Assembly: GCA_000467715.1 (NCBI GenBank)
Contig: AJFK01000847.1
Coordinates: forward strand, 1 to 44,844
From: Hysterium pulicare CBS 123377
Taxonomy: Eukaryota; Ascomycota; Dothideomycetes; Hysteriales; Hysteriaceae
Reading direction: 5' to 3'
Length of the DNA: 44,844 nucleotides
Each line of letters opens with the position of its first letter. Position 1 is the stretch's first letter. The notes under the pieces are model-generated. The model did no database searches. It worked only from the letters and a program-made list of their open reading frames with translations, and was not told where the DNA came from. Position numbers and translations under genes: made by a program. Shown here piece after piece: positions 1 to 44,844 of this stretch.

Positions 1-782
1 TGCTGGGGCGAGACGGAACGGGAGAGGAATTTGGTTGTGCCGTTTTGACGTTCGAGGCGGATTTGTGAGGGCGACTTGAATCCCTTATGAAATGGCAGTG
101 GATTGTACCAGAATATATACAGTTGCAGCGAGTGACTGTTCACTTGGAGTGGGTTGGGGTGCCGCTGTGTTGGCGCTTCTCGATGCAGGTGGCCTTCTGG
201 TTGGCGCTCGAGAACTCTGCTGGAGACGTGGGGCGGCATCGGCGGCGGCTGTTTGGCGCCTGACCTCGCGCCTCGACCGCATTTTCCAACACCACGAACC
301 CCATCATGAAACATTCACCAACGCGTTATTTTTGGCAAGTTCCTTCGTCAGCTGCTTCGCTCGGATGTTGTGAAGCATCAATCTGCACATGTAGTGGGCA
401 ATTTCCCATTCCTCAATCCAGGGCTTTATATACCTACAGACGGGTGTCAATCTTCCTTGAACGGTGAACTCCTTTGGCGGTTCAAGTCTGGAAAGATCCT
501 ATTCCATGCACTTTTTCCAGACTAACCCTGACGACAGCAACTTGCTTAATGCCTTCCCAGAGTCTGAATCGGCTTTGGAGACTGGTAGTGAATCAGGTGG
601 CAGGCGACGACCCATGGCGGAAACGCTTTGTTGACAGTCGCACTTATCGTTGCCCGGAAATATACTTGTGAGAAGAAGCTCTGGCAAAGGAAGGTAAAGC
701 ATGTCAAGACTGGACAACTGTCGCAACTTCCTGGTGGGCTATCAATGCTACTTCCATATCAGCATGGAGCTATCTCCTAACG
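1..782. other. No supported gene
   Basis: I see only short, overlapping open frames of fewer than 100 codons on both strands and none has a recognisable domain, splice pattern or composition. The minus frame around 85-282 is Arg/Ala/Pro-rich and could be the 5' part of a gene lying to the left of the window, but nothing decides this. Confidence 0.5.
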
Positions 783-1736
783 ATGTTTCTAACTCTCCAT
801 GTTGTTATCGCCTTGATTCCATTCACCTTTCGATGTCCGCTTAGCGCCAGTCCGATATCACCGTTCGCTTCATTTCATAACTTTCACGCTTCTACAATTT
901 TTACCATCATGTCTCCCTCGTGTACCATCACGTCTTCCTCCTGTGCCACCGCATCTTCCTCCTGCACCAGTTTGTCTTCTTCCTGGAGTACAAGTCGACT
1001 AGAAAAGGAGAGAATATTTCAGCAAACCATCAGGCGCTGGCAGCTTGGGCGCAACCCTTATCAGAGAAGATCTCTCCTGGTGGAAGATACTCACCACAAG
1101 CTGTGCACAAGCTCACTTCACAAAGCAATGCTTGACGGATTGCGAGACAGCCGGACAACTCATGGTGACTACGGTGTTGATGAAACGATATGGTATCCCA
1201 ACCGGCCTCAACGCAACACATTTCCAGAGTCGAAACGGTCCGACCCTAACGAAGCGTGTAATCATGCCGCGAGTGTTGATGACAAACTCCCTAAACTCGC
1301 TTTGGAGAAACTCTTTCAAGACGATGAATATCCCAGGTTGCGTGGTGGGGATGCGCACCATCTTCGACGGCGATTGAGGAGTCTTTTGTCGCTCGACCAT
1401 GTGCAGCAACGGAGACATACGATCGGGTCAGCCCCGTTGCCGAACCTGCATTTTGGTACATCTCTCTTGCGATCCCCATCAATTTCCATGTACTTAGACC
1501 CAGCCTCCACAACGGATGGCAACCGGCCATTACCTCCAACATCTGTCGAATCATTACCGCGGAACCATATCTTTTGGCGTAGGAGAAGGGCACGAAAGGT
1601 TCATCGGAAACTTATACAGGAAAGCGTGAGGGTAGCCGACGAACTTCAGACTCTTCTTGGGCGGCTTGCTCTCGAAGAGGCGGAGCTAAACTTCGTCGAG
1701 GGGATGCGATACTTCCATTCGATCGTTGGACCCTGA
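783..1736 (+). CDS. Hypothetical ORF, 317 codons, uncertain
   Basis: A single ATG-started frame of 317 codons. The N-terminal 20 or so residues are hydrophobic (MFLTLHVVIALIPF) and are followed by a Ser/Cys/Thr-rich stretch (residues about 44-70). The remainder is Arg/Leu-rich without a domain I recognise. Other frames on both strands stay open through the same stretch, so length alone is weak evidence of coding. No flanking splice sites or partner gene help. It may be a shadow of a decayed gene. Confidence 0.25.
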   Translation: MFLTLHVVIALIPFTFRCPLSASPISPFASFHNFHASTIFTIMSPSCTITSSSCATASSSCTSLSSSWSTSRLEKERIFQQTIRRWQLGRNPYQRRSLLVEDTHHKLCTSSLHKAMLDGLRDSRTTHGDYGVDETIWYPNRPQRNTFPESKRSDPNEACNHAASVDDKLPKLALEKLFQDDEYPRLRGGDAHHLRRRLRSLLSLDHVQQRRHTIGSAPLPNLHFGTSLLRSPSISMYLDPASTTDGNRPLPPTSVESLPRNHIFWRRRRARKVHRKLIQESVRVADELQTLLGRLALEEAELNFVEGMRYFHSIVGP

Positions 1737-2706
1737 GCTTAAGCTCGTGGGAAGGATGCAGGCAATACAGAGAGGACGGAGCCAAGAGGGAGAGCTCTGT
1801 TGCAAACTGATTGATCCAAAGTTGCTGTTTACGAAGCCGGACAGGGGCGAAGGCCAGGGTTCAAAGTGTCCAATGCTTCCAAGTGTTGAAGCACTGGAAT
1901 AATCCCACGATTTCTTCATCAATGGAACCAACGCTGTTCGTTAAATCTGAATCATGCCACTAAATTCAACCCCCGTGAACATTACCCAAGCTTAATGAGT
2001 GTACTAATTGTGCTGCTTGAATATTCGGATATGAGCCCATAGATGTAGAATGGTTGTACCTAGCTTTCCTGAAACTCGCCCATTCAAAACACCTAGTGAG
2101 CATCGGAATAGGGCAGTAGGCGCTCGGAATGATGCATCTCTAGTCTCGACATGGCCAGGTGATCCTTGTGTCTTATCCATGTTGTCAGCCACGTCCAGGG
2201 AAGATGCATTAGAGGGCGTTAGAGTGGCCACGGTGTATGAGGTAGGGCTGGATCGATGCGCTGTTCAGGAAAACATGCACAACATAACTTGATGCCCGAA
2301 TGTTGAACATTGGCGGATGAGTGGACGTAGCTTGCTCGCACGTGAATGTCCCATTCCGCTTTTGCGGGGACGAAGCTCCGAGCAGCGAGGCGGTCAGAAC
2401 TGAAAGTCGCTGCATTTCAAGAATGACGAACCACGAAGACAACCACCACTGACTTCTACCTCTCCGCCCCCCAACAACAACACCGTCAAGCACAAGCACA
2501 AGCTGGCCTTAGCGACCGAGAGCCGCGATGCGAACGAGACAGAAAGGGCCTGCACATAATCCCCACCTGAAGAGCTTGCCGGACTGAATATAAATTTCCC
2601 GAAAGCGGCGAATCATATCCCCTCCAACTTTGTGCAGCCTGGCAGCTTGCCTGCCCGCCAGAGTCTCTTCTCATCGATCTACTCAGCCTTTCGAATCACT
2701 AACACT
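1737..2706. other. Intergenic, upstream region of the WD40 gene
   Basis: No credible gene. The right part is the presumed promoter and 5' UTR of the WD40-protein gene that starts at 2707. It contains a TATAAA-like element (2589-2594) and pyrimidine-rich stretches. Confidence 0.5.
2589..2594 (+). promoter_or_regulatory. TATA-like element
   Basis: TATAAA lies 113 bp upstream of the ATG at 2707, a plausible core-promoter position for a fungal gene. This is a six-base match in an intergenic region and so only suggestive. Confidence 0.3.
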
Positions 2707-5700
2707 ATGATCACGAACACAGTGTACGACCGCCTGCTCCGGCGGGAGCTTGGTGATGGCCGACGCTTCTCAAAGGTCCGAGGCCTTTATGGAGACCGGA
2801 AATGGGTTCAGGATATGGACATCGTGAACGAACTAGGAGGTCACTCAGGCTGTGTAAATGCTCTAAGGTACGTTTGCTTTTCTAGGCAATTAAATCTACG
2901 TTCGAACTTCCTAGCTAATGCTTTTCTTTAGTTGGTCTCGTTCAGGCCGACTGCTTGCTTCAGGCTCCGACGATCAGCATGTTAACATCCACTCCTACCT
3001 CCCGGAATCGTCCTCGTCCCAGTTCAACCTCACGACCACAATCCTTACGGGTCACTCACAAAACATATTCTCCGTAAAGTTTATGCCATACTCGAATGAC
3101 AGGACTATTGTCACTGCAGCTGGAGATGGCGAAGTCCGAATATTCGACATTGAGCATTCAGGACACTCCGGTGCACGTTCATCATCCGCGGCGAATACAG
3201 TAAGGCCCGGCAGGGTTGAGGTAGGGCTGCACGGTTTCCAAGATGGGGTCCGACTTATGACTGAGGGAGATTCAAATGCGAAAGTCTTTAGGTCACATAG
3301 CGACAGAGTTAAGAGGATAGTAACTGAGTCATCTCCATTCTTCTTCCTGACATGTTCAGAAGATGGTGAAGTCCGCCAGTGGGACACTCGGCAACCTTCC
3401 TCGGCGTATCCTCCACCACGAGATCACTATCCACGCTGGGCTTCATCGACTACTTCTGATACCGTACCGCCACCGCTCATTTCATACAAGCAGTATCATT
3501 TGGACCTCAACACCATCTCTTGTTCTCCTAGCCAGCCGCATTATATAGCACTTGGTGGCGCCCACCTCCATTGTTTCCTCCATGACCGGAGAATGCTCGG
3601 TAGGGACAGACTGGCTGAAAGGGGTGCACACCTTTCGTCTCCAGACAGTTGGAGTGATCAGGACGATGAACTCATGGGACAAGCTACGCAGTGCGTCCGC
3701 AAATTCGCGCCCAACGGCCAGAAGCGCATGCGACGAACTGACAATGGTCATATTACTGCTTGTAAGATTAGTGACGCGAACCCCAATGAAATCATTGTGA
3801 GCTGGTCCGGCGAATGGATCTACAGTTTTGATCTACTACGTAGCCCGGATGCTGGCGAAGAGAACGAAGAACAGGCCACCAACATGAGCAATGGTTCCGG
3901 GGGAGCCAAAGTTAAAGAATCAAAAATGCGTAAGCGTAAACGACTGATATCTGGTTCCACGACCTCTCAAGAGGGTTTGGACAGAGCAAGCTCTCGACAA
4001 CGTACAGAGAGCAGCCGAGGCTCGGAGTCTAGGGAGCGGATGGCTCTAATGGTTCAGTACGAGAATGGGCAAAGCGAAGAGATCCCTATTGAACCCTCCT
4101 CTTCTAGATCGCGCAGTCCGCTATCCGAACTCAGAGAATCCATTCTCTCTGACTCAGAACGACAGAGTTATCGAATTGCAAAAGCCACGGTGAAACTACG
4201 AAAATCTATGTTCACGTTAAGTCAGCCGAAGAGGACATCTACCCCAGATCCAACGGGGCATGTTACGTCGTTTACATCTGTTCTTGGATTTTCCGCCTCG
4301 ATTCTCCCGGAGATGGATGAGATTGCGCGAACATGGCGCTACCCTATCAATCCAAATGAAGTAGATGTTGCTTTCCAACGAAGACTCCGTGAAAATCGCG
4401 GAGCATCTAGACGCTTTGTCCAAGCTTCTGGCACACTTGCTAGAGTGCTGGGCGGTAAACTGAGAACTGGTGGCAACTCCGACGCTCTCACTTCGCAATA
4501 CTTTACCTCAATTCAACCTGCGCCTAGTGAATTGCCTCTGCAACGCAATGAACAATTTGGGTATGACTTTCTCAAGGCCATTCTGCTCTGGCTGGATAGT
4601 GGTATTGGAGCTTTGCTGGACGGCTTCACGAGTTCATCTCGTCCAAGCTCTCGCTTGCCGATTGAGAAAGACTCCAGTGTTGATGCGGTTGAGGACGTTC
4701 TCATTCCATATCTCCTCCGGCTCGCAAGCGACGATCCAATCATGGATGTAGACGCTTCGCGTTTTGAAATCGATGAAAATCGAGTTGTCTTTTCCTCGGA
4801 GCAGGCCGCCGTAATCGCTTTTGCAAGTGCATTGAAGATGCCTTTTGAGGACTTATCCAGTGCTGTCGTCCCTGCTCCAAGCTCGGACCAGGGAATTCCC
4901 AACCCGGGCAACGTTCACGCTCAGGACCGGAGGACGGCGCTTAGATATTGGGCATTCCGGGTCGGAAGAGGTGTGCTCATGAATGCTGGTAAGGGAGTCA
5001 ATTTTGCATTTGTGGATCGCTCCTTTGGTGGTATAGGTAAGGGGGATGCTGTTACCATGGCTGAAGAACGAGCGTTGAGAGCGAGACAAGAAGATATTGA
5101 CCCAAATGAGGAAGATGATGTGGTTGTCAATGCAGAATTAGTGAGCAGATCATGGGCAGAACTCGACGCTCAGAGAGAAGGCGAAATGGCGAGTGCGTCT
5201 GTCGAAGCCCCTGAACCAGATCGGTTGAGTGGAGGCAATGCGCCACTCACACCTCATCCGGAGCACTCCACCGTCATTTCTGATGATGAGGATGACTCAG
5301 ACGGTGATATTGATCCTGAAGATCTAGACGACGACGAGGACGAAGCCTCCGAGGATGGGGATGAGGGTACGGGCCCGGGAGCCCGTCTTCTGTGGCGCTC
5401 AGCTTTCGACCGCAGTAGATTTCGCGAGCGTGTAGAGTCAGACATACCGTGTTCACCACATACCAGACTATACCGTGGACACTGTAATGTCAAAACCGTC
5501 AAAGACGTCAATTTCTTTGGGTTACAAGATGAATATGTTGTTAGTGGTAGCGACTCTGGCCATGTCTTCATCTGGGACAGGGAGACAACCCAACTAGTCA
5601 ACATCCTTGAGGGCGATGGAGAAGTTGTCAACGTGGTCCAGGGTAAGTCTCCTGAATCATCGAGACTTTAAAATAACTTAGATCATTAATCACTTGCAGG

Positions 5701-6325
5701 CCATCCTTACGAGCCCATGCTCGCGGTCTCGGGCATTGACCATACCATTAAAGTCTTCTCACCTGATACTCGAGCACGTCAGAATGCGCGCCAAGGCGTT
5801 GGTATTCGCCCCTCTGATCCAGCGACCTTCTCCTCACTCGGCTGGAGTCGTTCAAGACGCCGTCATCAACCCTCCGCTAATCTATCTGAACCCGCGGTGC
5901 CTCAAAGTCGGGAGGATGAGGATAGCGAGAATGAGGACTCTGAGGAGCATATTGGACCTAATGGGCTCAGTAGCCGGAAACGCATGCATTTGGAGTACCA
6001 AATCACTAGCCAGAATGATGTGGATCGCAAAGGCGGAAGTAGGGACGCTTTCATCACAGTAAGTAATGCCGAGATTTTGCAACTATTTGCTGTTCTTTCA
6101 AATCAAACAACAATCTCGTAAACTAGAGTCTCTTCTAATGCATTTTGTTTCTTTCGTTGCAGAGGACGATGCTTGCTCAATTGGCGGAACGTTTTCACGC
6201 AAGTCAAGATGGAGATGGGGACGTGGAGAGCAATGGGCCAATTATGATTAGTGACGATTGCACCGTGAGTAATTACTTCTCCTTTGCTCAAATCAAACAT
6301 ACTCAATATGGAACAGGTTATGTGA
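2707..6325 (+). CDS. WD40-repeat protein, DCAF6/DCAF8-like (CUL4-DDB1 substrate receptor family)
   Basis: Five exons: 2707-2867, 2932-5642, 5700-6058, 6163-6264, 6317-6325. Every junction is GT-AG and the sum is 3,342 nt, giving 1,113 aa. The N-terminus has WD40 units (HSGCVNALSWSRSGRLLASGSDD; second unit at GHSQNIFSVKFMPYSNDRTI; third at HSDRVKRIVTESSPFFFLTC). A WDTR motif near residue 205 in EDGEVRQWDTR matches the DDB1-binding DWD box. A long charged, disordered middle follows, with an acidic run encoded at about 5275-5370. The last WD units are in LYRGHCNVKTVKDVNFFG and HPYEPMLAVSGIDHTIKVF. This split of N-terminal and C-terminal WD units around a large insert is typical of DCAF6 (NRIP) relatives. 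The family recruits substrates to the CUL4-DDB1 ubiquitin ligase; that role here is inferred. The last exon encodes only Val-Met-stop. It converges on DPM2 on the other strand. Confidence 0.85.
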
Positions 6326-6639
6326 TGATCATCATCACCATTGGCAAGAAATGAGCATACCAAGGATTTAACGGAAATTTGCATGGGGGGCGTTGGAAGC
6401 AGATATAACTATGATATCGAGTGTGCCATGAAAGTTTGCATGATGGATCAAAACGTTAATTATATTCAATGGACGTTCTGGTCCTACGAGTACTCAACGC
6501 CTATATCAACTAGACTGATGCTCTGTGACATACTCTCTTTGACAGTCTTGATCGTACAATACATGAGCCTCCGCTCAATGTGTCGTTATTACCATTTGTG
6601 AATATCCTGCACGTCCAAAAGCAACGCCTATAGTTCAGC
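6326..6639. other. Shared 3' region of convergent genes
   Basis: About 314 bp between the stop codons of the WD40 gene (+) and DPM2 (-). It should hold both 3' UTRs; no gene is seen. Confidence 0.5.
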
Positions 6640-7065
6640 TCAATTTGCCTTTTTCGCTTTGGCTTTTGAGGCCTTCTTCCGATTACTTCTTATCATGACC
6701 ACGGATAGGAAGCTGCCCACAACGGTAGTGAAGAGGAGAATGAGGATAACTGGTATACGGATCGCCCAGACGCGTGGTGGAAAGAGGCTGTGGAGAGGGT
6801 GGTCGTCATCGACAAAGGGCTGGCGAGAAAAGTCAGTTGGTGTTAATTACGAAGGTTCAAAAGGAGCATTATGGGAGTCGACGAGAGACTCCTGAGCTGG
6901 GAAGACTAAGCGAGGAAGTAATACCATGAAGAGAGTCCAAATAGTGTAATATAGAAAGACGGCGGATGCTCCGACGAGCATGGTGAGGCCAACAAGGCGG
7001 TCCAGCTGAAAAGTCAATTAGTAACAGCATCACTCTGATAAATATTGCAGTCATGAGCATACCAT
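6640..7065 (-). CDS. DPM2: Dolichol-phosphate mannosyltransferase subunit 2 (DPM2)
   Basis: Three coding exons on the minus strand: 7063-7065 (the ATG alone), 6925-7005 and 6640-6819. They join in phase 0 to give 87 aa, the usual DPM2 size. The protein begins M-LDRLVGLTMLVGASAVFLYY and has two membrane helices (about residues 5-28 and 45-67). Between them lies the conserved luminal/loop segment PFVDDDHPLHSLFPPRVWAI, and a Lys-rich tail (KKASKAKAKKAN) ends it. DPM2 is an ER-membrane partner that stabilises and stimulates the DPM1 catalytic subunit, which makes dolichol-phosphate-mannose for N-glycans, O-mannosylation and GPI anchors. The donor GTATGC directly follows ATG and the acceptor is TTTCAG. 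No longer upstream start restores a better N-terminus, and the family starts with MLD-like residues, so the one-codon exon is favoured. It diverges from CWC22. Confidence 0.88.
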
Positions 7066-7377
7066 ATTGAAGAGGGCGACTGAATGAGGGACGTGAAACT
7101 GATTCTGGCAGAGAAAATGCTGTCGACGACGGTGAAGGAAGCTTGTGGTGCTGAGGACAGGTAGGGGTGGTCCAGCCACCTCCGAACAGTTTCGCCGCCT
7201 CCGAAAGCTCCTCTCTAAACTTTCTTCAAGAACTTATCAACCTGCTCTCCTGCCACTCACTCCGTTATAACCAACGGTGTTAGCCGCCGATCTCGACACG
7301 AAACAAACCACCAGATCACCGATACTGTAGACTTCGAGTTTACTCTTGTGAAAGACCGGCGAAGCATATTCGTCGCC
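7066..7377. promoter_or_regulatory. Divergent promoter region between DPM2 and CWC22
   Basis: 312 bp separate the two start codons on opposite strands, so both promoters and 5' UTRs must lie here. I see no TATA box or clear factor site. Sharing of elements is inferred from spacing only. Confidence 0.55.
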
Positions 7378-9816
7378 ATGATGGAGGTCGCATCCGCCGT
7401 CCGCATCCCGTCTCCAGAACCCGAACCGTACCGGAAGCGCGATCGCTCGCCATCAGAGCCGGGGCCTTCGAAACGCTTTCGTGGCCGCTATGAACGGGAT
7501 GATGATGATGACCATCCTACGGAGCGCGTAAGGGAGCCTGTGCGTGAACCTGTTCGCCAAAAAGAAAATGGGATTAAACCGGATCCTGCAGACGATGACC
7601 CTCGGTTCAAGATGATCCAAAATGCATTCAGCGCGACCAGGAAAGCTCCCATAGATGACTCCAAGACTCGCGCAGGTGGAGCCTACATCCCTCCCGCCCG
7701 GCTGCGAGCCATGCAAGCCGCCATCACAGACAAGACGAGCCCGGAGTACCAGCGCATGGCTTGGGAAGCTTTGAAAAAATCAATACAGGGCATGATCAAC
7801 AAGTGCAATGTGGCGAATATCAAGATGATTGTTCCAGAGCTTTTTGGAGAAAATCTCGTTCGTGGTCGCGGCTTGTTCTGCAGGTCTATCATGAAGGCAC
7901 AAGCTGCCAGTTTACCGTTCACACCTATCTACGCCGCTATGGTCGCAATCGTCAACACCAAGCTCCCGCAATGTGGCGACCTTCTAGTCCGGCGCCTCAT
8001 CATCCAGTTCAGGAAAGCCTTCAAGAGAAATGATAAGGCCGTCGCTGTGGCATCTTCGACCTTTCTCGCACACCTTGCAAACCAACAAGTTATGCACGAG
8101 ACTACCATTGGACAGATACTGCTACTATTGCTCTACAAGCCCACCGATGACAGCGTAGAGATAGCGGTGGGAATCACAAGAGAAGTTGGGCAGTTTCTCG
8201 AAGAGATGAACCCTCCTATGGCGAATATTATTTTCGATCAGTTCAGGAGCATCTTGCACGAAGCGGACATTGACAAGAGAACACAGTACATGGTCGAGGT
8301 TTTGTTTCAGGTCAGGAAGGACAAATACAAGGACAACCCAGCGATCAAAGAGGAGCTTGATCTTGTTGAGGAGGAAGACCAAATCACTCATCGGGTGGGT
8401 CTGGACGACGAATTCACTGTCGAAGACGGTCTCAACATCTTCAAAGTTGACCCAGAATATGAGAACAACGAGGAAGCTTACAAGAAATTGAAGGCGGAGA
8501 TTCTTGGCGAAGCGGAAGGTAGCGACGAGGATGAATACACAGATGACTCATCAGAGGATGAAGAACAGAAGGAGGAACGGGCCCTAGAGATCAAGGACCA
8601 GACGAACGCTGATCTGGTTAACTTGCGACGAACAATATACTTAACCATCAAGAGCAGCGGAGGTTTCGAAGAATGTTGCCATAAACTTATGCGCATCAAC
8701 CTTCCCGTCGGACAAGAAAAGGAGCTCACGTCAATGGTTATCGAATGCGCCAGTCAAGAAAGGACATACGAGAAATTCTATGGCATGATCGGCGAGCGGT
8801 TCTGCAAGCTGAATCGTATGTGGTGCGACCTCTTCGAGAACAATTTCGCAGATTATTACGACACTATCCACCGCTATGAAACGAACCGCCTCCGGATCAT
8901 CGCGCAGTTCTTTGCGCATTTACTTGCATCAAATGGTATCGGATGGCATGTGCTGCTGTGCATCCGCATCAACGAGGAAGACACTACATCGAGTTCCCGT
9001 ATCTTCGTCAAAATTCTCTTCGAAGAGCTTATGCAGTCGTTGGGTCAGAAAACTCTCGTTGAGCGGTTGAAGGATCCCATGCTGCAGGAAAGTCTTGTTG
9101 GTATCTTCCCCAAAGATGACCAAAAGAACACTCGTTTCTCTATCAATTTCTTCACAGCCATCGGCATGGGTGTTCTTACGGAGGATATGCGTGAGTACCT
9201 CAAAAATAATGCACCGAAGCCAGCACCACTCCCAGAGCCAGAGAGCGAGTCGGAATCAGAGAGTGTATCATCCTACTCTTCATACTCTAGCCGTTCGCGC
9301 TCACGGTCGCTCTCTCGTACTCCACCCCGCCGCCGTCTTCCATCTCGTTCTCCCTCTCGATCCAAGTCTCCTGCTCCTCGGAGACGCCGCAGGCCCTCCT
9401 ATTCTGTCTCACGCTCTCCGTCCCCTGCATCTCGCCGGCGCCGGTACTCGTCGACCCGTTCGCCTTCCCCGCCTCCGCGTAGACGAAACCGCAGCCCTTC
9501 TGAATCCCTGTCGCGATCACCACCTCCGCGACGACGACGTTATTCAACAAGTCCATCACGCTCTCCTTCACCTCCACCACGCCGTCGTCGACAATCAACT
9601 ACTCCACCGCGTGAACGGAGACCTTCCCCGTCTCCTGCTCCTCGTCGCCGTAGTCCCCCTCGTCGACGACAACCGTCTACCAAATCGCCATCTCCACCTC
9701 CTCGCCGCGGTCGATACGAGTCAGACGCACCGGCTCGTTCTCCGCCACGTCGCAGGCGTACCTCTTCTTCTGCTTCGGCCTCGCCTCGCCCAAGGAGAAG
9801 GCGGAGTGAAACGTAG
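7378..9816 (+). CDS. CWC22: Pre-mRNA-splicing factor CWC22
   Basis: Intronless, 812 aa from the first ATG of an ATG-ATG pair (the second is at 7381); the frame extends further upstream only through a GTG. Residues about 124-345 form the MIF4G (HEAT) domain (motifs GLFCRSIMKAQAASLPFTPI and YAAMVAIVNTKLPQ), and an acidic linker (SDEDEYTDDSSEDEEQKEE) follows. The MA3 domain, about residues 412-560, has the family hallmarks ASQERTYEKFYGMIGERFCK and TTSSSRIFVKILFEEL. The C-terminal 190 residues are an RS/RP-rich tail with many SPSR and PPRRR blocks. CWC22 joins the Prp19-associated spliceosome, is needed for the first catalytic step, and in animals recruits eIF4A3 for exon-junction-complex deposition. 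The long RS tail is more like animal and filamentous-fungal versions than budding yeast. Confidence 0.93.
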   Translation: MMEVASAVRIPSPEPEPYRKRDRSPSEPGPSKRFRGRYERDDDDDHPTERVREPVREPVRQKENGIKPDPADDDPRFKMIQNAFSATRKAPIDDSKTRAGGAYIPPARLRAMQAAITDKTSPEYQRMAWEALKKSIQGMINKCNVANIKMIVPELFGENLVRGRGLFCRSIMKAQAASLPFTPIYAAMVAIVNTKLPQCGDLLVRRLIIQFRKAFKRNDKAVAVASSTFLAHLANQQVMHETTIGQILLLLLYKPTDDSVEIAVGITREVGQFLEEMNPPMANIIFDQFRSILHEADIDKRTQYMVEVLFQVRKDKYKDNPAIKEELDLVEEEDQITHRVGLDDEFTVEDGLNIFKVDPEYENNEEAYKKLKAEILGEAEGSDEDEYTDDSSEDEEQKEERALEIKDQTNADLVNLRRTIYLTIKSSGGFEECCHKLMRINLPVGQEKELTSMVIECASQERTYEKFYGMIGERFCKLNRMWCDLFENNFADYYDTIHRYETNRLRIIAQFFAHLLASNGIGWHVLLCIRINEEDTTSSSRIFVKILFEELMQSLGQKTLVERLKDPMLQESLVGIFPKDDQKNTRFSINFFTAIGMGVLTEDMREYLKNNAPKPAPLPEPESESESESVSSYSSYSSRSRSRSLSRTPPRRRLPSRSPSRSKSPAPRRRRRPSYSVSRSPSPASRRRRYSSTRSPSPPPRRRNRSPSESLSRSPPPRRRRYSTSPSRSPSPPPRRRRQSTTPPRERRPSPSPAPRRRSPPRRRQPSTKSPSPPPRRGRYESDAPARSPPRRRRTSSSASASPRPRRRRSET

Positions 9817-10383
9817 GCGTGATGAAGATGATATTGGGGGAAGATTCAGAGTTCATAGGACTTAGGATCGGAGGACGGGGTTAATATGACAATTTGCTCA
9901 GTGCAATTTTGAGTTGGTCCATTTGGGTCAATATATCTGAGTCAGTTAAGGAATGGAAGTTGGGGGTGCTGGGATGTATCATAATTTTAAAAAATTGACT
10001 CAGAACGTGGAAAATCCATTTACTTCAGTTCAAAGTATCTCACAGTATCTCAAAGACCTTCAAAATATTTCATTTGACGGATATGTTGGTGGCAACAATG
10101 GTTGATTTCAACGGGACGAGTGTTCTCTTAGCAATAGAAACGCTACACCAGCGTATACAGTAAGCTATCCCACCGTTCCATAATTGAATATGACCTTCAC
10201 ATCAACTTGACATCCTCATTTCCCACCCAGCTTCCAACTGCCAAAGCCAAGTCTGGGTGGAAGCAAACGAAATCCGTATCAGTCAAACCAATACCCAAGC
10301 CAAAAGATCCGTCCATCAACACCGCAAACTCCTTCGTCAGCAACTGTCTAGACCATATTCACCAAACAAACTCCCCGTACGCA
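9817..10383. other. Intergenic
   Basis: AT-rich just downstream of CWC22 (about 9970-10010), with short repeats of AGTATCTCA near 10025-10050. Convergent with the small minus-strand gene. No gene seen. Confidence 0.4.
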
Positions 10384-10734
10384 TCATCCATCCACCCCCT
10401 CCCCGGTCTCCTTCTCTCCCTCCTCAGCGACTTTCTTCACCTTCCCTTTCAACTTCGTCTTCTCCTTCTTATCCGACTTCCCGCCCTTCGAAACCCTCCC
10501 CTTGCGCACCTTCTCTCCTCCTTTCTTCCTCCGCGGTTTCTTTTTTGTCGTGGGTGGTGCTGGTGGTTGGGGAGACGAGGGCGGACGAATGCCGAAGCGC
10601 GCGTCGACAGCTATTTTGATGGCGTGGGCGCCGTGGTAGTCGCCTGCGCGGAGGGCGAGCATGAAAGCGGTTTGTTCGGGTTCGGTGGCGGAGTGGTGCA
10701 GCTGGAGGGACTCTTTCGAGATTGGAGAGGACAT
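10384..10734 (-). CDS. Small basic hypothetical protein, 116 aa
   Basis: Single exon with an ATG start in MSSPISKESLQLHHSATE. The N-terminal half (EQTAFMLALRAGDYHGAHAI, then KIAVDARFGIRPP) looks like a compact folded segment. After residue about 58 a Pro hinge leads to a Lys/Arg-rich low-complexity tail (KKKPRRKKGGEKVRKGR, KKEKTKLKGKVKK), likely nucleic-acid or nucleolus associated by composition only. I do not recognise the family. The plus-strand frame over the same bases is a Pro/Leu-rich shadow. It converges with CWC22. Confidence 0.5.
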   Translation of the reverse strand: MSSPISKESLQLHHSATEPEQTAFMLALRAGDYHGAHAIKIAVDARFGIRPPSSPQPPAPPTTKKKPRRKKGGEKVRKGRVSKGGKSDKKEKTKLKGKVKKVAEEGEKETGEGVDG

Positions 10735-11127
10735 TTTCGAGAGTGTAGTTGTGGTAAGGATGGCCTTTGATTTAAGAAGATGGGTCTGCTTAGAGGAGGC
10801 GTATTCGAATGTGGGCTTTGGGGTTTGAGATGATTTGGTGGTGCACGGGAGTGGATGTTGCTGTACTCTGTCGGGTTAAAGATGGCGGAGGGAGCGGTTT
10901 ATGGTTGTTTTCAGTGGTGGATTTTCACTCATGTGTGAGGTTAAGTCTGCTTCACTGAATATTATGGTGGATTTGTCTATGTAGGTTAAAAACAGTTTAC
11001 TAAATGGAGTAGGTACTATTAGCATGTTCGTGGTTACCGAAACAGTACAATTAGCAAAAAGTTGACACATTCAGCCTCCTAGCAACTTATTAAGATACAA
11101 TAGAAGCATCAAAGAAAGTGGATAGAT
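10735..11127. other. Intergenic, AT-rich towards the tRNA
   Basis: No gene. Composition becomes AT-rich after about 10920, and the region ends in the T tracts (minus strand) that follow the tRNA-Asp-like gene. Confidence 0.4.
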
Positions 11128-11145
11128 AAAAAAAAGCCAAAAAAA
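11128..11145 (-). terminator. Two T tracts 3' of the tRNA-Asp-like gene (Pol III type)
   Basis: On the minus strand, 13 nt after the discriminator base, there is a run of 7 T (11145-11139), then GGC, then 8 T (11135-11128). Pol III terminates at such T runs. Corresponding T tracts follow the two other 3'-complete copies in this window. Confidence 0.65.
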
Positions 11146-11157
11146 TTTTTGATGTAA

Positions 11158-11289
11158 CTCTCCCTCGGGGAATCGACTACTTTCAATTAGCATGATATAA
11201 ATTATCGATAAGACGGGCAACACTTACACCCCGGTCTCCCGCGCTTGTTGGTTGACAAGCGGAAATCATGACCACTAGACCAAGGAAGA
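11158..11289 (-). tRNA. tRNA-Asp(GUC)-like gene with a spliceosomal-type intron in the T loop
   Basis: Read on the minus strand from 11289. The acceptor stem TCTTCCT pairs perfectly with AGGGAGA (7 of 7, one G-U) and the discriminator is G73, the Asp identity base. The D arm carries the A box TGGTCTAGTGG. The anticodon stem TCCGC/GCGGG encloses TTGTCA with anticodon GTC. A 9-nt insert at the canonical 37/38 site (11244-11252, ACCAACAAG) can pair with the anticodon-loop strand like an ordinary tRNA intron. The T stem is CGGGG/CCCCG. Between T54 and T55 sits a 51-nt insert (11177-11227). It starts GTAAGTG, has a GCTAAT branch-like site and ends TAG. Removing both inserts leaves 72 nt and restores the B box GGTTCGATTCC. 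It may be a functional gene needing two splicing systems, or a structurally conserved pseudogene. Confidence 0.8.
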
Positions 11290-12211
11290 TTATTGAGCAG
11301 TTTGGAAATTTAATAATTATATATAGTAAGTTAATTTTTGTGGAGGCTGTCGCAGAGAACAACGTTCTGTTACTAAACTGTGGGTGCTTACTAACGTAAC
11401 AGACCTTAGCGACTGAATCACGATCTCCGCTCGATGTCCTCCGTGTTGCGGTAATCTGCGTGTAAGCCTACCATTGCAATCACCAACCATGTCTTGCTTC
11501 ATTCGTTGGCACTCGTGCAGCCAAAATCTTTCGCGCAAACAGGGCGAAGCAAGAGAAGAATGCTAGTATCTTCCTTCGTTCCTTTTACTGCACAGCTATT
11601 CCTTCAGCGCCGCAGGACAATATCGCAAGTCTCCCTTGTATCGATCAGGTTCACAATGGGTGTCATTATTTGTTACTACAGACTTTAAAGTCACCCAAGT
11701 CCGGGTAGATTATATTCTATAAGGTCCTTCTAAATGATCTTAAGGCTGGCAACTTGCTTCAACGCCTTGTACCGAGGTTAAATTTGCTTCACATGCTGTT
11801 GGAAAAAGAAGGTGGTAGGCGTTGGCCTATCTAAAAACGACGAATTATGACACCCCCTGTGGTTGACGCCAGCTTTCACCAGCAAGGACACCGCAACGAT
11901 TCACGCATCTCTTATATTTATACCTTCCCATCGCCTAGGACAACTCTGATGACGAAATGGCGGAAGAGTTGGATAGTGGGAGCGATGGGGATATTTGTTT
12001 ACGCTGTAAATCATCAGGGGCAGCATTTGACTCTATACGGCCCCCAAAATATAACTGTAGTAATATTTGCCAGGGGTAGCACTGTGGATCTAGGTACGGT
12101 AAAAACTTTTGACAAGAAATCTGATTCAGCGGAGTTTAGTTTAAATGGTTGCAGTACTAGTTTAGTGCGTGGAACTATGGTACGCACTGCAATGCATACC
12201 TTCAAGACATT
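11290..12211. other. Region between two tRNA-Asp-like copies; decayed coding traces
   Basis: AT-rich at the left. Around 11938-12040 one plus frame reads like protein (MAEELDSGSDGDICLRCKSSG) but soon runs into several stops, so any gene here is decayed. The 141-codon frame at 11847-12272 has no recognisable domain and runs into the duplicated tRNA segment, so I do not call it. Confidence 0.35.
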
Positions 12212-12220
12212 AAAAAAAAA
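12212..12220 (-). terminator. T tract 3' of the truncated tRNA-Asp copy
   Basis: Nine T on the minus strand, beginning 10 nt after the equivalent of the discriminator base at 12230. Same position and type as in the other copies. Confidence 0.5.
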
Positions 12221-12229
12221 TGTGAGTAA

Positions 12230-12334
12230 CTCTCCCTCGGGGAATCGACTACTTTCAATTAGCATGATATAAATTATCGATAAGACGGGCAACACTTACA
12301 CCCCGGTCTCCCGCGCTTGTTGGATGGCAAGCGG
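12230..12334 (-). pseudogene. 5'-truncated tRNA-Asp copy retaining the T-loop intron
   Basis: Nearly identical to 11158-11262 with a constant offset of 1,072 bp. The acceptor 3' strand, T arm, 51-nt GTAAGT...TAG intron (12249-12299) and variable arm are all present. The homology stops in the anticodon stem: the D arm and 5' acceptor strand are missing, and the anticodon triplet reads GCC instead of GTC. The short 37/38 insert is TCCAACAAG. It lies 33 bp beyond the stop codon of the phosphotransferase-like gene, on the same strand, so it may sit in that gene's 3' UTR. Confidence 0.75.
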
Positions 12335-12367
12335 CGCTTTTAACGGGAAATGTCGGGATAGCCGCAC

Positions 12368-13774
12368 TCATTTACATACACTGGAAAAAAGAGCAGTGCA
12401 CTCCTCCTTGTATAACTTTAACTGTCCCATCTTCATCTCGATGATTGACTCCATCTCTGCCCGCGTCTCGCCGTCAAGCGAGTGCACATTGCTATCGTTG
12501 TGTAGTGCGGCCCAATACACGGCGTCCACATCAAAACTCTTCCTTATTCCATAATTGAACCAGAAACGCCCAGTCCTCCACGAGTCACGCATTCGGGCAT
12601 AAAGAGGTGGCCCATTAGATTGCTTCATTGATTTCGACTCCACTCGTTCCAACGCTCGTAAGAACTGCTCCATTCTGGGCTCGTAGCATGCTAAGAACTC
12701 TCCCATATTGTGACGTTCAAGCCACATATCTGGCCCTAACAACAGCAACCACCAGGGCGGGTCGTAAGCGAACTGGGCCGGCATTGTGTTTGTAAACTCA
12801 AAATCCAGCACGGCGGTAATCTGGAGGGTTTTCGGGTCTATAAGCATGTTCGAAGGCTGCAGATCGTCACAGAAGGGTTTGAACGGACCGGTGTCTTCGA
12901 TGCAGTACTGAGGGATGAGCTGCTTGAATCGATGACGGGCAATAAATCGCTTCTGAGCATCTTCTGGGTTATCGGCAAGATTGCGCTGAGTACGAAGGTG
13001 AATCAGGTGTTCGTTTGCAAGATTCCGGAAGTATTCGGTTGCAGACGTAAAAGGCGCCGTTGGAAACCTATCGACAGGATAGCCTGAGACAGTAGCCAGC
13101 TCGTTCATGTTATATGTTAGGGGCCTTCCGGTAACAGACCATGTATTTGAAGCGGGTGCCTCTGAGATAGCTCCAATGCTGGTAAAATTAAGTCCAGAAA
13201 GTTGAACTAGCCATTCGGCGATCTGGTCATAGATAATATCTAGTGTTGTGATATCGATGTCTGGGTTTAGAATCACATCTTCTTGCGCGCTTTTGGTCGG
13301 TTGCTTCAGGACAGTTGATAACCGCATCCCATTGACATACTCCATGATGATGAATGGCCCTAGTTGTCGAGGACTTTCCCCAGTCAAACCCCAGCTGATT
13401 ATACGAGGCAGAGGTATGGTGGTACTTTGGCTCAAAAATTTCATAAAGTGAACCTCATTGGTGACCTTTTCGTCCCTGAAAGGTGTAGCCGTGTGGCCCG
13501 GCTTGGGAAACCGGATGATAGCATTTGGTCCATCGTCGTTGAAGCCGACACGGATGCTGAGATTGAAGGAGCCCTTGAGGTAACCGCCGAACTCGCCAAC
13601 CTTGCTTCCTGCCCGCCGGCTAGCAACAAAAGCTATTATCTCATCCCTTGATGCAAAGATCTTTCCAAACCAAGCTTTCCACTCGTTATCACCATCAGTC
13701 TCGGCTATCTCATCAAAGACGGTCATTTTCTCCGTAGCATCGAGGCGGGCTGATGGGGTCGTTTGGGGTATCAC
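12368..13774 (-). CDS. Aminoglycoside/choline-kinase-like phosphotransferase (APH family)
   Basis: Intronless, 468 aa. The N-lobe has a degenerate nucleotide loop (GGYLKGSFNLSIRVGF) and the hinge-like segment GPFIIMEYVNGMRL near residues 139-151. The catalytic loop reads FCDDLQPSN, with Asp304 and Asn309 in place but Cys302 where the family usually has His. The metal-binding Asp follows in AVLDFEFTN (Asp324). The WWLLLLGPDMWLERHNMGEF tail segment is typical of fungal APH-domain proteins. The family transfers phosphate to small hydroxyl or amino substrates; the substrate here is unknown and most fungal members are uncharacterised. ATG at 13774 is chosen; an internal ATG at 13726 would also keep the domain. 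A 17-bp perfect inverted repeat lies about 50 bp upstream, and a truncated tRNA copy follows the stop. Confidence 0.8.
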   Translation of the reverse strand: MIPQTTPSARLDATEKMTVFDEIAETDGDNEWKAWFGKIFASRDEIIAFVASRRAGSKVGEFGGYLKGSFNLSIRVGFNDDGPNAIIRFPKPGHTATPFRDEKVTNEVHFMKFLSQSTTIPLPRIISWGLTGESPRQLGPFIIMEYVNGMRLSTVLKQPTKSAQEDVILNPDIDITTLDIIYDQIAEWLVQLSGLNFTSIGAISEAPASNTWSVTGRPLTYNMNELATVSGYPVDRFPTAPFTSATEYFRNLANEHLIHLRTQRNLADNPEDAQKRFIARHRFKQLIPQYCIEDTGPFKPFCDDLQPSNMLIDPKTLQITAVLDFEFTNTMPAQFAYDPPWWLLLLGPDMWLERHNMGEFLACYEPRMEQFLRALERVESKSMKQSNGPPLYARMRDSWRTGRFWFNYGIRKSFDVDAVYWAALHNDSNVHSLDGETRAEMESIIEMKMGQLKLYKEECTALFSSVCK

Positions 13775-13826
13775 GATCGAGGTTGCTAGGATGAGTAAAG
13801 ATCGTGTTGCAACTTACCTTAGTTAC

Positions 13827-13875
13827 CTCAGACCTTAATGGCGAGCTTACTCAGCATGCGCCATTAAGGTCTGAG
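13827..13875. repeat. 17-bp perfect inverted repeat with 15-nt loop
   Basis: CTCAGACCTTAATGGCG at 13827-13843 is matched by its exact reverse complement at 13859-13875. It lies 53-101 bp upstream of the phosphotransferase start codon. It could be a cruciform or hairpin in the 5' leader, a dimeric regulatory site, or a scar of a small element. Confidence 0.8.
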
Positions 13876-14041
13876 CGCCGAGCAAGGCTTTTTACGCTAA
13901 CACGGCGATACGAGCTGGAGGCCTGCAACGCGGGGCAATATATATTACTAAGCAAAATCCGGTTTTCCACGTGAAGATGAGTTTTTTAATCCTAGGCTAA
14001 TTACAAAGCATTTAAAAGCCGCTCGCCGTGCTTGGAACACG

Positions 14042-14568
14042 TTACAACTTACACCTATAGATGCAGTGTTTGGATGGGCGGCGCAGAAGCATGAGGCGCG
14101 AAAGGCTTGTGCAAGAACCAGTCTTCCAATGGAGAAGGTCAACCTTCTGGAACTCAACACGCCTCAAAGTCTCCGTGTGCTTCTGCAAAAACAAATCCAG
14201 GTCAGCAACTTCAACTTCCATGTATACCATGATGACCTCCTCCAGATTTGTGAGGTGCACATCCCGTGCAATGTGCTCGAAGACGTCATGGCTTTCACCA
14301 TCAGAAGATAGCCTAAGTGACGCAACCGGAAGCCTTCGCCAGGTCAATCGGAGGCTGAGCATAGATCGTCGATTGCGCGCAGTTTCAATCTCCGTTGGTT
14401 AGCCAGCTTCCGCGGCTCTCTCGTTTTGGCACTCGCTTTTCGGTCGTCACTAGCTGCATGTTCATAATCATCTATATCCTGGGACCAGATTTCTTCTTGA
14501 CATTCCACGTCTTTTAGATCGTAACAGATTCGATCGATCGTCTCCGACGGAAGGGATTGAAGCATCAT
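14042..14568 (-). pseudogene. F-box protein remnant
   Basis: The minus frame starting at 14568 reads MMLQSLPSETIDRICYDL, an F-box N-terminus, and ends in a stop at 14344. A second minus frame (14042-14362) carries C-terminal-like segments common in fungal F-box proteins (HLTNLEEVIMVYMEVE, LDLFLQKHTETLRRVEF). The middle of such a protein (leucine-rich region) is absent, so an internal deletion plus frame change is likely. No product is expected. Confidence 0.55.
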
Positions 14569-15289
14569 TTTCTGAGGCAGAGAGTGATACTGGTAACGCT
14601 TATGGGAAACAGACTTGGAGAAGGGACTTAAAATAACGAGCTGCTCGGGGCCAAGGAGCGTTGGCAAGCTGCAGCAGTCCGTGCGGTGAATTGACCAACG
14701 CTTCTTTCAGCCGGCAGTCCAAGGCGAATCTTTGTCTTTGACCGATGTGGTTGTGTATGCATCACCTACTGTCATCTATCCATAGTGCTCAAAGCGCAAC
14801 AACGATAGACAACGTCTGGTGCTCCAGAGGGGATCATTTCAAATGCGGAAAGCAGAAGGCCAGAGAGATTTTCCTTTCGCATGGTCGTACTGACTAAAGT
14901 AGGACACGTTTTCTGCCTTAAATGCATCCTAAGGTGGATAACCACTTTCGGAAAAGGATTGGAACCTTCCCAGCTGTCCAACCTGTCGAACAGTAATCCT
15001 AGACCCCGAAAACACCAAATCTTTTAGACCTCGAAATCGCCAAATCATTTCCTCGATTCGAGACCGCACAGAATAATGTTGGGACACAGGACATGGAACC
15101 TACACGATGCGCAAGATGGGCAGTATGTTGGGATTGGGACTTGATTGTGGGTGTTTGGAGTTCGATCCTATCCGTAAGGTAGGCAGGCATATTGACGCGG
15201 ATTGAATACTGGGAGGTGGTGTAGCGATATCACGAATAAGCAAAGAAAATGTACAGGAGGTTGTTTCCATTTCTAGGCACAAAGATGAT
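14569..15289. other. No supported gene
   Basis: Short frames only. Probably debris between two F-box remnants; I see nothing recognisable. Confidence 0.4.
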
Positions 15290-16790
15290 TTATTTCCTAG
15301 GAGTAAGAATACATAGGCCCTGAAAGCTTAAATCTTTCGCACCACTAAATGCCTGCGGCGGCTGGAGCAGTTCCGCAAATCTAGGAAAGACGTGAGCTTG
15401 CCCCCAACCAAACTCTTTCCTTTCAAATATTATAAGAGTATCAAAGCAAGCTGTGCGTGACAGCATGTAGCGCATAATTGCGTTGGCGATTCGTTCGTAG
15501 GACAGGGAGCCTAGCTGCTCTGGAGCCGCCATTCGTAGTGAACGAAGTTTAGGGAATCTTGCGATCACATCCTGTTCAAAAGTTAGTGCGTCTCTGGTAG
15601 TAGAGTTGTAGGACTGTCACCAAAATGTCTGTCAGACCAGATTTCTCTAACTGTGTGGACATGAAGAAAGTCGACGGTGGTGGAGGTAAATTCATGCTCA
15701 ACTCTTTAAGGTAAAGACATTTCCGACATATTGTGTTAATCTCGACGTCGGTATAGATCCATGGTGCGTTGATGAATAAGCGACGGAGGGATGAGGCATG
15801 TTGCTTAAAAGAATAGAGGTGGAGTCTTCCTCGGATGTGTTGATTGCGGAGAGTAACCTCCACGTCAACGAGACCACTGAAGCTACGAATGAAACCCGAA
15901 AGGTGTCTGAAACAATCGTCTTCAGTGCTGTAGTATCGAAATGTCCTTAGGGCAAGCTTTCCAGATTCAGCCATGAAGCCGAGCGCTTCCGCGCTTCCGC
16001 GCTTCCGCACTCAATTAGACTGAGCTCTTGTAGGCTGGGGAGACACTGAAGCAGACTACGTTGACATACGACGTCGACTCGGTGCCAGCCTACGGATCGA
16101 ATCTTGTTCGACGAGGGCCATTCGTGTTGCTGAAGTTCGTAGCGACCCAACGTGTCGTAACGGTAGTCCTTGACAACGGCCCAGGACTCCAGATTAGGGA
16201 CTTGGTCAAGGAAGAGTCTTAGACTGAGTCTGGACTCATCAAAGCCATTTCTCCAGAGCCAGGTCAGGCTCTTTAAACCCTTTAGCGAACGACCAATAAC
16301 ACTTTTCAATTGTAATAGCTTTTTCTCGTTGCGCTCATTGTCAACTCCAATTTGGAGATGGCTGAGCTTGTTCTGTTTGGATAGCAGGCGGTGCAACACT
16401 CGTAAGCGGACCGTTGTGTTGATGAAAAACTTAATTAAATCATTTTCAGTCAGGCCACTGAGGATATCTATCAGAGTTTCGTGGAACTCCTCTTTCTAAT
16501 CGTCGATGAGTATACAAAGTGTTCGAACATGAAGTAAAGGCGTGTTCGATGACATCGTAAGGTAGTCAATATCCCTATCCTTCCGGGAGTCAATAACAAG
16601 GGTCGTATCCTGCCATAGTATTGGACCGATGAAGTGTCGTATCCCCTTGGCAACAAGGCATAGATTCTTCAAATCGCATTTTTGAACCTATGCGACATTA
16701 GCTTTCACATTTCACGGCAATAGATCTCAGATCATTTCATACATGCCTAGCAACATTAGACATCACTTCAAGAGGTAGATCGAGGAACAT
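15290..16790 (-). pseudogene. F-box/LRR-type protein pseudogene
   Basis: Starts MFLDLPLEVMSNVARH at 16790 (F-box), then an intron (GTATGA...GCTAAT...ATAG) leads to VQKCDLKNLCLVAKGIRHF, helix 2-3 of an F-box. The reading frame continues through LWQDTTLVIDSRKDRDIDYL to an in-frame TAG at 16496-16498. It goes on to leucine-rich segments (LKGLKSLTWLW, LPSLQELSLIECG), where a third copy of an 8-bp unit (15985-16008) shifts the frame. After the shift it continues LRTFRYYSTEDDCFRHLSG, LSMNLPPPPSTFF, then a 49-nt GT-AG intron (15572-15620) and a last exon ending at 15290. One nonsense change plus one 8-bp expansion suffice to explain the break, so decay is recent. Such proteins normally present substrates to SCF ubiquitin ligases. 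Confidence 0.7.
15985..16008. repeat. 8-bp unit GCTTCCGC in three tandem copies
   Basis: Three exact copies inside the F-box/LRR pseudogene. With two copies the upstream and downstream frames join (ECGSAEALGFMAESG); three copies break them. Slippage expansion is the simple reading. Confidence 0.85.
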
Positions 16791-18269
16791 CTCAGCGTGA
16801 TAAAGTAGATCCAAGTTCCATGGGTTATGGGTAGGTTAAAGCACCGCAGTTTTGGAGCGAGCCAGATGGAACTTGAAGCTCCGTTCATGAGGCCCTATCC
16901 TCCCTGGCCATCCCGTCCATCCCGTCCATCCCGTTCGATTTCTGTCAGACTCTTGGGTTTATGCAGCAATACGATTTGGCTTATGCTCGGCCCGCATACA
17001 CAGCTCATCTCGAGCTACTTTGTGGCGTTACTTGCTCTGCAGAGCGACATGCTGGCTAGGTGCACAGCATCATTAGCGGACACAAATACTTCTGTTCCCA
17101 CCTGCACATATCACGCGTGCATAAAATATGCGGAATATTTCTGAATGCAAGACTTGGGTGATCCCCATGCAGCTCTTTCGTTCCAATTCTTACTAATGCA
17201 GTGATTATGCATTAATCTAGCAGAGAAAAGCAGCTTGCATTGTGTCTACACGCCGCCTAACCACTCCGCCAAACATGATCCCTGGTCGGTATGCTCGAAA
17301 ATATGCTTGCACCGCGCATTCCACGCTGCGTCTCGCTTGAATTCCAAGTCAATGACCTGTTTACAGAGGCCACACTAAAACTGGATTTGTCCGTTACTAC
17401 CCAAATGACCTGACCTTGCTTGCTCTTCGAGTTTTTCTGTGGGAATCTGGTGGTCTTGTAAATGTGATATGATACAGTAAAAAACCGTGTAGGTTGGCCG
17501 CGAGCTGCCGACACAAATCATACACAGCCGGCGCTCAGGCATGAAGTGTTGTGTGTGTTGGTGCCGCTTCCAGTCTTCTTTAGTGTCAAATCCTGCATTG
17601 CACTCTTGATAAAGACAGGGCCATTCGTGTCAAGCACTAAAGGTTATTTTGATATTCGAGGGAGTAGAAGTCTGCGCCTAAAAGGTGAGCGTCTATGTGA
17701 GACCTTTAGGTTCTGGGGACATCACATTATTGCTTTGATAGGAAGGATTGCTTATCTTTTAGAGGTTTTGTTCGATGTTCGAAACGTGAATAGAGAAGAG
17801 ACGAAACACTTGCTATTTATGGTGATGGCTGGGAAAGCGCTGGCTCGAATAGCTCGGCAATGAATTCATAGCGGATGTGTATGCATGAAGTGGCTGAGTG
17901 CCACGCCACCACTCTCTACGCGACTGGATCGAAGCACGGGTCGTAAGCTTGGATCTAGAGGGGGGACTGCATGAGGATGGGTAGGATGAGGAGACTGGAG
18001 GATAGATCTGCGATGTATGGCGACAAGGCCGCCTGAGGATAAGCTGAGGGGGCGGGGAAGCGGGAGGTCGGGCCAGAGGAGTAGGATGAGGCGGAACGAT
18101 TGGGCCGTTCTAGAAGGCTACAGCGAAGCAAGACAAATGATTGATTGCAACAGTTACAGAGTCGCAATACGAGTATAGTTACATTTTCCATTCTTCACAA
18201 GCCTGTAAACTTGTCTTGGAGGTAGACATGTTACCGTCTCTTGGTTCCTCTCGCATCTTTATACGCGTG
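16791..18269. other. No supported gene; one minisatellite
   Basis: Frames at 16827-17144, 17257-17514 and 17546-17863 are about 100 codons or fewer with no domain I recognise. The last has hydrophobic stretches (HHIIALIGRIAYLLEVLF) but no support. A 9-bp tandem repeat is present at 16908-16934. Confidence 0.4.
16908..16934. repeat. 9-bp tandem repeat CCATCCCGT x3
   Basis: Three exact copies. A compositionally similar GGACGCCC-type short repeat occurs at about 22538-22570. Confidence 0.8.
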
Positions 18270-18770
18270 TTATGTTGTTGATGATTGTGTTGCATGGGTC
18301 TCTTGCATCCTTATAAGCATTTGATGTTGTTGAATATTCTTTTGCTTAAGTTCATTTATCTCCTGCTCGAGCTGCTGAATGCGAAGACGCGCCGCTTGTA
18401 GTTCTCCTTCTAGGTCTGGCTGTAATTGTCTAAGTTCATTTGTCTCCTGTTCGAGCTCCTGAATGCGAAGACGTGCCGCTTGTAACTTTCCATCTATTGG
18501 TGGTATCTGGATTGGTCCATACTCGCAATGAAAATTTCTTTTCAGACAAGGATCGCAAGGTTGCGTCCCAGTGCACTTTGATTTCCGCTGGCGACATGAA
18601 AGACAAGCTTTGTCAGATTTTCTCTTCTGCGTGTATTGGATAGGGACCATAGGCAGCGCATTTTCAAGCGGTAGAGTTTGGAACGTAGGGACTTGGGATT
18701 GATCAAGAATTAAATTGTCAACTTGAAGAGGGCTGTAGACAAACGAATGCAAGGAATACATATCAGCCAT
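18270..18770 (-). CDS. Minimal Zn2Cys6 DNA-binding protein with duplicated coiled coil
   Basis: 166 aa from ATG 18770; the longer frame upstream begins only at a TTG. The zinc cluster is Cys56, Cys59, Cys66, Cys72, Cys75, Cys82 (spacing C-2-C-6-C-5-C-2-C-6-C) with the basic helix RQRKSK, so it should bind CGG-type half sites. Right after it, LQAARLRIQELEQETNEL (from residue 96) recurs as LQAARLRIQQLEQEINEL (from residue 124). The period is 28 residues, exactly four heptads, giving an extended dimerisation coiled coil. The fungal transcription-factor middle homology domain and any activation domain are missing. The protein may be a dominant-negative-like or accessory DNA-binding dimer, or a truncated factor. 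Its neighbours are decayed genes. Confidence 0.75.
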   Translation of the reverse strand: MADMYSLHSFVYSPLQVDNLILDQSQVPTFQTLPLENALPMVPIQYTQKRKSDKACLSCRQRKSKCTGTQPCDPCLKRNFHCEYGPIQIPPIDGKLQAARLRIQELEQETNELRQLQPDLEGELQAARLRIQQLEQEINELKQKNIQQHQMLIRMQETHATQSSTT

Positions 18771-19087
18771 TTTTGATAGAGTTGAAGGCTGACAAGGCAG
18801 AGAAGGCAAACAGTAGGAGACTGAAAGAAGCAGGGCGTAAATTATATGTACGATTCATGCATGCACTAGCTTGAGGCCGTGTGAACGGCGGATATGGCGG
18901 ACAAAGACTCACGGGGTCTGAGCTTGGCTGCATGGTGCCCTTGGCCTAGTAGAATCATTTCCGAAGATCTGTATTAAGGATTGATATTGCCTAAACCTGC
19001 AAGAACCTTTCATAAGGCCCTTTACCAGACCCTTGCCCTCGCACAAGGGAGCGCACTGTCTCGGCTGCAAGGTTCCGCGGCCCGTGG
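18771..19087. other. Upstream region of the Zn2Cys6 gene
   Basis: No gene seen. Presumed promoter side of the minus-strand zinc-cluster gene. Confidence 0.4.
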
Positions 19088-19445
19088 CTATCCTGCTGTT
19101 GGCCGCCCTGGTATTCGCTCTATCGTTGTTGGCTCCATAGTTGCTGGCTGTCCTGTCGTTCCTGCCATTGGCTGGCCCGTCGTTGGCTGCTGAACGCCCT
19201 CAAGTGATACCTGCCTTGCCTCAGATGGTAGGTGTCGCGAGCTGAGGTAGCGTCTCCTTTCGCGCATGATAATCGACATACGCCACTTCACAATGTCTGG
19301 CCCAACGTGGGGAATATTTTCAGCGCCGAGACGCTCGTTGATTCGATCTTTTATCGCAGTCCTTTCCTCTGCCGAGAGATCAATCCAGGAGGGCCAATTA
19401 GGATGATCACTAAGAAGCCTTCTACCCTCCTCCTTGGTAATGAAC
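19088..19445 (-). pseudogene. Coding remnant of unknown family
   Basis: A minus frame reads convincingly like protein, for example ITKEEGRRLLSDHPNWPSW, IDLSAEERTAIKDRINERLG, ENIPHVGPDIVKWRMSIIM, then a Thr/Gln/Pro-rich end and a stop at 19088. Immediately upstream a TGA interrupts what looks like the same protein (MFKEVAAEAKLRGF), and no splice pair removes it convincingly. I do not recognise the family. Most likely a broken or partial gene. Confidence 0.4.
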
Positions 19446-20471
19446 TGTTCTCAAAAGCCTCTTAGTTTCGCTTCTGCAGCAACTTCTTTAAACATGCTTA
19501 TTGGTTGCTCTCACATAAAATGTTTGCCACTGTTCATAAGTATGTCCAGCAACTTGCTGTACCTCATTGGCAGTTGCCCTCATTGTGAAACTCATCTTGC
19601 ATTCCTGGGGATATTGAAAGAGTTTCCGTATCGACCATGCGGGGCTTGCGTCTATGTCCGATCAGGGATAGCAGGTATTGTGATCTGTGCGCACCTGCAT
19701 TCGCTCAACCCATGGAAACCCTCACATCATCCCAGACCAACTCATGTCCCGTCTCGTGTCGTTCCGTATCGCCCCAATGCTTTTTTAGAAATTGCTCGGT
19801 CCATGGCCCAGGAGAGTTACCCGCGATAATGCATTTCCGCGTTAGCTATTACCTCGACTATGCTTAAGCCAATCAGTTGCACACCTGATACGCTAATCCA
19901 CTTTGGTTGTTACCTTGAAGACGCTAACGCAACTGCAGCATCACCAACCACGACATGATACTCTCTTCTGCAGCCAGGGGAAACGCACTATAACTATCTC
20001 TGACCCATCATGCCTCGCGAACTCGACTCTAGTTCTTGCTATATTCGAGCCGTTGCTCCTGTTAATTGTTGAGATTAAGCGACTAGGACACGTTATATGG
20101 ATCATAATGGACAACCTTGAAGGGACGCCTAACAGCCACGAATCGACTTTTCAGTTTGGATTAAAGTGAGAAGACTTTAAACTTTTCCAGGGTGTGAAGG
20201 GGAAGCTTCCTACCGAGCTGTTCGACAAGATTGAGGCCATCTCCTGTCAGCGGCAAGACATCCAGCCAACCGATAATCATGGAGAGAACGTCGAGCTGCT
20301 GTTCAGCTGCGGGGAAGAAGTGGATTTTGCAGGATCCTATCATGTACTCGTGCTCCAGAATGGTTACCGTTTGGTTGAACGAATAGGGGCTTGAGCGCTC
20401 ACGCTGTCCATTATTTCCTTCTCTTATTAGTCAGTGGAACGCATTGCAATCGCTTCCTAGCAATTGAGGAA
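19446..20471. other. No firm gene
   Basis: A plus frame at 20185-20394 looks partly coding (GKLPTELFDKIEAISCQR, reminiscent of the start of an F-box) but has no credible start or partner exon. The rest is uninformative. Confidence 0.35.
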
Positions 20472-20666
20472 ATGATCACGAATCCGCATGATACGTGGAC
20501 GATGCAGGACGATATCAAATTGTGGAGCGTAGTAACAGGATTTAGAGGTCAAAAGATAAAATGGAAGAGGGTTGAAGAATTCTTCAAAGATCGACCTTGG
20601 CAAGAATGTCGCAGACGCTATCTTAGGCTTCTAGAGCAAAACCAATCCAATGTATATAGTATCTAA
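20472..20666 (+). CDS. Single SANT/Myb-like domain, small ORF
   Basis: 64 aa from ATG 20472. The sequence TWTMQDDIKLWSVVTGFRG, IKWKRVEEFF and RPWQECRRRYLRLLEQ has the regularly spaced tryptophans/aromatics and helical pattern of a Myb/SANT repeat. In fungi such short domains occur as C-terminal parts of Myb-like factors, so this may be the last exon of a decayed gene whose upstream part is around 20108-20394. No upstream splice site convinced me. Confidence 0.4.
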   Translation: MITNPHDTWTMQDDIKLWSVVTGFRGQKIKWKRVEEFFKDRPWQECRRRYLRLLEQNQSNVYSI

Positions 20667-20758
20667 TGGAAATGTGTGAATCGCTGGACCAGCGCCTTCC
20701 CAATCGCCACTGTCATCTGCACTAGTATTCCCCCCTTCATGCACCGAAACGAAAGGCG

Positions 20759-21640
20759 TTATACCTCGCTGGGAGCATTGAGTGCCCGGGTAGACTGGTT
20801 ATCCCCAGTCCCATAAGACGGATTAAGAGTCTCCTCTACTTCTGACCTTCCTAGCCTTGCCCGATACCCTCTCCAATTCGCCGTAACAAACAAGATGAGA
20901 ACGGTCCCAAGATTTTGAACGTCTTCAGCCTGATCTTCTTTAAGCTTACATCTTCGGATAGTACAGAAAGCGCAACTCACCAGAAAAAATGGCACCGCAG
21001 AATCGCATTTTGCAGAGAGAACTGCAGTGATGATTATCCATACAAATACCCAAACTGCACCTATTATAGTCATCGTGAATAGGGGCTTCTTGAAGAAATC
21101 CTTCCACCGACTATGTCTGTTGATCCAATACGGATAGTTTATGATGCATCCGATTTGGATAATCGCCCCAGTCATCTGTATAACGTACTTGAATACCTCA
21201 TCGTTGTCTTTGACTTTGTAGTAGATCGCGAAGGGAGATATCAAAGGAAGTATCGCAAGGAGATTCATTATTAGGTGCTTCTTCTGTGCAAATCCGGGGG
21301 CCAACATAAAGTAAGTAACGTCGCAGATATAGGATACCTGGTGGACGTCAGAAGGCGTGATCGGTCAAGGTGGGGGCTCTGACCTGAGACGATTGTACGA
21401 TTGCTATAGTGCATGCTGACACCATCGATAATGCGCTTCTTGATTTCACTTCGTGATGATGGCTCAAGGCTTCCTGGCTTGGAGGGAATAATAGACGAGT
21501 GTCACCACTGCCGCGCAAATAAAGAACGCCAAGCGGATGAGCCATAGCAAAGATAGCTTAGGGTGATGGGACAGGATGGGGATGACAACATTAATTATAG
21601 AGCAAGAAGAAACGATCTTGATGATGTTTAATGGGGTCAT
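20759..21640 (-). pseudogene. Multi-pass membrane protein, disrupted
   Basis: The downstream part (20759-21307 and a few codons upstream) has hydrophobic segments typical of membrane helices: LIMNLLAILPLISPFAIYY, YVIQMTGAIIQIGCIINYPY, PLFTMTIIGAVWVFVWIIIT, VPFFLVSCAFC. A soluble tail follows. An upstream exon-like frame starts at ATG 21640 (MTPLNIIKIVSSCSIIN, LSLLWLIRLAFFICAAVVTL). It then stops at QARKP-TGA, while the frame one base over continues KKRIIDGVSMHYSNRTIVS. A single extra T would explain that break. The following GTCAGA...CCACCAG intron candidate fits only a third frame. At least one disabling change is therefore likely. The family resembles fungal integral membrane proteins of unknown function. 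Confidence 0.5.
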
Positions 21641-22157
21641 TGTTCAGGAGCTGCCGACTGAACTTTCAGTTCAGGAGTCCAGCATGATATATACCGATCT
21701 GAGCAGCTGAGCTCCACTGATGTGCCTCGGTCATCACGCCTGCACGCATTGGTAAGGAACCCTACGGGACAGTACGGAACGAGACGGCACGGCACCTCCG
21801 TCGAGTCTGTGGCGCATAGCAGGGCAATATTCGCCCCCGGATTTGCATTAGTTATGCTCAGACAAATGAACTTTAACCGCCCAAGCCTTCCGACCAGCGT
21901 TGATGTGCAGACTCTATCAAACTGCATAGCAAGATAACCCTGGATGTTGTAATTCAAGAACGCGCATCTGGGCGGTTAGGTTAGACGTCCGTATATAATT
22001 TGGACGGGATCCTCTCCGATTTTCTGATGCCTAGCATTCCATTTACTCGACCGAGCAATTCCATTCGGATTCCATGGAGAACTTTCCGACCCTTTTGGTA
22101 AGCCTCTCGGATCTTCCGATTTAAACCAGATATTGATAGAGGTAGCGCGACGTGATC
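21641..22157. other. No supported gene
   Basis: Short frames only. ATGGAGAACTTTCCGACC at 22074 followed by a GTAAGC donor-like site looks exon-like, but it does not connect in frame with the ORF at 22158. Confidence 0.35.
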
Positions 22158-22331
22158 ATGACCCTACCGGCCGATGAGAGAGTTAAATACAGAGACGAGT
22201 TAAAGGAAATCGCGAAAATGCAGAGAATCGAGGAGATTCAGAGAGACGAAGACTCCGGGACAGCAAAGGCGCGGCGAGAGGACAAACAACGGAGGGGATG
22301 GAAATCTTTTTTTCGGGAGAATGGGTTGTAA
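22158..22331 (+). CDS. Small charged ORF, 57 aa
   Basis: A continuous frame of very charged, helix-prone sequence: MTLPADERVKYRDELKEI, MQRIEEIQRDEDSGTAKARR, DKQRRGWKSFFRENGL. The composition looks coding rather than random. It could be an intact small protein or the last exon of a gene. I do not recognise it. Confidence 0.35.
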   Translation: MTLPADERVKYRDELKEIAKMQRIEEIQRDEDSGTAKARREDKQRRGWKSFFRENGL

Positions 22332-22656
22332 TCCAAGTTAGACAGCAAAATTGAGTAGAGATGCATCGCATAGCCTTGCACATATAAAAGCCTCTAGGAA
22401 TTACAATGAATTTTTCATATATTGATCAAACAAAAGTAGGAATCGAGGCGTGGGATGAGGAACTGCAGTGCCCCTGTGGTGTTGGGAGAGGTGCTGTAAG
22501 AGGTTGTAGCGCTCGGGCCGTGTACCCCAGCATCCTTGACGCCCGGGACGCCCGGGACGCCCTGGACATCCTGGATGCCTTGTCTTGCTCGGTTCGAAAC
22601 CACTTCGCCCCGCTCGAATAATTTGCACCAGCACCACCGCCATCACACGGCACAGC

Positions 22657-23077
22657 ATGGCGTCTATTAAAGCTAGAGCCAAGTCTGAAGAAGTGCGAGA
22701 TATTGCAAATCATTCTAGCAACCAGTGGAAACAGTTTATGGCAAGTCCACTGGCCCCCGCTGTGGCGCCTTTCTAACTGCCACGGATAGAAGTACACCAG
22801 GGAGCGAGCTGAAATCCTTTTACAATCCTATCCTAGGTCGACCTGGACCGATTTAAAGGACGAGGAACATCACGGGGCCCTTTTGGCTGTGAACCACAAG
22901 CTACAGGCGCAGGACATACCCGAAGTGTCGAAACAGGTCCTTGACTGGCGCATGCCCAAGGTTATGTGGGAGATCCGGAGGACATCGGAACCTTCCTCTT
23001 CCAACTCGATTGATCAGTCGGCCGACCCTGAAACAGCCACTGCAGAAAGCGAAGTCAACCCTGAAAATGGTGTGTAG
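22657..23077 (+). CDS. Hypothetical protein with a GC-AG intron, 123 aa
   Basis: Exons 22657-22740 and 22790-23077 are separated by a 49-nt intron that begins GCAAGT, carries TCTAACT as branch site and ends GATAG. The junction is phase 0 (FM then KYTRERAEILLQ) and gives 123 aa. The protein starts MASIKARAKSEEVRDIANH and continues YPRSTWTDLKDEEHHGALL, DIPEVSKQVLDWRMPKVMWE, then an acidic Ser-rich tail. If the intron is ignored a stop follows soon (VAPF-stop). I do not recognise the family. It may belong with the next locus, which has a similar soluble, charged style. Confidence 0.5.
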
Positions 23078-23455
23078 GAGATGGTATTGACAATGGTGTA
23101 GGGTGACGTTGGACATGCTGTGTGGGACACCTTTTCATATGTAAGCAACGGATCAAATCCTAGGATATAGTTGGCATGTATTGGTGTTGGGAAGGAGATG
23201 TTAAGTGTGGATGTTCTTGAGGCAGAGTTCGAGTCCTCTTCTTTTGCTTTCAGAGACTCCCCAATCTGTCCAGTAATTCTTTGATTTGGTATGGTCTTTA
23301 CTGTTCTATTCTCACCTCTTACATGCGCTTGCCTCGTGCCGTGCCGTGCTGCACGGATCCAAGCGTCGATTAAAGTGTTTGCCACTTTAAAACACCTAGC
23401 CTCCTTCCCTCAACCCAGTCCAATACTCTTCCATTATTCACACTATTGATTCATC

Positions 23456-24581
23456 ATGGGCAAGGAACCTCTTTCGCACGGATCGCACGAATGGGTAGTA
23501 GCCCGCCTCGATGAAGCCAAGAGGAAGTTCAACGTTTACAAGCACTCTGACCCTGCATCATCTATATTCGAACCCGTCTCTAAAGAGACGCGAAGTCCGC
23601 CTCAATTAGGTAAGCAGCCGGATTTGCTTCACGCGAACCGAAAACCTAATTCCTGGGTCCGGGATCTCGATACAGAACCATATTCTGGGAACCTGTTATC
23701 TGAATTAGAAATTGGATATTTGTCCTTCTATAAGTAAGTTGGATCAATATAATGCTTGGCCGTTAGAGAGCATATATACCGAACAGACTGCCTTCACTAA
23801 CATGATTCCTAAAGTTTGATGATTTCTTCCACACCTATTTTCATTGAGACAGCACTACTACAACCTAACACTGCATTCGGAATTTGACTTTTCCGCTCCC
23901 TATTTCATAAAGTCGCGTCGACTGCACTTCCAACAGCGGTAGAGGGTTCTACCGGAAGTCTTGTTACTGAAGAAGATTGCGGGAAAAATGCTTCTGACCA
24001 ACTCGAAAGACTTCAATTCCGATACTGCACTCGTTGAACATGGTGAGCTACTTCACAATATCGAAGGTTTGCGCATAACACCGCTCTATTTATTTGAGAA
24101 CCACCTGGATTTTCAGCATTCGGAAAGATTCCTTGTGAAGATCGACGACCCTTCCGTCGAAGATCATCATAGCTACACTGTCATGAGAGGTCGTCAGATT
24201 TTCAAGAAGCAGACGCGGTGGCTCACTTTACCAAGCTTCGATTCTCAGACAAAGCGTGAAGACCGACTCACAAGCAATCTACATTCTAAAAAGCGCATTG
24301 CTTGGCTTTCCCAAACTTGCAACGTCCCACGCTGGTGGGCTTTGTTAACGCGGTGGAGAGAAGATGAAAAGGGGAATGTCCCAGATGATGAGCTATGGAT
24401 ATTCGATAACATTGTCGTACAGGTAAAATGGAAGACAGGAGAGGTGACATGGGAGTTTGCATCTGAAATCTCGAGCATGGTAGGAAACAAGAAGTTTGTA
24501 TCTGCCATGCCTAAGTGGGGTGAGAAAATGCAGGAACAGTATGGGAAAGTCGCTGATATAATCCATGAAGAGGATGATTGA
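23456..24581 (+). pseudogene. Hypothetical gene with unresolved or broken middle
   Basis: The first exon from ATG 23456 reads MGKEPLSHGSHEWVVARL through LLSELEIGYLSFY to a GTAAGT donor at 23734. Splicing to 23815 (after ACTAAC...CTAAAG) continues in frame for 24 codons and stops at 23887, giving a 116-aa product. A further frame ending at 24581 looks strongly coding (HSEFDFSAPYFIKSRRLHF, then TAG at 23940, then RVLPEVLLLKKIAGKMLL, ... CNVPRWWALLTRWREDEKG, DDELWIFDNIVVQVKWK). The downstream frame is 206 codons from TTG 23961. Either two genes are adjacent or one gene carries a nonsense and a frame defect. No known family recognised. Confidence 0.45.
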
Positions 24582-24878
24582 ATGATCATTATGAGTTTGT
24601 GAGACCGGGGTAATTTGGCAAAGCGATGCATCTTTAGGTAGTATGCTGCAGGAATTAAAATGCTAGCTTGCCTTAGATGATCTTCCACTTCCAAATGTGA
24701 CATTTGACAGCTCAACTCTTCAGCGAATCGCATTTAAACATGACGCGGTTAAAACATAAATTTCAAATTTCGTTCTATGGAAATAAGAGTAGGTTTTTTC
24801 TATAAACCTTTAAAATATTTAATTTGAATTCCTATCTTCGCTTATTCTTGATTAACACGAACCAATCCCACTCACCCG

Positions 24879-24887
24879 AAAAAAAAA
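24879..24887 (-). terminator. T tract 3' of the three-intron tRNA-Asp gene
   Basis: Nine T on the minus strand, starting five nt beyond the discriminator base at 24892, the expected place and sequence for Pol III termination. Confidence 0.65.
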
Positions 24888-24891
24888 TTTG

Positions 24892-25132
24892 CTCTCCGAC
24901 GGGGAATCGACTATTCCAAATTAACAAATTGTATTCGGAGACAAGATAATGTGACTTACACCCCGGTCTCCCGCGCTTGTGAAGATTGACAAGCGGAAAC
25001 TGTTTTCATTTAGACGAAGAATACTAGTAATTATTGGGTAGCAACTTACTCATGACCACTCTAAGAAAATTGTTAGAATATTTTTTCCACCGCTTTGCGA
25101 TAGGACGGTTGTAACTTACAGACCATCGAAGA
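24892..25132 (-). tRNA. tRNA-Asp(GUC)-like gene split by three GT-AG introns plus a 37/38 intron
   Basis: Read on the minus strand from 25132. The acceptor 5' strand is TCTTCGA, followed by TGGTCT. Intron 1 (25119-25061, 59 nt: GTAAGTT, TCTAACA branch, TTTTCTTAG) lies between T13 and A14. Then AGTGGTCATGA. Intron 2 (25049-25000, 50 nt: GTAAGTT, TCTAAAT, AAAACAG) lies between A24 and T25. Then TTTCCGCTTGTCA with anticodon GTC, and an 11-nt insert at 37/38 (24986-24976, ATCTTCACAAG). Then CGCGGGAGACCGGGGT. Intron 3 (24959-24911, 49 nt: GTAAGTC, GTTAAT, GAATAG) lies between T54 and T55. Then TCGATTCCCCG and the acceptor 3' strand TCGGAGA with G73. The acceptor pairs 7 of 7. Excision leaves exactly 72 nt, differing from the 11158-11289 gene only by two swapped base pairs. 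The internal A and B boxes are both interrupted in the DNA. Confidence 0.85.
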
Positions 25133-25668
25133 TTACATTGCAAGAAATAGTTATTATTTTGTATATGATCCCAAAATAAAATTAAATCGGTCCCTTCAAC
25201 CATGTTGGCAGATGGCTCAAGCGAGGACCAACAGCTATAATTTAATCATATGTCCGATTCTGTGTGGAGTCAATGTGTCCCGCGACCTATGAACTAGGGT
25301 GAAATCGCTTCTCACGCAAGCAACAGTTTCATTCACCCTTCATTTCTAAGCTAATCAATTTTATCTCAAGTCAAATACTTTGTTGTATTCCTACAAAGTT
25401 CTTATACATGCCACATACGACACCCTTTCCCGTCTAAAGAACTCGATCAAGTGAAATTGCTAACTGGCGGAAGTCAACATGTACTAGCTAACGCCAAGTT
25501 TTCTCTCCCTTTCAGTTCATAACATCTCGAAGACCTAACTCAAAAAAGCTGTCATAAAAAAAATCAACATAGTCTAACGTCAAAACCGCCTCCTTCAAAA
25601 CTAGACCCAACATTCTATAGCTAAGTGATTCTGTATGCCATTCCCCGACTACTTAAAGGACAAGGGAC
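25133..25668. other. AT-rich spacer
   Basis: No gene. It lies between the tRNA-Asp gene and the stop codon of the recombinase-like gene, both on the minus strand. Confidence 0.45.
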
Positions 25669-28208
25669 TTATTCTCCGCCCATTTCGATGTCGTCGGTTC
25701 CCGTTTCGATATCGGAGCTTGTCGATCGAAATCGGAAACCGATCTCTTCCACTTTGCGCCGTCGCAGAGAATGCACCCCGTGATACTGCAGCAGATGATC
25801 CCAGAAAGAATTACGGGAGAAATAATCACATGGAGGATGACGGACACAAGTAGGATGTGGACACCGGAAACCGGACGGAGACTGATACTGAGTTTCGGTG
25901 TCGAGATGACAGGTCATGTGTCTGTGAAATGCGTAGACGTCTGCAAATTGAACAAACCGTTGTGATGGTTTGCCCTTCTGTCCCAGGCAATGAGGGCAAT
26001 GTCCGGCCACGGCGAGAATACCGTGCCTGCGGATAATGCCACAAAATGGGTGAATATCGTTGAGATGCTTTTCACAATGCTCTTCCCATGCACCGTCAGT
26101 AATTACCCATCGAGTACACTCATAACAGAAGTGGTGCTTGTTCGGCAAATCCCAATTTGGAACATGATGATCGCGTAACAAGTGGCGGCTGAGGCTTCTT
26201 GCATCTTGGAAGAGTCTGAAACAATCCTCCCAGCCACATCTCACAGGTGTCGTTCGACGTTTATGGTGCAACATATGTTTGGTAACTTCCTTAAGCGATA
26301 GGGATTGGGACTTCTTGTCGCAAGCGCGCCACCGGCATCCGTGACGGAACTTGGCGATGGTTCGGTTAAGTGCTTCGTCAGAATACTTAGTGCGACGGAT
26401 TTTAGCACACTTCAAAAGATGATCCGCTTTTTTTGTTTTGTTTAATCTAGATTTTGTGAGCACGATACGGTTATAGGAATGTGAGGATAATCGAACCTTT
26501 GTAAGTTTTTCCCGCATTGAGGACAGCCGCCATCTTCACCGAGAGATGCTTCCGGGTAATAAGTAGTTGTGACATTAGGGTTTGCCATCGCTACCAGAGG
26601 CTGCATCGCCACTTTCAAGGAAACATTACTTGATTTGGGCCCAAAGAAGTTGTCTATGACCTGCATCCTTTCAGGTTCGTATCGGAGCACAGCTGGCCGA
26701 AACCGTGGTGTGGCACGTGGAGGCAAAGTTATCGATGGATTGTCCTCAAGGCTAGCCTTAAGCCTATCGTATTGGTCGCTTACGAGGCTTTCCGCGTTTG
26801 TATCGACCTCTCTACCAAAGCCATGGACCCAATGAAATCGAAAAGCCCATCTCGCTGGGGTAAACCACGCACGATAGCTTGGCTGTCAATGGTAGAAATC
26901 CTTGAGATGTACGCCTGAAACGTATCATCATCTTTATGCCTCATCCGACTGCGCCTTTGGGCAGCAGTGACGGCCTCTGTTCCATCATGTCAGCGCATTT
27001 CAGAAAGTAGCTCAAAGCCTTGGCTTACTGTCCAATCTATTACCATATCCCCTCCTAAAACAATATGTGCTTAGGGAATCCTTGTAACCGGCCCTTTTGC
27101 CCAGATAGCGAAGCGCAGTTGCAAGCGTCGAGTATGTTCTGATCTTCTCGGGATCAACTCCACCGTTGGAAGTAAATGCGCGGATGATTGGGCGATCTCT
27201 CATTTCTTCTTTGACTTTTAGCACATAACTCACGCTTGATTTTGGCACCCGAACGAGAGCAAGGTCCTCTATGTCCTTCACATCCTCGAACACATTGTCC
27301 GCGAGTGCCAAAGAGAGGTAATGCGTCACCATACATGTCATACGTTGTCGAGGGTTCTCTGTCACGACTACTTCTTCGCTGATAATGGCACCAGTTAGCT
27401 CTGCATAAAGGTTTCGAGGCGTTTACATACCTATCTTTCTCGCTCCACCTACGGCCCTTGATATTTCGAAAATTCAGCTTCATGCACCAGATTGGGCCTG
27501 ATGATGTGCCCAAAAGGAAAAAATACAACATCTTTATAATGGAGCCCCTCGTTTGAACCTCGATGACAGTTTGATTCTACAATCTCGCCCGGACGGATAC
27601 CCAGTTCACTCAAGGTGATAATAATGCAGGCCTCCTGAACACGTCCACGAGAATGACTAGGGCTGAGCTCGTCGAAGGCCCACAAATATGTGAGAAGGTC
27701 CTCGGTCACGATCATCCCAGCCACAGGTTTGCCGAACACCTTGGTGGATGCGCCCTCCAGAACTGGCGTATGTCGCTCGATCCAGCGATTAAAATCCTTA
27801 GCTTGGCGGGGAGTCCAACGATATCGAGCAAAGATCGCAACAGCGCATCGTATATCCTTCCACATCCTCTTCAGAGTCTCAGTTGTAATCTTCTCTTCGA
27901 TTCTTCCACGACAATTTCGAACGATCCAGCGAAGGAAGGATTGGATGTGTCTTTCATCGGGGATGAAGGAGAATGGCTCCTTGTTAAGAGTGGAGGGCGG
28001 TTGAGGAGTTTCGCTGGCATAGCTTTTGATAATGGATAAGTGTACAAAATCATAAAGGCGACACGATGGAGGCGGCATACCTTTTCCAACGCTCGATAAG
28101 TTGCTTTATCTTCATTCTCTGATCGTCTGGAAGCCGCTCGAACAGCGCGTAAGGATCGTAGTCGGACGTACCATTACCGATCCAGTCGGCAAGGTCATCG
28201 TACGACAT
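25669..28208 (-). pseudogene. DUF3435 tyrosine recombinase with C2H2-type zinc-finger tail, two single-base frameshifts
   Basis: Five exons: 28081-28208, 27431-28022, 27029-27378, 26497-26976, 25669-26446. Three introns have good signals (for example GTATGT...GCTAAC...TATCAG); the last has a weak GTTCGA donor. The N-terminus is MSYDDLADWIGNGTSDYDPY. Catalytic-type residues of a tyrosine recombinase are visible: box I Arg in LGIRPGEIVES, box II Arg in YCFRRGYGNRLD, and the Tyr in DDTFQAYISRI. The C-terminus carries zinc-finger pairs (GGCPQCGKN, RHGCRWRACDKK, RCGWEDCFRLFQD, DHLLQYHGVH). One extra T in a T6 run (27518-27523) and one missing base near 26810-26825 break the frame. Correcting the count gives 775 codons. 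Captains of Starship elements belong to DUF3435, but members with this zinc-finger tail are also scattered as solo genes. No element ends were seen. Confidence 0.8.
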
Positions 28209-28552
28209 TGTCGAGTCCAAAGAAGAACCTGCTCAAGATGAGGAGATGAAGAGATGAGGAGTATGAGAGCAGTACTTGGGCGAGCCAGACCAAGGAACAA
28301 GGCCCGTAGTCTGGTAATAGAACATGTTGGTGGCGCTGTGCGATAGGGGAACGAACATGATCGCAGAAGTTCGAAGGAAGCTAAGGTACAGTATGCGGTT
28401 TCTGAAATGTGCAAAATTTCATATCCGAAAACGAGTTTTAGAAACCGGGAAATAAGTTTGGCCGTAAGCGAGTGGCGAAAGTCCAGATTCGCGAAGTCCC
28501 AAACAGGGAAATTCTGTTTTCCTTTGTAAACGATTTTGTTGATAAACAGTGC

Positions 28553-28576
28553 TCATGGCCACTAGACCAAGGAAGA
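28553..28576 (-). pseudogene. 5' fragment of a tRNA-Asp copy
   Basis: 24 nt matching positions 1-24 of the 11158-11289 gene (TCTTCCTTGGTCTAGTGG then CCATGA) with one T-to-C change in the D loop. The flank upstream of it also resembles the flank of that gene (AATAATC... on the minus strand), pointing to a duplication. After position 24 the sequence departs, then reaches GGAAAACAG followed by AATTTCC. This recalls the end of the 24/25 intron and the start of the anticodon arm in the three-intron gene. The rest is lost. Confidence 0.6.
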
Positions 28577-29287
28577 TAGATTATTGATGTAGTTTGAAAA
28601 TAAACTTAACTATTAAGGTTGGTTCAGCTAACAGCCTAATGCTTTCCATACCCCTCAATTATGCCGAGTCAACCCGATGCAGGCATAATCTTCTATTCGA
28701 ACTCTACAATTTATTTGGAAAGGATAGAGTTAGGCTAATAGTAAGCCTCAATATATTAATCTAAAATAGGATTGTGTATCTACGGAGTTAACGTTACACG
28801 CTCAAATGCCATTCCATAAGTATTTCTTCATCGGGGGAGGTAGATTGGATGAAAAGGCGGCCCTTGAAGCAAATTTAGCTTCAGAAGACTGTTCGCCGAC
28901 CCCAAAGCAGCTTAAAGATAAGTGGAACTTTGATTGGGCGTATATTGGAATAAGGCTTCAGTGCCTAAAGGCTATCTACGGATCTCCTCGGATCAAGAGC
29001 AGTACTGAAGGTGGTAGCACTCCTGAGTCAAACAAATTTCTTGTGCTCATCTGGATGCCAATGCTGATGTTTCCTGATCAACATGGCCTTTGAGAGGCTC
29101 ACTCAAGTACGAACTCCACTTTCACGACGAGACGGAAATATAGAGAAGAGCTCATCCCACCTCAGGGTTATAATATAGCCCAGAAAATACTATAGCTTAA
29201 CGGTCTGATTCAAAGACCTTTCAACAACATCATTGTCCGCTAAAACTAACTTGAGCACGCAAATACCTTTGTGAAGCTGAAATGGCC
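28577..29287. other. No supported gene; one 95-codon frame
   Basis: A plus frame at 28806-29093 (MPFHKYFFIGGGRLDEKAA, PKQLKDKWNFDWAYIGIRL) has mildly protein-like composition but no domain, partner exon or promoter evidence. The rest is AT-rich. Confidence 0.35.
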
Positions 29288-30444
29288 TTAGAGGGTCGAT
29301 TGCTTGTCAAGAAGCGGTATACCAATAGTTGCCAATATTTTATCAAGCTTCTCTGGGTGCTCTCGTAGAGACTCCCATTCTTCTTGGTGTTTGACCATGA
29401 GAGTTCCGGCAAGTGTAGTGCCATTCAATGCAACAAATCCGATATCAGAACCGTCCTCTCGACGCAGCATGCTGCCTTCATGTCTCCGGGGACAGATTGC
29501 CATCACCGATGTAGTCATGGCCAGGTTGTAGCTTATAGGCAGAGAACCATTCTCCGTGGCGTGAAGTTCAAGACCGCCAGGATTCAACTTCACGTACTCG
29601 TCCACAGATGCCTTAGCGGCCTGATATAAATCCTGGTAGGCTTTGAGGAGCTGTGCTGCTGTTGGCTCCGAGGGTAATTGCAAGGCAAAGTGCGCGAACG
29701 GTAACTCATTACACCGTAAGAGATTTGGATTGCCACCTGTGAGATATGTGAGCCAGGTGTAAAGCGATTGGTTCTCCTAAAGTATACTTTGGGTAGAAGG
29801 TTTTGGCTTCGCCGTGACGAGGTCAACCAAGAGATCCCATCCTTCCGACCCGGGCTCTTCCATCATGCTCTCTACGGGAAGAAATTGTAGATGCCGATGT
29901 GGCTGACTGGCTCCGCTATGCTCTCCTGAGTTGAAGAAAGCGAAAAGCCGTTTTCGCTTCTGGTGCACTTTGCCGTTCTCCCATGCTTTAAGGCATGCAT
30001 ATGTTACCTCTAGGTCATCTTGTTCCAGTACATGGGTTTGCTGCTTGTTTGAATTTGTAGCTAGTATGAAGTGCCCAGCGATAACTGGAAATTTGTTGAG
30101 CACAAGTAAGTGGGTCGGTTTGGACGTCGGAATGTCTGCTATCAGCAGTTCGGCGGGTGGTTTGTCAAAAGGGTCGGGCTTCTTAGTCTTGGGAGCGTCA
30201 TCATTCTTGGGGGTTGGTTTTTTGGCCAAGGCAGGGCAGTATCGCAATTGAAACTATGGCCAATGATCAGCGCAATGGTATCCAAGAATTCGATTCATTC
30301 CAAGTACTTACTCACCGGAATTCCAGTGGTTGTGCGAATGGTGGCAAGCTCGGTTGGAGAAAAGATCAAACTCTGGGCAGCCTTGGCAGCAATGAACTTG
30401 GCCTCGACAAGAGAAGGCAGGGCTTCAGGGAGCCCAAGCAGCAT
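29288..30444 (-). CDS. APA2: ATP adenylyltransferase / Ap4A phosphorylase (Apa2-like)
   Basis: Exons 30316-30444, 29788-30253 and 29288-29736 sum to 1,044 nt, 347 aa. Intron 1 is GTGAGT...CATAG (62 nt). Intron 2 is GTATAC...CTCACAG (51 nt) and contains an in-frame TAG that would otherwise look like a nonsense mutation. The N-terminus is MLLGLPEALPSLVEAKF. Conserved blocks are FQLRYCPALAKKP, HLLVLNKFPVIAGHFILAT and SGASQPHRHLQFLP, whose H162-R-H164-L-Q is the HIT-type nucleotidyl-transfer motif. After it come ELPFAHFALQLP and SYNLAMTTSVMAICPRRHEG, the C-terminal ATP-adenylyltransferase domain with NPGGLELHATENG and NGTTLAGTLMVK. The enzyme phosphorolyses diadenosine tetraphosphate to ATP and ADP, controlling alarmone dinucleotides in the cytosol. 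Confidence 0.9.
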
Positions 30445-30872
30445 TTTCGATCTGGACGTGTAGCATAGATGGCATCGCGAGTGTGGTTAGGTTCCACGGG
30501 TTGTGGGTATGGTTACAAGCGCCCACCGTACGAGCGGGGCGGCGTACATTCATCCCCGACACCCAAGGGGCCCCTGAGGCTCACGCCCATTTCTCTAACA
30601 TCACCCCTTCTTTGCTGACTCTCACATCCAGACAAAACCTTGCCAAACGCTCCGAGTTGAATATCTACAAGTAACTGATGACACTATTTGCAACAACAAC
30701 AACAACAACAACCGCTGTCCCTCCATGATCGTACGCAGGTGCAGTACAAAATTCGACGCCCAAAATAGAAGCAAAGGGAACCCTCCACCGACAAATAATA
30801 CAAGATGCCCGACAAACTTATCTCGGTCGATGAGAGTAAGGCCATCACGCGTTTTAGTATACACTTGCGGGT
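30445..30872. other. Promoter side of Apa2 and 3' end of the Myb gene
   Basis: No gene seen. Contains a (CAA)7 microsatellite at 30691-30711. Confidence 0.45.
30691..30711. repeat. (CAA)7 microsatellite
   Basis: Seven uninterrupted CAA units in the spacer between the Myb-like gene and Apa2. Confidence 0.9.
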
Positions 30873-32529
30873 TCAATGTTTTATTAAACCTGCAATTTCC
30901 ATCCATTTCTTCTTACACGTCGCATTTCCAAAGTGATATGACCCACCATGACTCGCAATATACATTGCAACTCTTTTCCACGAGAGCTTAGAAAGCTTTC
31001 TCTTTGTTCCCTGGTATCTTCCAGTTAATTCCAGATCCGCAAGACCGTTCTTCACAGCTTCCTCTAGAAGACGAATCTGTATTCTAGCGTCAGTTTCAGA
31101 AGTTCTCGTGTTTGGCTACCAACTTACGTCGTTTGTTGTCCACACCGGCTTTCTCACTCGGTCCTTCTTCTCTTTCGTCAATGATCTAAAACGACCTCTT
31201 AGTGTTGATTCCGCTGATTTGTCTCCCAGCCTTTCTCGAATTTCTCTATAAGTCATGCCGGCACGCTTCGATTCGACGAGGAAAGCATCGTCACTTTCTC
31301 GACTGCCATCTGGACCCCGGTTTCTGGACTGGTCTTCTGTAACCATCTGTCTGTGCTGCATGTCGGACTCTTGACAGCAGTTATTCGGCAAGCTTTCCCT
31401 TCGTGCACCGCTTCCTACTACAGTTTGTTGGGGGTATTGGGGTAGTGGGCCCGCATCCACGAAGGTATCTATGCATGGCAGTCCGTGGCACACTTGCTCT
31501 TGGGCCCTCGATAGCTGTGACGGCATCGACGCCATTGGAGAAGCCCAATACGGTAGGTAGTCCGAGTATAAGGCGTTGCTAGAGTAAGGCCCCTCGGCAC
31601 TGCCATGACTGTAATCAACACCCATTATTTGATCGAGTGCGTAGTGAGGTACGGTCCCATTCGCTAGCTCTTGGAAGTCTTCTGCCTGCCAGGAAGTATT
31701 ACAGTCTGCCCCATAGTATTCTTCGTGCTCGGCATACCCTGTACTTCTGGGGAGAACAACAAGCCTTGGATCGATCGGCCTCGCCGGCGGGTGTTCTGAG
31801 CGACCCACAGATTCCTGTGAGCCCAACCATTCCGAATACGGCGTCGTTGTGTCGCTGAGAAACGTTTCATCTGGTGATGGTCGATCGAAATTTCCAGAAG
31901 ATAGGATGGATTGATCGCAGTCGGACTGGTCACTATGCAAGCTGAGGGAACGCCATTCCTGAGCGTCAGGCATCTCGTATTTGCTGAGCCCGAAATTGGA
32001 AATATCGGGCGCGGTGTGAAATGTCCATGGAACGGAAGGGTCCGCCACGAGGTCGTCGGCCCTCCAGGGTCTATTTTCGTATGTGGTCCTCGCGAATAAG
32101 TTGCTTTCTTCACGTTCAGCGTGAATGATTTGGTCCGAGGAGGTGAACATGCTGAAGTCGGGCTTCACGATACCCTTAAGTTGTGCTTCGTCACGCCACT
32201 GCGGTGCTGTAGCGAAGGGTGTTCCATTGTGAGCCACGGCCTCTGTAAGCGAATTCCTATCTCGATGAGAACATATCTGCAATAACGAAGAAGACGGGCG
32301 TCGAGCTTGATTTTGCATCTGATTCGATTAGTATATCCGATTTCGGATTTAGGTGTGGAAACTCTTCACGTACGGATTGATTGGTCTGTAATTTTGTCCA
32401 GGCGTTGTGAGCTTGACGTTGCATGACGCAAGTTGTAGTAAGGTTCTCCAGGGGACTGTCAAATTGAGAGTGAGGATAAAAAGATTGGTGCTGAGAGCTC
32501 AAATATGGGTATTTCATTATGGCCACCAT
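30873..32529 (-). CDS. Myb/SANT-like DNA-binding protein
   Basis: Exons 32374-32529, 31128-32318 and 30873-31076 total 1,551 nt, 516 aa. Introns: GTACGT...TACTAAT...CAG (55 nt) and GTAAGT...ACAG (51 nt), both in frame. The first 400 residues are disordered, rich in Ser, Asp, Pro and Tyr, like a transactivation region. The C-terminus has two helical DNA-binding-type segments. The first is DAFLVESKRAGMTYREIRE with STLRGRFRSLTKEKKDR. The second, after VWTTNDIRLLEEAV, is LSWKRVAMYIASHGGSYHF and GNATCKKKWMEI. This pairing is typical of a fungal Myb-like factor family. ATG 32529 is chosen; a second ATG four codons later (32517) is equally possible. Target genes cannot be told from context. Confidence 0.75.
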
Positions 32530-34639
32530 GGTTGTGGATTGCAGGATGTTATCTCCCTAAAGCACTGGTTCCAACACAGTAATGAGAGCCTAAGAAGGCT
32601 TTCATTGGCGGAGGCGTCTTATTTGACCGCTTTTCTATGAGAAGAGATGTCGAATGTAAGTCGTGTGCTGTCCAAGGAAACGTGCAGTCCTCTTGACGAT
32701 TATGTTGAAAACGCTCTTTACTATTCGCTAAATGGAGCAGACCGCTTCAAGGCATTGACCCGCAAGGCTGATGCAGGTGCCGGTGCTGTGGCTCACCAGT
32801 GTCAAAACAGATCGTCGGGAACTTGTTTGAGCCTATCTCACGCTGTGCCACAGGCGACGTGAGTTGGTTGGTCAGAGGATTGGTGAGAGGAAGCACGCGA
32901 TGAAGGCCAGAACGAGGCACGTCCCGCTATATTATACGGCTCGACCGATGTCCTTCTCTACGTACTCATTGAAGGTACGTTAGCTTCCGGCTCACTCTTG
33001 ACAGTCTAGAATAGGTACTCACCTTTCGGATATGCCACGATGCGACAAGCTAGAAATTCTGAGAAAGCTGGAAAAGCAAAAAATTGATCGCATGGACATA
33101 CACAAACATACTAGTCAGATATCAGCTAAGGGATGATTGAAGCTACGGGGCTTGCCAAGGTTAAAGGACTATACGCACCAGAGACACTGTTGATGTCCTC
33201 AGTTCAGGACTGATTGATATGGAGTTCACTCACATGCCTGCCCAAGGAACCACCGCTGCATTATATCAGGGCAATATGTTCGCTCTGTCACCCAAAGATT
33301 ATGATCAACCCGTTTGAATCACATGGGTTGACTTCCCATCTGGCGGGACCATTTGGGTAGGCTTCACGGCATCGTTTATTATTGACTTTTGAACCAGACC
33401 GGGAGCCTTGTAGGCGACTACCTAGGAAGTTTCGTTCGGCTCCAGCCTCTGGATCGGATGTCACAATCACAGTCACGTACCCACAAGAGTACGGCCATGA
33501 GTCTCCAAGATAGCACGTAGGTCAGGTTGGCCAGCGTAGCAGTGCTGTCATAGCCACACAACTTATGATTCAGAGCGTCTTCTCTATCTGTCCAAATCAT
33601 GGAGACAACAAACCTCTTACCGGACTAAAAGCCTATCCAGTCAGTTGAGCAATGATGATTGCTCTTCCAGTAACGAATGAGCTAGTTATTCTAGCTGTGG
33701 CCGCTCGACGTAGGCATCATGCTTCATTGGGTTGCGGACGGGTATCTGCATATATTAGGTTCTTGGCAACGAAGCATCGCTTCCCACAATTCCCCTGCTG
33801 GTGCAGCCATGACCATGTGGGCTTTCTGCAGGCCATCCTGGCTTGCTTTTCGCTTCCAGGTGATGCTGTCGGAGAATTTGCATGCCCATAGCGCACATAT
33901 AAGTGGTTTTTTTCAGCCACGAAGCTAGTACATAGTGTCTACTATTCGTTCTTTTTGCTAGATTGCTAAAATGCTCAGAAGATGGCTTGGGTACTGCTCT
34001 CTACAAATCTCAAAACGCAGGCCACCAGCGGAACTCTACCTTGTTCTGTTGCCTGGATGTTCAGGAATACTATGGATCAACATCTTTCGGCGTCTCGCCG
34101 ATGAGAGAGGATGCCATTTTTGCATGCTCACCGCGGCTGGCAACGTTGTAGCCTCATCGCAGTCCGTCGTCAAGGATTTCTCACAGTTGCGGATGTGGTC
34201 CTGTAGCTACCCTTGGCCTAGAAGCAGCCCACAATTCACGGTCCGCATTACTCGCAAATCAGGCCCTTGCACATGCCCCATTCCTTGAGTCGGGGAAGTA
34301 TCAACCCGTTCCGCTGATAAACGGGCCCTTGATTATCAAAGACGGCATCATGCACTAAACACACGTAATTAGCATTTTACAAAGTAAATGGTCCTGAAAA
34401 GCATGACTGTTAATAATTCAATTGAAGTTTGAAATACCCAAGTGCGGTCACGATCCCAGATAACACCGGTCACATTGCAACGTCTTGAGGCCTGCATCTT
34501 TTCAAAGGCTGAAGGAAATACTTAGTGGAGTCAGTCCCATTGGTCATCTTCCACGATTGTATCCTTGCCATCCCCGTGCCTGACCTGCCTACCATAGCTT
34601 TTCATTTGGCCTTTTGCATGAGCAGACCTGGAACCTGGC
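32530..34639. other. Long stretch without a supported gene
   Basis: Several frames under 110 codons on both strands (for example 33971-34288 plus) show no domain, splice chain or consistent composition. It may contain decayed sequence or a non-coding transcript; nothing is visible to decide. Confidence 0.4.
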
Positions 34640-35708
34640 TTAGATCCTCGCTCTGCTCTTGGATGGTAACTCGAGATCCTTCCAGGGCAAGCCAAGAAAC
34701 GCCCACATATAGTGGAAACTGACGCACACGAGACGTTAGCTGGTACTGTGAACGGTTCGGCCCATTCTTTTCTCCATGCCATCCACTTGCCATTACCTCC
34801 TCGTCCCAAAGCCATCGATGATACAGAGGTAGGAATTTCAGCTTACCGATCGCTTCCAAAGAAGGGTTCCTCAATCCCTTCCGCATTCCTCACCCAATAC
34901 CATGGGCATCCGAATGCTCCTCTGTCGAGAGCCTCCTGTGTATTGTCGCTCAATTTTTTCTTGTACTCTACGCTATTTGCGCCAGTCAGGATTTCTCGAA
35001 CCTGCGCCTCAGTGAAATGCTTCGAAAGCACCTGTACAAGTAGATCTGGCTTGCTGACATCAAGTTGGCCATCCCACATAGCATCAAAGATTGCTAGAAA
35101 GGCCGGGATGAACGAATGAGGGTGACGTGCCTTGATATACGTCAGAGCTCGTTGGGGCAGTAGTGATAGAATTGGAAAGAAGGAGGGTGTTTTGATGTTG
35201 GGTACGCCAAAATAGTTCTTCGCACGGGCACTATCGTAAGTACTATACTTCGCTTTTGCAGGGAGGGTCCATGGTGGTTTGTTGCCTGCAACTGCTAAGT
35301 CAACGAACGAACGACGGGTGGAAAGGGGAGGCTTACCGCTGCCGACGTTGATACCCCCAAGGAAGACGGGGATTACTCTGGAGATAACATGTGAGTTTCA
35401 CGAGTAAAGGAGATTGAATGTTGAGAAGCCTCGTAGATTGAAAAGGAGAATGGCACTGGGCATCTCCAGACCAATCAATTCACATGTTAAACGCGTTTGC
35501 CGTGAATTATCCACCGTTGGAGAGAAGGGTTCCTTACTCAATATCGACATTATGCGTTATTAATGCTTCTCGATGCTTCTCCAAATATAGAAATGCGAAG
35601 TAGGAGTATGGAGAGACTGCAGAACATGAATATAAATTGCTGGAGTCCACTGTGCATCCCGGAGACAAACTTACCACAATCAAGATAGCAAACAATCTTT
35701 CCAGTCAT
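34640..35708 (-). CDS. Kappa-class glutathione S-transferase / 2-hydroxychromene-2-carboxylate isomerase-like (DsbA fold)
   Basis: Five exons: 35675-35708, 35538-35616, 35337-35377, 34847-35285, 34640-34718. They sum to 672 nt, 223 aa, the usual family size. It starts MTGKIVCYLDCVSPYSYF, where Ser13 corresponds to the catalytic serine of GSTK enzymes. Family landmarks follow: VIPVFLGGINVGSGN, PPWTLPAKAKYSTYDSA, FGVPNIKTPSFFPILSL, AFLAIFDAMW, LDRGAFGCPWYWVRNAEG and EEPFFGSDRFHYMWAFLG. The Ser-Asp-Arg segment binds glutathione in relatives. Kappa GSTs are mitochondrial or peroxisomal glutathione transferases/isomerases. The C-terminus ARI is not an obvious SKL-type signal. The longer frame at the 5' end begins only at TTG, so ATG 35708 is used. 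The last intron (128 nt) ends GCTAAC...GTCAG. Confidence 0.88.
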
Positions 35709-36080
35709 GTTCACACGACAATGACGTTTCAATGGCGTGCTCAATAAGAATGATCACAGAATGTACAGGAACTTTGGCGGGATATACCTTTGTAGTTCGC
35801 CATAAGTATCGGAGGGTCTTGGCACCCGAGGTTCGTTCGAGGGGAAGCTGCTAATTATCACTAATCACCATTGTCTCTCCTCACCCAACAACCAACTCTG
35901 GTCGCTCCGTAAGCCGAGGCGCAGGGCATGTCGATGATAGATATGAGTACGCTCAGCTTCAATGCGGAGGGACGTATTCGCTGCATATCTTCGGTCTAGC
36001 ACCGCGCGAATCTCTACGGCAGTCCAACCTTTGTACCTTTTAATCAAACAGGCTCTCGTTCCTTACGGCCCTTATTCCCA
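35709..36080. promoter_or_regulatory. Divergent promoter region between GSTK-like and SDR genes
   Basis: 372 bp between start codons on opposite strands; both genes could be co-regulated. No specific site is recognised. Confidence 0.45.
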
Positions 36081-37054
36081 ATGACTATCGATAAGCAGGT
36101 AGCTCTGATCGTTGGAGCTTCGAGGGGCATTGGGAGACAGGTAGCTATTGATTTGGCACAAAATGGCTATGCAGGTGCGTAGACTTTATCTTGTGCCAGG
36201 CAGATGCTGACCCATTCATCTCAGTTGTTGTCGCTGCAAAGACCACTTCCGATGCGTCACAAGTATTTCCTTTCCCACCCGATCCCAACTCTCCCCAGTC
36301 CACAATCAGCACCGTGGAGCGCGAGATTCGCGAAGCTGGAGGTGAAGCTACAGCCGTAACAGTTGACACACGAGACTATGCGAGCGTGGAGCGAATGGTG
36401 GCTCGTACAATCAAGGTTTACGGGCACTTGGACGTTCTCGTCTATAACTCTGGCGCGATTTGGTGGGCGAGTGTCGAGAATACACCAATGAAGCGATTCC
36501 AACTGATGCAACGCGTGAACCCTGAGGGTCTGTATGGCACAATTCAGGCGGCTTTGCCATATTTCAAGAAGAATGGTTGGAAGGGAAGAATCATTGTTAT
36601 CAGCCCACCGATTTATTCGAGGTTTTTCCGTGGCAAGACAGCGTATGCTATGGGGAAGGTTAGTATGTCTGTGTTGACGAAAGGGTTAGCCATGGACTTT
36701 GACCGGGAGGGCAAGAAAGATATGGCAATAACCAGTATTTGGCCTGCAACATCTATTCAGTCCGCTGCTACCGCCAATGTGGATAATCTAAAAGAGCTCA
36801 GGAAGCCAACGATATATTCTGACGCGATTCTGGCCATGTTGCGCTCGTCGGCATCCTCGGTCAATGGCAAGCTTGAATTGGATGAGGATTTCTTGCGGAA
36901 GACAGGAGTCACCGACTTCTCTAAGTACAGCATTGTGCCAGGAGCGCACCCTCGTCGCATTATGCCCGCAGACTTTCCCGACCTTACCGTTCGTGAGCAG
37001 GACGACGAGGGAAAGCGCATGGACAGCGCCAAATTGAGAAGTTCAAAAATGTAA
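36081..37054 (+). CDS. Short-chain dehydrogenase/reductase, HSDL2-like
   Basis: Exons 36081-36174 and 36225-37054 (50-nt GTGCGT...TCTCAG intron) give 307 aa. The Rossmann motif is VALIVGASRGIGRQ. An insert with FPPDPNSPQSTISTVEREI precedes the second strand, as in HSDL2 relatives. LDVLVYNSGAIWW is the NAG-type motif, with Tyr-Asn-Ser-Gly replacing the usual Asn-Asn-Ala-Gly. The active-site Tyr and Lys are in TAYAMGKVSMSVL, with Ser in VISPPIYS. The downstream SIWPATSIQSAAT is the cofactor-binding Pro-containing loop. HSDL2 proteins are peroxisomal or mitochondrial oxidoreductases linked to fatty-acid metabolism, with unknown natural substrate. No SCP2 sterol-carrier domain follows, which is normal in fungi. 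Divergent from the GST-like gene, with about 370 bp between starts. Confidence 0.85.
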
Positions 37055-37806
37055 AATCTCCCTTGCGCAGGCTTCAGCGATCCAGCAGCAAGCAAATGTC
37101 AGCCTCGAACAAGATTGATTCGAACAAACTATCTTAAAATATCCATGACTATAAGCCACGCCTTCGAGTTGTAAGTAGATGCTAAGCCGCTACCTCCAGA
37201 CGGACGTTTGCTCCAATAACCTAGGTGTCAGAACCTTCTCTTAAGTTTCCAGACTTCCAAAAGAAGTGGTGGAACCTTTAGGAAATAAAAAAGCTGCCCA
37301 TGTCCGTTTATCCATCCCAATGATCGTCTTGCTTCGGGTCTCGATTCGACGGAAATATTTCCTCGTAGTTCAAAATAGGTGGCCAATTCCTAAGATTCAT
37401 AGTGTTCTCTTACAGCGAAGACCGTTTTCCCCTTCTCTAATCTAAAATTCTTTCAATCAAAAAAAGCTTTTCAGGCATCGAGAACATTCTTTCCCTTGCT
37501 CTTAAGAATTTCGCGAAGTGGATCGCAATGGCCCGTGTATGCATTCCAGTCGGTTTCCACGCGCATTCATCACAAACACAATGGCCCCTTCGCGCCGCAG
37601 GAGCAACGCGAGAGCTAAAGACTTCTTTTACTATTCTCACTAGATTTTCGACTGCTTTTCACTCACGATCTTTTTCTGCTGCATTGCGGCATTCGATCTT
37701 TACGGCTTATTCACTCTTTTCACCAGGCTCAACATATACTATCATTCACATATCTTTCTAATCTCTGGATCGTACACAAAATCGTCTTCTGGAAGGTCTC
37801 AGATCT
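37055..37806. promoter_or_regulatory. 3' end of SDR and upstream region of the giant PAN-repeat gene
   Basis: 752 bp without a supported gene. The right half is pyrimidine-rich (for example around 37610-37680), as is common in fungal promoters. The 77-codon frame at 37528-37761 looks like leader sequence. Confidence 0.45.
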
Positions 37807-40800
37807 ATGGCGGAGCGCCGTTCGGCCTTTTGGCGGTGCAGCTTGAGACATGTTCTTACCTGGCTGTTCCTAACCAATCTTGTCACAGCAGCTCCGTTAA
37901 ACGCTCAAGCGGCTGCATCACCCGCACCAACTCCCATATCTTGTCCCGGTTCTGATGGTGATATATACACTATCAATGGCACCAGCTATCTTATTACATG
38001 CAATATAGACTTCTATGGTGGCAATGTAGATACAAACCAGCCAGTGGCGTACCCGGGTTCCATGGAGGGATGCATTTCATATTGTCAACAGTTTCCAAGT
38101 TGTATTGATGCTGTTTACGACAACGGCTACGGATGCTACCCAAAATCCTCTTCGGCTACCGGAGCAGCAGTAACGTCCAGGAATAATATTTGGGATGCTA
38201 GGGAGGTTTCTATTGCACCAACCACAACTTCAAGTATTGTGTCCGCACCGACTCCCATTACTTGTCCTGGCTCTGATGGTGACATATACACTATCAATGG
38301 CACTAGTTATCTCATTACATGCTATTCAGACTTCCAAGGCGGTAACATAAACACAGGTCAGGGAGCGCCAGCGGCAGCGGTTGGCTCTATGGAGGGATGC
38401 ATTTCGTATTGTCAACAATATCCCGGTTGTATCGATGCCGTCTTTAACCCGGGCTATAACTGCTATCCAAAATCCTCTTCGGCTACGGGAGCATCAGTAA
38501 CGTCAAGGAATGACATTTGGGATGCCAGGAAGGTTGTTATTGCACCATCCACAACATCGACGGCGTCACCCTCGGGAACCAGTTCATCATCAACTATCGT
38601 GGCCGCACCGACTCCTATTTCTTGTCCAGAATCTGATGGTGATACATACACGATCAATGGCACCATTTATCTCATTACGTGCTATTCAGATTTCAATGGC
38701 GGGGATGTGCAAACAGGTCAGGGCCCGCCATACCCGGGTTCCATGGAAGGATGCATTTCGTACTGTCAGCAGTATCCGGATTGTGTTGATGCCGCCTATA
38801 ACATTGGCTATGCATGTTATATAAAATCCACTTCATCTACAGGAGCAGCAGTAACGAGCAACCCTGGTTATATCGATGCCAGAAGTATTGGTATTGCGCC
38901 AGCCACATCCCCATCAGCGTCCCCCTCGGGTACCACGTCACGCTCAAGTACCGGCTCGGCTTCGAGTGCAGTATCCGCACCAACTCCTATCTCCTGCCCA
39001 GCCTCCGATGGCTATGTATACACTATCAACGGCACTAGTTATCTTGTCACGTGTGACATAGACTATCAAGGCGGCGATGTACCGAATGTTCCTGACTCAC
39101 AGCGGTACCCAGGTTCTGTGGAGGGCTGCATTTCGGCCTGTCAACAATATCCCGATTGTATTGACGCTGTTTATGCGGGAGGCCCCTGCTACCCGAAGTC
39201 CTCCTCAGCTACAGGAGCGGACGTGACGTCTCACGCTGGAGTTATTGATATAAGAGTTGTTGCTGTTGCTACCCCAACTCCGTCGCCCTCGTCCGCATCG
39301 CCATCCGCGTCGCCCTCGCCATCCCCATCTGCACCGGCTTCTATCTCTTGCCCAGCCTCCAATGGTTTTACATACACCATTAATGGTACTAGTTATCTTG
39401 TCACCTGTTATTCAGATTTCTACGGCGGCAATATACCTGGTATTCCTAACTCGCAGGTGTATGTGGGTTCACCAGAAGCTTGTATTTCTGTTTGTCAGCA
39501 ATATCCTACCTGTGTGGACGCCGTCTATGCGGGCGCTTGTTATCCAAAATCATCTTCAGCCACAGGAGCAGCAGTGACAAGCAATGCTGCCGTTATTGAT
39601 ATAAGGGTTGTTGCTGTTGCATCGCCCACTACTCCATCCGCATCGCCCTCGTCCGCATCGCCATCTGCATCTGCACCGTCTTCTATTTCTTGCCCAGCAT
39701 CTGATGGTTTTGAGTATACCATTAATGGTACGACTTATCTTGTCACGTGTGATTCAGATTACTACGGCGGCAATATAGATGGTGTCCCTGCCGCGCAGGT
39801 AAATATAGGTTCTCCAGAGGGATGCATTTCAGTCTGTCAGCAATACCCCAAGTGTATTGATGCTGTCTATGCGGGCGCCTGCTACCCAAAGTCGTCTTCT
39901 GCCACAAACCCACATAGCAATGCGGGTGTCATTGACATAAGGGTTGTTGCTGTTGCACCATCCACTACTCCTTCCGCGTCGCCCTCGGCCGCATCCGCAT
40001 CTTCGACCGCGTCGCCTTCATCTGAAACCCCATCCGCATCGCCCTCCCCAGCTGCGTCGCCTTCAACTACCCTGTCCGCGACGTCCTCACCATCCGCATC
40101 CGCACCGACTTCTATTTCTTGTCCAGACTCTAATGGGTTCATTTACACCATTAATAGTACATCTTATCTTGTTACGTGCGATTCAGATACTTATGGTGGT
40201 AACATAGACATAAGTCCTGTGCCGTACCCTGGTTCTCCAGAGGGATGCATATCAGTTTGTCAGCAATATCCCAACTGTATCGATGCAGTGTATGCGGGCG
40301 GCCCATGCTACCCAAAATCGTCTTCAGCTACAGACGCACATAGCGCTGCTGGTGTTATTGATATGAGGGAGGTTGCTGTTGCACCATCTACTACCCCTTC
40401 CGCATCGCCCTCATCCATATCGCCATCATTCAAACCTCCAAGCGCATCACCTTCTTCTGAATCCTCATCTGCTTCTCCGGCTGCGTCGCCCTCATCCACA
40501 ACGCCCTCAGCATCCCCATCAGCATCCGCACTGACCTCCATTGTCTGCCCAGGGTCTGATGGTTTTGTGTATACTATCAACGGCTCAGATTACTTGATTA
40601 CGTGCGATATAGATTTCCAAGGCGGCAACATAGATATAAATCCTTTGCCATACCCAGGTTCTCCAGAAGGTTGCATTTCGGTTTGTCAGCAGTACCCTGA
40701 CTGTATTGACGCTGTCTATGCAGGTGGCCCGTGCTACCCAAAAACCTCTTCTGCTACTGGAGCAGCAGTAACACCTCATGCTGGTATTATTGATGCGAGG

Positions 40801-43800
40801 TTGGTTAATATTGCACCATCCACAACCCCATCCGCAACCCCGTCCGGCTCGTCCTTATCCAGCTGGCTCTCCTCCGCATCTCCAAGCGCGTCACCTTCAT
40901 CTGAATCCGCTACACCAGCTGGTTCACCGTCATCCACGACACCATATTCGTCGCCCTCATCAGCATCTCCATCCGTGTCGTCCCCGCCGACTCCCATTTC
41001 CTGTCCAAACTCTGATGGTGATATCTACACCATTAACGGCACTAGCTATCTTATCACGTGTAATGTCAATTTCGACGGTGGTAATATAAACGTCCCTAAT
41101 GGGCCATTATATCCAGGCTCTGTAGAAGGCTGTATTTCGCTTTGTCAGCAATACGATAACTGTATTGATGCTGTATATGCGGGCGGCCCGTGCTACCCGA
41201 AGTACTCTTCAGCCACGACATCTGTAACATACCTTGCTGGTGTTGTAGATGCTAGGAAGGTGGGCATTGGGCCATCCACTACTCCTTCCGGATGGACCTC
41301 ATCTACACCCCTGACAGAATTGGCCTCCTCCACAACCCCATTCGCTTCACCGGCGGCGTCGCCCTCATCCACAATTCCATCGGTTTCGACATCTGAATCC
41401 CCATCCGAATCTCCATCTATGTCGGCTGCACCGACTCCAATCTCCTGCCCGGGTTCTGACGGTCTTATATACGTTATCAACGGCACTAGCTATCTTATTG
41501 AGTGCAATTCGGATTTCAACGGCTTCAATATAGATACTGGTGGTAGCGGACCTCCGTACCCAGGTTCAATAGAAGGATGCATCTCGATTTGTCAGGAGTA
41601 TCCTAACTGTGTTGATGCTATTTATCAAAACGGCCCCTGTTATCCAAAATACTCTTCGGCTACAACATCAGTAACATATGCCCTTAGTGTGATTAATGCC
41701 AGAAAGGTGGATGTTACGCCATCCACCTCCGCGTCGGCTACCTCCGCGTCGTTCTCAGCCGAGTTGTCTTCATCCGAGTTCTCCTCATCCGAGTTCTCCT
41801 CATCCGAGTTCTCCTCATTCGAGTTCTCCTCATCTGCGTTGGCTTCGCTCACATCGAATTCGTTCGCATCGTCTTCCTCCGCGTCGCCCTCACCATCCGC
41901 ACCAACTCCCATTTCGTGCCCGGGCTCTGACGGTCTTATTTATGACATCAATGGCACCGACTACCTTATTACATGCGATTCGGACTTTAATGGTGGTAAT
42001 ATAGATACAGGCCCTCCTGGGCCGCCGTATCCAGGATCCATAGAAGGATGTATCTCAATTTGTCAACAATACGATAACTGTATTGATGCTGTCCTTCAGA
42101 ATGGTCCTTGCTACGTAAAATCCTCTTCAGCAACAGGAGCAGACGTAACATCTTCTGCCGGTGTGATTGATGCCAGGAAGGTTTTTACCACGGCTCCATC
42201 CGCATCAGCATCTGTATCCGCACCCCCAGCCCCCTCTCAATCAGGTATCAGCTGTCCAGCTTCGAATGATACTGTCTACATCTATGATGATCATGCTTAT
42301 CTGATCATCTGCGATTATGGTACTCCCACCAACAATATTGGGGATGCTCAAGATGCGACTTCAGTGGAGGAGTGTATTGCCATATGTGATGGCACACCTG
42401 AATGTTTGGATGCTTCTTGGATTACCGATGCACCCTACCAGCGGTGCTATCCAAAATATGATTCGACAGTTGCAGGAGACTCAGGAGCGCCAGACTCTAC
42501 GGTTATTGATATAAGGCGTGTCGATCTCCCTACTCCAACTATCACGAGCGACACATCATATTCGCCTACGACACCCACGCCAACTAGCTCACCTTTAACT
42601 TCCTTATCTCCCTCGTCTTCCCCACCTTTGAGTTCTCCGCCACAGAGTACGCCTTCGACCGCCACACAATTCTCATCTTCGTCAGATGAATCATCTTCTG
42701 CGGATATATCATCTTCAACGGCTGCAGAATCCTTATCGACGCCGACGTTAACATCCCCGACCACGTCTGAGATGACTTCGTCTTCCGCCTCCTCATCGGC
42801 TTTCCCATCTGGGCTCAGTTGCCCAGGCGCGGACGGCACGATATACACTCTCAATGGACATAGTTACCTCATCACCTGTGGCTTAGACACCCCTGATAAC
42901 AATATAGGGAATTTTCAAAATTCAACGTCGATCGAAGACTGCGTTGCGGTATGCGATCAAACTCCTGGTTGCCTTGACGCATCCTGGATAACAGACACGC
43001 CTTACGAAAGGTGTTATCCAAAATACAATTCTTTCACCTTGTCGTATACGGCAACTGTGAACCCAACGGTTGTGGATATTAGACTGCTTCAATCGTCCAC
43101 ATCCACACCAACGCCCACCCCATCAGCGATTAGTTGCCCGTATTCTAACGACACGATTTACACGATCAATGGAGATCGTTTCCTAATTACCTGCGATCTA
43201 GATACTCCCACTAACAACATCGAAGGACCCGTATATCAATTGGGCACGATCGAAAACTGCATTGCGCGATGCGACAACAATAGTCAATGCCTCGATCTTA
43301 GCTGGCTGACAGATCCTGTGAACAACAGCCCGGTATGCTTCCTAAAGTATGACTCCACGATCTGGAATCAGGTTGCTACTTCACATTCGGGTATTTGGGA
43401 TGCCAGACGACTTGGCCCTTCGTCAGCCATGCCAAGTACTTCCCCGTATGGTTACTCCTCAACGCCATCTCTAACTGCAGTCGTCTCCACAACTGTATCG
43501 TTCTCAGAATCTTTGTCTACAAGCGCCTCCAGCCCGACTCCTACCTCAACAGACAACTCATTTGGGGGTACCTCTGCCAGTGAATCATCTTCGAGTGAGC
43601 TCGGAACGTATACGAGTTCGGAATTCTCAACCGATACCGTTTCTAGTAGCTTATCGTCTTCTTCCAATGAAGGTGAAAGCTCTTCTGAGAGCGGACTGAG
43701 TACGTCGAGCTTAGAATTCTCAACCAATACCGTTTCTAGTAGTTTGTCGTCTTCTGAGAGCGGAATGAGTACGCCGAGTTCAGAACTCTCAAGCAATACC

Positions 43801-44844
43801 GTTTCCAGCAGTTTATCATTTATTGGAGGGGAAAGCTCTTCATCTTCGAGTGAGAGCGGAACGAGTATGACGAGCGCAGAGTCCTCCAGTAATACCGTTT
43901 CCAGCGATTTATCGTCTTCCTCCATTGGAAGCGAGAGTTCTTCTGAGGGCGGAGTGAGTACCACGACTGCTGCTGCAGCAAGTTCCTCATCAACCTACAT
44001 CGATACTCTCATAAGGCTTGTTTCAGACAGCTCATCTTCTACAAATTCGGTGTCTTCAGTTGGCTCAAGCGTCGTATCTAGCTCGAGCGACTTCACGAGT
44101 CAGACGATTTCGTCGACGTCGGAGTCAGTCTCTTCTTTAAGCACCACGAGCCAAGGTATTTCGTCGCCTTCGGACACCATGAGCCAAGGTATCTCATCGC
44201 CTTCGGTCACCACGAGCCAAGGCATCTCGTCGCCGTCAGACACCATGAGCCAGGGAATCCCATCAACTTCCGGATCAGTTTCGCCTTCGGACACCATAAG
44301 CCAAGGTATCTCATCGCCGTCGGTCACCACGAGCCAGGGGATCTCATCGACTTCCGGATCAGTTTCGCCTTCGGACACCATAAGCCAAGGTATCTCATCG
44401 CCGTCGGTCACCACGAGCCAGGGGATCTCATCGACTTCCGGATCAGTATCTCCCTCGGGCACCACGAGCCAGAGTGTTTCTTCGACTTTGGGATCAGTCT
44501 CTTCCTCAGGCACCACAAGCCAAGGCGTTTCGTCAACTTCGGAATCAATCTCTCCCTCAGGTACCACAAGCCAAAGTATCTCTTCAACCTCGGGATCAGT
44601 CTCTCCCTCAGATACCACGAGCCAAGGCATTTCATTAACTTCAGGATCAGTCTCTTCCTCAGGGACAGGCACCAGCGTGGAGAGCCTCTCGACTTCATTG
44701 TCAACTGGAACTTTAACATCAAGCTCCTCGCCGTCATCCAGTCCCGTAATCATCACTTCTATAGTTTCTAGCCCTGTAGTCTCTAGCCCTGTAGTCTCCA
44801 GTTCTATAGTCTCCAGTTCTGTAGTCTCTAGTTCTGTAGTCTCT
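37807..44844 (+). CDS. Giant secreted protein with 14 PAN/apple-like domains and Ser/Thr-rich repeats (3' end outside window)
   Basis: One uninterrupted frame of 2,346 codons from ATG 37807 to the window edge. A signal peptide is visible (RHVLTWLFLTNLVTAAP, residues about 14-30). Domains 1-11 share a roughly 90-residue unit: (I)SCPxSDG, YTINGTSYLITC, GG(N/D), PYPGS, EGCISxCQQYPxCIDAVY, CYPKSSSATGA, then V-I-D-x-R. There are six cysteines per unit, likely three disulfides, as in fungal PAN/apple domains. They begin near 37.94, 38.26, 38.62, 39.00, 39.35, 39.69, 40.12, 40.55, 41.00, 41.45 and 41.92 kb. Domains 12-14 (42.26, 42.82, 43.14 kb) are a variant with TPTNNI, ECIAICD and CLDASWITD. Linkers are Ser/Ala/Pro/Thr-rich and probably O-glycosylated. 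From about 43.4 kb it is almost pure Ser/Thr/Gly/Gln repeat, like a cell-wall stalk; a GPI signal may lie beyond the window. Inferred role: surface adhesin or carbohydrate/protein binding. Confidence 0.9.
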   Translation, partial: MAERRSAFWRCSLRHVLTWLFLTNLVTAAPLNAQAAASPAPTPISCPGSDGDIYTINGTSYLITCNIDFYGGNVDTNQPVAYPGSMEGCISYCQQFPSCIDAVYDNGYGCYPKSSSATGAAVTSRNNIWDAREVSIAPTTTSSIVSAPTPITCPGSDGDIYTINGTSYLITCYSDFQGGNINTGQGAPAAAVGSMEGCISYCQQYPGCIDAVFNPGYNCYPKSSSATGASVTSRNDIWDARKVVIAPSTTSTASPSGTSSSSTIVAAPTPISCPESDGDTYTINGTIYLITCYSDFNGGDVQTGQGPPYPGSMEGCISYCQQYPDCVDAAYNIGYACYIKSTSSTGAAVTSNPGYIDARSIGIAPATSPSASPSGTTSRSSTGSASSAVSAPTPISCPASDGYVYTINGTSYLVTCDIDYQGGDVPNVPDSQRYPGSVEGCISACQQYPDCIDAVYAGGPCYPKSSSATGADVTSHAGVIDIRVVAVATPTPSPSSASPSASPSPSPSAPASISCPASNGFTYTINGTSYLVTCYSDFYGGNIPGIPNSQVYVGSPEACISVCQQYPTCVDAVYAGACYPKSSSATGAAVTSNAAVIDIRVVAVASPTTPSASPSSASPSASAPSSISCPASDGFEYTINGTTYLVTCDSDYYGGNIDGVPAAQVNIGSPEGCISVCQQYPKCIDAVYAGACYPKSSSATNPHSNAGVIDIRVVAVAPSTTPSASPSAASASSTASPSSETPSASPSPAASPSTTLSATSSPSASAPTSISCPDSNGFIYTINSTSYLVTCDSDTYGGNIDISPVPYPGSPEGCISVCQQYPNCIDAVYAGGPCYPKSSSATDAHSAAGVIDMREVAVAPSTTPSASPSSISPSFKPPSASPSSESSSASPAASPSSTTPSASPSASALTSIVCPGSDGFVYTINGSDYLITCDIDFQGGNIDINPLPYPGSPEGCISVCQQYPDCIDAVYAGGPCYPKTSSATGAAVTPHAGIIDARLVNIAPSTTPSATPSGSSLSSWLSSASPSASPSSESATPAGSPSSTTPYSSPSSASPSVSSPPTPISCPNSDGDIYTINGTSYLITCNVNFDGGNINVPNGPLYPGSVEGCISLCQQYDNCIDAVYAGGPCYPKYSSATTSVTYLAGVVDARKVGIGPSTTPSGWTSSTPLTELASSTTPFASPAASPSSTIPSVSTSESPSESPSMSAAPTPISCPGSDGLIYVINGTSYLIECNSDFNGFNIDTGGSGPPYPGSIEGCISICQEYPNCVDAIYQNGPCYPKYSSATTSVTYALSVINARKVDVTPSTSASATSASFSAELSSSEFSSSEFSSSEFSSFEFSSSALASLTSNSFASSSSASPSPSAPTPISCPGSDGLIYDINGTDYLITCDSDFNGGNIDTGPPGPPYPGSIEGCISICQQYDNCIDAVLQNGPCYVKSSSATGADVTSSAGVIDARKVFTTAPSASASVSAPPAPSQSGISCPASNDTVYIYDDHAYLIICDYGTPTNNIGDAQDATSVEECIAICDGTPECLDASWITDAPYQRCYPKYDSTVAGDSGAPDSTVIDIRRVDLPTPTITSDTSYSPTTPTPTSSPLTSLSPSSSPPLSSPPQSTPSTATQFSSSSDESSSADISSSTAAESLSTPTLTSPTTSEMTSSSASSSAFPSGLSCPGADGTIYTLNGHSYLITCGLDTPDNNIGNFQNSTSIEDCVAVCDQTPGCLDASWITDTPYERCYPKYNSFTLSYTATVNPTVVDIRLLQSSTSTPTPTPSAISCPYSNDTIYTINGDRFLITCDLDTPTNNIEGPVYQLGTIENCIARCDNNSQCLDLSWLTDPVNNSPVCFLKYDSTIWNQVATSHSGIWDARRLGPSSAMPSTSPYGYSSTPSLTAVVSTTVSFSESLSTSASSPTPTSTDNSFGGTSASESSSSELGTYTSSEFSTDTVSSSLSSSSNEGESSSESGLSTSSLEFSTNTVSSSLSSSESGMSTPSSELSSNTVSSSLSFIGGESSSSSSESGTSMTSAESSSNTVSSDLSSSSIGSESSSEGGVSTTTAAAASSSSTYIDTLIRLVSDSSSSTNSVSSVGSSVVSSSSDFTSQTISSTSESVSSLSTTSQGISSPSDTMSQGISSPSVTTSQGISSPSDTMSQGIPSTSGSVSPSDTISQGISSPSVTTSQGISSTSGSVSPSDTISQGISSPSVTTSQGISSTSGSVSPSGTTSQSVSSTLGSVSSSGTTSQGVSSTSESISPSGTTSQSISSTSGSVSPSDTTSQGISLTSGSVSSSGTGTSVESLSTSLSTGTLTSSSSPSSSPVIITSIVSSPVVSSPVVSSSIVSSSVVSSSVVS
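37939..43413 (+). repeat. Array of 14 tandem six-cysteine domains
   Basis: Coding repeat with period about 320-470 bp (domain of about 270-290 bp plus a variable Ser/Pro-rich linker). DNA of adjacent units remains clearly similar, for example GGATGCATTTCGTATTGTCA in units 1-3, and linkers vary most in length. This suggests expansion by unequal recombination. Units 12-14 form a separate subfamily at the C-terminal side. Confidence 0.9.
41770..41829 (+). repeat. 15-bp linker repeat TCATCCGAGTTCTCC x4
   Basis: Four tandem units (the last with one change) within the linker before domain 11, encoding S-S-E-F-S. This is the only acidic/aromatic linker block; the others are SASPSP-like. Confidence 0.9.
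44267..44434 (+). repeat. 84-bp tandem repeat, two identical copies
   Basis: Copies start at 44267 and 44351, with the beginning of a third, diverged one at 44435. Each encodes 28 residues of S-P-S-x-T-x-S-Q-G-I-S type, and 84 bp keeps the frame. Shorter diverged versions of the same motif run from about 44130 to 44650. Confidence 0.85.
44761..44844 (+). repeat. 15-bp tandem repeat reaching the window edge
   Basis: Five full units and one partial of (A/G)TAGTCTCTAGCCCT-like sequence, encoding (I/V)-V-S-S-(P/S). Array length beyond the window is unknown. Confidence 0.9.

Follow-up and report, generated by a model that had tools for sequence, protein, structure and literature searches.

Introns of tRNA genes and introns of mRNA genes are treated as separate systems, and the spliceosome is not known to act on tRNAs. 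Among genes transcribed by RNA polymerase III (Pol III), mRNA-type introns occur in the U6 snRNA genes of some yeasts. In the rRNA genes of ascomycetes spliceosomal introns are established (Cubero 2000; Bhattacharya 2000; via the available extracts of PMC11889510 and PMC8527467), and a lichen rDNA intron of 57 bp is spliced by yeast out of Pol I rRNA (extract of PMC8527467). Ectopic introns, several per tRNA gene and outside position 37/38, are described for Cyanidioschyzon merolae, archaea and Guillardia theta (extract of PMC3978253), and a 2026 review, in its available part, classes tRNA splicing as spliceosome-independent (PMC13149111). Among the matches listed for the open-licence literature, and within their available text, none describes tRNA genes with spliceosomal introns, nor do the available extracts of PMC12730881, PMC11782384, PMC3400036, PMC4494063, PMC4035089 and PMC2770079 report any.

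The tRNA-Asp(GUC) gene considered here, gene A, lies in a window of 44,844 nt, the whole stretch of DNA that was analysed, which is contig C530 of the searched assembly of 37,200,777 bases in 596 contigs. The sequence-only reading had assembled a 72-nt tRNA from minus-strand segments separated by inserts of 59, 50 and 49 nt at 13/14, 24/25 and 54/55, and this architecture of three GT-AG inserts plus a 37/38 intron is confirmed: a solver supplied with GT, AG, an insert length of 35-110, the tRNA stems and the conserved bases re-derived it as the sole solution at score >=24, called tRNA-Asp with the anticodon GTC (Table 1). The exons less the 11-nt intron amount to 72 nt, and the 20 stem pairs checked comprise 17 Watson-Crick and three G-U pairs with no mismatch. 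Direct reading bears out that every insert starts with GTAAGT and ends in AG, and solver and ARAGORN (i(38,11)) agree that the 11-nt insert is the ordinary tRNA intron; the branch-like element that had been claimed for all three inserts holds in full for insert 1, the only one within gene A with a perfect CTRAY, whereas inserts 2 and 3 match it at four of five positions.

Like the ascomycete rRNA introns, the tRNA inserts are short, of mRNA type and ectopic in a gene for a non-coding RNA, and their removal would likewise be from a non-Pol II transcript, as far as the available extracts on the rRNA introns go. Unlike those Pol I cases, they sit in tRNA genes, as many as three to a gene, inside RNAs some 72 nt long, and adjoin an endonuclease-type intron. 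With the yeast U6 introns they share the spliceosomal type in a Pol III gene, but the gene family is another one, at least 16 tRNA genes being concerned here, whereas five U6 matches in the assembly are contiguous without an insert (47 candidates scored, so that interrupted copies would be missed). Several inserts per tRNA gene outside 37/38 are a feature in common with C. merolae, archaea and G. theta; those introns whose mechanism is defined use a bulge-helix-bulge (BHB) fold and the endonuclease (extract of PMC3978253), in contrast to the splice and branch signals, with no archaeal-type BHB, that are seen here. From the ordinary nuclear 37/38 introns the GT-AG inserts differ in position, length and signals.

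Table 1. Positions of the tRNA-Asp genes, their exons, inserts and flanking elements, and of the mRNA introns used for comparison, in the 44,844-nt window.
Feature	Position	Strand	Basis
tRNA-Asp(GUC) gene A, four exons	24892..25132	minus	direct reading and independent solver
Gene A exon 1, 13 nt	25132-25120	minus	direct reading
Gene A GT-AG insert 1, 59 nt, 13/14, GTAAGT..CTAAC..TTAG	25061..25119	minus	solver
Gene A exon 2, 11 nt	25060-25050	minus	direct reading
Gene A GT-AG insert 2, 50 nt, 24/25, GTAAGT..CTAAA..ACAG	25000..25049	minus	solver
Gene A exon 3, 40 nt including the 11-nt intron	24999-24960	minus	direct reading
Gene A ordinary 37/38 tRNA intron, 11 nt	24976..24986	minus	solver, ARAGORN i(38,11)
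Gene A GT-AG insert 3, 49 nt, 54/55, GTAAGT..TTAAT..ATAG	24911..24959	minus	solver
Gene A exon 4, 19 nt	24910-24892	minus	direct reading
T9 run directly downstream of gene A, Pol III terminator-like	24879..24887	minus	
AT-rich TATA-like stretch CATATACAAAATA upstream of gene A, without TATAW match	25155..25167	minus	
tRNA-Asp(GUC) gene B, one GT-AG insert and 9-nt 37/38 intron	11158..11289	minus	solver, ARAGORN
Gene B GT-AG insert, 51 nt, 54/55, GTAAGT..CTAAT..GTAG	11177..11227	minus	solver
Gene B ordinary 37/38 intron, 9 nt	11244..11252	minus	solver, ARAGORN
T7 run downstream of gene B	11139..11145	minus	
TATATATAA upstream of gene B	11317..11325	minus	
Truncated third Asp copy, 3' part only, anticodon position GCC, pseudogene-like	12212..12334	minus	
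WD40 gene mRNA intron, 64 nt, GTACGT..GCTAAT..TTAG	2868..2931	plus	
WD40 gene mRNA intron, 57 nt, GTAAGT..GCAG, without CTRAY	5643..5699	plus	
WD40 gene mRNA intron, 104 nt, GTAAGT..TCTAAT..GCAG	6059..6162	plus	

A DNA search matched the gene A locus to a second tRNA-Asp(GUC) gene in the same window, gene B, which has the 54/55 site in common with gene A and no insert at 13/14 or 24/25; on alignment the two 54/55 inserts are similar scarcely beyond the splice signals. With the GT-AG inserts omitted, ARAGORN gives tRNA-Asp(gtc) for both genes, and each folds into a cloverleaf with a GUC anticodon and 20/20 pairs. Their acceptor stems, TCTTCGA/TCGGAGA in gene A and TCTTCCT/AGGGAGA in gene B, have changed on both sides of the pairs 6-67 and 7-66 with the pairing kept. 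These changes are compensatory, and we infer from the sequences that genes A and B are functional tRNA-Asp(GUC) genes. The truncated third copy is near-identical to gene B in its 3' part, the same 54/55 insert included, with no 5' half seen and no solver solution, and its flanks diverge right past the gene end, which suggests a recent duplication. Intact uninterrupted Asp(GUC) genes, which the sequence-only reading had named as an argument for a pseudogene, did not appear: an Asp anticodon-arm pattern with halves 0-30 nt apart, which copies differing in its 18 bases would escape, has two matches assembly-wide, genes A and B, and the tRNA family search returned two weak uninterrupted Asp-like matches with a GTC-like anticodon, L019 (42.7 bits) and L020 (32.8 bits). 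For L019 there is no solver solution, no clear ARAGORN anticodon and no T-run seen just downstream, and for L020 ARAGORN reports Asp(gtc) and an intron of 3 nt, while the solver gives it a score of 26.4 with a different anticodon; both are judged degenerate.

What had first been read as a single unusual gene is real but belongs to a genome-wide class, as searches of the assembly, with the candidate loci parsed by the solver, uncovered 14 more interrupted genes beyond Asp A and Asp B. Altogether 16 interrupted genes with 26 GT-AG inserts stand beside 23 uninterrupted ones, both counts being lower bounds. Apart from the two Asp genes (Table 1), single inserts are found in Gly-TCC (46/48), Ala-CGC (25/26), Arg-ACG (31/32), Ile-AAT (21/22), Trp-CCA (20/21) and Lys-TTT (53/54), and two inserts each in Thr-TGT (26/27, 51/52), Val-CAC (11/12, 24/25), Phe-GAA on C318 (11/12, 54/55), Asn-GTT (18/19, 54/55), Phe-GAA on C51 (15/16, 50/51), Cys-GCA (24/25, 47/48), Leu-TAA (20/20a, 25/26) and Leu-CAA (22/23, 53/54). 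For Cys-GCA the two-insert parse was chosen, a one-insert parse with a long variable arm scoring 1.2 points higher; in the final gene table a long variable arm was permitted for Leu and Ser only. Introns at 37/38 are also present in 13 of the 16 interrupted genes, and none of the 26 GT-AG inserts lies at that position. A Phe anticodon-arm pattern has two matches assembly-wide, both in interrupted genes; this census covered Asp and Phe, the Asn and Trp isotypes being given by their own parse alone. With the shared Asp 54/55 entered once, nine coincidences of insert position occur among 25 insertions against 5.2 expected (p ~0.08), and site-specific insertion is not claimed. An absence of introns from the acceptor stem is not claimed either, because the solver barred introns in the first 8 nt.

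The 23 uninterrupted genes are the 19 of the final gene table together with L021, L022, L026 and L088, which add Ala-TGC, His-GTG and Gly-GCC (ARAGORN) and Met-CAT (solver); L018, L019 and L020 are absent from that table. An interrupted parse of L021 was rejected as a solver artefact, ARAGORN finding an uninterrupted Ala gene there, L089 was dropped with a score of 24.2, and L103 was excluded as ambiguous. In the loci examined no gene was located for initiator Met, Pro, Thr-AGT, Ile-TAT and several Leu and Arg isotypes.

Candidates came from a tRNA family search, from T-arm patterns naming no intron and from one pattern for a 54/55 insert, and 68 stretches were examined, 20 of them from the family search and 48 picked by eye as tRNA-like from the patterns. 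The family search gave at least 20 matches with 63 of 1229 candidates scored, so that its silence on a gene means little. The 54/55-insert pattern had 25 matches against 22 for its reversed control, three of them in the window, and four were picked; the first T-arm pattern had 130 against 67 (16 picked among the matches listed), the second 51 against 25 (eight more picked) and the third 94 against 67 (20 picked). Judged against the reversed patterns, most pattern matches are due to chance. These patterns are blind to introns within 55-62. Asp A, Asp B, Phe on C318 and Asn fit the pattern with the GT donor, and the other 12 of the 16 genes were found without naming a donor; in Lys-TTT and Leu-CAA, with their 53/54 inserts, the AG of the T-arm pattern coincides with the insert end, so that the acceptor was selected for.

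Gene A exceeds what the controls yield by chance and belongs to a class that numbers 16 genes or more. Run over the entire window on both strands, in 650-base tiles that overlap, the solver returns two genes at score >=24, gene A at 25.3 and gene B at 29.3, while the maximum among 4000 dinucleotide shuffles (2000 per Asp locus) is 22.5 and never 25. Twenty non-tRNA loci of about 3 kb each, chance matches taken from the 25 automatic loci of the 54/55-insert pattern, give no parse at score >=24 on either strand. Neither ARAGORN with the bacterial code nor Rfam at its gathering score finds a tRNA in the window. GT and AG are presupposed by the solver, an assumption that was tested with 256 donor/acceptor dinucleotide rules on 50 loci, the 48 pattern-picked stretches and the two Asp genes, a locus counting as solved at a score of >=27 and more than one point above any uninterrupted parse. 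GT..AG solves 15 loci and the runner-up GT..TA four, with a mean of 0.7 loci per rule and 140 rules that solve none. These 15 loci differ from the list of 16 genes in that L103 is included and gene A and L016 are not; gene A stays below 27 (25.3) because of its three insert penalties, and L016 lies outside the locus set.

The spliceosomal-type reading first proposed for the three inserts of gene A gains support from hallmarks throughout the 26 inserts of the 16 genes, besides the lead of GT..AG over the 255 other rules. All 26 begin with GTNNGT, half of them (13) with GTAAGT, and GTRNGT is found in 22 compared with a mean of 0.55 in shuffles. The 3' ends are TAG in 11, CAG in 11 and AAG in four (YAG 22/26). 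A CTRAY near the 3' end is present in 21 inserts (shuffle mean 4.7, maximum 11), its A lying 9-14 nt before the end in all 21, and the five inserts without a perfect branch motif are inserts 2 and 3 of gene A and three others. Lengths range from 47 to 86 nt, with 24 inserts at 47-59 and the remaining two at 78 and 86. The yardstick for mRNA introns is a WD40 gene in the window (protein 2918-5671, closest match Lepidopterella palustris, 73%), of which three introns (57, 64 and 104 nt; n=3, one gene) were fixed by homology and a continuous reading frame; the tRNA inserts are similar to them in size, and two of these mRNA introns contain a CTAAT whose A, counted by hand, lies 13 and 24 nt before the end. 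A MIF4G/MA3 protein in the window (7348-9816) is CWC22-like, its first named matches being Delitschia (69% identity), Zopfia (77%) and Lentithecium (71%), and going by the homology of these proteins the host is placed among the Dothideomycetes. The inserts thus combine what is expected of U2-type introns, GT/AG with a donor consensus, a branch motif at a set distance and a size like that of mRNA introns.

A rival reading, on which the inserts are ectopic tRNA introns and the tRNA splicing endonuclease removes them at BHB folds as in C. merolae and archaea, has a basis in the multiple odd-position introns of C. merolae nuclear tRNA genes and in the ectopic introns of the G. theta nucleomorph, many of which are without a defined BHB (extract of PMC3978253). 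Cutting by the endonuclease gives, however, no reason for GTNNGT, CTRAY and AG. The sequence-only reading had pointed to BHB folds at all junctions as an argument for the endonuclease, and no archaeal-type signal emerged: on a self-devised score the 26 junction pairs reach at most 8/10 and none attains 9 or 10, with a mean of 6.23 versus 5.77 at random sites, 1.8% of which reach >=9; the ordinary 37/38 introns (29, mean 6.21) do not stand out on this score either, which therefore excludes the archaeal BHB type only. We reject this explanation as highly improbable.

An equally slim chance is given to the view that the interrupted genes are pseudogenes with insertions while other copies serve translation, which is likewise rejected. 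The truncated Asp copy, the weak or odd tRNA-like sequences L019, L020, L077 and L096 and a possibly incomplete assembly speak for it; against it stand the preserved tRNA structures. With the inserts omitted, 317 of 320 stem pairs form in the interrupted genes (293 Watson-Crick, 24 G-U), the three mismatches sitting in Trp, Lys and Cys, and pairs covary between the Asp copies; in the 19 uninterrupted genes all 380 of 380 form (357 Watson-Crick, 23 G-U, none mismatched). The mean solver score after removal is 32.39 (n=16) compared with 32.67 for uninterrupted genes (n=19). ARAGORN recognizes a tRNA in 16/16 spliced sequences and the own isotype in 13, disagreeing for Thr, Asn and Trp, but in the unspliced sequences a tRNA in 6/16 and the own anticodon in three (Gly, Ala, Arg). 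Furthermore, both Asp and both Phe anticodon arms that were matched belong to interrupted genes, and random insertions would neither share splice signals nor be exactly removable.

Introner-like elements are present in Dothideomycetes. An origin of the inserts from a single mobile introner family, or from group I or II introns in degenerate form, is hardly credible and is rejected as well, since, despite very short putative group I introns of 56-81 nt in fungal rDNA (extract of PMC3160393) and introner-like elements known in fungi (extract of PMC11889510), no Rfam family is found at gathering score in the window, the inserts measure only 47-86 nt, and BLASTN among the 26 yields just two pairwise matches, of 17 nt and 12 nt, with little shared beyond the splice signals.

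We favour, at a probability of about 0.88, the reading that the inserts are U2-type spliceosomal introns in working nuclear tRNA genes, as a genome-wide class. Judged by sequence features, the spliceosome would be the remaining candidate with the right signals for insert removal. It is also probable that spliceosomal introns have invaded the nuclear tRNA set and that both Asp, both Phe and the sole Asn, Cys and Trp genes found need the spliceosome to act on Pol III transcripts, in most cases before the endonuclease takes out an ordinary intron.

A run of at least five T starts 0-21 nt past the gene in 16/16 interrupted and 0-23 nt past it in 19/19 uninterrupted genes, compared with 10.5% of positions drawn at random from these loci, and TATAW occurs within 60 nt upstream in 11/16 and 12/19, respectively. 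If the A box is placed at 8-19 and the B box at 52-62, the inserts cut the A box in five genes, the B box in six and both in three, gene A included. Precedents for an upstream TATA-dependent mode of Pol III are discussed in the available extract of PMC3978253. Two introns (Phe on C318 and Leu-CAA) contain T5 and T6 runs that could stop Pol III, and a depletion of T-runs in the inserts was not found (two observed against 2.04 in shuffles). As for other genes, seven 5S rRNA matches above the cut-off are contiguous without an insert (47 candidates scored, so that interrupted copies would be missed), which together with the contiguous U6 matches points, within the genes covered, to tRNA genes as the target of the invasion; a short primer-site pattern for 18S rDNA has no match in the assembly.

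Under the spliceosomal reading, Pol III would transcribe from the upstream TATA-like element to the T-run just past the gene, and the spliceosome, recognizing GTNNGT and AG together with a CTRAY-like branch site in the pre-tRNA, would remove the GT-AG introns in the nucleus. The T-arm and D-arm could fold only after this removal, and trimming of the 5' and 3' ends would come next, followed presumably by the excision of the 37/38 intron by tRNA endonuclease and ligase. As 13 of the 16 genes also carry a 37/38 intron, one and the same transcript would be processed by two splicing systems.

If this holds true, a fungus with both kinds of intron in its tRNA genes breaks the division between tRNA and mRNA splicing, translation depends directly on the spliceosome through tRNA supply, several tRNA genes are transcribed without intact internal promoter boxes, and tRNA maturation follows a new order with splicing ahead of end trimming. 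The genes would offer a test bed for the action of the spliceosome on Pol III transcripts and for the entry of introns into genes without a reading frame. As ARAGORN misses or misreads most of the interrupted genes in unspliced form, other genomes may hide such genes and look tRNA-poor.

Several further loci deserve mention in their own right. L103 (C91:60850-61380) is Leu-like. Its insert near 14/15, GTATGT..CTAAC..AAAAG, is clear, the borders of a second insert could not be fixed, and the locus is possibly a 17th interrupted gene or a pseudogene. In L057 (C19:17750-18600) a second T-arm-like exon, GGTTCGATTCCACTAGTAGAC, lies at about 17860-17905 on the minus strand past the tRNA-Thr(TGT) gene and its T-run, with CTAAC..TTTAG in front, and resembles an orphan last exon. 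L019 (C129), L020 (C493), L077 (C493), L089/L018 (C95) and L096 (C596) are tRNA-like, but their anticodon loops are odd or their stems weak; they may be pseudogenes, tRNA-derived elements or tRNAs that carry further unusual introns. L071 (C52) and L072 (C121) are related tRNA-like stretches with 3' flanks in common (GGTTCGATTCCCGCACCTACCCCC) and look like a dispersed tRNA-derived repeat. L099 (C549) and L092 (C411), for which the solver did not obtain a complete tRNA parse, each combine an upstream TATA, a sequence resembling a 3' splice site of the CTAAC type and, ahead of a T-run, a T-arm-like end, and are candidates for more heavily interrupted genes.
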